Source: Defluviitalea saccharophila
GTDB lineage: Bacteria > Bacillota > Clostridia > Lachnospirales > Defluviitaleaceae
Length of the DNA: 64,000 bases
Assembly (NCBI RefSeq): GCF_038396635.1
Contig: NZ_CP121687.1
Coordinates: 744,001 to 808,000 of the forward strand
Direction: 5' to 3'
Position numbers and translations under genes: made by a program. The notes beneath the pieces were generated by a model. That model saw only the letters and a list, made by a program, of their open reading frames with translations, had not been told where the DNA came from and ran no database searches. Positions 1 through 64,000 of this stretch are shown one piece after another (the first letter of the stretch is position 1; every line of letters starts with the position of its first letter).

Positions 1-332
1 TTAGTACTAATCAAAAAGAAGAATTTTTTTTGGATATTGATCGACGAGGAAGAATAGAGTTTCATAAAACCAAAATCCAAAATAGATATATAAGAGAACC
101 ATTAATTAGATTAGAAATAGACGCCCCTCCTCATCAAAATCCAGATGGAACTAAGACTAGTAGAAATCATATACATATATATAAAGAAAACTATGGATTA
201 TCTTGGGCATACGACCTTAGTTCCTTTTCTAAAGAATTATTTTGTGATTGTAATAATTTTGCTAATGTGTTTACAGACTTCTGTAAATATTGTAATATAA
301 AATTACAATCTAATTTGCAAGGTGTGATATAA
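1..332 (+). CDS. C-terminal part of an unknown protein (cut by window start)
   Basis: The reading frame is open from the first bases of the window and stops directly before the next ATG, so this is the C-terminal ~110 residues of a longer protein; an apparent TTG at position 30 is probably internal. Visible features are a segment R-L-E-I-D-x-P-P-H-x-N-P-D-G followed by an N-H-I-H-I-Y motif and C-D-C / C-K-Y-C pairs near the end. I do not recognise a catalytic fold. Proteins with the H-I-H-I-Y motif are, from memory, found beside DUF1828-type genes (possibly family DUF6978), which fits the immediate neighbour. The zero-gap junction suggests translational coupling with the next gene. Function unknown; an accessory or defence-like role is only a guess from its position beside a recombinase. 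Confidence 0.6.
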   Translation, partial: STNQKEEFFLDIDRRGRIEFHKTKIQNRYIREPLIRLEIDAPPHQNPDGTKTSRNHIHIYKENYGLSWAYDLSSFSKELFCDCNNFANVFTDFCKYCNIKLQSNLQGVI

Positions 333-1109
333 ATGCCTAATAATACAGATAGCTATGCAACACTTTATTTGAATTGGTTAAAAGAAAACATTGAAGAATA
401 TAAAATTAACAATACTGCTTACAGAATTACTACTCCTTTTTTAGATAGAAATAACGACTATACAGAAGTGTATCTTATTAAACAAGCCAATGATGATTTT
501 ATACTTACCGATGATGGGTATACTATTAATGAGTTAGAATTATCTGGATTTAGTATAAAATCTAGCGAAAAAAGGAAAAACCTAATGATTAATATATTGA
601 ATTCTCATGGAGTAAAATTAGGCCAAGATAATGATTTATTTATTAAATGTTCGCTGTCAGATATGCCATTAAAAAAGCATATGCTAATTCAATGTATGAT
701 AAAAGTAAGTGATTTATTTATGTTATCTCGTGATAATGTAAAATCTATATTTTTAGAAGATGTTCAAAATTACTTAGAATGTCATAACATTAGATATATT
801 GCTGATGTCACCTTTAATGGGAAAAGTGGATTATCTAGTAATTACGATTTTGCTATTGCGAAATCAAAGAAATCCCCTGAAAGAATAATTAAAGTTGTTA
901 ATAATCTAGATACATCCTATGCAAAGTCAATTATTTTCTCTTGGAATGATACTTTGGATGCCCGTAAAAATATTTCTGTACTTTATGCTTTTATTAATGA
1001 TGATAATAAAAAGGTATCTCATGACGCACTTACGGCATTAAAACAATACGAGATAAAAACGGTATTATGGTCTAAAAGAGCTAATTTCGTTGAAGAATTG
1101 GCTTCATAG
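333..1109 (+). CDS. DUF1828/DUF1829-like protein
   Basis: 258 residues. The N-terminal part contains a T-D-D-G-Y-T-I-x-E-L-E-x-S-G segment (about residues 60-73) typical of DUF1828, and the C-terminal half (about 155-250) looks like the companion DUF1829 domain. Both are domains of unknown biochemical function common in mobile and accessory regions. No signal peptide or membrane segment is visible. The ATG follows the stop of the upstream gene without a gap, and the upstream ribosome-binding site would be AAGGTG inside that gene. It ends 60 bases before a terminator and 125 bases before a recombinase gene, so the pair probably belongs to an integrated element. The family assignment is from memory and not verified; no activity is claimed. 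Confidence 0.6.
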   Translation: MPNNTDSYATLYLNWLKENIEEYKINNTAYRITTPFLDRNNDYTEVYLIKQANDDFILTDDGYTINELELSGFSIKSSEKRKNLMINILNSHGVKLGQDNDLFIKCSLSDMPLKKHMLIQCMIKVSDLFMLSRDNVKSIFLEDVQNYLECHNIRYIADVTFNGKSGLSSNYDFAIAKSKKSPERIIKVVNNLDTSYAKSIIFSWNDTLDARKNISVLYAFINDDNKKVSHDALTALKQYEIKTVLWSKRANFVEELAS

Positions 1110-1167
1110 TAAAAATTTTGCATTTAGATTGCAAGGAGTAAAAATCACTTTTCAAGAATAATTTTAT

Positions 1168-1193
1168 AAAAGCCTCCGGGCTTTATTTTTTTA
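1168..1193 (+). terminator. Rho-independent terminator after the DUF pair
   Basis: Stem AAAGCC/GGCTTT with a short TCCG loop, followed by a run of Ts. It ends transcription of the two upstream genes before the recombinase. Confidence 0.6.
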
Positions 1194-1234
1194 TATAATG
1201 TATCCAAATGTTTGCATGAAAAGGATGATTAATA

Positions 1235-2710
1235 ATGGCTACTGTAGCTTACGCAAGATACTCAAGTGATAATCAACGTCAAGAATCTATAGAAGCTCAA
1301 ATAAGGGCAATACAAGAATATTGTAGTAGACATGGTTTCTCAATATCAAAGATATATATAGATGAAGCTAAATCCGCTACAACAGACGATAGACCGCAAT
1401 TTCTTCAAATGATTAAAGATGCGGAGCATGGTATGTTTGACACTTTAATTGTACATAAGTTAGATAGATTTGCTAGAAATCGATATGATAGTGCTTTTTA
1501 CAAACGTAAATTAAAATTATCAGGAGTAAAATTAATTTCTGTCACTGAACAATTAGACGATAGCCCCGAATCAATTATATTAGAATCAGTATTGGAAGGA
1601 ATGGCTGAATACTACTCTAAGAATCTTGCAAGAGAAGTAATGAAAGGAATGAGGGAAACAGCGATGCAGTGTAAACATACCGGGGGAATTCCTCCTTTAG
1701 GATATGACGTTGCCGAGGATAAAACATATAAATTAAATGAAAAAGAAGCAATAGCAGTCAAAAAAATTTTTGAAGATTATATTAGTGGTAAATCATATCA
1801 ACAAATTATTAACGAACTTCACGAATTAGGGTATAGGACAAAAACAGATAAACTTTTCAAAAAAAATGCTATACACTCAATTCTCAAAAATGAAAAGTAT
1901 GCTGGAACTTATATTTTCAATAAAACTAAAAGAGTTAAAAATATTAATGGTGGTCAAAGAAATATAATAAAAGACGATGAAGATATAATACGGATTGAAA
2001 ACGGTATGCCTGCTATTATAACAAAAGAACAATTTGAAAAAGTACAAGAAAAACTCAAAATCAATTATAAGTACTCTCAGACATTTAAAACTAAAGAAGT
2101 ATATCTACTTACAGGAATTTTAGTATGTGGTAATTGCGGCTCACCTATGCATGGTAGGAAAAGAAAAGGTGGCCGAAATAAAAGTGTCTATAAAACGTAC
2201 ATATGTACACAGCGAAAAAATGAAAAGAAATGTGATGCAAAAGAAGTAAATAAGAGTTACATTGAGAATAAAGTTATCGAGTATTTAGAAACTGAGGTAT
2301 TTACTGATGAAAAAATAGAAACAATCGCTAGAAAAGCCTATGAATATCAGACTAAACATACTGGAGAAAGTGAAAGAATAATTAAATCGCTTGAAAAAGA
2401 ACTTGGAGTTATACAAAAGCAAATCGATAATATTATTTCTGCAATTGCAGCTGGGATGTTTCACCAATCTATGAAAGAAAAAATGGATGAACTAGAAAAT
2501 AAAAAAGCTGGTTTAGAATTTGCAATTGAAGAAGAAAAAAGAAAATCATCATTAATAATAGATATGGAAACTATACGACAACATTTATCAATTGGTAAAG
2601 AGTTAAGACTAAAATCTTTAGAAGAACAAAAAGAAATTATTCAGTCTTATGTTGAATCTGTAATCTATGATGAAGATTTCATGGATATTTCTCTAAAAAT
2701 AAACTTTTAA
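1235..2710 (+). CDS. Large serine recombinase (site-specific integrase)
   Basis: 491 residues, the normal size for large serine integrases. The N-terminal resolvase domain (about 1-150) starts with Y-A-R-Y-S-S-D-N-Q, giving Ser10 as the likely nucleophile, and carries the D-R-F-A-R-N segment. A recombinase domain follows (about 155-265), then a zinc ribbon (C-G-N-C-G around 300 with a second C-x(n)-C pair), a coiled coil (about 370-435) and a short tail. Such enzymes integrate and excise prophages, ICEs or skin-like elements at short att sites. The ATG is preceded by AAAGGATG. The gene sits at the right edge of the accessory segment, as integrases often do, next to an IS200 element and the 3' end of ssrA. 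I could not identify att core sequences. Confidence 0.92.
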   Translation: MATVAYARYSSDNQRQESIEAQIRAIQEYCSRHGFSISKIYIDEAKSATTDDRPQFLQMIKDAEHGMFDTLIVHKLDRFARNRYDSAFYKRKLKLSGVKLISVTEQLDDSPESIILESVLEGMAEYYSKNLAREVMKGMRETAMQCKHTGGIPPLGYDVAEDKTYKLNEKEAIAVKKIFEDYISGKSYQQIINELHELGYRTKTDKLFKKNAIHSILKNEKYAGTYIFNKTKRVKNINGGQRNIIKDDEDIIRIENGMPAIITKEQFEKVQEKLKINYKYSQTFKTKEVYLLTGILVCGNCGSPMHGRKRKGGRNKSVYKTYICTQRKNEKKCDAKEVNKSYIENKVIEYLETEVFTDEKIETIARKAYEYQTKHTGESERIIKSLEKELGVIQKQIDNIISAIAAGMFHQSMKEKMDELENKKAGLEFAIEEEKRKSSLIIDMETIRQHLSIGKELRLKSLEEQKEIIQSYVESVIYDEDFMDISLKINF

Positions 2711-2821
2711 TATCAATAAATATCCACCAGCTTAGCTGGTGGTATTTCTTTAGCCCTATAAGGGCATGGTACCTGCTGTGCCTTAAGGCACTCTTTGATT
2801 CCGCCAGCTGCATAAAGTTCT

Positions 2822-3277
2822 CTACTTGCTACCCTTAAAAGGGTCCATGTATTCTTTTAGACTTATTTGATCTGACATCATATCTTCGTGTAATTGATTT
2901 TTTATATATTGTTCTATTGCCTTTTTATTTCTCCCTACCGTACTCACATAATATCCTCTGCACCAAAAGTGTCTATTTCCATATTTATATTTGAGATTCC
3001 CGAACTTCTCAAATATCCTTAAACTACTTTTCCCTTTTAGAAATCCCATAAAGCTTGATATACTTAATTTTGGTGGAATTGCTACTAGCATATGTATATG
3101 GTCTGGGCATGCATTGGCTTCTATTATCTGCACTCCTTTCCAATCACATAACTCCCGTAATATCTTTCCTATCTCTTTCTTTTTCTTTCCATATATTTCT
3201 TGTCTTCTATACTTTGGTGCAAATACTATATGATATTTGCAATCCCATTTGGTGTGTGATAAACTATTTTCATCCAT
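2822..3277 (-). CDS. tnpA: IS200-family Y1 (HUH) transposase TnpA
   Basis: 151 residues, full length for IS200 TnpA. The HUH metal motif is H-I-H at 60-62 within C-P-D-H-I-H-M-L. The catalytic tyrosine is probably Tyr124 in E-Q-Y-I-K-N-Q, near the typical Y-Y-V-S-T-V-G segment. The family moves single-stranded DNA by a peel-and-paste mechanism. The ATG has a strong AAGGAGGT site, but that site is buried in a 13-bp stem (see 3285-3342), which is consistent with the very low transposase expression known for IS200. No frameshift or missing catalytic residue is seen, so the gene appears intact. Confidence 0.93.
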   Translation of the reverse strand: MDENSLSHTKWDCKYHIVFAPKYRRQEIYGKKKKEIGKILRELCDWKGVQIIEANACPDHIHMLVAIPPKLSISSFMGFLKGKSSLRIFEKFGNLKYKYGNRHFWCRGYYVSTVGRNKKAIEQYIKNQLHEDMMSDQISLKEYMDPFKGSK

Positions 3278-3284
3278 GTGGATG

Positions 3285-3342
3285 ACCTCCTTTTGTTTTT
3301 AGATTGGCTGGCGAAACCAATTCTATTGTAACAAAAGGAGGT
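3285..3342 (-). promoter_or_regulatory. Hairpin masking the tnpA ribosome-binding site
   Basis: Positions 3285-3297 and 3330-3342 form a perfect 13-bp inverted repeat. In the transposase mRNA the downstream arm contains the AAGGAGGT ribosome-binding site and the upstream arm its exact complement. An inner stem ATTGG/CCAAT (3303-3307/3317-3321) extends the structure. IS200 transposases are known to be repressed by such 5' leader structures; here the arrangement is read directly. Confidence 0.75.
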
Positions 3343-3413
3343 TTTTTATGTCATACTTACCGCTAAAAGCTTTTCAGAACTACCTGCACAGCAGGTAGTA
3401 TTCTTAAACACAA

Positions 3414-3451
3414 TAAAAAAAGCATGAACTCTTGAAAAGTCATGCTTTTTC
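3414..3451 (-). terminator. Terminator of ssrA
   Basis: Stem AGCATGA (3421-3427)/TCATGCT (3440-3446) flanked by A and T runs; on the minus strand it is followed by Ts, about 30 bases past the tmRNA 3' end. Confidence 0.7.
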
Positions 3452-3480
3452 TTGGCACTTTGGGACGTGCCTACGGATGA

Positions 3481-3828
3481 TGGAGGTGGGGGGAATCGAA
3501 CCCCCGTCCGAAAATCCATATATCGTGGTCTCTTCCATCATAGTCGTTACTTTGGATTTCCCTCAGTAAGACGCCTAACGACAGGCTTCAAACCTCGGTA
3601 GCTTCATAGATACGATCATCTCCGCAAAGCTTAGGAGTGAAAGTTGCCCACTAGTCGATGCCTCTTCTTAGACCGTGGGTTATCTAAGAGAGACAGCTGC
3701 TTTAATTAAGCAGCAAATGCAAAATTATCTTCTGCGTTTACTTTTAAGTTCCAGATTTTAACGCAGCTCCGGAATCTGCGGATGGCTGCCCCAATATACG
3801 TGACTCCCGTCGAAACCTGTACACCCCC
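3481..3828 (-). ncRNA. ssrA: tmRNA (transfer-messenger RNA)
   Basis: The 5' end GGGGGTGTACAGGTTTCGAC and the 3' T-arm/acceptor half with GGTTCGATTCC and CACCTCC pair as the tRNA-like domain. The tag reading frame lies at 3706-3735 and encodes AEDNFAFAA followed by TAA, matching clostridial tags of the A-E-D-N-F-A-x-A-A type. The base after the acceptor stem is A and the next three encoded bases are TCA rather than CCA, so CCA is probably added after processing. tmRNA with SmpB rescues stalled ribosomes and tags the unfinished peptide for proteolysis. smpB lies directly upstream on the same strand. Confidence 0.96.
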
Positions 3829-3839
3829 ATGATAGAAGG

Positions 3840-4313
3840 TTAATATAAATTTTTAACCTTGAAGTCTTTTTCTGCTTGACGCCTTTGGTCTTTTTTAGCT
3901 ATATCTTCTCGTTTATCATATAGCTTCTTACCTTTTGCAACACCTATTAGAACTTTTACTAAGCTGCCTTTAATATAAAGCTTCAAAGGAACTAAAGTAT
4001 AGCCCTTTTGTGTTACCGCACCCAAAATCTTATTGATTTCCCGTCTATGAAGAAGCAGTTTTCTTGTTCGAAGTGGATCTTTGTTGAAAATGTTCCCCTT
4101 TTCATAAGGATTGATGTGCATATTATAAATAAAAACTTCTCCGTCTTTTACACGAATAAAGCTTTCTTTTATACTGGCTTTGCCCATACGGATAGATTTA
4201 ACTTCCGTTCCGGCAAGAACAATCCCTGCTTCATAAGTATCTTCAATAAAATAATCATGATGAGCTTTTTTATTTTGTGCTATGAGTTTATATTCGGATT
4301 CTGTTTTTGGCAT
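3840..4313 (-). CDS. smpB: SsrA-binding protein SmpB
   Basis: 157 residues, full family length. The N-terminal half shows the family signature with A[10 protein letters not shown] and G-T-E-V-K-S-I-R; the basic tail [11 protein letters not shown] is the part that enters the ribosomal mRNA channel. SmpB binds the tRNA-like domain of tmRNA and is needed for trans-translation. The ATG follows TAGGAGAG at good spacing. It ends 11 bases before the tmRNA 5' end, so smpB and ssrA are probably co-expressed. Upstream it is divergent from the S41 peptidase gene, with a dispersed repeat in the gap. Confidence 0.97.
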
Positions 4314-4424
4314 AACACGACTCTCCTAAATTTATTGCTTTAAAGGGTGCAGAATTAATTATAACATATTTATAATGTTTTTCAAGGTTTTTCATATTCC
4401 TTTTTCTGTAATAAGAACCAATTG

Positions 4425-4567
4425 TATAAAAAATTTCGCTTGCAAAGCTCTCACACGAGCGCGGTCGACAAAGCCGATGTCATACAATTTGCGCGAGTGC
4501 GTATTCTGCCCTGGGGGCTTTTTATTCCATAGGAACTCCGGAGAAATTTCCTATGGGATAAAAAAGT
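4425..4567 (+). repeat. Dispersed hairpin-rich repeat, copy A
   Basis: One of three related ~140-base intergenic segments (others at 28869-29010 and 32785-32931), all in the same orientation. Shared landmarks in order: TTTCGCTTGC, GAGCGCGGTCG, AAAGCCGA, CAAT, GCGAGTG, GGCTTTTTAT, CATAGGAA, TTTCCTAT and ATAAAA. The last part folds as ATAGGAA/TTTCCTAT. It fills most of the 350-base gap between smpB and the S41 peptidase. It is GC-richer than its surroundings. No coding potential is evident. Confidence 0.75.
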
Positions 4568-4615
4568 GATTTTTGCGACATATTAAAATAATGATTGTAT
4601 TTTGTCTAGTTATGG

Positions 4616-4624
4616 CATACACTA
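4616..4624 (+). promoter_or_regulatory. Possible mother-cell sigma (E/K-type) -10 element
   Basis: CATACACTA matches the CATANNNTA form of sporulation mother-cell promoters and lies 39 bases before the peptidase ATG; an upstream GTATTTT could serve as -35. No sigma-A pair of similar quality is seen. Weak evidence. Confidence 0.3.
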
Positions 4625-4663
4625 ATACTATGGATTTTAAAAATATCCACAGGAGGACTCGCC

Positions 4664-5614
4664 ATGTTTCGGAAAAATAGATCAATGTTTGTGTCTATGG
4701 ACCAAAAGTATCAAAAGCTAAAAAGAAGATTTTATACCCTTCTTTTCTTATTTCTTCTTTTTATATGTGGGACAACCTATTATCTGTATTTAAACTACGA
4801 CTATTTTGCATTCAAACATCTCATCAGCCAAAACTATATTTATACGGATACTTTGGATGAACTTTATAAAAAAGAACTGAATCGGGATGTAAACGGAGAA
4901 TATTATAAAAACTTCGACAATCTTGTTATGTCTATCGTGACACGAGAAATAAGAGAATTAAATAATGATAAATATACATATCAATACCTTCCTGAAAACT
5001 ATAAGAAAACTAAGGAAGAAGAAAAAAATGAAGCAAAAAAATCTTATGTCGAAGAAATTTCTAAAGAGATCGTATATCTTAAGCTTACGAATTTCTCAGA
5101 ATACACCCAGGACTTTATGAAAAAGCAAACGAAAACACTAAAAAACTACCCCAATATTATTATCGATTTAAGAGACAACCTGGGCGGAGATATCTTTGCT
5201 CAATATTATATGAGCGATTTATTTCTTCCAAAAGATAAAACGATTTCCTATGACATCACTCGTTCTAAGCTATTTACAAGAATTGTAAAGAGCAAAAGGA
5301 AACAATTGCTTCAGTATAATAATATTATTATCTTACAAAACGGCAATACTGCCAGTTCCAGCGAGGGATTTATCTCCTCATTAAAGGATAACCTGGACAA
5401 TGTTATACTAATAGGGGAAAATACCTTTGGAAAGGGAATCGGGCAATTTACTCTTCCTTTGAAAAAAGGATTTGCTATTAAAGCAACTACTCTTCTTTGG
5501 AATACACCAAAAAATATTAACATCCAAGGGGTAGGTATAAAACCGGATATAGAATATACAAAAGAAGATATTGTTGATTATGCAGTTGCATACATCAATA
5601 AACAGCAAAAATAA
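4664..5614 (+). CDS. Membrane-anchored S41-family peptidase (Ctp-like), no PDZ
   Basis: 316 residues. A short basic N-terminus is followed by one membrane segment (about 23-46), so the catalytic part should lie outside the membrane. The S41 signatures are I-D-L-R-D-N-L-G-G (about 167-175), N-G-N-T-A-S-S-S-E (226-234, nucleophile probably Ser231 or 232) and G-E-N-T-F-G-K-G (251-258, general base Lys257), with the expected ~25-residue Ser-Lys spacing. The usual PDZ domain is absent; the segment between the membrane helix and the core is short and charged. The ATG has AGGAGG at good spacing. C-terminal processing peptidases include the sporulation protease CtpB, but a sporulation role here is only suggested by the possible mother-cell promoter. 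It is monocistronic, closed by a terminator. Confidence 0.85.
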   Translation: MFRKNRSMFVSMDQKYQKLKRRFYTLLFLFLLFICGTTYYLYLNYDYFAFKHLISQNYIYTDTLDELYKKELNRDVNGEYYKNFDNLVMSIVTREIRELNNDKYTYQYLPENYKKTKEEEKNEAKKSYVEEISKEIVYLKLTNFSEYTQDFMKKQTKTLKNYPNIIIDLRDNLGGDIFAQYYMSDLFLPKDKTISYDITRSKLFTRIVKSKRKQLLQYNNIIILQNGNTASSSEGFISSLKDNLDNVILIGENTFGKGIGQFTLPLKKGFAIKATTLLWNTPKNINIQGVGIKPDIEYTKEDIVDYAVAYINKQQK

Positions 5615-5646
5615 AGACGAAGATTTTTTTCTTCGTCTTTATTTTT
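5613..5646. terminator. Bidirectional terminator
   Basis: Stem AAAGACGAAG/CTTCGTCTTT followed by Ts on the plus strand and preceded by As for the minus strand, between convergent genes; it overlaps both stop regions. Confidence 0.8.
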
Positions 5647-6367
5647 GTGCGGTCACTACCGTTGCATAGGAGTTCCAGTCATAAGGCTCTCCTTTAAAAC
5701 TTCCATACCAGTTTATATTTTTTAGTCCCAAATCCGTTAACATCGTTTTTAGTATCTCATAACGAAGGGGAAACAGAGAAATTTCATTTTCAAATGTCTC
5801 ATTGGTTTTGTTCACTTTTAAAGTAGTCTTAAAGGCAACCTTGTTTTCTGCTTCATGATAGTCGTATTCTCTTATAAAGGATACATCCTCATTTTCTATT
5901 GGAGGAAGTTCTGTTACGTTTTGAGTAATAATTCTATCGTAGTTGATGATTTGCAGGATAAGCACTCCTCCAGGCTTTAAAAGAGAAACCATCTGCTTAA
6001 GAACCCCTTTTATTTGAGGAATTCCTGATAAATGTACCAGTGTGTTCCCAATACAGATCACGCCGTCAAACTGACTTTCGGAGAAGTTTGCTTCTAAATG
6101 TTCCATGTTCATTACTTTAAATTCAACGGGAAGTTCTCTTCCTGCTATTTTTTCACTTGCAATTTGAATCATTTTTTGGTCTAAATCAATGCCTAAAACC
6201 TCGTATCCCTTTTCTCCCAGAAAAATATCCAGTTCCCCAGTGGAGCACCCCACGTCTAATATTTTCCCCTTTTCCTGTAAAAGATTCTTTTCAATAAAAG
6301 TTTTGCAAGGATCAGAAAGAGGAAAAACTTTGTCATAATAAGTACTTAATGTTTCATAGAATCCCAT
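5639..6367 (-). CDS. Class I SAM-dependent methyltransferase
   Basis: 242 residues with the Rossmann-type SAM site: motif I I-L-D-V-G-C-S-T-G-E-L-D (about 36-47), the acidic ribose-binding turn G-I-D-L-D (about 59-63) and motif IV F-D-G-V-I-C-I-G-N-T. The substrate cannot be read from sequence. It starts one base after the rnr stop, and its GAGGAG ribosome-binding site lies inside the rnr 3' end, so it is translated from the rnr transcript. A second, distinct methyltransferase of this class sits at 44825-45583. Confidence 0.85.
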   Translation of the reverse strand: MGFYETLSTYYDKVFPLSDPCKTFIEKNLLQEKGKILDVGCSTGELDIFLGEKGYEVLGIDLDQKMIQIASEKIAGRELPVEFKVMNMEHLEANFSESQFDGVICIGNTLVHLSGIPQIKGVLKQMVSLLKPGGVLILQIINYDRIITQNVTELPPIENEDVSFIREYDYHEAENKVAFKTTLKVNKTNETFENEISLFPLRYEILKTMLTDLGLKNINWYGSFKGEPYDWNSYATVVTAQK

Positions 6368-6368
6368 A

Positions 6369-8543
6369 TTATATCTCCTCTATCTCTTTTTCTTCCAAAT
6401 CATCGTCAGGCAATACCAAGGAAAAATCAATTGTTCTTTGAATGGTATCGGCTTTTGTAAGTTTTACTTTTACCTGATCACCCATTCTATAGATTTTCTT
6501 GGTTTTCTCTCCGATAAATAAATAATGCTGCTCATCAAAAATATAATAATCGTCATCCATATCCGAAACATGAACAAGACCTTCTACTGTATTGGGCAGT
6601 TCCACATACATTCCCCAGGAAGTAATACCTGAAATGATGCCATCGTATACTTCTCCGATCTTGTCCTTCATGTATTCAACTTTTTTCAATTGCTCAGTCT
6701 GTCTTTCTGCCTCTTCAGCCATTCTTTCTCTAATCGAACAGTGCTTTGCAACATCAGGCATTTTCTTTCTAAGTCTGTTTTGAGTTTTTTCATTCAGTTG
6801 TCCATTTAAATTTGCCTTAATAATTCTATGAATTTGTAAGTCAGGATAACGTCTTATAGGTGATGTGAAATGACAGTAATACTTTGCTGCCAAACCAAAA
6901 TGTCCATCATTGCTGGCAGTATATCTTGCCTGCTGCATAGAACGAAGCACCAAACGGCTAATGACATTTTCCTCCGGTTTTCCTGCTATATCTGCCAAAA
7001 CCTTTTGTAAATCCTTCGGATGAATATTGGAAGTTCCTTTTATTCTATATCCAAAATTATAAATAAAAGTAGAGAGTTTCAGTATCTTTTCAGGGTCAGG
7101 GTCCTGGTGAGAACGATAGATGAAAGGAGTGCCCTGCCAAAAATGATCTTCTGCGATGGTTTCATTGCATACTAACATAAATTCTTCAATAATTCTTGTA
7201 GCAATGTTTCTTTCATAAGGACGAATGTCTATAGGATGGCCTTCTTCATCCAATATGATTTTGGCTTCTTCAAAGTCAAAATCAATGGCTCCTCTTTTAT
7301 CTCTTTTCTTATTAAGGATAAGACATAACTCTTCCATCAGTTTAAAGAAATCAATATAATCCTTGTAGCGTTCCATCAGTTCTTCATCTTGGTCTACTAG
7401 AATCTTCTTCACATTGGTATAAGTCATACGCTCATCAATATTAATAACTGTCTCTGCGATTCTATGATTTCGGACAATGCCCTCTTTGTCTATATCCATG
7501 ATGCAGCTAAGGGCCAATCGATCAACCCCTGCATTTAAAGAACAAATGCCATTGGATAATTTATGAGGAAGCATAGGAATCACTCTGTCAACCAAATAAA
7601 CGCTGGTTCCTCGTTTCATAGCTTCTTCATCAAGGGGAGTATTTTCTTTTACATAATGGGTTACATCGGCAATATGTACGCCCAGTCTGTATAATCCATT
7701 CGGAAGTTTTTCAAGAGAAATGGCATCGTCTAAATCTTTTGCATCTTCCCCGTCAATAGTAACCATCCTGACATTACGGAGATCTTCGCGGTTTTTTATA
7801 TCCTCTTCCTGTACTTCTTCAGGAATGTTTTGAATCTGTTTCATTACCTCTTCCGGGAAATCTGTAGGCATATCAAACTGTCTGATAATCGCCAATATAT
7901 CTGTTTTAGGATCATTAATATGTCCAAGGATTTCTATAATTTCTCCTTCAGGATTTCTCCTGTCTTTTCCCCAGTCAGTAATTTTTACAACGACTTTGTG
8001 TCCGGTAACTGCCCCCATATTATCTCCTTTGGGGATAAAGATGTCTTTTGCAAAGTTTTTATCATCAGGAATAACAAATCCGAAATATTTGCTTTGTTCA
8101 TAGGTTCCTACGATCTTATCAGAGCCCCGTTCGATAATTTGAATAATTTCTCCTTCAGCTCTTTTCCCTTCAATCGCAGGTTTAGTGATTTTACAAAGGA
8201 CTTTATCTTTATGCATGGCACCATTGACGCCCTCAGCAGGAATAAAAACATCTTTTGCGTCCGGATCATCCAGGATTAAAAAGCCGTAGCCTTTTGCATT
8301 TCCTTGAAATGTGCCAATCACCATATTTAAGCTTTCAGGAATTGCGTATTTACCTCTTTTTGTCTTAATAATTTTACCTTCATTGATTAATTCCTCCAAT
8401 ATTTGCTCAAGCATTTCTCTTTCTTTGTTAGGAACCTGCAGGATCATGCAAAGTTCCTTGATCTTCATTGGCGTATAATCTTTATGCTGCATAAAGTCTA
8501 ATATAAGCTGCTTTCTATCTTTTTGTTTTTCATTTTCTTCCAT
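6369..8543 (-). CDS. rnr: Ribonuclease R
   Basis: 724 residues from the chosen ATG (M-E-E-N-E-K). An upstream in-frame GTG overlaps the GAGGTG ribosome-binding site and is not used. Order: N-terminal winged helix (about 10-70), two cold-shock/OB domains (about 75-220), the RNB exonuclease core with D-G-E-D-A-K-D-L-D-D-A (about 264-274) carrying the metal aspartates, and a C-terminal S1 domain (about 635-715). RNase R is a 3'-5' exoribonuclease that degrades structured RNA and assists tmRNA-dependent decay, consistent with its place near smpB and ssrA. The basic lysine-rich tail of some homologues is missing; the C-terminus is acidic. Confidence 0.97.
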   Translation of the reverse strand: MEENEKQKDRKQLILDFMQHKDYTPMKIKELCMILQVPNKEREMLEQILEELINEGKIIKTKRGKYAIPESLNMVIGTFQGNAKGYGFLILDDPDAKDVFIPAEGVNGAMHKDKVLCKITKPAIEGKRAEGEIIQIIERGSDKIVGTYEQSKYFGFVIPDDKNFAKDIFIPKGDNMGAVTGHKVVVKITDWGKDRRNPEGEIIEILGHINDPKTDILAIIRQFDMPTDFPEEVMKQIQNIPEEVQEEDIKNREDLRNVRMVTIDGEDAKDLDDAISLEKLPNGLYRLGVHIADVTHYVKENTPLDEEAMKRGTSVYLVDRVIPMLPHKLSNGICSLNAGVDRLALSCIMDIDKEGIVRNHRIAETVINIDERMTYTNVKKILVDQDEELMERYKDYIDFFKLMEELCLILNKKRDKRGAIDFDFEEAKIILDEEGHPIDIRPYERNIATRIIEEFMLVCNETIAEDHFWQGTPFIYRSHQDPDPEKILKLSTFIYNFGYRIKGTSNIHPKDLQKVLADIAGKPEENVISRLVLRSMQQARYTASNDGHFGLAAKYYCHFTSPIRRYPDLQIHRIIKANLNGQLNEKTQNRLRKKMPDVAKHCSIRERMAEEAERQTEQLKKVEYMKDKIGEVYDGIISGITSWGMYVELPNTVEGLVHVSDMDDDYYIFDEQHYLFIGEKTKKIYRMGDQVKVKLTKADTIQRTIDFSLVLPDDDLEEKEIEEI

Positions 8544-8635
8544 AATTAACACCTCTTTTTTGTGTTCTAACGATTTATCTTTAGTATGTAGTATGCTCTA
8601 AAAATCAAAGGATAAACATAAAAACTCCCAGTTGC

Positions 8636-8671
8636 AAAAAACACACTTTGTATATACAAAGTGTGTTTTAT
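8636..8671 (-). terminator. Terminator overlapping the secG stop
   Basis: Stem ACACACTTTGTA/TACAAAGTGTGT with As on one side and Ts on the other. It lies between secG and rnr, so rnr probably has its own promoter in the ~90 bases downstream. Confidence 0.75.
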
Positions 8672-8907
8672 TTAATCAAAATATTAAGAACCAAAGCAAG
8701 AACGATAAATAATCCTGCGCCAATCTTAGTATATTTTTCAAAAGCACCTTCTAAAGTACGAGCTTTGTTTTTTCCCCAATAAGTTTCTGCAGCACCACCT
8801 ATAGTGCCTAATCCAGCTGATTTACCTTCTTGGAGGAGAACAACAGTAATAAGTCCAAGAGCCAATACTACATATACAATTGATAAAATAATTGTAAGTG
8901 CGTTCAC
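8668..8907 (-). CDS. secG: Preprotein translocase subunit SecG
   Basis: 79 residues from a GTG start that is preceded by AGGAGGT at ideal spacing; the longer in-frame extension upstream has no ribosome-binding site and is not family-like. Two membrane helices (about 4-24 and 56-76) surround the conserved V-L-L-Q-E-G-K-S-A-G-L-G loop. SecG is the auxiliary subunit of SecYEG. Its position between eno and rnr matches the order known from Bacillus. Confidence 0.93.
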   Translation of the reverse strand: MNALTIILSIVYVVLALGLITVVLLQEGKSAGLGTIGGAAETYWGKNKARTLEGAFEKYTKIGAGLFIVLALVLNILIK

Positions 8908-8975
8908 TTCTACACCTCCTATCCTCAATGTTTTTATTTTAGCATAACGGGGTTTTTTAAGCAAGAAGATTTAAT

Positions 8976-9003
8976 GAAAAAATACTCGGCATTTCTGCCG
9001 AGT
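8976..9003 (-). terminator. Terminator of the glycolytic operon, after eno
   Basis: Stem ACTCGGCA/TGCCGAGT with a 5-base loop, followed on the minus strand by ATTTTTT. Beside it is a 15-base direct repeat TTCGTTCCATATAAT at 9007-9021 and 9030-9044. Confidence 0.8.
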
Positions 9004-9069
9004 GATTTCGTTCCATATAATAAATTTCGTTCGTTCCATATAATTAATGCTTACTTCTTTCAAAAAAAG

Positions 9070-10419
<1,350 letters not shown>

Positions 10420-10441
10420 TTATTATTTTAAAGTAGGTGTA

Positions 10442-11986
10442 CTACTTTCTGATGAGAAGTGACTTTCCAGTCATTTCTTCTGGTTGTTCAAGTCCCATTA
10501 AGTCAAGAAGAGTAGGTACAATATCTGCTAGTTTTCCACCTTCTCTTAATTCTATTCCTTCACCAGCATTTACCAAGATGAATGGTACTGGATTTGTCGT
10601 GTGAGCTGTAAAAGGTTCTCCATTTTCATAATCAACCAATTGCTCTGAGTTTCCATGGTCAGCACAAATAAACATCTGACCGTCAACTTTTAAGATAGCT
10701 TCATATACACGACCAACACAGGCATCCACAGTTTCTACAGCCTTTACTGCTGCATCCATAATACCTGTATGTCCTACCATATCCGGATTTGCATAATTGA
10801 TAATGATAACATCGTAATTTTCGGAGAGAATTGCCTCAACAAGACGATCGGTAACTTCAATGGCGCTCATTTCCGGTTTAAGATCGTAAGTCGCAACTTT
10901 TGGTGATGGAACCAAGATTCGATCTTCTCCTTCATTTGGCTTTTCTATACCGCCATTAAAGAAGAAAGTTACATGGGCATATTTTTCAGTTTCTGCAAGG
11001 CGAAGTTGTTTTAAGCCTTTTTCAGCCAAATATTCTCCAAAGGTTTTTGTAAGTTTTGTAGGTTTAAAAGCAACGGATTTGTTTTTAATAGTAATGTCGT
11101 ACTCAGTGAATGCAACGTACTTCACTGGGAAGAAACCGTTGGCTCTTTCAAAACCTGCGAATTCTTCATCACAAAAACATCTTGTGATTTCTCTTGCTCT
11201 GTCAGGTCTAAAGTTAAAACAAATAATAGAATCATTTGCTTTGATCGTAGCTGTAGGTTCACCATTGGTCAAAATAACGGTTGGAAGTACAAACTCATCA
11301 TAAACTTCGTTTTCATAGGATAATCCTACTGCTTGCACTGCATCTTCAGCTTTTTCTCCGGTACCTAAAACCATAGCATCATACGCAAGATTTACTCTTT
11401 CCCATCTGTTGTCACGGTCCATGGCATAGTATCTGCCCATAACCGTAGCAATTTTTCCTACTCCGATTTCATCGATTTTGTCCTGTAATTGCTGAACATA
11501 ATCTTTACCGGATGCGGGAGGAGTGTCTCTTCCATCTAAGAAAGCATGTACATAAACTTTTGATAATCCATGTTTCTTAGCTAATTCCAATAGGGCGTAT
11601 AAGTGAGTATTGTGACTATGTACACCACCATCGGATAACAAGCCATATAAGTGAAGTGCAGAATCATTTTGTTTGCAGTTTTCTACTGCACTTAGCAATG
11701 CTTCGTTTTCAAAAAAATCTCCATCTTGGATAGACTTTGTGATTCTTGTCAGTTCTTGATATACAATTCGACCTGCTCCAATGTTTAAATGCCCTACTTC
11801 AGAGTTTCCCATCTGACCTTCTGGAAGGCCTACATCCATTCCACTGGCATACCCTTTAACGAAAGGATATTTTTCCATTAAACTGTCCAGTACGGGAGTA
11901 TTCCCTTTGCATACAGCATTTCCATCGCAGCGGTCATTTAGTCCAAAACCGTCAAGTATCATTAATACGGTTGGTTTTTTCTTCAT
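10442..11986 (-). CDS. gpmI: 2,3-bisphosphoglycerate-independent phosphoglycerate mutase
   Basis: 514 residues from the ATG that follows AAGGAGC; an upstream in-frame ATG lacks a site. The N-terminal M-I-L-D-G-F-G and G-N-S-E-V-G-H (the serine carries the phospho group) and the C-terminal C-A-D-H-G-N-S-E and H-T-T-N-P-V-P metal motifs define the alkaline-phosphatase-like, Mn-dependent mutase. It interconverts 3- and 2-phosphoglycerate. The Mn/pH-sensitive GpmI type is the one used in spore formers, where its inhibition helps preserve the spore 3PGA store. Gap to tpiA is 26 bases. Confidence 0.98.
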
Positions 11987-12012
11987 TATTAATGCTCCTT
12001 CTATGAACAATC

Positions 12013-12762
12013 TTAGTCGTTGTAATTTACAATTTTGCTAAAATCTACTTTCAAGCTTGCTCCACCAACTAAGCCTCCATCAATATTTCCCATTTCGAAA
12101 AGTTCTTTTGCATTTGCGGCATTTACACTTCCGCCGTATTGCACACGAAGGGACTCAGCTACAGAGGCATCATAGATTTCTGCTACAACTTGGCGAATTG
12201 CAGCACATACTTCTTCAGCTTGTTCGGATGTAGCGGTCTTGCCTGTACCAATAGCCCATATAGGTTCATAAGCAATAACTACATCTTTAGCTTTTTCTGC
12301 TGGAACATCTTTTAAAGCGATTTTTGTTTGAAGTCGAACCAGATCAACAGTAATTCCCTGTTCTCTTTGTTCCAAGGTTTCTCCTACGCAAATAATAGGA
12401 ATGAGGTTATGTTCAATAGCTTTAAGAACTTTTTTATTTACGATTTCATCCGTTTCTGCAAAATATGCTCTTCTTTCAGAGTGTCCGATAATGACATATT
12501 TTACACCTAATTCAACTAACATATTTGGTGCAACTTCTCCTGTATAAGCTCCACTTTCTTCAAAGTGCATATTTTGAGCACCTACAGCAATATTGGTTCC
12601 TTTAACTGCATCCAATACAGCCGGAAGACAAACATAAGGCGGACAAAATACTACATCAACATCGGCAGTATTTACTAAAGGTTTTAATTCCTCTACTAAT
12701 TTTACCGCTTCTGAAGGGGTTTTATTCATCTTCCAATTTCCTGCAATAATTTTTTTTCTCAT
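12013..12762 (-). CDS. tpiA: Triosephosphate isomerase
   Basis: 249 residues, normal length. N-terminal A-G-N-W-K-M-N-K contains the substrate lysine; the catalytic histidine is in I-G-H-S-E-R-R and the catalytic glutamate in [12 protein letters not shown]. The C-terminal G-G-A-S-L-K-V phosphate loop is present. It interconverts DHAP and GAP. GGGAGGC precedes the ATG; gap to pgk is 15 bases. Confidence 0.99.
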
Positions 12763-12777
12763 AATAAAGCCTCCCGA

Positions 12778-13977
12778 TTATTCTTTATCGTCTGCTGCTA
12801 CTACTCCAGGCAATTCTTTACCTTCAAGGAATTCCAATGAAGCTCCCCCACCAGTAGAAATATGAGTCATCTTATCGCCAAATCCTAATAGATTTACTGC
12901 TGCAGCGGAATCTCCTCCACCGATAATGGTTGTTGCATCAGTTTGTGCTAAAGCTTGTGCAACTGCCATTGTTCCTTGTGCGAAGTTTTCAAATTCGAAT
13001 ACACCCATAGGTCCGTTCCAAACAACGGTTTTAGCGTCTTTTACTGCATCCGCATAAAGAGCTCTTGTTTCTGGTCCGATATCAAGACCTTCCCAATCAG
13101 GCTCAATTCCGCCTCTTGGTACTACTTTGAATGGAGTATCGTTTTTAAATTCTTGAGCCACTACGTGATCTACAGGAAGTAAGAATTTTACGCCTTTTTC
13201 TTCTGCTTTTTGAATCATTTCTTTTGCAAAATCAATTTTATCAGCTTCTAATAAAGAAAGACCTACTTCATTGCCCATTGCTTTAAGGAAAGTATAAGCC
13301 ATTCCTCCGCCAATGATTAATGTGTCTACTTTCTCAAGAAGATTGTTGATTACGTTAATTTTGTCAGATACTTTTGCTCCACCTAAAATTGCAACGAAAG
13401 GTCTTACAGGATTATTTACTGCATTTCCTAAGAATTCGATTTCTTTTTGCATTAAATATCCAACAGCGCAATCTCCTTCGATGAATTGAGTAACCCCAAC
13501 ATTGGAGCAGTGCGCTCTATGAGCTGTACCGAAAGCATCGTTTACAAATACGTCTGCAAGACTTGCAAGTTCTTTGCTGAAGTCATCAATGTTCTTTGTT
13601 TCTTCTTTACGATATCTTGTGTTTTCAAGAAGAACAACGTCTCCTTCTTTCATTTCAGCTACAGCTTTTCTTGCATTTTCTCCAACAACGTTATCATCTT
13701 TTGCAAATACTACTTCTTGTCCTAATAATTCGCTTAATCTTTTTGCAACCGGTGCTAAAGATAATTCTGGTTTAGGCTCTCCCTTTGGTTTTCCTAAGTG
13801 AGAACAAAGGATAACTTTTCCACCGTCATTGATTAATTTTTTAATAGTTGGAAGTGCTGCAACAAGTCTGTTTTCATCGGTAATAGCACCATCTTTTAAA
13901 GGTACGTTAAAATCACATCTTACTAATACTCTTTTTCCTTTAACTTGAATATCATCTACTGACTTTTTGTTCAGCAT
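12778..13977 (-). CDS. pgk: Phosphoglycerate kinase
   Basis: 399 residues. The N-terminal [11 protein letters not shown] signature, substrate arginines in R-Y-R-K-E-E and G-T-A-H-R-A-H, and the C-terminal nucleotide loop G-G-G-D-S-A-A-A are all present. It transfers phosphate from 1,3-bisphosphoglycerate to ADP. GAGGAGGG precedes the ATG. Between it and gapA lie a terminator-like hairpin and a long stem that may tune relative expression of gapA and the downstream genes. Confidence 0.99.
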
Positions 13978-14039
13978 GGGTTTCCCTCCTCAATATTATA
14001 TATCCGAATTAACAAGAAAGCGACAACGTCGCACTTGTA

Positions 14040-14085
14040 AAATTAGAAAGTTTGTCCCTTGAAAGCAAAACGAACTTTCTAATTT
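14040..14085 (-). repeat. Inverted repeat in the gapA-pgk gap
   Basis: AAATTAGAAAGTT and AACTTTCTAATTT form a long AT-rich stem around a ~20-base loop, 60 bases before pgk. In RNA it would be a stable hairpin at the new 5' end if the transcript is cut after gapA; an RNA-processing role is inference. Confidence 0.5.
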
Positions 14086-14089
14086 CATA

Positions 14090-14136
14090 AAATAAGGTCC
14101 GGTCCTATAGTTATAACTACAAAACCGGACCTTTTT
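14090..14136 (-). terminator. Partial terminator or processing hairpin after gapA
   Basis: Stem AGGTCCGGT/ACCGGACCT with a long inner stem around TTATAACTATA, followed by TTATTTTAT. The T run is imperfect, which fits partial read-through from gapA into pgk. Confidence 0.6.
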
Positions 14137-14150
14137 GGGTCTTTCAATTA

Positions 14151-15137
14151 TTATAAACGTTCTGCAATGTATTTTGTAAGGTCAATAATTCTGTTGGAGT
14201 AACCCCATTCATTGTCATACCAGGAAACAACTTTTACTAAGTTTCCGTCGATTACCATTGTGGATAATCCATCAACGATAGAGGAACGAGGATCTTTCTT
14301 GAAGTCAACAGATACTAATGGTTCATCAGTATATCCTAATACTTTGTCGTCAGCAGCAGCTTTTAATGCAGCATTAACTTCTTCAACTGTTACAGTTTTT
14401 CCTAATTCTACAGTTAAATCAACTACAGATACTGTAGGAGTAGGTACACGCATAGCCATACCAGTTAATTTTCCTTTAAGAGAAGGAATAACTTTAGCAA
14501 CAGCTTCTGCAGCTCCAGTTGTTGTAGGAATAATGGATTCAGCAGCAGCACGAGCTCTTCTTAAGTCTTCGTGAGGTAAATCCAAAATTCTTTGGTCATT
14601 TGTGTAAGAGTGAACTGTTGTCATAATTCCTCTCTTAATTTCGAATTTATCATGAAGAACTTTAGCAAATGGTGCTAAGCAGTTTGTTGTACAAGAAGCA
14701 TTGTCCACGATATGATCTTCTGCAGGATTGTAATCTCCTTCGTTAACTCCCATAACGATGGATTTTGTTCCTTTTCCAGGAGCGGAAATGATAACTTTTT
14801 TTGCACCTGCATCAATATGTAATTGAGCTTGATCTTTCTTTCTGAAGATACCTGTAGATTCGATTACGATATCTACACCTAATTCTCCCCAAGGAAGGTT
14901 AGCAGGATTTCTTTCAGCGATTACTTTGATTTCTTTACCATTAACAACTAAAGCGCCTTCTTTAGCTTCAACTGTTCCTTCAAATTTTCCAAAGCAAGTA
15001 TCATATTTTAATAAATGAGCTAATGTTTTAGGATCAGTTAAGTCATTGATTGCTACAACATCCAATCCTTGTGCGATTGCTACTTTGAATGCATTACGTC
15101 CAATACGTCCAAAACCGTTAATTGCGATTTTTGCCAT
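14151..15137 (-). CDS. gapA: Glyceraldehyde-3-phosphate dehydrogenase
   Basis: 328 residues. N-terminal NAD site [10 protein letters not shown]; active-site Cys in [10 protein letters not shown]; catalytic His in the H-S-Y-T-N-D-Q region. The residue after the second beta strand is Asp (N-D-L), as in NAD-dependent glycolytic enzymes. AGGAGGA precedes the ATG. It lies 82 bases downstream of its repressor gene cggR. Confidence 0.99.
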
Positions 15138-15219
15138 TGTTACATTCCTCCTAATTATTATTAATTTTATTTTAGGTTATAGAGACATAAAATTTGTCCC
15201 TATAACATAATAACACAAA

Positions 15220-16251
15220 TTATAATTTTTCACACCTGATAATTTCATTTGCAGCACCTTCATCCATCACAATACATCCATTTTTAAGCAGATGCCCTGC
15301 TGCTTTGATGGCTTGAGCTTTAGAAGTTCCTCCTGCCAGTGCAATCATATAAGGAATTTTTTTAATATCGTCTAGTTTTATTCCAACAGTGCGGGAAGTA
15401 TAGACTATATTTCCACTGGGATTAAAATAGTATCCAAATGCTTCTGCAACAGCTTCTTTTCTTCTTAAGAAGTCTAAAATCGGCTCTGGAAGGCCTCTTT
15501 TTTCCGCCATTTGTAGAGCATTCCCAATTCCGAAAATTAATATGTCTGTTTTTGAAACTTTTTTCAAAGTCTCTTGAATTTCAGGTTCTTTAGTAATGCT
15601 CTCTAAAGATTTTTTACTTAAATGATCGGGAATATTCAACAATTTATATTCTGCTCCTAACTTTTGAGCCAATTCGGAAGCTAAGGTATTGGATTGGTAT
15701 TCTACTTGATGCCCTACACTTCCTCTGGCGGGCAAAACGAATACATCATCATATGTACTGCTTAAGGGTTGAATCGCCTTAACCATGTAATTTACTGTAC
15801 TTCCTCCGGTAATTGCAATAGTATTTCCCGGTTTGATAATACTCATCAAAAGTCTGGCCGCAGCTTTCCCGATATCTTTTTTAAACATATCATTTTCATC
15901 GGAATTTCCTGGGACAATAACTACTTTATTAACATTTAATATCTTTGAAACTTTGTTTTCCAGTTCAGTAAGACCTTTTAACGCATAAATTAAATCTTCC
16001 AAGTCTCGAACAATCATGTATCCTTCTGAAGTTATTTCCATTCCTAAAGAAGTAACTTTGATGAAATCATATTGTCTTAAAAAATCGACTTCAGCTCTAA
16101 CTACTCTTTCAGAAAGATTTAAATTAGCTGCTAAGGCCCTTCTTCCTATGGGAGCAGAGTATAGAACTGTTTTTAGAATCTCATATCTTCTCTCCAAAGC
16201 TAAGATTCCTTCAGGAATGATCTTCTGTAGTGTCACATGTAAATTTGTCAT
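15220..16251 (-). CDS. cggR: Central glycolytic genes regulator CggR (SorC family)
   Basis: 343 residues from the ATG after AAGGGGCG; an upstream in-frame extension of 47 codons crosses the operator and is not family-like. The N-terminal winged helix (about 20-85, G-R-R-A-L-A-A-N-L-N-L-S-E-R) is followed by a SorC-type sugar-phosphate-binding domain with I-T-G-G-S-T and L-P-A-R-G. In B. subtilis CggR represses the gapA operon until fructose-1,6-bisphosphate rises. The family, neighbours and an upstream GGGAC repeat site (16266-16300) all fit. Confidence 0.95.
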   Translation of the reverse strand: MTNLHVTLQKIIPEGILALERRYEILKTVLYSAPIGRRALAANLNLSERVVRAEVDFLRQYDFIKVTSLGMEITSEGYMIVRDLEDLIYALKGLTELENKVSKILNVNKVVIVPGNSDENDMFKKDIGKAAARLLMSIIKPGNTIAITGGSTVNYMVKAIQPLSSTYDDVFVLPARGSVGHQVEYQSNTLASELAQKLGAEYKLLNIPDHLSKKSLESITKEPEIQETLKKVSKTDILIFGIGNALQMAEKRGLPEPILDFLRRKEAVAEAFGYYFNPSGNIVYTSRTVGIKLDDIKKIPYMIALAGGTSKAQAIKAAGHLLKNGCIVMDEGAANEIIRCEKL

Positions 16252-16265
16252 ATGAACGCCCCTTG

Positions 16266-16300
16266 GGTACATTATTGTCCCGCTGTACGATTTAAGTCCC
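16266..16300 (-). promoter_or_regulatory. Probable CggR operator
   Basis: Two direct half-sites GGGAC-N8-TACA and GGGAC-N7-TACC on the minus strand, 19 bases apart and 15 bases before the cggR ATG. The known B. subtilis site is a direct repeat of CGGGAC-N6-TGTC with about the same 20-base period, also downstream of the transcription start. Confidence 0.6.
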
Positions 16301-16399
16301 ACACAAACTAAAATAAAACGTGCAACAGCTGCACACATTTGCAAACCTGTAATATTTAATCCCTTACAAGCAAGACAAACTTTCCAGTTCAAAAAAAAA

Positions 16400-16450
16400 G
16401 ATATTTTGTATCTTCGTTTATATTGTAACGAATATGATACAAAATATCAA
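16400..16450 (-). promoter_or_regulatory. cggR promoter flanked by a 13-bp inverted repeat
   Basis: -35 TTGATA (16445-16450), 17-base spacer, -10 TACAAT (16422-16427). GATATTTTGTATC and its exact complement GATACAAAATATC (16400-16412 and 16436-16448) flank the -10 symmetrically, one arm touching the -35 and the other just past the expected start. This looks like an operator for a dimeric regulator other than CggR; the regulator is not identified. Confidence 0.65.
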
Positions 16451-16494
16451 GAATAATTTCAAAAAATATGGTACAAACTTACTTTGCCAAGTAT

Positions 16495-18153
16495 TTATTT
16501 TTTTATCTTTATACCATGCTCGTCCAAAACCGAAAGAGCAATATTTGAGGCGTGGTCTGATATTCTTTCCAGATTGCTTATTACATCCAGAAATACCACT
16601 CCAGAAGTAGCACTGCAGGCATTTTTCGCAAGCCTGTCAATATGTCTTTGTCGAAGTTCTTTTTCCATCTTGTCAACAATATCTTCATGGGGCTCGACAG
16701 TCTTAGCCAATTCTGCATTGCTTTCTTCCCTTGCTTTAATTGCATCTTCAAAACACTCAATACATTTTTCAGACATCGTCTTTAATTCCAATACTGCAGA
16801 ATCCGATAACTGTACCTTTTCTTCGATTGCAAACTGAGCAAGTTCTGCAATATTTTCAGCGTGATCCCCTACTCTTTCAATATCTCCGACAATGTGAAGC
16901 AGTCCCGTAACAAGGGCACCCTGTTTTTCGTTTATAGGAGAATTTGAAATCTTTACAAGGTATGGTGTAATGGTTCTGTTTAAAACATTAATGCTTTTTT
17001 CTCTTTTAAGTACTTGCTCTACTTTTTTCTCATCTTTTTCCAATAAAGCTTCCATAGCCACTTTTACATTTTCTGCAGCCATTTGTCCCATTCTTACCAC
17101 TTCTTTAATGGCATTTTCAACTGCAAACGTAGGCGTTTCAAGAATTCTTTCGTCTAAATGACGAAGACCGCTTTCATCTTCTTCATCTTTTCCTCTAACA
17201 AGTTTTCCAGATAAATAAACAAGCATTCCACCAAAAGGAAATAAAATAATTGTATTTGCTATATTAAAGATCGTATGAACAACACTTATTTCTGTCATGC
17301 TTATCAATTCTGCTCCAAATGTCGGATTGATAAAATAGAAATATGTAATGCCAACTATTGAAAATATAATTGTTCCTATTACATTAAACAGTAAATGAAC
17401 ATACGCTGCTCTTTTTGCAATTTTTGTTGCCCCAATACTTGAAAGTAATGCTGTAACACAAGTTCCGATATTTTGTCCCATAATAATGTATACGGCAGCA
17501 TTCCAAGGCACCAAAGAAGCTGCAGCTAGAGTCTGTAAGATACCTACAGAAGCCGAACTGCTTTGAATAATGGCTGTAACGGCAAATCCTGCAAAAATTC
17601 CTAAAAGAGGATTTTTTCCTAACGTTAAAAAAGCTTCTGCAAAAACCGGTGAGTTTCTAAGTGGTCTAACGGCATCTCCCATCATTTCAAGTCCCACAAA
17701 GAGAATACCAAATCCAGCTACAATTTCACCAATCTGCTTTAGAGTCTTTTTCTTAGCGAATAACATCATAGCAACCCCAATTGCAATTGCCAATGGAGCC
17801 AATTCTGATGGATTAAGAAATTTCGCCCACTCTGCACTGGATACAATCCATCCGGTAACTGTGGTACCTATATTCGCTCCCATTATAACTCCTGCTGCCT
17901 GGGCTAGATTCATTAGTCCTGCATTTACAAACCCAACGACCATAACTGTAGTTGCAGAACTGCTTTGAATAATAGCAGTAACAATGGCACCAACTAAGAC
18001 ACCCATAAGTCGGTTATTTGTCAGAATCTCCAACAGTTTTTTCATTTTATTGCCTGCAGATTTTTGAAGCCCTTCCGCCATAATCTGCATTCCATAAATA
18101 AATAGTCCTAAACCTCCAATTAATGCAAAGATAATCTTGGTGTATTCTCCCAT
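16495..18153 (-). CDS. Na/Pi cotransporter family protein with PhoU-like tail
   Basis: 552 residues from the ATG after AGGGGG. The N-terminal ~310 residues have eight or more membrane helices with the duplicated signature Q-S-S-S-A-T-T and Q-S-S-S-A-S-V plus G-x-N-I-G-T segments, typical of the NptA/PNaS family. The C-terminal ~230 residues are helical and PhoU-like, with repeated E-R-x-x-D-H-A-x-N. The protein probably takes up phosphate with sodium. It is upstream of cggR on the same strand but separated from it by the cggR promoter. Confidence 0.9.
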   Translation of the reverse strand: MGEYTKIIFALIGGLGLFIYGMQIMAEGLQKSAGNKMKKLLEILTNNRLMGVLVGAIVTAIIQSSSATTVMVVGFVNAGLMNLAQAAGVIMGANIGTTVTGWIVSSAEWAKFLNPSELAPLAIAIGVAMMLFAKKKTLKQIGEIVAGFGILFVGLEMMGDAVRPLRNSPVFAEAFLTLGKNPLLGIFAGFAVTAIIQSSSASVGILQTLAAASLVPWNAAVYIIMGQNIGTCVTALLSSIGATKIAKRAAYVHLLFNVIGTIIFSIVGITYFYFINPTFGAELISMTEISVVHTIFNIANTIILFPFGGMLVYLSGKLVRGKDEEDESGLRHLDERILETPTFAVENAIKEVVRMGQMAAENVKVAMEALLEKDEKKVEQVLKREKSINVLNRTITPYLVKISNSPINEKQGALVTGLLHIVGDIERVGDHAENIAELAQFAIEEKVQLSDSAVLELKTMSEKCIECFEDAIKAREESNAELAKTVEPHEDIVDKMEKELRQRHIDRLAKNACSATSGVVFLDVISNLERISDHASNIALSVLDEHGIKIKK

Positions 18154-18373
18154 TTCCAACCCCCTGCTTTTTTTATTATGAGTAATGCAAACATTAACAT
18201 TCTATCATGCAAAAAAAAATAAAATCAAGCCAATATTAATTTTTATAACTTCTTTATGATATATCTCCAATTTTTTTAATTATTAATCATATTTTTTGTA
18301 ATTAATTTGTTAAGTTTGCCTTTTGCAAGAATTACTTTTTTCAATTCCTTGTAATACCTGGATTTTCTCACAT

Positions 18374-18402
18374 AAAAAACCCCTTGAACATTCAAGGGTT
18401 TT
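18374..18402 (-). terminator. Terminator of the isc-mnmA operon
   Basis: CCCTTGAA/TTCAAGGG with a short loop and Ts on the minus strand, 16 bases after the mnmA stop. The rest of the ~260-base gap to the Na/Pi gene is AT-rich without recognisable features. Confidence 0.8.
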
Positions 18403-18417
18403 AAACTAACTTTATAT

Positions 18418-19512
18418 TTACTTATTCTCTCCAAATAAAATGGTGCCTCCCCCAACAACGATGTCTCCATCGTAAAATACTACTGCCTGTCCGGGGGTAA
18501 TTGCTCTTTGAGGCTCATCAAACTCGCATCTTAGTGTATTTTCGTCCTGCATCGTTATAACGCAGGGAGATAGTTTATGGCTGTAGCGAATTTTCGCATG
18601 AACGCTCATAGAACCTTCTAAGGTTTCAAAAGGCATAAAATTCAGCTTATTTGCATATAAAACCTTCTGAAAAATTTCGTTGTTTTCTCCCAATACCACT
18701 TCATTGGTTTGAGGTCTGATTTCTACTACATACATCGGTTTGCCAAAGGATATCCCTAATCCTTTTCTTTGTCCAACCGTATAATGAATGATTCCCTTAT
18801 GCTTTCCTAATACATTGCCTTTTGTATCAACAAAGTTTCCTTTAGGAATTGAAAAATCATAATTTTGCTCGATATAACTGCCGTAATTATTATCAGGAAT
18901 AAAACAAATTTCCTGGCTGTCCGGTTTTGTCGCAACACCAAGTCCAATATCCTTTGCAATTTTACGAATTGTATCCTTATCATAATCTCCCAAAGGCATC
19001 AATGTATGCTTAAGTTGATCTTGAGTAAGATTATACAAGGCATAGGTTTGATCTTTTCCAACTGCAGAAGATATTTTTAGAGCGTATCTTCCTATATCCG
19101 ATAAATATACAACTTTTGCATAATGGCCAGTAGCAATATAATCCGCTCCTAATTGAAGGGCTTTATGGAGCATGGATTCCCATTTAACATATCTGTTACA
19201 TGCGATGCAAGGATTAGGGGTTTTCCCTTGAGTATACTCTTCAACAAAATAATCAATAACTTTGTTCTTGAAATCGTTTTTAAAATTTACTACGTAGTGG
19301 GGAATCCCGATTTTTTGGCATACTCTTCTGGCATCATCTACAGCAGAGAGACCACAACAGCCGCCGTGGTCTTCTACTACATCTCTTGATTCGTCTTGCC
19401 AAATTTGCATGGTCATTCCGATGACATCATATCCTTGCTCTTTCAAAAGATATGCCGCTACTGAACTGTCCACTCCGCCGGACATTCCAATAACAACCTT
19501 TTTTTTAGACAT
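18418..19512 (-). CDS. mnmA: tRNA-specific 2-thiouridylase MnmA (paralogue 1)
   Basis: 364 residues. PP-loop G-M-S-G-G-V-D-S-S (about 9-17), catalytic cysteine region N-P-C-I-A-C-N (about 101-107) and second cysteine in [13 protein letters not shown] and G-Q-R-K-G-L-G are conserved. It thiolates U34 of Lys, Glu and Gln tRNAs using sulfur relayed from a cysteine desulfurase. It follows iscU by 18 bases in the iscR-iscS-iscU-mnmA order, so its sulfur source is probably the adjacent IscS. A clearly different second MnmA begins at 63159. Confidence 0.95.
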
Positions 19513-19530
19513 TATTCCACCTCAAATAGT

Positions 19531-19974
19531 TTACTCATTATCTTCAGGAATATCGTGATGATGATCATGATCCTCTTTTGGAGGCGTTAATCCTTCAATC
19601 TCTATTCCATTTTTTTGTGCATAATCCCACAAAGCAGCTTGAAGCGCTTCTTCTGCCAATACGGAACAGTGAACTTTTACTGGTGGCAGTCCGTCTAAGG
19701 CTTCCATAACTGCTTTATTAGTTATTTTCATTGCTTCTTCGATGGTTTTTCCTTTAACCAATTCTGTTGCCATACTGCTTGTAGCAACAGCTGCACCACA
19801 GCCAAAGGTTTTAAACTTTACATCTTTAATAATATTATCCTCAATATCAAGATATATTTTCATGATATCTCCACATTTAGGATTTCCAACTGTTCCTACT
19901 CCCGAAGGATTTTCAATTTCTCCAACATTTCTTGGATTCATAAAATGGTCCATTACTTTTTCACTGTACATCAT
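19531..19974 (-). CDS. iscU: Fe-S cluster scaffold IscU/NifU-like protein
   Basis: 147 residues from the ATG 6 bases after GAGGTG; a GTG inside that ribosome-binding site is not the start. The three conserved cysteines occur in G-N-P-K-C-G-D, T-F-G-C-G-A-A and V-H-C-S-V-L-A. It assembles Fe-S clusters with sulfur from IscS. The C-terminus is unusual in ending in a His/Asp-rich tail (H-D-H-H-H-D), possibly metal-binding. Only 16 bases separate it from iscS. Confidence 0.95.
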   Translation of the reverse strand: MMYSEKVMDHFMNPRNVGEIENPSGVGTVGNPKCGDIMKIYLDIEDNIIKDVKFKTFGCGAAVATSSMATELVKGKTIEEAMKITNKAVMEALDGLPPVKVHCSVLAEEALQAALWDYAQKNGIEIEGLTPPKEDHDHHHDIPEDNE

Positions 19975-19990
19975 TTTGAGCACCTCTTTT

Positions 19991-21175
19991 TTAGTTTAGA
20001 TTTTGTTCTTTTTTATAAGCTTCATATAAAGGAGACATATCTCTTAATCTTTGAACGATAGGCGGCAATACCTCTAAAAGATAATCCGCTTCTTCTTTAG
20101 TATTTTCATCACCTAAAGTAATTCTTAAGGAGCCATGGGCTCTTTCATGAGGGAGTCCAATGGCTAATAACACATGGGACGGATCCAAGGAACCGGAAGT
20201 ACATGCAGAGCCGCTGGATGCATAGATACCCTTCATGTCTAATAATAGCAGGAGGGATTCTCCTTCAATAAAGTCAAAAGTAAAATTGATATTATTAGGA
20301 AGTCTGTCCGTAGGATGACCGTTTAGTTTTACATGGTCAATCTTGCTTGAGATTCCTTTAATGATATAGTCTCTAAGCTCTATCATCTTTTTATTGTTTT
20401 CTTCCATATTTTCAACTGCAAGCTCCAGAGCTTTAGCTAAGCCTACGATGCCTGGTACGTTTTCTGTACCGCCTCTTCGGCCTCTTTCTTGCGCACCTCC
20501 ATGAAGAAGAGGTTTAATTTTTATTCCTTTTCTTATGTATAATACACCCACACCTTTAGGACCATGGAATTTGTGCCCTGAAAGAGAAAGCAAATCTACA
20601 TTTGCCTTTTTTACATCAATGGGTATATGTCCCACAGCCTGGACGGCATCTGTATGAAAGACTATGCCTTTTTCTCTTGCAATTTTCCCTATTTCTTCAA
20701 TAGGCTGAATGGTACCAATTTCATTATTGGCATACATGATAGAAATTAAAATGGTGTTGTCTTTTATAGCTTTCAAAACATCCTGGGGATCAACCTGTCC
20801 AAATTCATTGACAGGAAGATAAGTCACTTCATAGCCTTTGCTTTCTAAATATTCGCAGGTATGAAGTACTGCATGATGTTCAATAGCAGAAGTAATAATA
20901 TGGTTTCCTTTATTTCTATATGCATCGGCAATTCCTTTTATAGCCCAGTTATCGGACTCTGTTCCTCCACTGGTAAAGTAAATTTCTTTAGGATCTGCTC
21001 CTAATAATTTAGCAATTTTATCTCTAGATTCATCTAAAGCTTGTTTATTTTTTCTTGCAATTTCATATATACTGGATGGATTGCCGAAATTCTCAGTAAA
21101 ATATGGTACCATCGCTTCTACAACTTGTGGATTCATAGCAGTTGTGGCAGCATGGTCAAAATAAATCTTCTGCAT
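19991..21175 (-). CDS. iscS: Cysteine desulfurase IscS/NifS
   Basis: 394 residues, class V aminotransferase fold. F-D-H-A-A-T-T at the N-terminus, PLP lysine in [10 protein letters not shown], and the mobile-loop cysteine in S-G-S-A-C-T-S-G-S. It releases sulfur from cysteine as a persulfide for IscU and MnmA. The spacing between the loop cysteine and its flanks is of the NifS-like group I type. GAGGAGT precedes the ATG. Confidence 0.97.
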
Positions 21176-21209
21176 TTTTGTATCACTCCTCGTTTAAAGT
21201 TTGTCAAAG

Positions 21210-21659
21210 TTAAATATAGTACATATACTCTTTATCATGGTTTAATTTTTCGTAATCTTTTATTAAATCCTGAAGGGTAATGGAGTCAACGACTTCATTA
21301 ATCTTGTCTCCAATCTTCTTCCATACGGTTCTTGTAACGCAGCAATCCCATTCGGCACATTCATTAGCCACATTTTCACTTACACAATCCACTGGTGCTA
21401 AAGACCCTTCTAATGCCCTAAGGATATCTCCCACCGTTATTTCCTCTGGAGGAACTGCTAGTGAGTATCCACCTTGTGCACCTCGAATGCTTTTTACCAA
21501 TCCAGCTTTTCTAAGAACTGCAATCAATTGCTCCAAATAATGCTCGGATATATCTTGCCTTTCAGCTATATGTCTTAACGCAATATGTTTATCCTGGCTA
21601 TGAATTGCCAAGTCTACCATCGCTTTTAATCCATATCTTCCCTTAGTAGATAATTTCAT
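21210..21659 (-). CDS. iscR: Rrf2-family regulator IscR
   Basis: 149 residues. Winged helix at the N-terminus (S-T-K-G-R-Y-G-L-K-A-M and L-E-Q-L-I-A-V-L-R-K-A-G-L-V-K-S-I-R-G-A-x-G-G-Y) and a cysteine-rich loop V-D-C-V-S-E-N ... E-C-x(4)-C-C (about 92-107) that would hold a [2Fe-2S] cluster. It heads the isc operon and probably represses it when clusters are plentiful. The gene is 34 bases before iscS. Confidence 0.93.
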   Translation of the reverse strand: MKLSTKGRYGLKAMVDLAIHSQDKHIALRHIAERQDISEHYLEQLIAVLRKAGLVKSIRGAQGGYSLAVPPEEITVGDILRALEGSLAPVDCVSENVANECAEWDCCVTRTVWKKIGDKINEVVDSITLQDLIKDYEKLNHDKEYMYYI

Positions 21660-21681
21660 ACTATCACCTCAAGATTTAATT

Positions 21682-21739
21682 CCTACTTTTATAGTCGGCT
21701 TTTTGATATTAGAATAGCACTTTATCATTTCACTGTCAA
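21682..21739 (-). promoter_or_regulatory. iscR promoter with candidate Rrf2 operator
   Basis: -35 TTGACA (21734-21739), 17-base spacer, -10 TATTCT (21711-21716). Just downstream is an imperfect palindrome CCTACT-N5-AGTCGG (21682-21698), resembling Rrf2-type ACT...AGT sites. The rest of the ~290-base gap to the divergent gene at 21954 is AT-rich. Confidence 0.55.
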
Positions 21740-21953
21740 TAGATTTTCATGCGCGGCTATGAGCATTCTTTTTTAAAAGTGTGCCTATTTTATTGAAAAA
21801 CATACTATTCATATTAATTTTGTGCAAAATCATGAAATTTAAAAAAATAAATTTTGCTCAAATCTTTTTCTTTGTGATAAGATGATAATTGTGATGACTG
21901 ATTCCTAAAATGAGCATACTGATAAAAGGAATACTTGGATAAGGAGAATTTTT

Positions 21954-23087
21954 ATGTCAGATATAAAACTTATTGCAACCGCTACCTTTGGGTTAGAATC
22001 CATTGTAAAAAATGAACTGATACATTTAGGATATACCGATGCCCAGGCTTGTGACGGCAAGGTTACTTTCACCGGAAATGAGGAAGACATCGTTCGAACA
22101 AATCTATGGCTACGTACGGCAGACCGTATTCTTCTGCAGATGGGAGAATTTGAAGCATATACTTTTGATGAGCTGTTCGAAAAAACAAAAGCCCTTCCCT
22201 GGGAGCAGTGGATCACAGAAGACGCAAAATTTACCGTCGTTGGAAAATCGGTTAAATCAAAACTATACAGTGTACCCGACTGTCAGGCAATCGTTAAAAA
22301 AGCAGTAGTAGAAAAATTAAAACAAAAATACCATATCGAATGGTTCCGTGAAACGGGACCGGAGTATAAGATTCAAGTATCTATTTTAAAAAATCTTGTT
22401 ACCTTGACGATTGATACAAGTGGCGCAGGACTTCACAAAAGAGGCTACCGAACTAGATCGGTAGAAGCCCCACTAAAAGAAACCCTTGCCGCTGCCCTAA
22501 TCCAGATTAGCTATTGGAATAAAAACAGAACGCTATATGATTTCTTCTGCGGTTCAGGCACTATTCCTATAGAAGCCGCTTTAATTGGAAGAAATATAGC
22601 TCCGGGATTGGGGAGATCCTTTGCCTGTGAAGCTTGGCCTCAGATAGGAAAAGACATATGGAAAAAAGAAAAAGCTAAAGCATTTCAAGCCATTGACCAA
22701 GAGTCTCAAATCCATATATATGCCTCTGACATTGATCCGAACGCCATTGAAATTGCCAAAGAAAATGCCATTGAAGCAGGGGTTGACGATTGTATTCGTT
22801 TTGAGGTACAGGACGCCAAAAAAATAAAAATCGAAGAACCCTATGGCATTTTGATCAGTAATCCTCCTTATGGAGAAAGAATTGGAGAAGAACAAGAAGT
22901 TGCCAGGCTTTATCACGCACTAGGAAATACTTTCAAAAATCAGGATACCTGGTCTGTATATATACTCACTTCCGTTGAAAGCTTTGAAAAATTATATGGC
23001 AAAAAAGCAGATAAAAAACGAAAACTTTATAATGGCAGAATCAAAGTTGATTTCTATCAATACTTTGGAGCAAAACCATCCCATTAA
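21954..23087 (+). CDS. THUMP-domain class I RNA methyltransferase (RlmL/YpsC-like)
   Basis: 377 residues. N-terminal ferredoxin-like/THUMP region (about 1-155) followed by a UPF0020 methyltransferase domain with D-F-F-C-G-S-G-T-I-P-I-E-A-A (about 191-204) and the catalytic-type motif I-S-N-P-P-Y-G-E-R (about 303-311). The N-P-P-Y motif is that of N2-guanine or N6-adenine methylation; homologues modify 23S rRNA. The G-A-A-L-I-G-R-N-I-A-P-G-L segment is typical of the YpsC group. AAGGAGA precedes the ATG. It is divergent from iscR and appears monocistronic. Confidence 0.9.
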   Translation: MSDIKLIATATFGLESIVKNELIHLGYTDAQACDGKVTFTGNEEDIVRTNLWLRTADRILLQMGEFEAYTFDELFEKTKALPWEQWITEDAKFTVVGKSVKSKLYSVPDCQAIVKKAVVEKLKQKYHIEWFRETGPEYKIQVSILKNLVTLTIDTSGAGLHKRGYRTRSVEAPLKETLAAALIQISYWNKNRTLYDFFCGSGTIPIEAALIGRNIAPGLGRSFACEAWPQIGKDIWKKEKAKAFQAIDQESQIHIYASDIDPNAIEIAKENAIEAGVDDCIRFEVQDAKKIKIEEPYGILISNPPYGERIGEEQEVARLYHALGNTFKNQDTWSVYILTSVESFEKLYGKKADKKRKLYNGRIKVDFYQYFGAKPSH

Positions 23088-23090
23088 ATA

Positions 23091-23110
23091 GGCACACCTT
23101 TCGGTGTGCC
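23091..23110. terminator. Hairpin between convergent genes
   Basis: GGCACACC/GGTGTGCC with a TTTC loop; T runs are weak on both sides, so termination efficiency is uncertain. Confidence 0.5.
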
Positions 23111-23125
23111 ATTATTACATGCCTT

Positions 23126-23935
23126 TTACATTAATTTTTGTGCTCCATATATTTCGGCTAAGGTATCTATCTTTTTATTAAAGTCCTCCAGCTTCTTTAC
23201 ATCTCCTTCTTCCCATAGCTCCCAAAACTTCTGATACAGTTCTCCTGCCTCATCTATACCACTTACATTATAGAGATTTTGTATATTGCAAAATATGTCC
23301 GAAACAATATGGGACTTTACTTGAAATTGCTCTTCTGCTTTTAAGACTTCTTCTCTTATTTCCGCCATTTCTTGATCTAAGATAAAAGCTGCTTCAGCCG
23401 CCTTTATTAATCGCTGCTGAATATATTCAGGCATATTTTTGTTATATTTATAACGTAAAGAATGTTCAATCGTCGCCCAGAAATTCATTGCTAATGTACG
23501 TATTTGTATTTCAGTTAGGATTTCTTTTTGTCCCCCTGCCGTTTGAACAGGGTACAGAACAATAATATGATAGCTTCTATAGCCACTGGGTTTAATATTT
23601 TTAATATAATCTCTTTCTTCAACTATTTTTAAATCTTTGCCGTCTCGATTGCGAATCAATTCAACAACCTTATTAATGTCCTTAACAAATTGACACATTA
23701 TTCGGATACCTGCAATGTCTTCTATTTTTTCTTCTATCTCAGTAAGAGGTATTTGCTTTTTCTTTGCCTTTTCTAAAATGCTGGAGATCTTTTTCACCCT
23801 GCCCGTTACAAATTCTATAGGTGAATACTCATCTAATTTCCGATATTCATTTCGAATACCTTTAAATTTTATTTTAAGTTCTTCAACTGCTTGTTCATAT
23901 GGAATTAACATCCTTTTCCATTCATTAATTTCCAT
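23126..23935 (-). CDS. Small alarmone synthetase (RelA/SpoT domain, YjbM/RelQ-like)
   Basis: 269 residues with only the synthetase domain and no HD hydrolase or regulatory domains. Key segments: G-R-V-K-K-I-S-S-I-L-E-K, I-A-G-I-R-I-M-C-Q-F, Y-I-K-N-I-K-P-S-G-Y-R-S-Y-H and E-I-Q-I-R-T-L-A-M-N-F-W-A-T-I-E-H. The enzyme makes (p)ppGpp from GDP/GTP and ATP. The C-terminal helical extension (about 190-269) is longer than usual. It is slightly larger than B. subtilis RelQ (211 aa). Confidence 0.93.
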   Translation of the reverse strand: MEINEWKRMLIPYEQAVEELKIKFKGIRNEYRKLDEYSPIEFVTGRVKKISSILEKAKKKQIPLTEIEEKIEDIAGIRIMCQFVKDINKVVELIRNRDGKDLKIVEERDYIKNIKPSGYRSYHIIVLYPVQTAGGQKEILTEIQIRTLAMNFWATIEHSLRYKYNKNMPEYIQQRLIKAAEAAFILDQEMAEIREEVLKAEEQFQVKSHIVSDIFCNIQNLYNVSGIDEAGELYQKFWELWEEGDVKKLEDFNKKIDTLAEIYGAQKLM

Positions 23936-24164
23936 CGAAGCCCCTCTTCCCTAATTTTTCTAAGTAACGTATCCTTTGTAAATTTTCATCCTATATTATA
24001 CAGAAAAACTATACTTTTCTCAACTATAATACTCTTTTATTGATGCGCCCATATGATGAATACAATTCTGAGATTATGAATTTAATTATTCGCTATTAAT
24101 GTTGCATAGTACAAGTTTTTTTAGAATAAATTGTAGTACCGTCCAAATTGAAAGAAGGTGCTGC

Positions 24165-25700
24165 ATGACAAAAAAGAATTTGGTAACAGGAGCCCTTATA
24201 TTGACTGCCGCCAGCTTTATCACAAGAGTACTTGGATTTGTTTATAGAATCTATATGTCAAATCTAATCGGGGCAGAAGGAATGGGATTATATCAACTGA
24301 TCTTTCCCATTTATATGCTTGCCTGGACCATTTCAGCTTCAGGAATATCTCTAAGTGTTTCTAAATTAGTGGCACAAGAAAATGCAAAAAGAGAATATGG
24401 AAATATATCTCGTATAATAAAAATATCTGTATTATTATCCGTAGGAATCGGACTTATTATTTCAGTATTTATTTATTATTTTGCTCCCTGGATCGCTACA
24501 TCCATCCTTAAGGAACCACGAACCATCCTATCCTTAAAAATTCTTGCTTCCTGCGTTCCTTTTATGGCAGCAGCATCATCTATAAAAGGATATTTTTATG
24601 GGCTGCAAGAAATGACAAAGCCTGCTGCTTCACAAGTGCTGGAGCAGATATCAAGAATGCTTGTTATATATTTATTAGCCTCTTTCTTTATTCCAAAAGG
24701 ATTATCTTATGCTTGTGCGCTTTCTGTCATCGGAATGTGTGTGGGAGAATTAGTATCTTTCTTGTATGTATTGATCTCCTATAAAAGAAATAAGCAGAGA
24801 AAAAAGAAAGTAAAAAAACCCACATTAAATTGGTTTCAGTCCTGTAGTGCATTACTGGTTATGGCAATTCCGCTAACAGGAAATAGGTTTATCACAACTT
24901 TACTAAGTTCTATTGAAAATATTATGATTCCAATACAGCTTCAAGCCTTTGGTATGTCCAATGCCGAAGCCATCAGTATATATGGGCAATTCAGCGGAAT
25001 GGCTATGCCTCTTATATTTTTCCCATCCATGCTGACAGGTTCTTTATCTGTAGCACTAGTCCCTGCCGTTTCTGAAGCGAAGGCAGTCAACAATACCAGG
25101 CAGATTCATCGAACAGTTTCTAAATCCATCCATTTTACTTGTTTAATAGGTATTGGTGCCACTTGTCTTTTTGCAGTATTTCCTAAAGAACTGGGATTAT
25201 CCATTTATAATCAAGCGGATGTAGGAGATATGCTTTATTCTATGGCATGGATATGCCCTTTCTTTTATCTTCAGGCTACTTTAGCCGGCATATTAAACGG
25301 ATTAGGACAGCAAATATCTACATTTAAGCACAATGTCATCGGCTCCATCATTTCTATACTTTTCATTTATTTTTTAGTACCTGTATATGGGTTTAAAGGC
25401 TTTCTATGGGCAGTTATTGTAAGTTCGATTGTCATTACTTTGTTACATTTACGAACAGTGCTCAAATACACATCATTAACTTTAGAACTTAGCAAATGGG
25501 TGATCAGACCGGCATTAGCCGCAGTTGCTTCTTCTTTGACTGCAAAATATATCTTAAATCATTACTTATTAACACAGTTTTCCTTACGTTGGAGCATGGC
25601 ATTTACGCTTATTGCCCTTACCATTGTATATATCATCTTTCTATTCGTACTTCAAAGTATTTCGAAAGAAGATTTGAAGACACTTAAAAGGAACATATAA
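24165..25700 (+). CDS. spoVB: Stage V sporulation protein B / MOP-family flippase
   Basis: 511 residues from the ATG after GAAGGTGC; an upstream in-frame start at 24099 has no ribosome-binding site. About 14 membrane helices. The N-terminal A-S-F-I-T-R-V-L-G-F-V-Y-R-I-Y and G-A-E-G-M-G-L-Y-Q-L segments mark the SpoVB group of the MATE/MOP superfamily. SpoVB-type proteins flip polysaccharide or lipid-linked precursors and are needed for spore cortex formation; the exact substrate here is inferred. The ~230-base region upstream shows no strong sigma-A promoter. It is monocistronic with its own terminator. Confidence 0.9.
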   Translation: MTKKNLVTGALILTAASFITRVLGFVYRIYMSNLIGAEGMGLYQLIFPIYMLAWTISASGISLSVSKLVAQENAKREYGNISRIIKISVLLSVGIGLIISVFIYYFAPWIATSILKEPRTILSLKILASCVPFMAAASSIKGYFYGLQEMTKPAASQVLEQISRMLVIYLLASFFIPKGLSYACALSVIGMCVGELVSFLYVLISYKRNKQRKKKVKKPTLNWFQSCSALLVMAIPLTGNRFITTLLSSIENIMIPIQLQAFGMSNAEAISIYGQFSGMAMPLIFFPSMLTGSLSVALVPAVSEAKAVNNTRQIHRTVSKSIHFTCLIGIGATCLFAVFPKELGLSIYNQADVGDMLYSMAWICPFFYLQATLAGILNGLGQQISTFKHNVIGSIISILFIYFLVPVYGFKGFLWAVIVSSIVITLLHLRTVLKYTSLTLELSKWVIRPALAAVASSLTAKYILNHYLLTQFSLRWSMAFTLIALTIVYIIFLFVLQSISKEDLKTLKRNI

Positions 25701-25733
25701 TAACCCTCAAGGAAATACATCCTTGAGGGTTAT
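25699..25733. terminator. Bidirectional terminator
   Basis: ATAACCCTCAAGG/CCTTGAGGGTTAT, 13 bp, between the convergent spoVB and copZ genes. Confidence 0.8.
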
Positions 25734-25739
25734 TATACT

Positions 25740-25958
25740 TTATAGATTTTCAATTTTTATAAGTTCATATCCTGCTTCTTCAACTACGGCATTCTTTAAT
25801 GCATCATCAGAAATCTCATCTGCTGATTCAACGATTGCATAGTTATTTTTTAAATCTACTTCAACGGAGTCGATGCCAGGAACTTCGCTTAATGCATTTT
25901 TTACGTGCCTCACACAGTGTTCACAGCTCATACCTTCAATATATAATTTTTTCTTCAT
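25740..25958 (-). CDS. copZ: Copper chaperone CopZ-like (single HMA domain)
   Basis: 72 residues from the ATG that follows GGAGG at normal spacing. One heavy-metal-associated domain with the metal-binding G-M-S-C-E-H-C motif (about 10-16). CopZ carries Cu(I) to the exporter; copA lies 43 bases upstream on the same strand. The tyrosine in the A-G-Y-E-L-I segment near the end is typical of CopZ. Confidence 0.92.
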   Translation of the reverse strand: MKKKLYIEGMSCEHCVRHVKNALSEVPGIDSVEVDLKNNYAIVESADEISDDALKNAVVEEAGYELIKIENL

Positions 25959-26001
25959 ATTATACGCCTCCATTATTTATTAATTTATTTTGTTATAAAT
26001 T

Positions 26002-28470
26002 TTATCTAACTGGTTTAAATTTCTTTAATCTAAGAGCATTTAAGAGAACCGAAACGGAGCTAAAACTCATGGCTGCTGCAGCAAACATCGGATCCAGCTT
26101 TGGTCCTCCAAAAGCATAAAATACACCTGCTGCCAAAGGAATTCCGGCAGTATTATAGAAAAATGCCCAGAATAAGTTTTGCTTAATATTTTTAATTGTA
26201 CTTCTGCTTAATTGAAGAGCAGTTACAACATCCAATAAGTCACTTTTCATTAAAACTATATCCGCAGATTCCATGGCTACATCCGTACCGGAACCAATTG
26301 CAATTCCAATATCCGCCTGAGCCAATGCTGGTGCGTCATTAATTCCGTCTCCAACCATTGCAACCTTTTTGCCTTCTTCTTGCAATTTTTTTACTTCATT
26401 TGCTTTGTCCTCTGGCAAGACTTCAGCAAAGACTCTATCAATGCCTACTTTTCTAGCAATAGCTTCAGCGGTTCTTTTATTGTCTCCTGTAATCATAGCA
26501 ACTTCTATTCCCATTTCATGAAGTTTTTTTATTGCTTTTGCACTATTTTCTTTTACCACGTCCGCCACTGCAATAATTCCTAATAAGGTATTTCCTTCTG
26601 CTACATACATAGGAGTTTTTCCTTCCATAGCCAATTGATTGGATACCTCTTCAAATGCTAGGATATTCACATTGCGGTCATTCATCAGTTTCTTATTACC
26701 AAGGATCAATTTCCTTCCTTGTATCGTTACTTCAATTCCATGTCCTGGAATCGCATTAAATGTTTCTAGTTCTTGTAATGTGATTCCTTTTTTCTCTGCT
26801 GCCCTTATAATAGATTCTCCTAATGGATGCTCAGATCCTTTTTCTGCCGATGCTGCCAATGAAAGAATTTCCTCTTCCGTTATTCCGTTTGCAGTGATAA
26901 TGTCCGTTACCTCCGGTCTTCCCTCTGTGATGGTACCAGTTTTATCGAATACAATAGTTTGTACTTTATGAGCAGTTTCAAGAGCAGTTCCGCTTTTGAT
27001 TAAAACCCCATACTCTGCTCCTTTACCTGTTCCAACCATAATAGCTGTTGGAGTAGCCAAGCCCAGGGCACATGGACAGGCAATAACCAATACAGAGATC
27101 AGCATAGTGAGTGAAAGTATAAGAGAATGCCCGGTAAAATACCACAATGCCCCCGAAATAAAGGCAATTACTAATACTATAGGTACAAAATAACCGCTGA
27201 TGACATCTGCAAGCTTTGCTATAGGTGCTTTGGAGCCCTGTGCTTCTTCTACTAACTTTACAATTTGAGATAGAACTGTATCTTTTCCAACCTTTGTAGC
27301 TCTAAACTGAATAGAACCGGTTTTGTTCATGCTGGCACCAATGACTTGGTCCCCCGCTTTTTTCTCTACAGGAATACTTTCTCCAGTTAACATGGATTCA
27401 TCCACGGAAGTATTTCCTTTAATGACTTCACCGTCTACCGGAATTTTTTGTCCCGGTTTAACCAGTAGTATATCTCCAACCTGTACTTCTTCAATAGGGA
27501 TTTCTATTTCTTTCTCATCTTTGATTAATATAGCCGTTTTAGGTGCCAGGCCCATTAATTTTTTGATGGCCTCGGAAGTTCTTCCCTTTGCCACAGCTTC
27601 AAGGTATTTTCCAAGAGAAATCAATGTAATAATGACACCGGCGGATTCAAAATATAAATCCATAGAATAAGCTTCCACTTCATGGGGCGTTCCAGTAATG
27701 ATTTTATATACCGCAAATAAACCATAAAGAATAGCTGCACTGGTTCCTAATGCAATCAAAGAATCCATATTAGGAGACCCTTTAAATAAAGTTCTAAATC
27801 CTACGGTGTAAAACTTATGCCCGGCAATGACAATAGGTATGGTTAAAAATAATTGTATCAACGCAAAATTTAGCGCATTATGATGTCCTTTTAAAAATCC
27901 CGGAAGAGGAGCGCCCATCATATGTCCCATGGCAATATAAAGCAGAGGAACCGCAAATACCGCAGATATAATAAACTGGTTCCACAATCTCTTTATTTCT
28001 TTTTCTCTTCGATCTTTCTCATCGTCAGTCTGCCCTTCAGTTTTAGGCTCTAAGGGTTTATACCCCGCCTTTACTATAGCCTCCTTGATATCTGAAAGCC
28101 TCAATTGAAATGGATTATATTTTATCGCAGCGGTTTCAGTAGCTAGATTTACATTAACACTTTCTATGCCTTCTAATTTCTTAAGAGAGCGTTCTACTGC
28201 TCTAACACAAGCTGCACAAGTCATACCTCCTATAGGTAAAATAACTTCTTTAACCTCAGTATGCTCTTTTGCCTTATATCCTGCTTTTTCTATAGCTTGT
28301 ATAATCTTAAGTGTATCCACTTTTTCCTCATCATACTCTATATTTAATCTTTCAGAAGCTAAATTAACTCCTGCTTCAATTACTCCGTCTAATTTATTGA
28401 CACTTCTTTCAACAGCTCTGGCACAGGCTGCACAAGTCATGCCGGAGACTTCAAACTGCTTTCTTACCAT
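26002..28470 (-). CDS. copA: Cu(I)-exporting P1B-type ATPase CopA
   Basis: 822 residues from the ATG after AAGGAGGTG. Two N-terminal HMA domains, each with G-M-T-C-A-A-C; then eight membrane helices with T-G-E-S (actuator), [10 protein letters not shown] (ion path), D-K-T-G-T (phosphorylated Asp), H-P-L-G-E-S (nucleotide) and [10 protein letters not shown]. The Y-N helix 7 and M-x-x-S-S helix 8 residues identify the copper subgroup. It pumps Cu(I) out of the cytoplasm. It is transcribed from a promoter with a CsoR-like operator and is followed by copZ. Confidence 0.97.
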
Positions 28471-28489
28471 CTTAACACCTCCTTTGTTA

Positions 28490-28544
28490 TACCCCACCCT
28501 GGGTGGGGTATTTTTAGTATATATTACTTTTTTTTTAACGTCAA
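28490..28544 (-). promoter_or_regulatory. copA promoter with CsoR-like operator
   Basis: -35 TTGACG (28539-28544), 17-base spacer, -10 TATACT (28516-28521). At the expected transcription start is a perfect inverted repeat TACCCCACCC-T-GGGTGGGGTA (28490-28510). GC-rich TACCCC...GGGGTA palindromes are typical of CsoR copper-sensing repressors; CopY sites (TACA..TGTA) look different. No csoR gene lies in this window. Confidence 0.75.
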
Positions 28545-28558
28545 TACTTTGTTACAGC

Positions 28559-28586
28559 AAAAATCCCCATGATTCCATGGGGATTT
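28559..28586 (-). terminator. Terminator of the Asn-rich gene
   Basis: AATCCCCATG/CATGGGGATT with a 4-base loop, followed by Ts on the minus strand; it insulates the copA promoter. Confidence 0.75.
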
Positions 28587-28609
28587 TGGTTCTAATTTAA
28601 TAATGCTCG

Positions 28610-28750
28610 TTATTTGGTTTTGTTAGCTTTGTTTTTGTTATTTTTGTTGTTTTTTTCGTTTTCAGGAACTAATTCGTTTGCAAAATCTAAGTTGTCGTTA
28701 TTGTTTCTGTTTTCATTGTTGTTTCTGTTTTTATTATTGTTTCTTTCCAT
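28610..28750 (-). CDS. Asn/Lys-rich mini-protein, 46 residues
   Basis: A short ORF with a strong AAGGAGGATC ribosome-binding site 5 bases before ATG and a dedicated terminator after it. About 40 percent asparagine in N-N-N-K-N-R-type runs surrounding a central non-repetitive segment D-N-L-D-F-A-N-E-L-V-P-E. Highly charged, no cysteine, no membrane segment. The style resembles small spore proteins rich in Asn and the F-A-N-E segment is SASP-like, but I cannot assign a family. The complementary strand is also open here, but encodes only a Leu/Phe artefact of the repeat. Confidence 0.6.
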   Translation of the reverse strand: MERNNNKNRNNNENRNNNDNLDFANELVPENEKNNKNNKNKANKTK

Positions 28751-28868
28751 CAATGGATCCTCCTTATGTTTTTATATGCTATATATTTGTTACGCCTTTA
28801 GTATATACAGAAAATAGAAATATATATCTGGATAATTAATCCATTGTTTCTTATTATTCTATTTGTAT

Positions 28869-29010
28869 TTAACAAGAAAAAGTTTCTCTTTCGAATCTCT
28901 CTCCAAACGCAGTCGGCAAAGCCGACAAAATCCAATACGCACGAGTATACATTCTGTCAGTAGGACCTTTTTTCATAAGAAATCTAGAGGAACTTCCTAT
29001 ATAATAAAAT
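28869..29010 (+). repeat. Dispersed hairpin-rich repeat, copy B
   Basis: Most diverged of the three copies (others 4425-4567 and 32785-32931). Retains AACAAGAAAAAGTTTC, the stem GTCGGC/GCCGAC, CAATACGC, CGAGT, TTTTTTCATA, GAAATCTAGAGGAAC and TTCCTAT. It fills the gap between the Asn-rich gene and the Mn-catalase gene terminator. Confidence 0.7.
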
Positions 29011-29031
29011 TGCGCCTATAGATTAGGCGCA
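29011..29031 (-). terminator. Terminator of the Mn-catalase-like gene
   Basis: TGCGCCTA/TAGGCGCA with a 5-base loop, followed on the minus strand by ATTTTATT. Confidence 0.75.
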
Positions 29032-29038
29032 TTAATGT

Positions 29039-29728
29039 TTAATGTATCACTTCTGGAGCTTGTTGAGAATCGTTAAAACTAGGAGGAATTCCTTCCGGGG
29101 AATCAAAATATTTATCTGGTGTAGATAAATCAAAATATAGCTTAGAATCAGGAGTGACTCCAAAATCTCTATTGGAACCGGTATCTTTAATTTTGTTAAA
29201 CGCTTCTCTGAACAAAGCATTATGAGCTTCTTCACGATTTAAAAGAAAGTCAATCGTTTCTTTGACATAAGGGTCGTTGATTTGACGGTAGAGATATTCA
29301 TACACTACTTTTGCCCTTTGTTCTGCTGCTATATCGGACAATAAATCTGCTGCCAAGTCTCCAGTAACATTCACATAGTCCGCAGTCCAAGGATGCCCTG
29401 AACTATTGACTAACATAGGAGAAAGACCTGATAAAACTTGATTTTCGATTTCTCCTAATGATACTTTTTCTACTTCTAAATCATGCCCATTTAAAAGATT
29501 TATGGTTTGAGCGATCATTTCCATATGACTTAATTCTTCTGAAGCAATATCTAAGAATAAATCTTTTATAGCTTTATCCTTTATTCTAAAACTCTGGGAC
29601 ATATACTGCATTGCCGCTTTAAGCTCCCCATTTGCACCGCCCAGTTGTTCTTGAAGCAATGCCGCATATTGGGGATTGGGTTCTTTAACCCTTACTTCTC
29701 TCAATAGGCTCTTTTCATGCTTGAACAT
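29039..29728 (-). CDS. Manganese-catalase family protein (CotJC-like)
   Basis: 229 residues from the ATG; a GTG three codons earlier sits too close to AGGATG. A ferritin-like four-helix core with the di-metal ligands in E-L-K-A-A-M-Q-Y, E-E-L-S-H-M-E-M and R-E-E-A-H-N-A-L-F. The family includes Mn catalases and the spore-coat protein CotJC, which in Clostridia degrade peroxide in the coat. A spore role is inferred from the lineage; no cotJA/cotJB partners are adjacent. The C-terminus (D-L-S-T-P..., P-E-G-I-P-P-S-F) is the usual short tail wrapping the hexamer. Confidence 0.88.
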   Translation of the reverse strand: MFKHEKSLLREVRVKEPNPQYAALLQEQLGGANGELKAAMQYMSQSFRIKDKAIKDLFLDIASEELSHMEMIAQTINLLNGHDLEVEKVSLGEIENQVLSGLSPMLVNSSGHPWTADYVNVTGDLAADLLSDIAAEQRAKVVYEYLYRQINDPYVKETIDFLLNREEAHNALFREAFNKIKDTGSNRDFGVTPDSKLYFDLSTPDKYFDSPEGIPPSFNDSQQAPEVIH

Positions 29729-29851
29729 ATCCGTCACATCCTAAGATTAAATTGATTTCATCATAACAATATCTATTGTATATGAAATCAATAATAGTCT
29801 GCTCTAATTTGAGGAATAATATATGCTGTAATATCTTCTAAATTTATAAGT

Positions 29852-31171
29852 TTAATTATTTTTTCTTGAAGCTTGAATGTTTTTTATAACTGCTTCATAG
29901 CCGTTGTCTGTGGGATTATAATACACCCGATTAATAAGTTCATCCGGAAGATATTGCTGGTCAACATAATTTCCGGGATAGGAATGCGCATATTTGTATC
30001 CTAATCCATGACCTAAAGCTTGAGCTCCCGGGTAATGAGCATCTCTTAAATGAGAAGGGATACCCTTAATCCTGATATTTTTAACATCTTCCATTGCTGT
30101 ATCTATCGCCATAATGGCTCCATTACTCTTTGGTGCACAAGCTACATAAAGAGCTGCCTGGGATAATATTATTCTTCCTTCCGGCATACCGATAAAATCA
30201 ACTGCCTGTGCTGCTGCAACAGCCACTTGAAGGGCTTTAGGATCAGCATTCCCAACGTCTTCTGCTGCGCAAATGATAATCCTTCGAGCTATAAATTTTG
30301 GATCTTCCCCCGCATAAAGCATTCGTGCCAAATAATAAACCGCTGCATCAGGATCTGAACCCCTCATGCTTTTTATAAAAGCAGAAATAGTGTCGTAATG
30401 ATTATCCCCGTCTTTATCATAATTAAGTGCCCTTCTTTGTATACATTCCTGAGCTACTTCCAAACTAATATGAATCTTCTTGTCTTCAGAAGGAGGCGTT
30501 GTGAGCACGCCTAGTTCAACCGCATTGATTGCCGCTCTTGCATCCCCATTGGCCATATCAGCCAGAAATTCCAGTGCTTCTTCGGTTATCTCTGCATTAT
30601 AACTACCTAACCCCTTTTTTTCATCTTTCAGCGCTCTAAGAATTAAATTTCTAATATTACTCTTTGATAAGGGTTTAAGCTCAAATATCCTGGACCTGGA
30701 TACCAACGCCTTATTCACTTCAAAATAGGGATTCTCTGTAGTAGCGCCAATAAGAATGATCGTTCCATCTTCCACATAAGGCAGCAGAGCATCTTGCTGT
30801 GCTTTATTAAAACGATGAATTTCATCTATAAACAGAATTGTTTTTTTGGAGGTCATACCTAATCGGGTTTTTGCTTCTTCCACTGCTTCGACGATTTCTT
30901 TTTTTCCTGATGTGGTTGCATTCAGCTGGCAAAATTCAGATTTCGTAGTATTAGCTATAATTTTTGCCAAAGTCGTTTTCCCGGTTCCGGGAGGGCCGTA
31001 AAAGATAATTGAACTAAGTTGATCGGCTTTTATTGCTCTATAAAGAAGTTTATCTTTTCCAATAATATGTTCTTGTCCTTCAAACTCCTCTAGTGTTGCA
31101 GGTCGCATCCTGGCAGCTAGGGGAGATTCATTTTTCATTGTTTTTTGGCGGGTATATTCAAAAATGTCCAA
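29852..31171 (-). CDS. rarA: Replication-associated recombination protein RarA (MgsA)
   Basis: 439 residues from a TTG start 9 bases after TAGGAGTG. AAA+ ATPase with G-P-P-G-T-G-K-T-T-L-A (Walker A, about 59-69), F-I-D-E-I-H-R-F-N (Walker B) and the sensor region I-G-A-T-T-E-N-P; the C-terminal half is the MgsA tetramerisation domain with R-G-S-D-P-D-A-A-V-Y-Y-L-A-R-M. RarA acts at stalled replication forks and is related to clamp-loader and RuvB ATPases. Apparently monocistronic. Confidence 0.96.
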   Translation of the reverse strand: MDIFEYTRQKTMKNESPLAARMRPATLEEFEGQEHIIGKDKLLYRAIKADQLSSIIFYGPPGTGKTTLAKIIANTTKSEFCQLNATTSGKKEIVEAVEEAKTRLGMTSKKTILFIDEIHRFNKAQQDALLPYVEDGTIILIGATTENPYFEVNKALVSRSRIFELKPLSKSNIRNLILRALKDEKKGLGSYNAEITEEALEFLADMANGDARAAINAVELGVLTTPPSEDKKIHISLEVAQECIQRRALNYDKDGDNHYDTISAFIKSMRGSDPDAAVYYLARMLYAGEDPKFIARRIIICAAEDVGNADPKALQVAVAAAQAVDFIGMPEGRIILSQAALYVACAPKSNGAIMAIDTAMEDVKNIRIKGIPSHLRDAHYPGAQALGHGLGYKYAHSYPGNYVDQQYLPDELINRVYYNPTDNGYEAVIKNIQASRKNN

Positions 31172-31353
31172 ATTTCTTCACTCCTATTAGATTCCATTCT
31201 TCTATATATTTCGTATTATATATCATAAAGAAAAAATATACCACAGGAGAGAACTCCGTTTCCCCTGTAATCAAAATGATTTAACTAAACCATGAAAACA
31301 TCTTTAAAATTTCTTGCAATTGTAACAAAAATCTATAAATTGCACCGAAAGTC

Positions 31354-31382
31354 TTGACAAGTATTTTCAAAAATAATATAGT
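31354..31382 (+). promoter_or_regulatory. lysA promoter
   Basis: TTGACA (31354-31359), 17-base spacer, TATAGT (31377-31382), 73 bases before the lysA ATG. No lysine riboswitch is visible in the short leader. Confidence 0.8.
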
Positions 31383-31455
31383 CTAAAAATACGAGTATTT
31401 TGTTTAAATATACAAAACATATACAGAAAAATGATTTCTAGAAGGGAGTTTTAAT

Positions 31456-32712
31456 ATGCAGTATGTATATTCTGACGTGACGCAAAAACATAATTTTTTC
31501 GGCAATACTAATCCCATTGATTTAATAGAGGAATACGGCAGTCCTTTGTATGTTTATAATGAGCGCATTTTTCGTGAACGTTGCAGAGAAATGAAGAATC
31601 TTATAACTTACCCCCATTTCACTGTCAACTATTCTGTTAAAGCGAACAGTAATTTGCAGCTTCTAAAAATCGCTCGAGAGGAAGGACTTAATGCAGATGC
31701 AATGTCTCCGGGAGAGATGTTTTTAGAATTAGAGGCAGGATTTAAGCCTGAGCAAATATTATTTATTAGCAATAATGTATCGGCAGAAGAAATGCAGTTT
31801 GCTATTGATAGAAATATCACTATAAGTGTAGATTCCCTTTCTCAATTAGAGTTGTTTGGAAAAATTAATCCCGGTGGTTCTGTTGCGATTCGTTTCAATC
31901 CTGGAGTTGGAGCAGGTCACCATGAAAAAGTAGTAACAGGAGGAAAGGAAACTAAATTCGGCGTTGATCCAAATTTCATACCTCAGGTTAAAGAAATTCT
32001 TAAAAAATATAATCTAAAATTAGTTGGGATCAATCAGCATATAGGCTCATTATTTATGGATGGCTCTGCATATATACAAGGAATAAAATCCATTCTATCC
32101 ATTGCTGAAAACTTTGAGGACCTTGAATTCGTCGATTTAGGCGGTGGCTTTGGAATTCCTTATCACAAACAAGACAATGAAGCCCGTTTAGACTTATCTT
32201 CATTAGGGAAAGAATTAGACGTGATTCTTAAAGAATGGGCAGAGTCCTATGGGAAGTATATTACTTTTAAAATTGAACCCGGTCGATATATTTCAGCTGA
32301 ATGCGGTGTTCTTCTGGGAACGGTTCATGCAATTAAAACAAATTATGATAATAAATATATCGGAACAGATTTAGGATTTAATGTATTACAAAGACCTATT
32401 ATGTATGATTCTCATCACGATATAGAAATCTATAGAAATTCCGATGTACCATCAAATAAAAAAGAACCAGTCATTGTTGTAGGAAACATTTGTGAAAGCG
32501 GAGATATCATCGCCAAAAATAGAATACTTCCAGAAATTTTTGAAGGGGATATATTAGGCATACTCGATGCTGGGGCATATGGTCATGTAATGAGTTCAAA
32601 CTATAATAATCGCCTACGTCCTGCTGAAGTTTTAATCAAAGAAAATGGAGATCATATATTAATCCGTAGAAGAGATACATTAGAAGATTTAATTCGCTGT
32701 TATAATATCTAA
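31456..32712 (+). CDS. lysA: Diaminopimelate decarboxylase
   Basis: 418 residues, fold type III PLP enzyme. PLP lysine in N-Y-S-V-K-A-N-S-N (about 56-64), the glycine loop D-L-G-G-G-F-G-I-P, E-P-G-R-Y and the C-terminal C-E-S-G-D and A-G-A-Y-G substrate motifs. It performs the last lysine step, decarboxylating meso-diaminopimelate. GAAGGGAG precedes the ATG. It is separate from the riboswitch-controlled asd-dapA-dapB operon at 46-49 kb and has its own promoter and terminator. Confidence 0.97.
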   Translation: MQYVYSDVTQKHNFFGNTNPIDLIEEYGSPLYVYNERIFRERCREMKNLITYPHFTVNYSVKANSNLQLLKIAREEGLNADAMSPGEMFLELEAGFKPEQILFISNNVSAEEMQFAIDRNITISVDSLSQLELFGKINPGGSVAIRFNPGVGAGHHEKVVTGGKETKFGVDPNFIPQVKEILKKYNLKLVGINQHIGSLFMDGSAYIQGIKSILSIAENFEDLEFVDLGGGFGIPYHKQDNEARLDLSSLGKELDVILKEWAESYGKYITFKIEPGRYISAECGVLLGTVHAIKTNYDNKYIGTDLGFNVLQRPIMYDSHHDIEIYRNSDVPSNKKEPVIVVGNICESGDIIAKNRILPEIFEGDILGILDAGAYGHVMSSNYNNRLRPAEVLIKENGDHILIRRRDTLEDLIRCYNI

Positions 32713-32721
32713 GAGAAAAAT

Positions 32722-32766
32722 AAGTGCCAGGAATTACAGTGTTAACTGTAGTGTCTGGCACTTTTC
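32722..32766 (+). terminator. Terminator of lysA
   Basis: AAGTGCCAG/CTGGCACTT enclosing an inner ACAGT/ACTGT stem, followed by TTTTC. Confidence 0.75.
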
Positions 32767-32784
32767 ATGTCCATTTATTTTATA

Positions 32785-32931
32785 TACAAGAAAGAGTTTC
32801 GCAAGCGAAACTCTCGCGCCGAGCGCGGTCGGTAAAGCCGACAAAATACAATACGCGCGAGTGTGCATCCTTGCCCGGAAGGCTTTTTATTACATAGGAA
32901 ATCTGAAAGAATTTCCTATACAATAAAAAAA
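32785..32931 (+). repeat. Dispersed hairpin-rich repeat, copy C
   Basis: Best-folded copy of the family. It shows three stems: GAGTTTCGC/GCGAAACTC (about 32794-32813), GTCGG/CCGAC (about 32828-32842) and ATAGGAAAT/ATTTCCTAT (about 32894-32919). It is located between lysA and the tRNA-Gln 3' end, where it may also act on transcript ends. Confidence 0.75.
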
Positions 32932-32949
32932 GCACCTTTTTAGGTGCCT

Positions 32950-33024
32950 TGGCTGGGTAGGAAGGATTCGAACCTTCGCATGCAGGAGTCAAAGTCCTGT
33001 GCCTTACCGCTTGGCGACTACCCA
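32950..33024 (-). tRNA. tRNA-Gln (anticodon TTG)
   Basis: Cloverleaf with acceptor TGGGTAG/CTACCCA, anticodon loop CTTTGAC, T-loop GGTTCGAATCC and encoded CCA. It is the last gene of the tRNA string after the rRNA operon. Confidence 0.95.
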
Positions 33025-33046
33025 ATATTATAATGTTGAAGACTGA

Positions 33047-33118
33047 AGCGCGAGACGGGATTCGAACCCGCGGCCCTCGCCTTGGCAAGGCGATGCTCTA
33101 CCACTGAGCCACTCGCGC
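33047..33118 (-). tRNA. tRNA-Gly (anticodon GCC)
   Basis: Acceptor GCGCGAG/CTCGCGC, anticodon loop TTGCCAA, T-loop GGTTCGAATCC. The encoded 3' bases are TCA, so CCA must be added. Confidence 0.95.
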
Positions 33119-33134
33119 ATAATATTGAAAGCTA

Positions 33135-33207
33135 TGAGCTACCCGGGACTCGAACCCGGGACACCTGGATTAAAAGTCCAGTGCTCTACCGACTGAGCTA
33201 GTAGCCC
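33135..33207 (-). tRNA. tRNA-Lys (anticodon TTT)
   Basis: Acceptor GGGCTAC/GTAGCTC, anticodon loop CTTTTAA, T-loop GGTTCGAGTCC. CCA is not encoded. Confidence 0.95.
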
Positions 33208-33221
33208 TCATTATTTAACAG

Positions 33222-33296
33222 GGTGAATAGTGGGATTCGAACCCACGACCTCCAGAGCCACAATCTGGCGCTCTAACCAGCTGAGCTATACCCACC
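33222..33296 (-). tRNA. tRNA-His (anticodon GTG)
   Basis: Anticodon loop TTGTGGC. The extra 5' G pairs with the discriminator C, the histidine identity element. CCA is not encoded. Confidence 0.95.
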
Positions 33297-33303
33297 ATAT
33301 AAG

Positions 33304-33377
33304 CGTGCCTGCAGGGATTCGAACCCCGGACACGTGGCTTAGAAGGCCACTGCTCTATCCTGCTGAGCTACAGGCAC
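33304..33377 (-). tRNA. tRNA-Arg (anticodon TCT)
   Basis: Acceptor GTGCCTG/CAGGCAC, anticodon loop CTTCTAA, T-loop GGTTCGAATCC. CCA is not encoded. Confidence 0.95.
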
Positions 33378-33406
33378 ATGCTCAAGCATAGTATACTATT
33401 TAAAAA

Positions 33407-33481
33407 TCGGGGTGACAGGATTCGAACCTGCGACCTCTTGATCCCAAATCAAGCGCTCTAGCCAAGCTGAGCCACACCCCG
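33407..33481 (-). tRNA. tRNA-Pro (anticodon TGG)
   Basis: Acceptor CGGGGTG/CACCCCG, anticodon loop TTTGGGA, T-loop GGTTCGAATCC. It starts 6 bases after the 5S rRNA. Confidence 0.95.
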
Positions 33482-33486
33482 TTAAA

Positions 33487-33603
33487 TTCGGCAGCCACCT
33501 ACTCTCCCGGGCAGTCTCCCGCCAAGTACCATCGGCCGTCTATGGCTTAACCATCATGTTCGGTATGGGAATGGGTGTTTCCCATAGACGCATCGCCACC
33601 GAA
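33487..33603 (-). rRNA. rrf: 5S ribosomal RNA
   Basis: About 117 bases with the conserved core CCCATACCGAACATG and terminal stem GGTGGC/GCTGCC. It is separated from 23S by tRNA-Glu. Confidence 0.95.
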
Positions 33604-33614
33604 AACTTTATGAA

Positions 33615-33686
33615 TGACCCATAGGGGACTCGAACCCCTGTTACCGCCGTGAAAGGGCGGTGTCTTAACCGCTTGACCAATGGGCC
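33615..33686 (-). tRNA. tRNA-Glu (anticodon TTC), between 23S and 5S
   Basis: Acceptor GGCCCAT/ATGGGTC, anticodon loop CTTTCAC, T-loop GGTTCGAGTCC. It lies 44 bases after 23S and 11 before 5S. tRNAs are usually in the 16S-23S spacer or after 5S, so this placement is unusual. Confidence 0.96.
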
Positions 33687-33730
33687 ATATTACACCCTCA
33701 AAACCAAACACTGTCTGCTAAAGTTGTTTA

Positions 33731-38384
<4,654 letters not shown>

Positions 38385-38528
38385 ATCCTTGCCAGTTTAC
38401 TGGCTATCTTTTAATCTTCAATCAATGGAATTGATTGGGTTGTTTTTGGTTTGTGCTGTTTAGTTTTCAAAGATCAATGGAATCTCTCTTCCACATATTT
38501 CTTCGTGTCTTTTGCGACAACGAAATGT

Positions 38529-38662
38529 ATTGTATCATTTTTTTCTTTGTGTGTCAACAACTTTCTTTATTTTATTTCTCATCCAATCTGTAGCATTTAT
38601 GGATGAGCTTGTCAAATCGTGTCGACAAATGTTATTATAACAAGATTGCATTTCCTTGTCAA
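38529..38662 (-). promoter_or_regulatory. Three tandem rRNA promoters
   Basis: Each has -35 TTGACA and a 17-base spacer. P1: -35 38657-38662, -10 TATAAT 38634-38639. P2: -35 38610-38615, -10 TACAGA 38587-38592 (weak). P3: -35 38552-38557, -10 TACAAT 38529-38534. The leader downstream has a box-A-like ATCTTTGAAAAC (about 38465-38480). The remaining bases to 38867 show nothing else recognisable. Confidence 0.75.
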
Positions 38663-38867
38663 CACTCTTTTTCATTTTTATTTTGTTCAGAAAAAGAATG
38701 TCTTATTCATGAACTTAGAATTTTAATTTTCCAAGGCCACGAATTGTAATTATATAAGATCAAATAAAAAAAGTCAACCGTCATTTTAATTTTATTTCGA
38801 ATAAATCAAAACACTGATTCATAAGATTAGGTAGGATGCAAATCAGCTTCTGTAAGGAGTGAATTCC

Positions 38868-39151
38868 ATGGGTAAAAAAGATCTTCTTAAACAAAATACA
38901 ATTAATGACGAGGCAATTAATAAAACCATTGCAAACTTGACTTAGATAATGTGTCTTTGATGCTTCATATAATCTTTATTAATATTTTATTTCCTTATGC
39001 TGGTACCTTATCTGTTGCCTTCCTGGCAATTACAGTAGGCTTAATGATCTACAGTCTAATTACTAAAAACAATAGTTTATTATGGTATGCCTTAGCCACT
39101 GTCATCATATCAATTCTTTTAGCTCTTTGGCACCACCCCTTTTTTTCATAA
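38868..39151 (+). pseudogene. Small membrane protein gene split by a frameshift
   Basis: An ATG with a strong AAGGAG site opens a frame that stops after 25 codons (TAG at 38943-38945). A second frame, open from 38924, continues to 39151. Inserting one A in the AAA run near 38933-38935 would join them into one protein of about 93 residues: a hydrophilic N-terminus (G-K-K-D-L-L-K-Q-N-T) and two or three membrane helices in the C-terminal 65 residues. The second part alone has only a GTG start without a ribosome-binding site. Either a true frameshift, programmed shifting or a base-call error; the protein family is unknown. Confidence 0.5.
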
Positions 39152-39186
39152 AAAAATAAGCGCAGAATTCTGCGCTTATTTTTTTA
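39150..39186. terminator. Bidirectional terminator
   Basis: Perfect stem AATAAGCGCAG/CTGCGCTTATT with A and T runs on both sides, between the small membrane gene and rplT. Confidence 0.85.
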
Positions 39187-39196
39187 TGTTTATTTG

Positions 39197-39536
39197 TTAT
39201 TTTACGTTAGCTTTTGCCATTTCTACTAATTGAGCAAAACCTTTTGGGTCATTAATAGCCATATCAGCTAAAACTTTTCTATTAATGTTAATTCTGCACT
39301 TTTCTTAGAAATTTTTAATGCCGTTAATCTACTATGAGCAGATAATTTGTAATCCATAATTTGCGGAAATCTCTTTTTCTTTGCTTTCTTCCAATGTAAG
39401 CATAGCTTAAAGATTTCATAACCGCTTGTTTAGCTGTTCTAAATTGTTTAGATTTTGCACCTCTATATCCTTTAGCTAATTTCAAAATTCTCTTATGTCT
39501 CTTCTTAGCATTTAATCCGCCTTTAATTCTTGCCAT
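39197..39536 (-). pseudogene. rplT: Ribosomal protein L20, disrupted by several indels
   Basis: The frame starts correctly ([15 protein letters not shown]) and matches L20 through F-R-K-L-W-I-T at residue 63, then leaves the family and stops at 70 instead of ~118. The missing C-terminus is still present in other frames: [16 protein letters not shown] and [11 protein letters not shown] end at TAA 39197-39199. Between them, about 39280-39360, at least two or three small deletions would have to be repaired and about four residues are missing. L20 is needed for 50S assembly and represses its own operon, so either this stretch is misassembled or another copy exists. Upstream infC and rpmI are intact. 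Confidence 0.8.
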
Positions 39537-39569
39537 TTTTTAGACCTCCTGTTCTATAGATACATATTC

Positions 39570-39767
39570 TTATAGATATGGTAATAATTTTTTCATTTGC
39601 TTTTCGTTTGTAACATCAACCATACTTGCATGTCTAAGATTTCTTTTTCTTTTTGTAGTTTTCTTAGTTAAAATATGGCTTTTATTAGCATTTGATTTTT
39701 TCAATCTACCTGTTCCTGTAACTTTAAAGCGTTTTGCTGCTCCTCTATGTGTTTTCAATTTAGGCAT
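39570..39767 (-). CDS. rpmI: Ribosomal protein L35
   Basis: 65 residues, basic, with the family N-terminus [22 protein letters not shown] precedes the ATG. It sits between infC and rplT, the canonical order. Confidence 0.97.
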
Positions 39768-39807
39768 CGTTTAAGTTCCTCCTTTTATTGTTTGTATATA
39801 ATATACG

Positions 39808-40317
39808 TTACATTTGTTTTGGTGTAACGATTATTATCATGCTTTTACCTTCCATTTTAGGTTTCTTTTCAAGTTCTCCAAATTCTGAAACCGCTTGTGC
39901 GAAGCTTTCTAAGATTTCAATTCCTTTTTGAGTATGAGCAATTTCTCTTCCTCTAAATCGTACAGAAACTTTTACTTTGTTTCCATCTTTTAAAAACTTA
40001 ATCGCATTTTTTGTTTTAACTTCTAAATCATGCTTCTCAATATTAGGGGATAATCTTACTTCTTTCACACTGATGACTTTCTGCTTTTTGCGGGCTTCCT
40101 TTTCCTTTTTAGCCAAATCGAATTTGTATTTGCCGTAATCCATAATACGACAAACCGGTGGATTCGCTTTAGGCGCAATTTTAACTAAATCAAGATTTCT
40201 TTCATTAGCCAATAATTGCCCTTCTTTAGCAGAAACAATTCCTAATTGGGTTCCGTCCACATCAATGAGTCTTATTTCTTTGTCCCTAATTTGCTCATTA
40301 ATCATTAACTCGCTAAT
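39808..40317 (-). CDS. infC: Translation initiation factor IF-3, ATT start codon
   Basis: 169 residues when started at ATT (40317-40315). The GGAGGTG site lies 7 bases before this ATT but 19 before the first in-frame ATG (40305), and the extension reads M-I-S-E-L-M-I-N-E-Q-I-R, as in family members. AUU starts are the hallmark of infC autoregulation: IF-3 rejects initiation at its own non-standard codon. N-domain with I-N-E-Q-I-R-D-K-E-I-R-L-I-D, linker, and C-domain with V-S-V-R-F-R-G-R-E are complete. Confidence 0.95.
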   Translation of the reverse strand: MSELMINEQIRDKEIRLIDVDGTQLGIVSAKEGQLLANERNLDLVKIAPKANPPVCRIMDYGKYKFDLAKKEKEARKKQKVISVKEVRLSPNIEKHDLEVKTKNAIKFLKDGNKVKVSVRFRGREIAHTQKGIEILESFAQAVSEFGELEKKPKMEGKSMIIIVTPKQM

Positions 40318-40364
40318 AACCGAGCACCTCCTAATAATATTTAAAACTTTATATATAATTAAAA

Positions 40365-40533
40365 AAGCGGATAGAATCTATCCGCTTCAAATACACTTTA
40401 AAGAGTAAGCACAAGTCATAAGATCATTATGACACACTTCTCATCTAGTCATGTATAAACCCTGTCGACATTTCGCGCAAGGTGAGAAACGGATGTTTCT
40501 ACTTTTTAAATTAATATACCGTAAATGACTATA
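40365..40533 (-). promoter_or_regulatory. infC operon promoter and L20-type leader with attenuator
   Basis: The promoter is TTGACA (40551-40556, inside the thrS 3' end), 17-base spacer, TATAGT (40528-40533). The ~160-base leader holds segments TTTCTCA and TGAGAAG that can pair over a long range, as in L20-binding leaders, and ends in a strong terminator AGCGGATAG/CTATCCGCT plus T run (40355-40387), 34 bases before the infC ribosome-binding site. Attenuation by excess L20 is inferred from known Firmicute infC leaders. Confidence 0.65.
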
Positions 40534-40536
40534 TCA

Positions 40537-42474
40537 TTATTCTATTGAGTTGTCAAGCCCTTGTATATCAATTTTTTTAGATGCTATTTCTTCTTTGATT
40601 TTTTCGATAAAATCAACTAAGGCTTGAGGACCTTCATCACCTTTTGCACGGCTTCTGACTGCAACTTTATTTTCTTCTTCCTCCTGTTGGCCGACAATAA
40701 GCATGTATGGTACTCTTTGAAGTCTTGCTTCTCTAATCTTATAACCGATTTTTTCAGCTCTATAGTCTGCTTCAACTTTTATGCCATTTTGCTCCAGTTG
40801 TTCTACTACACTTTCAGCGTAGTCATGATATTTTTCAGAAATAGGCAGAACCTTAACCTGCACTGGAGCAAGCCATGTTGGGAAAGCTCCTGCAAAATGT
40901 TCGATTAAGATTCCAATAAATCTTTCTATACTTCCGAATACTACTCTATGAATCATAACAGGACGATGTTTTTCTCCATCTTGTCCAACATACACTAAGT
41001 CAAAGCGTTCAGGCATTTGGAAATCTAATTGGATGGTTCCGCACTGCCATGTTCTTCCGAGACAGTCCTCTAAATGGAAGTCGATCTTAGGACCATAGAA
41101 TGCGCCATCGCCTTCGTTAACGATATAGTTATATCCTTTTTCTTCTAAAACTTCTCTTAATGCAGTAGTTGCTCTTTCCCAATCTTCATCGCTTCCCATA
41201 CTGTCTTCAGGTCTGGTGGAAAGTTCAACATGATACTTAAATCCAAAAACATTATAGAAGTCATCTATAAGATTAATTACATTCTTAATTTCTTCTTTAA
41301 TCTGCTCTGGCAGCATAAAGATATGGGCATCATCCTGTGTAAAATTGCGTACTCTCATAAGACCATGAAGCGCTCCGGATAATTCATGACGATGAACCAA
41401 TCCGAGCTCTGCCAGTCTAACAGGCAAATCTCTATAGGAATGCATCTTTGTTTTATAAACAAGCATACCGCCAGGACAGTTCATTGGCTTTACGGCATAA
41501 TCCAAATCATCAATTTTAGTTACATACATATTGTCTTTGTAGTGATCCCAGTGTCCTGAACGATGCCATAATTCTTGATTTAAAATGATAGGCGTATTAA
41601 TTTCTTTATACCCTGCTGCTTTATGTTTTTCTCTCCAATAATCTATTAATGTATTTCTAAGTTCCATTCCCTTTGGAAGGAAGAATGGGAATCCTGGGCC
41701 TTCTTCCATTAATGCAAAGAGCTCTAATTCTTTTCCAAGTTTTCTATGATCTCTTTTCTTAGCTTCTTCTAATTTATTGAGGTACTCATCTAGATCAGCT
41801 TTCTTAGGGAAAGAAGTTCCATAGATTCTTGAAAGCATTTTATTGTTTTCATTACCTCTCCAGTAAGCTCCTGCCACTGATAAAAGTTTAAAAGCTTTTA
41901 CCGGTTTTGTAGACATAAGGTGCGGTCCAGCACATAAATCCACAAATTCTCCTTGCTTATAAAAGGAGATAACAGAGTCTTCCGGAAGATCGTTGATTAA
42001 TTCAACTTTATAGTCTTCTCCTTTTTCCTCCATTAATTTAATTGCTTCATCCCTTGGCAGTTCAAATCTTTCAATTTGTAAATTTTCTTTTACAATATTC
42101 TTCATTTCTTTTTCGATTTTCTCCAAATCTTCAGGGCTAAATGCTTGTTCCGTATCGAAATCATAGTAAAATCCATCTTGAATAGAAGGACCAATGGCTA
42201 ATTTTACATTGGGGAACAATCTTTTTACAGCCTGAGCTAAGATATGGGATGTTGTATGATGAAAAGCACCTTTTCCTTCTTCGTCATTAAAGGTTAGAAT
42301 GCTTAATTCGCAATCCTCTGTAATGGGTGTTCGAAGATCTACCCTCTCATTATTAATAAGTCCTGCACAGGCAACCCTTGCTAAACCTTCACTTAAATCC
42401 TGTGCAACTTCAAGAACAGTTATACCTGATGAATATTCTTTTACAGTTCCGTCTTTTAATCTGATTTTAACCAA
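40537..42474 (-). CDS. thrS: Threonyl-tRNA synthetase
   Basis: 645 residues from a TTG start 8 bases after AAAGGAG. TGS domain (about 1-62), editing domain with H-H-T-T-S-H-I-L-A (about 72-80) and a C-x(3)-H motif in D-L-C-A-G-P-H, class II catalytic core with the zinc ligands M-N-C-P-G-G-M and motif 3 H-R-V-V-F-G-S-I-E-R-F, and a C-terminal anticodon domain. It charges tRNA-Thr. It is controlled by a T-box leader. Confidence 0.98.
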   Translation of the reverse strand: MVKIRLKDGTVKEYSSGITVLEVAQDLSEGLARVACAGLINNERVDLRTPITEDCELSILTFNDEEGKGAFHHTTSHILAQAVKRLFPNVKLAIGPSIQDGFYYDFDTEQAFSPEDLEKIEKEMKNIVKENLQIERFELPRDEAIKLMEEKGEDYKVELINDLPEDSVISFYKQGEFVDLCAGPHLMSTKPVKAFKLLSVAGAYWRGNENNKMLSRIYGTSFPKKADLDEYLNKLEEAKKRDHRKLGKELELFALMEEGPGFPFFLPKGMELRNTLIDYWREKHKAAGYKEINTPIILNQELWHRSGHWDHYKDNMYVTKIDDLDYAVKPMNCPGGMLVYKTKMHSYRDLPVRLAELGLVHRHELSGALHGLMRVRNFTQDDAHIFMLPEQIKEEIKNVINLIDDFYNVFGFKYHVELSTRPEDSMGSDEDWERATTALREVLEEKGYNYIVNEGDGAFYGPKIDFHLEDCLGRTWQCGTIQLDFQMPERFDLVYVGQDGEKHRPVMIHRVVFGSIERFIGILIEHFAGAFPTWLAPVQVKVLPISEKYHDYAESVVEQLEQNGIKVEADYRAEKIGYKIREARLQRVPYMLIVGQQEEEENKVAVRSRAKGDEGPQALVDFIEKIKEEIASKKIDIQGLDNSIE

Positions 42475-42522
42475 TTTCCATTCTCCTTTCGTATAATTAA
42501 ATTAAATATAAGTAAACAATAC

Positions 42523-42775
42523 AAAAAACTCCCGTCCTCTTCATTGCGAAAAGGGACGAGAGTATTACTTCTCCCGCGGTTCCACCCTTATTGTTTCATT
42601 GGAAACCACTTTAAATAACGATTATAACGGCATCACCGAACCGGATTAAGGTCTCTTAGAGGTGGTCTTCATCAAATTCCATTTAAAGATACTCTCAGCT
42701 ACTGTATCTTCTCTCTGTAAACTTCCCTTTGACTACTCTTCTCTTCATCGAGTTCACATTATATTAGTTTTTACA
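42523..42775 (-). promoter_or_regulatory. T-box riboswitch of thrS
   Basis: The T-box core AGGGTGGAACCGCGGGAG (42571-42588 on the complement) is exact. Upstream is a long Stem I region; downstream the terminator CTCTCGTCCC...GGACGGGAG with T run (42523-42563) can be replaced by an antiterminator containing the T-box. Uncharged tRNA binding permits read-through. A candidate ACC threonine specifier occurs in GAAGACCACC (about 42661-42670), not proven. Confidence 0.93.
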
Positions 42776-42803
42776 ATTATAACATCTTCACATATTTTGT
42801 CAA
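42776..42803 (-). promoter_or_regulatory. thrS promoter
   Basis: TTGACA (42798-42803), 16-base spacer, TATAAT (42776-42781), just before the T-box leader. Confidence 0.8.
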
Positions 42804-42829
42804 GAAGTCAAATTTTTATACACAATTAC

Positions 42830-43732
42830 TTAATTAATTTCATTGGAGTTTAAACAAAATTCACATTTAGGACAAAGGGTTACTTTGCCTTGAAAAATGC
42901 TGCTTATGGTTTCAATAAGGGGTTTGTTTTGTATCGCTTCATAATGATGAATGATTATTTGTCTCGGTGCAATAGTAATAAGTGCACTGACAAGTAAATC
43001 ATCATAGTTAATTTCTTTATCGCTAAAATCTTGTTTGAATTCCTCTTTGCATCGTTCTGTGATGTCGTTTTTATCTTTGTCATAAATTTTAAAGCGACCT
43101 TCTTTAATGCCCACAATGTGGATAATTTCCTCTTTCATTTCTTGTACATCTACAAAATACTTTAATAATCTTAAGAACTCTTTGTATTCTTTTTGTGTTT
43201 CATATTCGCTGACTATATGGCTAACAACCATTTCTAATCTTTCTCTATACTCTTTTAAACGAAATAGTATAAACCCTTCTAATAAAAATTCATTGCTGTC
43301 TTCAAAAAAGTCCATAAGACAATCCATAATTTCTTTTCTATAAGAATAGTTTAAAGCCCGTGCATCTTCATTATTTTCTTTTTCGTAAAAAAACGTTCTG
43401 ACCATTTCAAGTATTTTGAGCCGTTCAAGAGATGAATATTTGAGATATTTCACTTCTAGAATTTCTTTGACAATCTCAAAGCGAATACAATCTAATATAA
43501 GATTTGTCAAAGCACTGCTTGCATAGAGCTTTAGTGCATCACTGAAAAAAAAGTTGTAGTTTTTTGCTAAAACATCATCGTCAATTTCAAAATATAAAAA
43601 ATTGATGTCCCCTCTTCTTGAAATAGTATAGGTGGGAATTAAAGCTTTCGGTGTTATCTTATTAAATTCTAAAGTAATATACTCTTTAATTTTATTTATT
43701 TGTGTATACGCCCCTATGGTAAGCACTATCAT
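42830..43732 (-). CDS. ytxC: Putative sporulation protein YtxC
   Basis: 300 residues, soluble and mostly helical, with a C-terminal C-P-K-C-E-F-C cysteine cluster. It is recognised as YtxC-like from its overall pattern (K-N-Y-N-F-F-F-S-D-A, L-I-T-I-A-P-R-Q-I-I-I-H) and from its place upstream of thrS, as in B. subtilis. Its biochemical role is not known. The ATG overlaps the stop of a 7-codon upstream frame that has the better ribosome-binding site, so translation may be coupled. Confidence 0.8.
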   Translation of the reverse strand: MIVLTIGAYTQINKIKEYITLEFNKITPKALIPTYTISRRGDINFLYFEIDDDVLAKNYNFFFSDALKLYASSALTNLILDCIRFEIVKEILEVKYLKYSSLERLKILEMVRTFFYEKENNEDARALNYSYRKEIMDCLMDFFEDSNEFLLEGFILFRLKEYRERLEMVVSHIVSEYETQKEYKEFLRLLKYFVDVQEMKEEIIHIVGIKEGRFKIYDKDKNDITERCKEEFKQDFSDKEINYDDLLVSALITIAPRQIIIHHYEAIQNKPLIETISSIFQGKVTLCPKCEFCLNSNEIN

Positions 43733-43752
43733 AAATGGTCACTCGCTTTCAT
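43729..43752 (-). CDS. Possible 7-residue leader peptide before ytxC
   Basis: GGGAGG sits 7 bases before this ATG; the frame reads M-K-A-S-D-H-L and stops in an ATGA overlap with the ytxC start. ytxC itself has no closer ribosome-binding site. It could equally indicate a frame error at the ytxC 5' end. Confidence 0.35.
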   Translation of the reverse strand: MKASDHL

Positions 43753-43811
43753 AAGAATTCCTCCCACCTAGATGCCAAGGTTACTTTCATACTGAGGTAC
43801 TCTATCGTTTA

Positions 43812-43838
43812 TAGTATATGCAATAACAAAACATGGGT
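43812..43838 (-). promoter_or_regulatory. Possible mother-cell promoter of ytxC
   Basis: On the minus strand AC-N16-CATATACTA matches the sigma-K type AC-N16/17-CATANNNTA and lies about 80 bases before ytxC. Consistent with a sporulation gene but unproven. Confidence 0.4.
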
Positions 43839-43930
43839 TACATTGTCCTTATAGATTTGGAAAAGTCACCATTGTACTTCTTTCCTTGTTATACATAGTT
43901 TATTTTACCACATATGATAAATAAGAACAA

Positions 43931-44806
43931 TTATCGAGTTAATTCATCAATAATCTTTTGTAAATCAGTATCCTCAAAAATATAACTTTTATTACAAAAA
44001 TGACACTTTAATTCTGCTTTATGATCTTGCTCCAATATCTCCTTCAGATCCTTTAGCCCAATACTAATAAGTGCCTTTTCCACTCTTTCTCTGGAACAAT
44101 TACAATGAAATCTTACAGGAATCTTATCCATTACTATAATATCTCCCAATAAGAGCTTAAGTATGTCTTCCGGTTGTTTTCCTTCTTCTAAAAGCTGAGT
44201 AACGGATGCAATACTTTTTAATCTGTTTTCCAAGTTTTGAATGGTATCGTCTTCCGCTTCAGGCAGAAGCTGAACAATAAAGCCTCCTGCCTGTTTAATT
44301 GAATAATCCCTGTCAACCAATACACCAAGAGCAACGGCTGATGGAGTCTGTTCAGAGTTTGCAAAATAATAAGTCAGATCTTCTGCAATTTCTCCCGAAA
44401 CCAAATTAATCTGGCCCACGTAAGGTTCTTTTAAACCTAAATCCTTAATTACCGTAAGAGTACCTTCCCCTACAGCTCTGCTTACATCTAATTTTCCAAT
44501 AGAATTCAAAGGAAGATCTACGATGGAATTATAGGGATAACCCTTAACATTTCCCTGCATATCAGCAGTCACAACAATTCCCTGCAGCGGACCATTCCCC
44601 TTTATTTGAAGAGTAATGATATCCTTCTCTCCTTTTAACATTTGTCCCATCATAGCTGCTGCAGTTAAAAGCCTGCCTAGAGCAGCCGATACAACAGGAC
44701 TTGTCCCATGAATCTTGCTTGCTTCGTCAACAAGATGTGTCGTTACTGCCCCAAAAGCACGAATTTGTTTCTTGGCATCGGTTGCGCGAATAATATAATC
44801 TTCCAT
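43931..44806 (-). CDS. hslO: Redox-regulated chaperone Hsp33
   Basis: 291 residues. Substrate-binding N-domain with A-L-G-R-L-L-T-A-A and G-x-G-P-L-Q-G, and the C-terminal zinc switch C-N-C-S...C-H-F-C (about 237-270). Oxidation releases zinc and activates holdase activity. AGGAGGT precedes the ATG. It follows a methyltransferase gene by 18 bases, forming a two-gene operon. Confidence 0.97.
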   Translation of the reverse strand: MEDYIIRATDAKKQIRAFGAVTTHLVDEASKIHGTSPVVSAALGRLLTAAAMMGQMLKGEKDIITLQIKGNGPLQGIVVTADMQGNVKGYPYNSIVDLPLNSIGKLDVSRAVGEGTLTVIKDLGLKEPYVGQINLVSGEIAEDLTYYFANSEQTPSAVALGVLVDRDYSIKQAGGFIVQLLPEAEDDTIQNLENRLKSIASVTQLLEEGKQPEDILKLLLGDIIVMDKIPVRFHCNCSRERVEKALISIGLKDLKEILEQDHKAELKCHFCNKSYIFEDTDLQKIIDELTR

Positions 44807-44824
44807 TATTTAACCTCCTGTTAA

Positions 44825-45583
44825 TTACTTCCCTTTTTCTCTTGCAACAAAGTAAAGCCTCTCGCTATTTTCTTTTGGAGCTTCAAAGGTATATGCATCA
44901 TATACAGCTAAAAACTCCATTCCTGCCTCTTTGATCAAAAGCATTATTTCTTCTATAGAATACATTTTTTCATAATGAATTTCTTCAAACTTTGAATAAT
45001 ATTCTGTACCTGGCTGTTTAACGAAAAGAGTAAGCTGATATTCGTTAATCCCGTCTTCTTCACTATAATAATTATCCCATATATAAGAAGCCTCATCTAA
45101 ATTCTCTGCAAAAGTATTTTCGCCTAATATGTATTTATACTTATACTCCGTATTAAGATCAAAGATAAAAAGTCCTTTGGGATTGAGATAATTATTTACC
45201 CATTTGAAGGTTTGAAGCAGTCCTTCTCGGTCTGTAATATAATTTAAACTGTCACATACACTAATAATGCAATCAACTGTTCCGTATAATTCAAATTCTC
45301 TCATATCCTGAAGAAGGTATAATATATCAACATTATTCTTAAGTGCCTTTTCTCTCGCTATTGAAAGCATATTTTCCGATGCATCAATGCCAATCATCTC
45401 AATGCCTTTTTGAGCAAGAAGAGTCGTTATATTACCTGTTCCACAGCCTAATTCCGCTATCAGTTTGGGCGTACAATCAAATTTTCTCCAAATCTCCTCA
45501 ATGTATTCAACCCACTCATCATATTGGACTTCTCTCATGAATAAATCATAAACCTGAGCAAAACTCTGATATGCTTCCACCAT
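44825..45583 (-). CDS. Class I SAM-dependent methyltransferase
   Basis: 252 residues. Motif I A-E-L-G-C-G-T-G-N-I-T (about 43-53), acidic loop G-I-D-A-S-E-N-M and motif IV D-C-I-I-S-V-C-D-S-L-N-Y. The N-terminal Y-x-x-F-A-Q-V-Y-D-x-F-M is typical of the YqeM-like group of unknown substrate. It is co-transcribed with hslO. GGAAGGTG precedes the ATG. Confidence 0.85.
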   Translation of the reverse strand: MVEAYQSFAQVYDLFMREVQYDEWVEYIEEIWRKFDCTPKLIAELGCGTGNITTLLAQKGIEMIGIDASENMLSIAREKALKNNVDILYLLQDMREFELYGTVDCIISVCDSLNYITDREGLLQTFKWVNNYLNPKGLFIFDLNTEYKYKYILGENTFAENLDEASYIWDNYYSEEDGINEYQLTLFVKQPGTEYYSKFEEIHYEKMYSIEEIMLLIKEAGMEFLAVYDAYTFEAPKENSERLYFVAREKGK

Positions 45584-45652
45584 GTCACCTTCCCTATCCG
45601 GTGTTTGTCACCTTTTTTGCACTCAATTATTATAAAACAATGGTCAAAAATT

Positions 45653-45686
45653 GCAACAGGCCCAGAATTAATTCTGAGCCTGTTGT
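45653..45686 (-). terminator. Terminator overlapping the SASP stop
   Basis: CAACAGGCTCAGAAT/ATTCTGGGCCTGTTG, an imperfect 15-bp stem whose loop contains the SASP stop codon. Confidence 0.75.
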
Positions 45687-45871
45687 TTCATTTCTTTTTT
45701 TCTTTTAGTCATCAAGCCGCCAATGCGACCTGTTTCCTTTGCAGTTAAGGACTTCCATCCACCTTCTTTAACCTTGTCCAACAAACCGAGTTCGGATGCA
45801 ATTTCATATTTAAGTTTATCATCTTCAGTCATAGGCTTATTTTTCTTCGTTTGTTTCGTACCCTTACTCAT
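45668..45871 (-). CDS. Alpha/beta-type small acid-soluble spore protein
   Basis: 67 residues from the ATG after AAGGAGTG; an upstream in-frame extension crosses a promoter region and is not used. The signature K-Y-E-I-A-S-E-L-G-L-L (about 22-32), G-G-W-K-S-L-T-A-K-E-T-G-R-I-G-G-L-M-T-K-R (38-58) matches DNA-binding SASPs, with the germination-protease site in E-I-A. SASPs coat spore DNA and protect it from UV. The T-K-Q-T-K-K-N-K N-terminus is lysine-rich, as in the SspF-like/clostridial group. Confidence 0.88.
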   Translation of the reverse strand: MSKGTKQTKKNKPMTEDDKLKYEIASELGLLDKVKEGGWKSLTAKETGRIGGLMTKRKKEMKQQAQN

Positions 45872-45953
45872 CTCATCACTCCTTACATTAAGAAGTATGT
45901 ATAGGTCTCCAGCAAAATATACATAATAATAAGAAAATATTTTCGAAAAATAT

Positions 45954-45982
45954 TTGACATACGCACAATTGAATGATATTAT
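45954..45982 (+). promoter_or_regulatory. Promoter of the asd-dapA-dapB operon
   Basis: TTGACA (45954-45959), 17-base spacer, TATTAT (45977-45982), 23 bases before the lysine riboswitch. Confidence 0.85.
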
Positions 45983-46004
45983 ATATGAAACTTCATAAAT
46001 TTCC

Positions 46005-46200
46005 CAAGATAGAGGCGCATTTTTCAAGAGTATATATATGGATGTATGTAGGTACAAGTGAAATATATAGAAAGGGGAAAATGCCGAAGGAGAAAAATCC
46101 CTGCAGTTTTTCGTCCTGGTTGTGTAGTGAATAACTGCATGACTGTCATCAATAATGTATAATTAATGATCATTAATTATACTGATGGAGAGCTATCTGT
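46005..46200 (+). promoter_or_regulatory. Lysine riboswitch (L-box)
   Basis: Conserved core segments occur in order: AGATAGAGGCGCAT, CAAGAGTA, GAAAGGGGAAAATGCCGAAGG, ACTGTCATC, ACTGATGGAGAGCTATCT. The first and last segments form P1. It is followed by a terminator at 46281-46307, so lysine should shut off asd, dapA and dapB. The ~480-base gap before asd is fully explained by promoter, aptamer and terminator. Confidence 0.93.
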
Positions 46201-46280
46201 TAAATGGTTTGTATTGTGCAGTATTATAGTATGCTGTTTGGAGTATGCTATTTGAGGCTATTTATACAATCGCATTCACA

Positions 46281-46307
46281 GTTGGCTAATGCCAGCTTTT
46301 TTATTTT
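46281..46307 (+). terminator. Riboswitch expression-platform terminator
   Basis: GTTGGC/GCCAGC with a TAAT loop followed by TTTTTTATTTT, 43 bases before the asd ATG. Confidence 0.8.
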
Positions 46308-46349
46308 CACTAAATATAAATGTTCTAATAAATTTAAGGAGGATTATTA

Positions 46350-47345
46350 ATGAAAAAAATTAATTTAGCTGTTGTAGGTGCTACTGGAATGGTTGGAAGA
46401 ACTTTTCTAAAAGTACTTGAAGAAAGAGATTTACCAATTGAAAATTTCTATCTTTTTGCTTCGGCTCGTTCCGCTGGCAGTAAAATGACTTTTAAAGGAA
46501 AAGAATACACTGTTGAAGAACTGACAGAAAACTCTTTCGATCGAGGAATCGATATCGCTTTATTTTCTGCAGGAGGTGGTACCAGTTTAAAATATGCGCC
46601 AATTGCTGCAAGCAAAGGCTGCGTTGTAGTGGACAATAGTTCTGCTTGGAGAATGGACCCTGAAGTACCTCTTGTTGTACCTGAAGTTAATCCTGAAGAT
46701 ATTAAGCTCAATAAAGGAATCATTGCTAATCCAAACTGTTCTACAATTCAGGCGGTTGTAGCATTAAAACCTTTACATGAATATTATACTATTAAACGCA
46801 TTGTGTATTCAACTTATCAAGCAGTTTCCGGTGCAGGAATGGGCGGCTGGACAGATCTTGAAGAAGGCTTAAAAGGAAATCCCCCAAAGAAATTCCCTCA
46901 TCCGATAGCAAATAACTGTCTTCCACATATAGATGTATTTACAGAAAACGGTTATACAAAAGAAGAAATTAAAATGATTCAAGAAACAAGAAAAATTCTT
47001 CATGACAGCAATCTAAAGATTACTGCAACAACCGTTCGTGTTCCTGTGTTTAACAGCCACAGCGAATCCATTAATGTTGAATTTGAAAAGCCTTTTGAAC
47101 TTAATGAATTAGTAGATATCTTGAAAAAAGCGCCTGGAGTAGTAGTACAGGATGATCCTGCAAATAATGTATATCCATTGGCTGCCAATGCTACTGGAAG
47201 AGATGAAGTGTTTGTTGGAAGAATTCGTAGGGATGAAAGTGTTGAAAGCGGAGTAAACCTTTGGGTTGTTGCTGATAACATCAGAAAAGGTGCTGCAGCT
47301 AATGCTGTTCAGATTGCTGAACTGTTAATTAAGGATATGCAATAA
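46350..47345 (+). CDS. asd: Aspartate-semialdehyde dehydrogenase
   Basis: 331 residues. NADP site V-V-G-A-T-G-M-V-G-R (about 8-17), active-site cysteine in I-A-N-P-N-C-S-T-I-Q and the catalytic His region R-V-P-V-F-N-S-H-S-E. It reduces aspartyl phosphate to aspartate semialdehyde. AAGGAGG precedes the ATG. First gene of the lysine-riboswitch operon; 15 bases to the dapA start. Confidence 0.98.
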   Translation: MKKINLAVVGATGMVGRTFLKVLEERDLPIENFYLFASARSAGSKMTFKGKEYTVEELTENSFDRGIDIALFSAGGGTSLKYAPIAASKGCVVVDNSSAWRMDPEVPLVVPEVNPEDIKLNKGIIANPNCSTIQAVVALKPLHEYYTIKRIVYSTYQAVSGAGMGGWTDLEEGLKGNPPKKFPHPIANNCLPHIDVFTENGYTKEEIKMIQETRKILHDSNLKITATTVRVPVFNSHSESINVEFEKPFELNELVDILKKAPGVVVQDDPANNVYPLAANATGRDEVFVGRIRRDESVESGVNLWVVADNIRKGAAANAVQIAELLIKDMQ

Positions 47346-47360
47346 GAAAGGATGGTTCAT

Positions 47361-48245
47361 ATGGAGATTTTCAGAGGTTCTGGCGTTGCAATCGTTACCC
47401 CTTTCAAAGAAAACGGCGATATTAATTTTGAACTTCTCGGAGACCTTATAGAATTTCAAATTCAAAATCAAACAGATAGTATCATTATTTGTGGTACCAC
47501 AGGAGAATCTTCTACTTTAAATGACCATGATCATTTAGAATGTATTAGATATGCTGTGGATAAGGTTAACAAACGGGTTCCCGTTATAGCCGGAACAGGC
47601 AGTAATGATACTGAACACGGTGTATTTTTAACCAAAAAAGCGAAAGAATTCGGTGCGGATGCATGCCTTTTAGTGACTCCGTATTATAATAAAACCACTC
47701 AAAAAGGATTAATCGAGCATTATACTTACATTGCTAAAAAAGTAGATATACCTCTTGTATTATATAATGTTCCTTCAAGAACCGGTTTGAATATAGCTCC
47801 AAAAACCGCCTTTGAATTATCCAAAATAGATACGATTGTTGCGATTAAAGAAGCCAGCGGCAATATATCTCAGGTTGCAGAAATAATTAATTTATGCGGA
47901 GACAATCTGGATGTATACTCTGGAAACGACGATCAAATCGTTCCTATTCTTTCCCTTGGAGGAAAAGGTGTTATATCCGTTCTTGCAAACATAGCACCAA
48001 AACAAACCCATGATATGGTTCAATACTATTTAGATGGTAATATTGAAGAAAGCAGAAAGATTCAAATTCAAATGATTCCTTTAATAAAAGCTCTATTTTG
48101 CGAAGTCAATCCTATTCCTGTTAAGGCAGCTTTAGAACTTATGGGATATCCTGTTGGTACCTGCAGAATGCCTCTTACTTCTATAGAAGATGCTAATTTG
48201 GAACTACTGAAAAAAGAAATGAGAAACGTAGGATTACTTGGGTAG
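47361..48245 (+). CDS. dapA: 4-hydroxy-tetrahydrodipicolinate synthase
   Basis: 294 residues from the ATG at 47361; an ATG three codons earlier lies one base from the AAAGG site. Class I aldolase barrel: G-T-T-G-E-S-S-T-L (about 42-50), Y-N-V-P-S-R-T-G, Schiff-base Lys in A-I-K-E-A-S-G. It condenses pyruvate with aspartate semialdehyde, the branch point to lysine, diaminopimelate and dipicolinate. Confidence 0.97.
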   Translation: MEIFRGSGVAIVTPFKENGDINFELLGDLIEFQIQNQTDSIIICGTTGESSTLNDHDHLECIRYAVDKVNKRVPVIAGTGSNDTEHGVFLTKKAKEFGADACLLVTPYYNKTTQKGLIEHYTYIAKKVDIPLVLYNVPSRTGLNIAPKTAFELSKIDTIVAIKEASGNISQVAEIINLCGDNLDVYSGNDDQIVPILSLGGKGVISVLANIAPKQTHDMVQYYLDGNIEESRKIQIQMIPLIKALFCEVNPIPVKAALELMGYPVGTCRMPLTSIEDANLELLKKEMRNVGLLG

Positions 48246-48249
48246 ACTA

Positions 48250-48283
48250 AAAAGTGCAGAGGTATTTCCCCTGCACTTTTTTC
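48250..48283 (+). terminator. Intra-operon hairpin between dapA and dapB
   Basis: AAGTGCAG/CTGCACTT with a T6 run, immediately before the dapB ribosome-binding site. It should lower dapB expression relative to asd and dapA unless read through. Confidence 0.7.
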
Positions 48284-48298
48284 GAAAGGAGATTAAAT

Positions 48299-49057
48299 AT
48301 GATAAAAATAATTATGCACGGCTGTAACGGAAAAATGGGTCAAGTAATTTCTTCATTGGTGGAAGACAATGAAGACAGTATGATAGCAGCTGGAATTGAT
48401 CCAAATGTAAACAAATCTAATCCTTATCCTGTTTTTAGCAAAATAAATGATTGTGATATTGATGCGGATGTCATCATTGATTTTTCAACTGCAACGGCAG
48501 TCAAACCTCTGTTGGACTATGCCCTTGAAAGACAACTCCCAGTGGTTGTATGTACTACAGGATTGTCAGAAGATATCATAGACTTTATAAAAAAATCATC
48601 CACAAAAATACCTATATTCTTTTCTGCAAATATGTCCCTCGGAATTAATTTATTAATCAGCCTTGTAAAACGTGCATCCGAGATACTGTCCGATGCGAAT
48701 TTCGATATTGAAATTATTGAAAAACACCACAATCAAAAAATTGATGCTCCCAGTGGAACAGCTCTAGCTTTAGCAGATGCCATCAACGAGGCATTAGACA
48801 ATCAATACACTTATAAATATGATAGACACAGCGAGCGCAAAAAACGAGAAAAGAAAGAAATCGGTATCCATGCCATAAGAGGCGGTACGATCGTAGGCGA
48901 ACATTCCGTCATTTTTGCCGGTAAGGATGAAATCATTGAATTAAATCATACGGCAATGTCAAAAGAAGTGTTTGCGGTAGGTGCCCTAAAAGCGGCAAAA
49001 TTCCTGGCTGGCAAAGCACCCGGATTATATAATATGGATAATCTTATTAACGAATAA
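48299..49057 (+). CDS. dapB: 4-hydroxy-tetrahydrodipicolinate reductase
   Basis: 252 residues from the ATG after AAAGGAGA; an earlier in-frame ATG is in the terminator hairpin. NAD(P) site H-G-C-N-G-K-M-G-Q (about 6-14), catalytic E-K-H-H-N-Q-K-I-D-A-P-S-G-T-A and R-G-G-T-I-V-G-E-H. It makes tetrahydrodipicolinate from the DapA product. Confidence 0.97.
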   Translation: MIKIIMHGCNGKMGQVISSLVEDNEDSMIAAGIDPNVNKSNPYPVFSKINDCDIDADVIIDFSTATAVKPLLDYALERQLPVVVCTTGLSEDIIDFIKKSSTKIPIFFSANMSLGINLLISLVKRASEILSDANFDIEIIEKHHNQKIDAPSGTALALADAINEALDNQYTYKYDRHSERKKREKKEIGIHAIRGGTIVGEHSVIFAGKDEIIELNHTAMSKEVFAVGALKAAKFLAGKAPGLYNMDNLINE

Positions 49058-49083
49058 AGGAACGCCTGCTGGCGTTCCTTTAA
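49057..49083. terminator. Bidirectional terminator
   Basis: AAAGGAACGCC/GGCGTTCCTTT with a TGCT loop, between convergent dapB and cobO. Confidence 0.85.
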
Positions 49084-49610
49084 TATTCTATCCCTTTTCT
49101 TGCTTCAATGCCTTGATTAAAAGGATGTTTTTCTGCTCTTACATCCGATATGTAATCTGCCTTTTCTTTAATCCCTTCCGGAAGTTTTCTTCCCGTTAAG
49201 ACGACTTCCATTTCTTGCGGTTTGCGGTCTAATAACTCCAATACTTCCTTTTCGCTGATAATATTATTTTCTATGGCTGCTAATATCTCATCTAATATTA
49301 ATATGTCACATTCTCTAGTATCCAGAACTTTTTTAGCGAAGTTAATTCCATTTATGATTTCAGTTCTTAATTCTTTTTTTTCTTCTTCATTCAAATTCCA
49401 GAAAAAATCCCGAGGCTTCTCAAAGCGAAATACTTTAAAATCCGGCTCCAGCTTTTTTAAGGTCTCAATTTCTCCTGTAGAAGATGATTTTAAAAACTGT
49501 ATCATAATTACCTTTAAGCCTTGTCCAATTGCTCGTATTCCTTGTCCAATAGCAGCTGTTGTCTTGCCTTTTCCTTCACCGCAATAAACTTGAACCAATC
49601 CTAAATTCAT
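49080..49610 (-). CDS. cobO: Cob(I)yrinic acid a,c-diamide adenosyltransferase
   Basis: 176 residues from the ATG; a GTG three codons earlier overlaps the GAGGTG site. CobA/CobO/BtuR family with the modified P-loop G-E-G-K-G-K-T-T-A-A (about 11-20), V-I-M-I-Q-F-L-K and I-L-D-E-I-L-A-A. It adenosylates corrinoids to make adenosylcobalamin. No other cobalamin genes are adjacent, so it probably serves salvage and supplies the B12-dependent reductase nrdJ 1.8 kb away. Confidence 0.95.
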   Translation of the reverse strand: MNLGLVQVYCGEGKGKTTAAIGQGIRAIGQGLKVIMIQFLKSSSTGEIETLKKLEPDFKVFRFEKPRDFFWNLNEEEKKELRTEIINGINFAKKVLDTRECDILILDEILAAIENNIISEKEVLELLDRKPQEMEVVLTGRKLPEGIKEKADYISDVRAEKHPFNQGIEARKGIEY

Positions 49611-49689
49611 CGTTTTCACCTCACTATTCCCATTATAGTACCATATTCCTATGATTTCAATTATTATTTCTTGTATTTATCCATAAGAA

Positions 49690-49725
49690 AAACATCTTTT
49701 TACATATCATTATAAAAAGATGTCT
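49690..49725 (-). terminator. Terminator of the SSB operon
   Basis: ACATCTTTTT/AAAAAGATGT followed on the minus strand by TTTTTCTTATG. Confidence 0.7.
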
Positions 49726-49740
49726 TTCATGCTTTTATGA

Positions 49741-50472
49741 TTATGAATTGCTTAGATCATTGTCTGTTTCATCCTGCTTATTGTTATCCTCGTCTATTTC
49801 CATCTTAGAAATTGAAACTTCATAAGCAACCTTAGAAATCACTTCGCCGTTATCCATCTTTTTCTGATAATTGCGACTCTGAATTCTTCCCCATATCTTT
49901 AAATGATCTCCCACGTTCAAATGCTGTGCATACTTTGCATTCCTTCCCCATGCAATACATGGAATATAATCGGACTTGTGATAGGAGCGATTAACGGCAA
50001 GCAGCATATCCGTTATTTCTCTTCCAAAAGGAGTTGTTCTGTAAATGGGTTCTTTGCATATGAAACCGTCCAGGAATATTTGGTTGATATATTTTATGTC
50101 TTCCTGGTCTTCTATTACTTTTATATCAAGGGAAAAAATCGTAAGTACCAATCGATTTCTGCCTTGATCGTATTGATTGTACGAACGGAACTGTCCCTGG
50201 ATTTCCACAATCTCATTTAACAACTCTTTTTTATCCGCTAAGAGACGTTCTGAAATCGTTACAGGAAGTGTATCTGAAATCTCACTTAAACGAGGTACCT
50301 CTACCATAAAGGTATAAAATCCCTCTCCATAAACTCGATGACTAAATTTGATATCTTCAACCACTTTCCCTACAATCGTTACCTGGTTGTTTTGTACAAC
50401 ATGTTCAGTCACTACTCTCACCTCTCCCTTATTATCCTTATGTTCTTTGATTACTTTTTCTCTCACTATCAT
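49741..50472 (-). CDS. Single-stranded DNA-binding protein with two OB folds
   Basis: 243 residues from the ATG at 50472; an in-frame extension to 50541 overlaps the upstream gene and has no better site. Two SSB-type OB domains: about 28-125 (V-T-I-V-G-K-V-V-E-D...F-Y-T-F-M-V-E-V-P-R) and 130-230 (I-F-L-D-G-F-I-C-K-E-P-I-Y-R-T-T-P-F-G-R-E...Y-I-P-C-I-A-W-G-R-N-A). The tail D-N-N-K-Q-D-E-T-D-N-D is acidic as in SSBs. Such two-OB proteins occur in Clostridia beside the normal Ssb; the physiological role is not clear. Confidence 0.8.
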   Translation of the reverse strand: MIVREKVIKEHKDNKGEVRVVTEHVVQNNQVTIVGKVVEDIKFSHRVYGEGFYTFMVEVPRLSEISDTLPVTISERLLADKKELLNEIVEIQGQFRSYNQYDQGRNRLVLTIFSLDIKVIEDQEDIKYINQIFLDGFICKEPIYRTTPFGREITDMLLAVNRSYHKSDYIPCIAWGRNAKYAQHLNVGDHLKIWGRIQSRNYQKKMDNGEVISKVAYEVSISKMEIDEDNNKQDETDNDLSNS

Positions 50473-50494
50473 CTTTATTCCCGGTTTTCTTTTT

Positions 50495-51169
50495 TTAGAA
50501 GTATTTTTTTGTAAGTATTTTATTTGGAATAACAACATCATTAATCATTGCAGCAGTAATAGCAGCCAAGGCACTATATAGTTCCTGATCATTCTTGAGA
50601 GGCAGCGTAATTGAAAACTCCTGGGGCTCTAATTCCTTACCGCTAAAGGTGGTTAAGGTCCTTTGTACACAGCATTGAACACGCTTATTAAACTCTTCCT
50701 CCTGTATGCTGGAAGCCGTTATGCTTGCTTTTGAATTAAAGCCGTATGTGATTAAGTGGGTTTTATTTCCCTTAAGTAATTTAAAAATGCTTCGATCATC
50801 TGCATTGACAATGCTTACAGCATCTCTGGCCAGTGTAAAAAACAATCTTCGTTCACCAAAATATAAATCTTTACATTTATAATCCTCTTCGCTTCTTCCT
50901 ATGGTGTAGATCAAAACATCAAAGTCAATACCAGAAAACCAGTTATTGATAAGACCTTCTTCTGATATCTTAACAATAAACATTTCTATATCGCTCTTAC
51001 TTAATGCGTGAATATAATCCTGAAAAGAAAACTCTTTAGTATGCAAACAGATACTTAAATCAATATCCTTAAGTACACTGACTTTTCTTCCCGAACTTTT
51101 ACATAACTGAGCTAAGAAATTAACTGCAGCCGTTTTTCCATGGTTTCCAAGTATGCCTACCTTCACCAT
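50495..51169 (-). CDS. Stand-alone Mur-ligase-like central domain
   Basis: 224 residues. It aligns with the ATP-binding central domain of MurE-type ligases: P-loop G-I-L-G-N-H-G-K-T-A-A-V (family G-T-N-G-K-T), I-V-K-I-S-E-E-G-L-I-N-N-W-F-S-G-I-D-F-D-V-L (family M-E-V-S-S-x-G-L), I-V-N-A-D-D-R-S and a Y-S-A-L-A-A-I-T-A-A segment. Both the N-terminal UDP-binding domain and the C-terminal amino-acid domain are missing, and the P-loop has His in place of Asn. It may bind nucleotide without being a ligase. Paired with the SSB gene (gap 22 bases). Confidence 0.7.
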   Translation of the reverse strand: MVKVGILGNHGKTAAVNFLAQLCKSSGRKVSVLKDIDLSICLHTKEFSFQDYIHALSKSDIEMFIVKISEEGLINNWFSGIDFDVLIYTIGRSEEDYKCKDLYFGERRLFFTLARDAVSIVNADDRSIFKLLKGNKTHLITYGFNSKASITASSIQEEEFNKRVQCCVQRTLTTFSGKELEPQEFSITLPLKNDQELYSALAAITAAMINDVVIPNKILTKKYF

Positions 51170-51331
51170 ATAAAAGCTCCTTTTTTGTCAAAATTCGATA
51201 ATACTAGTTTTCGTATTATTGACTTTAGTTATGTATATTTTTCGTCAAAATCTGACTTGAATTTCTGTCTATATATGAATCTATTGGTAAACCGAATAAA
51301 ATGAAAATTATATCTATTTAAAGAAAATCAA

Positions 51332-51374
51332 ACTACATATTGAATATTTTAAAATTAGTGATACAATATATAGT
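51332..51374 (+). promoter_or_regulatory. Paired NrdR-like boxes upstream of nrdJ
   Basis: ACTACATATTGA (51332-51343) and ACAATATATAGT (51363-51374) resemble the AT-rich NrdR box and start 31 bases apart, three helical turns, the spacing known for NrdR pairs. nrdR is not in the window. No cobalamin riboswitch was seen here. Confidence 0.5.
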
Positions 51375-51405
51375 ACATCTTATCCAAATTATGGGGGAAA
51401 TAATA

Positions 51406-54348
51406 ATGAATCTTAGTAATTTACTTTTTCGCTATTACACAAAAGAATTAGAAAACTCATCTAAAACCGTATATGACTTGTTTCGATGGAAAACTGTAGA
51501 CATCAAAATCAAGGACTATAATACAGGAAAAACCATAACAAGTATGGAAAATCTAGAATTTCCTGAACATTATTCACAATCTGCCTGCGATATTATTGCA
51601 AGTAAATATTTTAGAAAAAAAGGCGTTCCTAACGACAGGGGCTATGAATACTCCCTAAAACAAGTAGTACATAGGATGGTATCTTTTTGGGTGGAAGCAG
51701 CTTTTGAAGAAGGCTTGTTCGATGAATCCAAGAAAAGCATCGTGTATGATGAATTGGCATTTATGATGCTGAATCAGATGTGGGCGCCTAATAGTCCCCA
51801 GTGGTTTAATACGGGATTAAAAATGGCCTATGGAATCGATGGACCTCCTCAAGGACACTATTATTATGATGAAACTTTAAAAGATGTAGCGCTTTCAAAA
51901 GACGCTTACACAAGGACTCAAGGCTCTGCTTGCTTTATAGTAAGCGTTGAGGACTCTTTACTGGGAGACAAATCTCTTACAGATCAGCTCGTCACTGAAA
52001 CCCGCTTATTTAAATACGGATCAGGGGTAGGAAGTAATTGGTCTTCCATTAGAGCAAAAGGGGAACCTCTTTCAGGGGGCGGAAAATCCTCAGGGCTTCT
52101 TAGTTTCTTAAAAGTATTCGACCGTAATGCCGGTGCAATCAAATCCGGAGGAACCACCAGAAGAGCTGCAAAGATGAATGTATTGGATATAGATCATCCT
52201 GAAATCGAAGGCTTTATTACCTGGAAGGCAAAAGAAGAAGATAAAGTAGTTGCCCTGGGTAAAATGGGCTACTCTACTCACTTTGACGGTGAAGCCTATG
52301 AAACCGTATCCGGCCAAAATGCCAATAATTCTGTGCGTATATCGGATGCATTTATGAACTTACTAAACGATGAAAATGCACAATGGTCTTTAAAAGGAAG
52401 AATAGATCCCAGTATCGATACTGAAGTACCTGTTTCAAAACTTTGGAATGATATTGCTTACTCTGCATGGAGATGTGGAGATCCCGGCGTTCAATTCGAT
52501 GATACCATTAATGCCTGGCATACATGTCCTGCCGGAGAAGACGGAAAACTAAATGAAAAGCATAATAGAATCAATGCAAGCAATCCTTGTTCGGAATATA
52601 TGTTTTTAGATGATACGGCGTGCAACCTTGCAAGTATTAATATTGTAAAATACTATGATGCTGAAAAAGATGTTTTTGATGTAGAAGGCTATCTGCACAG
52701 CATAAAAATGATTCAAATCGTATTGGAGGCAACCATCCATTGGGGACAGTTCCCAACAAAGGATATTGCACGAAAATCCTATCATTTTAGAACAACCGGT
52801 TTAGGATTAACCAATCTTGGTGCCCTCTTTATGTTAATGGCTAAACCCTACGACTCTACGGAATCAAGAAATATTGCAGCTTCATTAATGAGTATATTAA
52901 CAGGGTATTCCTATTACATTTCTTCTTTATTTGCAAAACAAGTAGGTCCGTTTACTTACTTTGATATCAATAAAGAATCTATGTTAAGGGTTATCGGCAA
53001 TCATGCAAAAGCTGCTAACTTTGAGGATTTTGAGAAAGATTTTGAAGGTCTGAATTATACTCCAATCGTAATAGACCATAAGCTTCTTATGAACGAAGGC
53101 TATAGAAATCTATCGGACTGTTTAAAAAAGGTATGGGAAAAAACAATAGAAAGCGGAAAGACCAATGGCTTTAGAAATGCCCAGGTTTCTGTACTTGCTC
53201 CAACGGGTACTATTGCCTTTGCAATGGATTGTGCAACGACTTCCTCTGAACCCTTCTTTAGTCATGTTGCCTATAAAAAGCTTGTTGGGGGAGGAAGTAT
53301 GGAAATAATCAATCCGATCATCCCCATAACCTTGAAAAAATTAGGATATACAAAGGAACAAATTGATGACATTGTAAATTATGTATTGCGCAAAGAAAAC
53401 AAAAACGGTTTTGACATGATCGTTGACGGTAAAATTGAAGGGGCACCTCACCTTAAAGAAGAACATTATCCTATATTTGATACGGCAAACCGCTGTGGTA
53501 CAGGTAAAAGATTTATAGCCCCTGAAGGTCATGTTAAGATGATGGGAGCATTAACCCCTCATATTTCAGGAGCCATCAGTAAAACTGTAAATTTACCTAA
53601 TGATGCTACTATAGAAGATATAAAAGATATTTACCTATTATCTTGGAAGCTGGGAGTTAAGGCTATTGCTCTTTATAGGGACGGCTGCAAAGCTTCACAG
53701 CCTCTTAATACAACGATAGATAACGAAAAAGAAACAAAGATAGAAGATTTAACATATCAAGAACTCTTAGAGTATGCAAAGAACAAACAATTTGATTATA
53801 AACCAATTAGAATTAAACCTACCGGCATTCGCAACGCCCATGTACATGAAGCTGAAATAGGCGGCTTAAAGCTATATATTACCACTTCTTTTTATGAAGA
53901 CGGAAGGCTTGGGGAATTATACGTGGCTGCCGGACGACAGGGTTCTCTTGTTAAAGGGTTGCTGGACAGTTTATCAACCACTATTTCAGAAATGCTTCAG
54001 TATGGCGTACCTGCTAAGGATATTGCTAAAATGTATCGTGGTCAAAAATATGAGCCAAGCGGTTTTGTAGGCCGTCATCCTTATATAAAAAGTGCTGATT
54101 CGATTTCTGATTTAATCAGTAAAATTATCGAAATTGAGTTAGGGGACTATTCCCACTGTCAAATAAAACCTGAGGAAACGACCACTATACTAAATACTGC
54201 TCCTCATGCAGCTCCCCAAACAACCAATAAGAATAACAGTGAGATTATCTACGGAGAAGTCTGTGCGAACTGTAAAAGCACAAAATTGGTTAAAAACGGA
54301 ACCTGCAAAGTATGTTTGGACTGCGGCACTACAACCGGTTGCAGCTAA
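51406..54348 (+). CDS. nrdJ: Class II (B12-dependent) ribonucleotide reductase
   Basis: 980 residues from the ATG after GGGGGAA; earlier in-frame ATGs have no site. N-terminal P-N-S-P-Q-W-F-N-T-G region, finger-loop N-P-C-S-E-Y-M-F-L-D-D-T-A-C-N-L-A-S with the radical and redox cysteines, and the P-T-G-T-I motif. The C-terminus has a C-A-N-C...C-x-x-C-L-D-C-G zinc-ribbon-like tail ending in C-S, typical of NrdJ. It makes dNDPs using adenosylcobalamin and works with or without oxygen. The gene is monocistronic with its own terminator. Confidence 0.96.
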   Translation: MNLSNLLFRYYTKELENSSKTVYDLFRWKTVDIKIKDYNTGKTITSMENLEFPEHYSQSACDIIASKYFRKKGVPNDRGYEYSLKQVVHRMVSFWVEAAFEEGLFDESKKSIVYDELAFMMLNQMWAPNSPQWFNTGLKMAYGIDGPPQGHYYYDETLKDVALSKDAYTRTQGSACFIVSVEDSLLGDKSLTDQLVTETRLFKYGSGVGSNWSSIRAKGEPLSGGGKSSGLLSFLKVFDRNAGAIKSGGTTRRAAKMNVLDIDHPEIEGFITWKAKEEDKVVALGKMGYSTHFDGEAYETVSGQNANNSVRISDAFMNLLNDENAQWSLKGRIDPSIDTEVPVSKLWNDIAYSAWRCGDPGVQFDDTINAWHTCPAGEDGKLNEKHNRINASNPCSEYMFLDDTACNLASINIVKYYDAEKDVFDVEGYLHSIKMIQIVLEATIHWGQFPTKDIARKSYHFRTTGLGLTNLGALFMLMAKPYDSTESRNIAASLMSILTGYSYYISSLFAKQVGPFTYFDINKESMLRVIGNHAKAANFEDFEKDFEGLNYTPIVIDHKLLMNEGYRNLSDCLKKVWEKTIESGKTNGFRNAQVSVLAPTGTIAFAMDCATTSSEPFFSHVAYKKLVGGGSMEIINPIIPITLKKLGYTKEQIDDIVNYVLRKENKNGFDMIVDGKIEGAPHLKEEHYPIFDTANRCGTGKRFIAPEGHVKMMGALTPHISGAISKTVNLPNDATIEDIKDIYLLSWKLGVKAIALYRDGCKASQPLNTTIDNEKETKIEDLTYQELLEYAKNKQFDYKPIRIKPTGIRNAHVHEAEIGGLKLYITTSFYEDGRLGELYVAAGRQGSLVKGLLDSLSTTISEMLQYGVPAKDIAKMYRGQKYEPSGFVGRHPYIKSADSISDLISKIIEIELGDYSHCQIKPEETTTILNTAPHAAPQTTNKNNSEIIYGEVCANCKSTKLVKNGTCKVCLDCGTTTGCS

Positions 54349-54367
54349 AAAATCATATTATGGAATT

Positions 54368-54402
54368 AAAAAGGATTACCAACAAACGGTAATCCTTTTT
54401 TA
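54368..54402 (+). terminator. Terminator after nrdJ
   Basis: AAAAAGGATTACC/GGTAATCCTTTTT with a 7-base loop; serves nrdJ and probably convergent yunB. Confidence 0.85.
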
Positions 54403-54410
54403 GTACATAG

Positions 54411-55154
54411 TTACTCTACGGAAGGATATTCAAAGCTTTTGGGTTCTTCAAAAGGATCTTGAAGATCTGCGTCCAATATACTGTCTCTAGTGGTATCTAC
54501 ATAACTTGGAGGCACCTTGCCGCTTAGAACTTTATCCACTAAAATAACTTTTCTTGTTACCCTTATTTGATCAGATGCCAGGGGGACAACAACCTGAACC
54601 ATTGTATCCACATTTAACCATACCGTATGATTGATTTGGTTAATGCCCGTTGAACGAAATTCCTTATCATAATTGATCGTGGCTGCACCGGTCGGAAGCA
54701 CTTTAATGTTTAATTTAGGCCCAATATTGGCAAAAATTCTACTATCGGATAAACTGCCTAAGGGAACGGTTAAAGTAGTTGTCGGAATACTTTCTAATTC
54801 TTTAGAAATTCCTACCACTATATCCGCACATAATTCATTAATCATTGGCGTATTAATTGTCCAGGATACTATGTTTCCACTTTCATCATAATCATATATG
54901 ACCAGATCTTGCGCAGTTATATTTTTTTCTTTAAAAGCATTATTAATTGCTCGGCTAATCGCTTCAGTAGCTATAGCATTTGCTTTAATGTGCGCCATTG
55001 TCATAACCATAGGCATAATTTGCTGGTCTAACCTTACATAGATTAATGCACACAATACACATATAATGAGCGTAATTAATAGAAGTTTAATTTTTAGAAG
55101 AGATATCTTTCTTATTTTTTTTGGTTTCTTACCCCTTAGGCTTTTTCTCATCAT
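54411..55154 (-). CDS. yunB: Sporulation protein YunB
   Basis: 247 residues. Basic N-terminus, one membrane segment (about 20-42), then the YunB domain with A-N-A-I-A-T-E-A-I-S-R-A-I, the I-P-T-T-T-L-T-V-P-L-G segment and G-P-K-L-N-I-K-V-L-P-T-G. YunB is a sigma-E-dependent membrane protein needed for efficient spore formation in B. subtilis; its exact function is unknown. Two ATGs in a row follow AAGGGGGG. It is divergent from the PBP gene. Confidence 0.9.
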   Translation of the reverse strand: MMRKSLRGKKPKKIRKISLLKIKLLLITLIICVLCALIYVRLDQQIMPMVMTMAHIKANAIATEAISRAINNAFKEKNITAQDLVIYDYDESGNIVSWTINTPMINELCADIVVGISKELESIPTTTLTVPLGSLSDSRIFANIGPKLNIKVLPTGAATINYDKEFRSTGINQINHTVWLNVDTMVQVVVPLASDQIRVTRKVILVDKVLSGKVPPSYVDTTRDSILDADLQDPFEEPKSFEYPSVE

Positions 55155-55334
55155 ATCCCCCCTTATATATACTCTATGCAGAGTTTTGTAAAAGGTGCAA
55201 AAAATAAATACTATATTTTCTCTTTTGTTACTATACTTTATCTGCTATAATAGTTAAGAATAAATTTACTCCATTCATACTCATGATGCAGGCGTACATA
55301 AATGTTTACTGTGTCTTAATAAGGAGGCTTAAAT

Positions 55335-58082
55335 ATGAACTTTTCAAAAGAATCCAATGATAAAAAGAAAAGTGCCATTAATTCTAAGAATAAAAAAGTC
55401 AAGAAACGTCTTAGCATTATTATATTTCGCATCATCTTTATAATTTTGATATTTGGGGCATTTGCTGCTGTCGGAGGAGGATTAGGAGTATTTCTTGGGA
55501 TTGTCAATACAGCACCGGATATAAAAGACATTAAACTGACACCAAAAAGGTATACTTCTATCATTTATGATTTAAACGGGAATGAAATTGATCGTCTACA
55601 TGGGGATGAAAACAGAATTTATGCTGAATTAGATAAAATCCCTAAACATTTACAGCATGCATTTATAGCTATAGAAGACGAACGTTTCTATACCCACAAT
55701 GGAGTAGATTTCAAAGGTATGGTAAGAGCATTGGTAGTTAATATTAAAGAACGTTCTTTTAGTGAAGGTGCCAGTACCATTACCCAACAGCTCATTAAAA
55801 ACAGAGTTCTAACAACAGAAAAAAAGATCGAAAGAAAACTTCAAGAGCAATATTTAGCAGTACAGCTTGAAAAAATCTATGATAAAGACCAAATCCTGGA
55901 ATGGTATCTCAACGAAATCGGATTAGGCCATGGATTAAACGGAGTACAAGCTGCCGCCAATAGATATTTTAATAAAGACGTATCTGAATTAACCTTAGCG
56001 GAAAGTGCGGTTATTGCAGCAATTACACAAAATCCTTCACGATATAGTCCAATTAGTTTTCCGGAAAATAATCGTGACAGACAGAAAATCGTTTTAAAGA
56101 AAATGCTTGAACAGGAATATATTACTCAGAGTGAGTATGATGAAGCCATTAATGAAGATGTATATTCCAAAGTTCAGGAAACCAGTCAGCAATATGTAGA
56201 AGACTCTAAACATTCATATTATGTTGACCAGATTATTGAAGATGTCATTAATGACTTACAGGTTAAAAAAGGCTATACAGCCACTGAAGCCAGCAATATG
56301 CTTTACAGCGGCGGACTAAGTATTTATACCCCTTTTAATCAAAAAATGCAGAATATCGTAGATGAATATTATGCAAAGGATGAATTATATCCTCCTCAAT
56401 CATTTGAATTAAAAGTTGTTTATAATGTATCCATAGAAAAATCCGACGGTTCTGTAAAACACCTTGGAGGAGAAGGTATCATTGCCAATAAGGATGGCAT
56501 TGAAGCTTTTAAAGAACAAAAATTAAAAGACTGGGAAATATCTGAAAGCGATAAAATCATAAAAGAACAGGTATACACTGTTCCTCAACCCCAATCCGCA
56601 ATGGTAATCATGGATTATCATAATGGTCATGTATTAGCCATTTCCGGTGGACGAGGAGAAAAAATAGGTAACCTGATGTTTAATCGTGCAACCCACGCAA
56701 AACGTCAGCCCGGTTCGGCATTTAAGGTCCTGGCGGCCTATGCTCCTGCCCTGGATACCGGAAAAGCAACCCCAGCAACTGTGATCGACGATGTCCCTTT
56801 ACAAGTAAAGGATGGTTCATCCAAAAAATTTATTAACAACTGGACAGGACGATATGAAGGTCTTAGTACAGTACGAGAAGGTATCTATAATTCAATGAAC
56901 GTACTGGCAGTTAAAACCTTGCTGGATACCGGTATAAATACCAGTTTCGATTACCTTCAGCATTTTGGATTTACGACTCTTGTAGATAATGAAGAACGAA
57001 ACGGCAGAATATATACGGATAAAAACCCCGTACTTGCCCTTGGAGGAATTACGGATGGTGTTACTCCTCTGGAACTAACGGCAGCCTATGGTGCTATCGC
57101 GAATAAAGGGGTATATAACGAACCAGTATTCTATACTAAAATATTAGATCATGACGGAAATCTTCTCATAGACAATACGCCTCAACAGCGCAGAGTATTA
57201 AAAGAAACTACGGCTTTCCTTCTTACAAATATGATGGAAGATGTAATAACCAGAGGAACCGGAGGTCTTGCTCGTTTCAAAAAAATCAATATGCCTATTG
57301 CAGGAAAAACCGGAACCACTTCCGATGATAAAGACCTTGTTTTTGCGGGATATACTCCTTACTATGTAGCAGGAATCTGGTTAGGTCATGATACGCCGAA
57401 GAAACTTCGTTATGATAAGAGCTATCATAATTTGCTCTGGTCTGCTATCATGGAAGAAATCCACAAAGAACTGCCTACTAAAAAGTTTGAAGTACCAAAC
57501 GGAATCGTACAGGCAAGAATATGTACCGAATCAGGCAAACTGGCTACATCCACTTGCGAACATGATCCGAGGGGATCTACTGCAAAATATGAGTATTTTG
57601 AGCAAGGAACACAGCCTAAAGATTACTGTGACGTTCATAAGGTAGAAAAAATTTGTATTGTATCTGGTCAGCTTGCAAATGAATACTGTCCTGAAGACAC
57701 CATTAAAGAAAAAGTATTTATCGTAAGACCAGTGCCTTATGTTCCTGCAAGCAAGAATGGCCCATTTCCAAAGGATGCTCAATATGAACTTCCTGTTTCT
57801 AAGGAAAATGCTTCTTGTAATATGCACGGGCCTAATGCAAATACAAATATTGATCCAAATAATCCTGATGGATTTACAATTCCGGAAGCAGACGGCAGTG
57901 GAAATATAATCACGCCTGGTAATAACGGAAACTCTAATAATAACGGAAATACTGGCAATAACGGAAATCCTGGAAACAACAACTCCCAGAATCCTTTTAC
58001 ACCGCCAGATTCACATACGCCAGATTCCAGTATCACAGATACTCCAAATAGTATGGATGATTTTTATATTCCATTACCTTAA
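55335..58082 (+). CDS. Class A penicillin-binding protein (PBP1a-like)
   Basis: 915 residues. Short basic cytoplasmic N-terminus, one membrane helix (about 27-56), glycosyltransferase 51 domain with I-E-D-E-R-F-Y-T-H-N-G (catalytic Glu114) and G-A-S-T-I-T-Q-Q-L, and a transpeptidase domain with SxxK at Ser461-Lys464, S-M-N at 520-522 and K-T-G-T-T at 658-662. The last ~80 residues are Asn/Gly-rich low complexity (N-G-N-S-N-N-N-G-N), often seen in Firmicute PBPs. It polymerises and cross-links peptidoglycan. AAGGAGG precedes the ATG. Confidence 0.96.
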   Translation: MNFSKESNDKKKSAINSKNKKVKKRLSIIIFRIIFIILIFGAFAAVGGGLGVFLGIVNTAPDIKDIKLTPKRYTSIIYDLNGNEIDRLHGDENRIYAELDKIPKHLQHAFIAIEDERFYTHNGVDFKGMVRALVVNIKERSFSEGASTITQQLIKNRVLTTEKKIERKLQEQYLAVQLEKIYDKDQILEWYLNEIGLGHGLNGVQAAANRYFNKDVSELTLAESAVIAAITQNPSRYSPISFPENNRDRQKIVLKKMLEQEYITQSEYDEAINEDVYSKVQETSQQYVEDSKHSYYVDQIIEDVINDLQVKKGYTATEASNMLYSGGLSIYTPFNQKMQNIVDEYYAKDELYPPQSFELKVVYNVSIEKSDGSVKHLGGEGIIANKDGIEAFKEQKLKDWEISESDKIIKEQVYTVPQPQSAMVIMDYHNGHVLAISGGRGEKIGNLMFNRATHAKRQPGSAFKVLAAYAPALDTGKATPATVIDDVPLQVKDGSSKKFINNWTGRYEGLSTVREGIYNSMNVLAVKTLLDTGINTSFDYLQHFGFTTLVDNEERNGRIYTDKNPVLALGGITDGVTPLELTAAYGAIANKGVYNEPVFYTKILDHDGNLLIDNTPQQRRVLKETTAFLLTNMMEDVITRGTGGLARFKKINMPIAGKTGTTSDDKDLVFAGYTPYYVAGIWLGHDTPKKLRYDKSYHNLLWSAIMEEIHKELPTKKFEVPNGIVQARICTESGKLATSTCEHDPRGSTAKYEYFEQGTQPKDYCDVHKVEKICIVSGQLANEYCPEDTIKEKVFIVRPVPYVPASKNGPFPKDAQYELPVSKENASCNMHGPNANTNIDPNNPDGFTIPEADGSGNIITPGNNGNSNNNGNTGNNGNPGNNNSQNPFTPPDSHTPDSSITDTPNSMDDFYIPLP

Positions 58083-58085
58083 AAA

Positions 58086-58126
58086 AAGAGTAGCCCTCAT
58101 TAATTAATATGAGGGTTACTCTTTTG
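58086..58126. terminator. Bidirectional terminator
   Basis: AGAGTAGCCCTCAT/ATGAGGGTTACTCT with A and T runs, between convergent PBP and spoVAE; it overlaps the spoVAE stop. Confidence 0.8.
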
Positions 58127-58472
58127 CTTTTGGATTAAAAATGAGCGCTGATAAATAGGCAAAGACAATCGCCGCCGTGATTCCCGCCGCAGTTGCCTTT
58201 AATCCTCCCATAAATGCACCTCTTAAACCTACCTTCTCTACCTCTTCGATTGCCCCTTTTGCCAAGGCATATCCAAAACCGGGCAAAGGAACCGTAGCGC
58301 CTGCTCCGGCAAATTTTACTATGGGTTCATATAATCCCATGCCATGCAGAGCTGCTCCCAAAGTAACAAATAAGACTAAAATTCTGCCGGACATTAACTT
58401 TGTTCTATCTATTAATATCTGCCCTATGGCACATATAATTCCGCCTACTATAAATGCTTTTATATAATCCAT
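58116..58472 (-). CDS. spoVAE: Stage V sporulation protein AE
   Basis: 118 residues, four hydrophobic helices, with G-I-I-C-A-I-G-Q, G-A-G-A-T-V-P-L-P-G-F-G and G-A-I-E. It resembles spoVAC in sequence (both have G-x-I-x-T/A-I-G-Q and a P-x-x-G-F segment), consistent with a common origin. SpoVAC and SpoVAE help form the channel for dipicolinic acid. The AGGAGGG site overlaps the spoVAD stop. Confidence 0.93.
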   Translation of the reverse strand: MDYIKAFIVGGIICAIGQILIDRTKLMSGRILVLFVTLGAALHGMGLYEPIVKFAGAGATVPLPGFGYALAKGAIEEVEKVGLRGAFMGGLKATAAGITAAIVFAYLSALIFNPKAKE

Positions 58473-58482
58473 ATAAACCCTC

Positions 58483-59499
58483 CTATGCCCATTTATTATC
58501 TATTGCCACTGCATGAGCGATACCAGGAATCGATTCTCCCTGCTGTGTACTTCCCGGACTCATGAGTGCACCAGTGGGAATAAATAGTATGCGGTTCCAT
58601 TTATTATTCTGCATTTCTTTATACAAGTATCCTGCAAATGTTACGGCAGAACATCCGCAGCCGCTTCCTCCGGCATGGGTATCCTGAGTAACAGGATCAA
58701 ATATTTCAATTCCACAGTCAGAAAAGATATTTTCGATATCGTAGTTGCTTTTTCTAACCAATTCAAGTGCTAGTTCTTTTCCAACGGAACCTAGGTCCCC
58801 TGTAATAATCAAGTCATAATCCTTAGGGGTACGACCGGTATCTTTAAAATGAGCTACTATAGTATCTGCAGCTGCTGGTGCCATGGCCGCTCCCATATTC
58901 ATCGGGTCTTTGATTCCTAAATCCACGATTTTACCTGTTGTAACATGGGTAATATATGGTCCTGACCCGTTCTTTGCAAGAACTACTGCACCGCTTCCTG
59001 TTACGGTCCAGGAAGCTGTAAGGGGTCTTTGGGTTCCTAATTCCAGTGGAAATCTGAACTGTTTTTCAGAACTGCAAAAATGACTGGATGCTTCCGCAAC
59101 AATATAATCCGCAAATCCCCCATCAATTGCCATGGCTCCTAATGACATAGATTCTGACATGGTTGAACAGGCTCCAAAAAGCCCGAAAAACGGAATATTA
59201 AAGCCCCTAATACCAAAAGTACTGGCTGTTAACTGATTTAGTAAGTCCCCTGCAAATATATAATTAATATCCTCCGGAGTTAAATTAGCCTTCTGGATTA
59301 CTCTTTCAATTGTTTTCTTAACAATTTTACTTTCAGCCTTTTCCCAGCTATTTTCACCCCATAACGGGTCTTGGAGTACCACATCAAAATAGCTTGCCAA
59401 AGGACCTTTCCCTTCTTTTGGTCCTACTGTTGAAGCAGTTGCAATAATACTGGGAGGCGAATCGAATTGAATCGTTTGTTTTCCTATACGTTTTGACAT
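58483..59499 (-). CDS. spoVAD: Stage V sporulation protein AD
   Basis: 338 residues, soluble thiolase-like fold with C-S-T-M-S-E-S and H-A-G-G-S-G-C-G-C-S. SpoVAD binds Ca-DPA directly and is part of the SpoVA channel in the spore inner membrane. It lies 12 bases after spoVAC and 10 before spoVAE. GGAAGGTGG precedes the ATG. Confidence 0.97.
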   Translation of the reverse strand: MSKRIGKQTIQFDSPPSIIATASTVGPKEGKGPLASYFDVVLQDPLWGENSWEKAESKIVKKTIERVIQKANLTPEDINYIFAGDLLNQLTASTFGIRGFNIPFFGLFGACSTMSESMSLGAMAIDGGFADYIVAEASSHFCSSEKQFRFPLELGTQRPLTASWTVTGSGAVVLAKNGSGPYITHVTTGKIVDLGIKDPMNMGAAMAPAAADTIVAHFKDTGRTPKDYDLIITGDLGSVGKELALELVRKSNYDIENIFSDCGIEIFDPVTQDTHAGGSGCGCSAVTFAGYLYKEMQNNKWNRILFIPTGALMSPGSTQQGESIPGIAHAVAIDNKWA

Positions 59500-59511
59500 A
59501 ATTCCACCTTC

Positions 59512-59955
59512 CTATATAAAATAATGTATAATTCCGACGATCACCGATGCTATGACACCATATACAATAACAGGGCCTGCAATCGTAAACATTCTGGCAC
59601 CTACCCCAAACACATATCCTTCTTTTTTAAACTCAATTGCAGGGGATACCATAGCATTGGCAAATCCGGTAATAGGTACAATGGAACCTGCTCCGGCATA
59701 TTTTCCTATAGAATCGTAAATATCCAGTCCTGTTAAAAGAATTCCTAAAAAAACAAGAGTAATCGTTGTCAGAATCCCTGCTTCATCTTGACTATATCCG
59801 AAGCTTTTAATGATATTTGTAATGATTTGTCCAATGGTACAAATGACTCCGCCAACCCAAAATGCTCTGGCACAATCTCTTACGGTATTTGATTTAGGAG
59901 ATACTTTCTCGACCATCTGTGCATATTCTTTTTTCATATCTTGCATTTGATCCAT
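59512..59955 (-). CDS. spoVAC: Stage V sporulation protein AC
   Basis: 147 residues. Hydrophilic N-terminus (about 1-25) with the family pattern Y-A-Q-M-V-E-K-V-S-P-K-S-N, then four membrane helices, G-G-V-I-C-T-I-G-Q and G-A-G-S-I-V-P-I-T-G-F-A-N-A-M-V. SpoVAC is a mechanosensitive DPA channel component. GAGGACG precedes the ATG. Confidence 0.95.
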   Translation of the reverse strand: MDQMQDMKKEYAQMVEKVSPKSNTVRDCARAFWVGGVICTIGQIITNIIKSFGYSQDEAGILTTITLVFLGILLTGLDIYDSIGKYAGAGSIVPITGFANAMVSPAIEFKKEGYVFGVGARMFTIAGPVIVYGVIASVIVGIIHYFI

Positions 59956-59979
59956 ACATCGTCCTCACTTTCTTAATGA

Positions 59980-60411
59980 TTATTTGTATTGAATAAATCC
60001 CGGAAGTATCCAGTATATCAAAGCGCCTATTGCTTTTCCTATGGCAACACTAATAAGAAAAAAACCAATTCCTTTCTTAATGATCAGCCTTCTAGCCATA
60101 ATAGGTATAACATCCAGTATTTCGGCTAACGACACGGCTAAACATCCTACAAATATACCAAAGGAAAATCCTATAATGCCTGACCCAATTTTTCCGATGG
60201 GAATCTTCATATCCCAAATCATTGTAAGGCTTCCAAAAATACCACCTAAGATAATAATGTTCTCATATAAAATCACGTACTTGTTTGTTTTCGTCTTTTG
60301 CATAAGTCTTGGAATAATGCCTATAATTGCAATAAACGCAAATACCCCGCCGGCTATAACCACTCCACCGCTAAACCCAACTAAGACAGACAATAATCTA
60401 CCCCAAAACAT
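59980..60411 (-). CDS. spoVAB: Stage V sporulation protein AB
   Basis: 143 residues, five membrane helices, with G-F-S-G-G-V-V-I-A-G-G-V-F-A-F and A-E-I-L-D-V-I-P-I-M-A-R-R. Its ATG overlaps the spoVAA stop by one base. In B. subtilis it is part of the SpoVA complex; many Clostridia have only AC, AD and AE, so its presence here indicates a full operon. Confidence 0.92.
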   Translation of the reverse strand: MFWGRLLSVLVGFSGGVVIAGGVFAFIAIIGIIPRLMQKTKTNKYVILYENIIILGGIFGSLTMIWDMKIPIGKIGSGIIGFSFGIFVGCLAVSLAEILDVIPIMARRLIIKKGIGFFLISVAIGKAIGALIYWILPGFIQYK

Positions 60412-61028
60412 TATTTATTTCTCCTTTTCTCTTCTATGATACTGTCAATGATACAATCTTCTACACTGTCTTCATAACTGTCCATTTCAACCTCAATAGG
60501 CGTAGGATCATCGGTGATTTTCTTAGAAGAAAAATGGTTAAAAAAAACGATAATGCCTACAGCAATACCGATTGAATAAGGTACTTGTATCCAATAAGGT
60601 TTATCGGTTTCAATCCCTGTAAACATTTCATACAGTTGTCTCAATACATCCGGGAGCGCCGCATCTGTATGAAAAGTCATTATAGCAATGCCTCCGCCGG
60701 CAAATAATATACAGGAAACAGTAAATACTTTTAAAAAAGTTAAAATAGGACTTTCTTTATGTTCATTAGGAGAATATTCAATAATGCTATAGGTTTCTCC
60801 AACATTATCAACATCAACATCTGGATACTTTTCATGAATTGCTTTGATAATATCTATAATAGAAATCATAAAATTTTTTTTCTTATTTTCTTGTATCTCC
60901 AGTAGTTGAATTTTTTCAATGGAATCTCCGATATTTTTGGGAGCAGCGATTTCCGCAATGTCTTTAATAATTATCTTTTTTTTATTATAGATGGTTGTTT
61001 TTTTATACGGCTTGATATACACAGTCAT
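60411..61028 (-). CDS. spoVAA: Stage V sporulation protein AA
   Basis: 205 residues from the ATG after GGAGG; an ATG five codons earlier overlaps that site. Soluble N-terminal half (about 1-105) with I-K-P and D-I-A-E-I-A-A segments, then two membrane helices (about 110-130, 155-175). Its start overlaps the end of the small upstream gene by 26 bases in another frame, so translation may be coupled. Confidence 0.88.
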   Translation of the reverse strand: MTVYIKPYKKTTIYNKKKIIIKDIAEIAAPKNIGDSIEKIQLLEIQENKKKNFMISIIDIIKAIHEKYPDVDVDNVGETYSIIEYSPNEHKESPILTFLKVFTVSCILFAGGGIAIMTFHTDAALPDVLRQLYEMFTGIETDKPYWIQVPYSIGIAVGIIVFFNHFSSKKITDDPTPIEVEMDSYEDSVEDCIIDSIIEEKRRNK

Positions 61029-61188
61029 AAGGCGAGCCTCCATAATCGCTTTGTATGTTATTCACATATACTCCCTTTGAAGGAACAGGTTGATTTGAAA
61101 AGGACGTATAAAACCACACCGCTAGTGCTCCTACCATCAAGACTAGCAAGAGAATTAATATTCCTCCCCACGTTTTTTTCCTGACCAT
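61003..61188 (-). CDS. Small single-helix membrane protein upstream of spoVAA
   Basis: 61 residues with a good GGAAGGTG site 8 bases before ATG. Basic start M-V-R-K-K-T, a membrane segment (about 8-28), then a short outer part ending P-Y-D-C-V-Y-Q-A-V with one cysteine. The last 26 bases overlap spoVAA. I know no family. The strong site and the first position in the spoVA operon suggest a real sporulation-associated gene. Confidence 0.6.
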   Translation of the reverse strand: MVRKKTWGGILILLLVLMVGALAVWFYTSFSNQPVPSKGVYVNNIQSDYGGSPYDCVYQAV

Positions 61189-61258
61189 TTTCTTTCACCT
61201 TCCTTCTTTAATTCATTCTTTATTTTTTGATATTTTTAGAAAACATATTCTAACAAGA

Positions 61259-61309
61259 AATACCATAAAAAATTGCTATCAAATTTTGATAGCAATTTTT
61301 TATGGTATT
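61259..61309 (-). terminator. 51-base near-perfect palindrome, terminator
   Basis: 25-bp arms around one central T. It ends the protease gene (its stop codon is inside the palindrome) and separates it from the spoVA operon. On the minus strand the stem ends in a T-rich stretch. Confidence 0.75.
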
Positions 61310-63017
61310 ATTCATTATTTTCAGAAATTTTTGCTCCGCAGCTGCTGCAGAAAAGATCTCCATCTTTAACAGGATTATTGCACTTTGGACATTGGTCTAT
61401 GAATTTAGGCTTTGCAGGAAAAGCATATCCGCAGCCACTGCAGAATTTAGAGTCTATGGGGAGGTTTTTACCACAGTTACTGCATATGATAGTATTCAAA
61501 CTTTCAATTTCCTTGGAACTGGAAACCTGTTGGGTTGTAGGCTGTAAAGTCTTTGGTGTTTTTTTCCGACGTACAGCCAGTAAGGTAATAACTACTATCA
61601 AAATGATCAGTATAACACCAATTCCAACGAATACAAAAATAAGAAATTCTCCTGCCTGATCATCCTTTACTTCTGCCTCGGTTGACAGAGCCGTCTCCAT
61701 TTGAGCTTGCTGGTCTGCCAGAGTACGACATTCTGCAAGCAGCTCTGATACTACAGGATATCCTGGATTTGTTTCATTTAAGCCTCGTAAAATCTCCAGG
61801 GCTTCATTATATCTTTCATTCTTAAATAGATTTATGGCTTCTTTATAATGGGACGTAAACTGACTCTCTGTAGGCGTTACATTTATCTCATTTAAGAATT
61901 GAAGAGCAATACTAATCGGTATGGCAAAATCCATTCCGGCAACTTGACTTCCACTATTCGGATCAAGCATACCAAAGGTATTAATACCTATGACTTCTCC
62001 TCTTTCGTTAAACAATGGCCCTCCAGAATTTCCCCCATGGATTGCTGCATCCGTCTGAAGAATATTCCATCCTCCTGCCATTTCCTTTCGGGCGCTGATA
62101 ATTCCGCTGGTTAGAGTGGGTTCCTGAATTGCCTGGGAAACATTAAGGGCCTCATCCAAAGTAGCAACTGCAGGATATCCCATAGCATATACTTTGTCAC
62201 CGGTTCGAAGTTTTGAATCATCCCCTAAAGTAACCGTAGGAAGATTCGTTTTATCCAGCTTTAAAATCGCTACGTCTTTACCGGGAATCGGCTCTCCCAT
62301 TTTTCTAAGATCCAGTCCTACTCCCTTAGCGCTGACATCACTTCCCGGCGTCACATTGCCCAAGAAGCATTGATATCTTGTTTGAAGATTATTAATTGCG
62401 ATATTTTGGGCCAATATATTGTAAAAGGTGTTCATAAGTCCATCAATTTCTTCTTGACTCATTTCATAGCCAAGAGTTCTCATTTCCGCCGCAAAGCTGT
62501 TGGTTCCTTCGATCGCATAGTTTTGGAGAGCAGTCATAACGAAATTCAAATATAATTGTTCTTCATCGGTATTCACTACATGGGCATTGGTTACTAAGTA
62601 TCCGTCCGGTGTAACGATAAATCCAGTACCTACTGCAGCCGTACTTGCCTGTTCCGTATAAATATTACCTGTATTAAAGGTATAATATGGCAAACTTTCA
62701 ATCATCATCTGCACCATCGCCGAATACATCGCTTGTTCGGTATTTGGAATAGTACCACTTTCAATTAAGTAATAAACCTCATTAATCATATCTTGCTCAA
62801 ATTGGCTGTCAATCGAAAATTCATATAAAGTTAGGTCTGCTGTCCAAACCGTCTGAACCAAGACTACTCCGGGTTTATTGATCATGGCCAAAGTTCTAGT
62901 ATCTAGTGAGTTGTCTGTAAGACTATTCTCTGCATATAGATTCTGTACCATAGTAAATGTAAAGAATAGCATTACAAGCAAAATCCTAAATCCTTTGTGA
63001 AGAGTAAACCTTCCCAT
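61308..63017 (-). CDS. Membrane-anchored trypsin-like protease with zinc-ribbon tail
   Basis: 569 residues. Signal peptide (about 1-29), chymotrypsin-type protease domain with His146 (T-N-A-H-V-V), Asp248 (D-V-A-I-L-K) and Ser331 (G-G-N-S-G-G-P-L), a helical TPR-like stretch (about 385-430), one membrane helix (about 446-470) and two cytoplasmic C-x-x-C zinc ribbons (about 515-565). A long helical insert (about 150-225) splits the protease domain. HtrA-type quality control is the closest known role; no PDZ domain is present. The order outside protease, inside zinc ribbons is unusual. Confidence 0.82.
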   Translation of the reverse strand: MGRFTLHKGFRILLVMLFFTFTMVQNLYAENSLTDNSLDTRTLAMINKPGVVLVQTVWTADLTLYEFSIDSQFEQDMINEVYYLIESGTIPNTEQAMYSAMVQMMIESLPYYTFNTGNIYTEQASTAAVGTGFIVTPDGYLVTNAHVVNTDEEQLYLNFVMTALQNYAIEGTNSFAAEMRTLGYEMSQEEIDGLMNTFYNILAQNIAINNLQTRYQCFLGNVTPGSDVSAKGVGLDLRKMGEPIPGKDVAILKLDKTNLPTVTLGDDSKLRTGDKVYAMGYPAVATLDEALNVSQAIQEPTLTSGIISARKEMAGGWNILQTDAAIHGGNSGGPLFNERGEVIGINTFGMLDPNSGSQVAGMDFAIPISIALQFLNEINVTPTESQFTSHYKEAINLFKNERYNEALEILRGLNETNPGYPVVSELLAECRTLADQQAQMETALSTEAEVKDDQAGEFLIFVFVGIGVILIILIVVITLLAVRRKKTPKTLQPTTQQVSSSKEIESLNTIICSNCGKNLPIDSKFCSGCGYAFPAKPKFIDQCPKCNNPVKDGDLFCSSCGAKISENNE

Positions 63018-63140
63018 AAACGCCCCCCTAATTTACAGGGTCCAACCCTATAAAATAACACTTAGGTTATTATATTCCATAAATTTCAAAATGTGTTTCA
63101 TAATTTAAAATAATTCTAAGGTTAAAATAAATAATATTAA

Positions 63141-64000
<860 letters not shown>

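Follow-up and report, generated by a model that had tools for sequence, protein, structure and literature searches.

Three segments of similar length, each in its own intergenic region of the Defluviitalea saccharophila chromosome, raise the question of what kind of element they represent and how it came to lie where it does. They occur in a window of 64,000 nt (C1:744001-808000), the whole stretch of DNA that was analysed, within a single-contig genome (G000) of 3,014,560 bases. The initial annotation described them as copies of one dispersed repeat in the same orientation, and all three copies are present. Here, the sense strand is the one on which the terminator is read first, and the + orientation of that annotation is the antisense strand. 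The relevant features are as follows.

4425-4564, minus (sense) strand: copy A of the element, decayed; proximal end without a terminator stem
28874-29010, minus strand: copy B, decayed; follows the Mn-catalase gene terminator
29011-29032, minus strand: host intrinsic terminator hairpin of the Mn-catalase gene, abutting copy B
29039-29737, minus strand: Mn-catalase gene, the upstream host gene of copy B
32788-32929, minus strand: copy C, the intact window copy; behind the terminator of an rRNA-tRNA operon
32884-32929, minus strand: long terminator-proximal hairpin (H4) of copy C, whose first T's form the T tract of the terminator
32930-32949, minus strand: host intrinsic terminator hairpin of the rRNA-tRNA operon, abutting copy C
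2822-3277, minus strand: IS200-type Y1 transposase gene behind the tmRNA terminator; a parallel and candidate mobiliser

Pairwise identity is 67% between A and B and 75% for both A-C and B-C. A family covariance model gives bit scores of 119.8 (A), 85.9 (B), and 157.2 (C), but all three are among its training rows and the scores are not independent; independent support for the repeat family comes instead from the genome-wide set of copies. As had been proposed, C is well folded and A and B have partly lost their fold (folding z-scores of -5.6, -2.7, and -2.2 for C, A, and B). The claim of a GC content above that of the flanks holds fully for A but not for B (0.365, close to the 0.36 of its right flank) or C (0.444, below the 0.53 of its tRNA-side flank). 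Likewise, the three gaps are unrelated in gene content, as claimed, but B and C each lie directly behind an intrinsic terminator on the minus strand; A does not.

Copy number and distribution

With copy C as the query, BLAST locates 41 places in the D. saccharophila genome (E <= 2e-11), a lower bound because the best 40 of 121 candidates were scored. Adding copy B as a query brings the number to 42, made up of 38 full-length and four long-truncated copies. The element is approximately 141 nt long, and the 38 full copies are 79% to 99% identical to their consensus (median 89%). A pattern for H4 (<= 3 mismatches) occurs at 73 sites in this genome and at 0 sites for the reversed control; 40 of the 73 belong to the 42 copies, and the other 33, in 31 stretches, are incomplete copies. 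Two clusters of three copies each occupy ~5 kb (2002876-2007973) and ~8 kb (2924815-2933014). A second dispersed repeat of ~75 nt (GAAATAAGAAAGTT...AACTTTCTTATTTC) was seen at L230 (G000:1247000-1247800) and in the flanks of L002 and L017; the query part 1964-2041 has over a dozen matches in G001/G002.

A covariance model of the element (R1) matches at least 74 of 392 genomes of the order and at least 39 of 174 genera, these counts being lower bounds with at most 8 candidates scored per genome; in many positive genomes all 8 matched. The element is found in the host's own genus (G000, G001, G002, and G062) as well as in numerous members of a second family (f6), and R1 detected none in four other members of the host's own family (G003-G006). 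Its conserved core is also present exactly in two Candidatus Epulonipiscium MAGs (8 stretches) among NCBI Lachnospirales.

Plasmid, phage, or viral spread was considered and set aside, as neither PLSDB nor INPHARED contains a match at blastn sensitivity and one exact 21-mer of the element has no match in IMG/VR. A known RNA family was also rejected as the identity of the element: Rfam 15 has no family match in the window at gathering scores, and 20 further loci searched at E <= 0.5 had nothing above threshold over the element, the sub-threshold matches there being chance hairpin matches. The covariance search of the genome and its relatives that the initial annotation had recommended yields far more than three copies, with covarying pairs and no known Rfam family.

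Anatomy and fold

On the sense strand, the order is host terminator stem, T tract, H4, H3, H2, H1, and T-rich end. Orientation is fixed, with H4 beside the terminator. The parts, all given on the sense strand, are as follows.

H4, next to the terminator: long hairpin, TTTTTATTGCATAGGAAAT...ATTTCCTATGCAATAAAAA
H3, after H4: short hairpin, GCCCTCCGGGC
H2, after H3: composite stem carrying a hairpin at its tip, plus a conserved single-stranded run
H1: hairpin and T-rich distal end, TTTCTT, then usually G

H1 with its T's resembles a second terminator. At L157 and L064, a further H4 piece lies directly behind the H1 and T-rich end of a first element; to judge from this arrangement, the element's own distal end seems to serve as a landing site.

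Copies from other genera follow the same plan with different hairpin sequences. Double changes are found in 15 pairs among the 38 own copies and in 40 of 49 pairs of alignment A4 (29 rows, one from the host species). Among 76 copies of other genera, 45 of 49 pairs are changed on both sides, with 586 doubly changed cells; the alignments (A4, A5, and A7) were fitted to the model and lean towards structure, and their rows are related within genera, so these counts do not represent independent events. None of 500 shuffles of the 76 cross-genus copies reaches any of five covariation measures, and shifting the partner by 1-3 columns lowers pairing from 95.7% to 35-53%. The fold is genuine, and of the earlier suggestion of a structured RNA, the structure is strongly supported by this cross-genus covariation.

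Covariation within the single genome was dropped as proof of RNA selection, since the H4 arms look partly host-derived and partly corrected. The arms beside the host T tract look host-derived in L231, L244, L009, L022, and L026 and matched in L234, L029, and L037, a pattern that looks as correction of an imperfect palindrome would make it.

Insertion behind intrinsic terminators

The sense left flank of nearly every copy in the D. saccharophila genome ends in a hairpin right before the T tract. A terminator score >= 18 is reached by 34 of 42 proximal flanks in this genome versus 1 of 42 distal flanks, and by 70 of 76 cross-genus copies versus 4 of 75 distal flanks and 7 of 380 shuffled sequences. 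The terminators used include that of the rRNA-tRNA operon (copy C) and, in other genera, those of T-box and preQ1 leaders. At L117, L118, and L131, a T-box or preQ1 riboswitch match ends shortly before the element, on the 3' side of the leader; an element so placed may become part of the regulated leader.

Comparison with relatives reveals the empty sites for which the initial annotation had proposed a search, with insertion behind the T tract. Across the region 1999500-2011500, sites 2002876 and 2007825 are occupied in G000 and empty in G001, where the former has ~30 nt of different sequence in its place. For 12 copies of relatives without a counterpart in the fetched G000 loci, the joined flanks matched 11 G000 places. 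Seven of these are without the element, six as clean or nearly clean empty sites (L134-L138 and L140) and one with its terminator rearranged (L139); two hold only an H4 piece (L141 and L143), and two are too diverged to read (L142 and L144). The clearest full-length pairs (L067/L136, L085/L137, L073/L135, L080/L138, and L079/L134) read TTTTTR, the T tract and a purine, to the left of the junction and N, where the host resumes, to the right. The inserted piece ends ...CTCTTTCTTG, with no target duplication and no host loss. L143 and L234 have also lost ~16-20 nt of host DNA (~20 nt at L234), as a later deletion would cause. The element is almost certainly mobile, inserting behind intrinsic terminators.

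This picture matches the proposal of a family that spread, by a mechanism left unspecified, and then decayed: empty sites, many copies, and neutral decay within the genome all support it. A MITE-like element in the strict sense is not what is found. The two end hairpins differ, neither end is an inverted copy of the other, and the readable empty sites contain no target-site duplication beyond the element's own T-rich end. The further suggestion of a transcription-end element had the place right, but the terminator is the host locus's own and the element is a guest behind it.

A related alternative holds that the repeat is not mobile and is kept by selection as a functional cis element, either an aid to termination or mRNA 3'-end formation or an sRNA gene. 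The strong covariation, the general place behind terminators, and the second terminator-like hairpin at the distal end are all compatible with this idea, as is site 2006010, where G000 and G002 carry the element and G001 a degraded copy. However, 7 of the 11 matched G000 places lack the element (2 hold an H4 piece and 2 are unreadable), the own-genome copies have no excess of G.T over A.C pairs and hence no sign of selection on the fold (see below), and the element sits behind riboswitch and T-box leaders as well. Retention as a cis element is thus very improbable.

Incomplete copies

Among the 33 incomplete copies found through H4, a search that would miss shorter copies and those lacking this hairpin, 30 are truncated distally at nt 34-96 and retain the terminator side, as do the four long-truncated copies. 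The other three (L221, L251, and L228, all in the host genome) are internal deletions in which the middle is lost and the distal end kept. The truncations cluster: of 34 end points, comprising 30 sites read by hand (the three internal deletions left out) and four estimated from BLAST, 13 fall at nt 44-47, the end of H4 (p 5e-10 versus uniform). Five of the 11 end points beyond nt 56 fall at nt 88-97, and other clusters lie at 49-55, 63-67, and 86-111. They coincide with the places at which synthesis on the antisense strand, begun at the T tract, would run into H3, H2, and the H2 tip.

For 26 of the incomplete sites, the orthologous places in G001/G002 were looked for, and some of these sites had no readable orthologue. 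L241, an H4-only copy ending at nt 47, is an exact insertion between TTTTTA and TGAAAT when compared with L310 of G001, and L227, L231, L243, L244, and L246 are insertions exact to approximately five bases. Given the exact and near-exact insertions, at least some truncations look to have been made at insertion. Four incomplete copies (L222, L235b, L237b, and L243) are common to G002.

In G001 and G002, approximately 23 terminator-side pieces were counted versus 8 distal pieces among the best 40 of 210 and 40 of 164 candidates; 14 partial pieces from these genomes were chosen for matching the terminator side. Six of seven fetched distal-type pieces (L331, L332, and L334-L337) lie behind a terminator with H4 lost partly or wholly; four of the six have also lost H3, and at least two losses occurred at a short TGCA repeat. 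In the seventh, L333, the terminator side is absent altogether. Internal hairpin loss of this kind would fit either a copying enzyme that skips part of its template or DNA slippage at a later time. These internal deletions blunt the argument from truncation, because slippage on palindromes would give the same result.

The same observations bear on DNA template switching without a dedicated enzyme. According to this explanation, a nascent strand paused at a terminator would anneal through its T-tract 3' end to the A tract of another copy's + strand, copy it, and return. Template switching shares the priming geometry, end-point clustering, and replication polarity, makes a reverse transcriptase or transposase unnecessary, and typically produces hairpin skipping and H4 arm matching, as seen in the host-like arms of L231 and L244 versus the matched arms of L234, L029, and L037. 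However, the constant distal end of the 38 full copies, ...CTCTTTCTTG, implies a template with a defined end rather than a chromosome, and template switching by itself leaves the one-strand fold conserved across genera unexplained. On this evidence, it is a distinctly improbable route.

Replication polarity and the strand that folds

With replication taken to start at dnaA (1,913,290) and to end at the point opposite, 36 of 38 full copies are co-directional with replication in the sense orientation, as are 4 of 4 long-truncated copies, 7 of 7 further copies >= 60 nt, and 16 of 23 copies < 60 nt. The difference in polarity between full copies and those < 60 nt is suggestive only (Fisher p 0.02). 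Leading-strand genes make up ~74% of the window by a rough count by eye, near the 16/23 value.

A folded strand tolerates G.T pairs more than A.C pairs, and the reverse is true of its complement. Across other genera, the + (antisense) strand has 101 G.T versus 28 A.C pairs with the model fitted to that strand and still 98 versus 34 with the model fitted to the opposite strand, the latter count reading as 34 G.T versus 98 A.C on the terminator-side (sense) strand itself. The excess is seen in changes derived from both G-C and A-U pairs; H1 alone has almost no wobble pairs. This asymmetry indicates that it is the antisense strand, relative to the upstream gene, that folds in the propagating form. 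The same test on the own-genome copies alone finds no asymmetry (G.T 68 versus A.C 80, with the pair that has a G.U majority left out), which points to neutral decay with no sign of selection on the fold. The excess thus belongs to propagating lineages and not to dead copies.

Polarity and folding strand bear directly on the main rival explanation, a non-autonomous DNA element of the IS200/IS605 type (Y1, HUH) mobilised in trans by a Y1 transposase. Here, the terminator-side strand, while in the lagging-strand template, would be cut at the T tract and would move as a single-stranded circle, and incomplete copies would be later deletions at hairpins, which do occur internally. A lagging-strand preference is described for the IS200/IS605 family in one account (PMC6006769). 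The host genome carries five near-identical copies of an IS200-type insertion sequence (2822-3277 and four other sites), and by unscored inspection by eye, 5 of 5 directly follow a terminator, in the same orientation each time and running with replication; 7 of 20 Y1 loci from other genomes are behind terminators too, by the same kind of reading. Further likenesses are the lack of target duplication, a short T-rich target with insertion on its 3' side, a hairpin at either end, and a distal end (TTTCTTG) that resembles the target. Moreover, Y1 is present in 29 of 36 element-bearing genomes versus 2 of 10 without an element match, and it co-occurs with the element about as well as the reverse transcriptase domain RVT_1 (29/36 versus 27/36). 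Against this, the ends of the host's own IS200 share no sequence with the element, the search for Y1 drew a blank in 7 of 36 element-bearing genomes, and the opposite strand folds, the strand that Y1 requires being the one with the A.C excess. Neither the exact H4-only insertion that L241 appears to be nor the clustering of end points is expected. An IS200-type route is therefore unlikely, though it deserves more weight than the other rivals.

Two further loci were noted. A large serine recombinase gene at 1235-2710 (+) of the window, with Resolvase, Recombinase, and zinc ribbon domains, is near the tmRNA at 3478-3828 (-) and is possibly part of an element integrated at ssrA. At L061 (G000:2895574-2898906), a single-copy RAYT-like Y1 gene with a 327-aa frame is enclosed by an inverted pair of ~31 nt. 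The RAYT-like Y1 gene at C1:2897074 was rejected as a mobiliser, as it is flanked by a different inverted repeat.

Proposed copying from antisense RNA

Taken together, the empty sites, incomplete copies, polarity, and folding strand fit T-tract-primed copying of an antisense template with defined ends, and cut-and-paste of the sense strand explains them less easily. Template-primed copying has somewhat better than an even chance of being correct. RNA is the simplest template, and the odds that the template is RNA fall a little short of even. The preferred reading, to which we assign a probability of roughly 0.4, is a non-autonomous mobile element, perhaps SINE-like, that is copied from RNA primed at terminator T tracts.

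Under this reading, RNA of the antisense strand would be the template, and its 3' end, ...AAUAAAAA, would pair with a terminator T tract exposed at the replication fork. Primed by the 3' end of the T tract, a reverse transcriptase supplied in trans would then copy H4, H3, H2, and H1 in that order, and completion would yield a full copy. A stall at a hairpin would leave a truncated copy to be sealed in, and skipping of a hairpin would give an internally deleted copy. The base of H4 would pair with the host T tract, and correction of the resulting imperfect palindrome would make the H4 arms covary within one genome. The process would amount to SINE-like target-primed copying at docking sites also used by group IIC introns. 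The most specific version, a bacterial SINE whose ~141-nt structured RNA is reverse transcribed in trans onto terminator T tracts at replication forks, is tentative and more doubtful than not.

The search for an enzyme gives a mixed answer. RVT_1 was matched in 27 of the 36 element-bearing genomes examined; it was not found in the other 9, including G001, which is listed as 100% complete, and this counts against the RNA reading. RVT_1 in the host genome is confined to two copies of one group II intron. These two near-identical introns are located at L041 and L042 (G000 near 5,500 and 2,582,100), each with RF02003, RF00029, and a 434-aa RT frame. The idea that the element is part of the genome's group II introns was rejected: they match D1D4-4, and no terminator was seen before them. 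Among 58 RT and Y1 loci (L163-L220), none has the element's long hairpin beside the gene, and so no autonomous partner was found in this set; the only model matches there are two weak ones, both at L200 (25.8 and 24.7 bits). A promoter at the presumed RNA 5' end was also discarded, as upstream sequences were not enriched (9/12 matches in 25 of 123, versus 9 or more in 17 of 123 shuffled sequences). Copy A, which has no terminator, was counted against the preferred reading as well.

Relation to known elements

Group IIC introns insert directly behind intrinsic terminators, as one paper describes (PMC4424553), and another describes recognition of a DNA stem-loop as the target, with primers supplied by replication forks (PMC10190682). 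In the present genomes, a terminator hairpin lies upstream at 8 of 9 group IIC (RF02001) loci, as read by eye and unscored. The element has the same target behind intrinsic terminators. However, it is 141 nt rather than a catalytic intron, it does not begin with GTGYG, and Rfam finds no group II match (domain V/catalytic core) on any copy searched. Moreover, a group IIC intron folds on the sense strand, whereas the folded strand of the element is antisense to the upstream gene.

PATEs are described as palindrome-associated, ends-only derivatives of IS200/IS605 (PMC7290912). Like IS200/IS605 elements and PATEs, the element lacks terminal inverted repeats and target duplication, inserts 3' of a short fixed sequence, and has end hairpins and a replication-strand bias; the local IS200 occupies the same terminator niche. 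Unlike them, it has ends not common to this genome's IS200, folds on the opposite strand, and has many incomplete copies, most of them one-sided. None of the 29 Y1 loci from other genomes (L192-L220) carries the long hairpin of the element.

Eukaryotic SINEs are short, structured, non-coding units of the non-LTR kind with an A-rich 3' end, frequent 5' truncation, and many decaying copies, and they depend on a reverse transcriptase supplied in trans. The element resembles them in being a short, structured, non-coding unit with an A-rich 3' end and many decaying copies, and it also has a conserved fold on the presumed RNA strand. Truncation on the presumed 5' side is frequent among the copies found through the terminator side, and copies that are internally deleted or lack the terminator side occur besides. 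It differs in being bacterial, in lacking a target duplication, in that no autonomous partner with a common tail was found (58 RT/Y1 loci), and in that its RNA is presumed.

Intergenic repeats of bacteria offer two further comparisons. The bcr1-type repeats of the Bacillus cereus group are intergenic and similar in size to the element; the likeness is by description alone and in different bacteria, and serves as a lead only. REP/BIME sequences, like the element, are intergenic palindromic repeats in tens of copies, and REP/RAYT palindromes are described as carrying GTAG or CGTC tags (PMC3733652). Unlike REP/BIME, the element is several times longer, its consensus has neither tag, and it is fixed behind terminators.

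In searches of open-licence papers, no paper describing the element stood out, and the repeat family appears to be new and so far unnamed. In kind, it represents at minimum a new form of non-autonomous mobile element; if its template is RNA, it may even belong to a new class.

Biological implications

Within a major order of bacteria from guts and digesters, the repeat is an abundant and widespread mobile element. The region just past an intrinsic terminator emerges as a landing site common to at least three mobile systems: group IIC introns, IS200, and the element described here. By inserting there, the element alters gene ends, including those of riboswitch and T-box leaders, and thus bears on both annotation and regulation. 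Copying from RNA, if confirmed, would settle whether SINE-like parasites exist in bacteria and would open terminator-primed copying to direct tests. Should this prove true, the element would represent a bacterial class of non-LTR-like, non-autonomous retroelements that are neither introns, retrons, nor DGRs.
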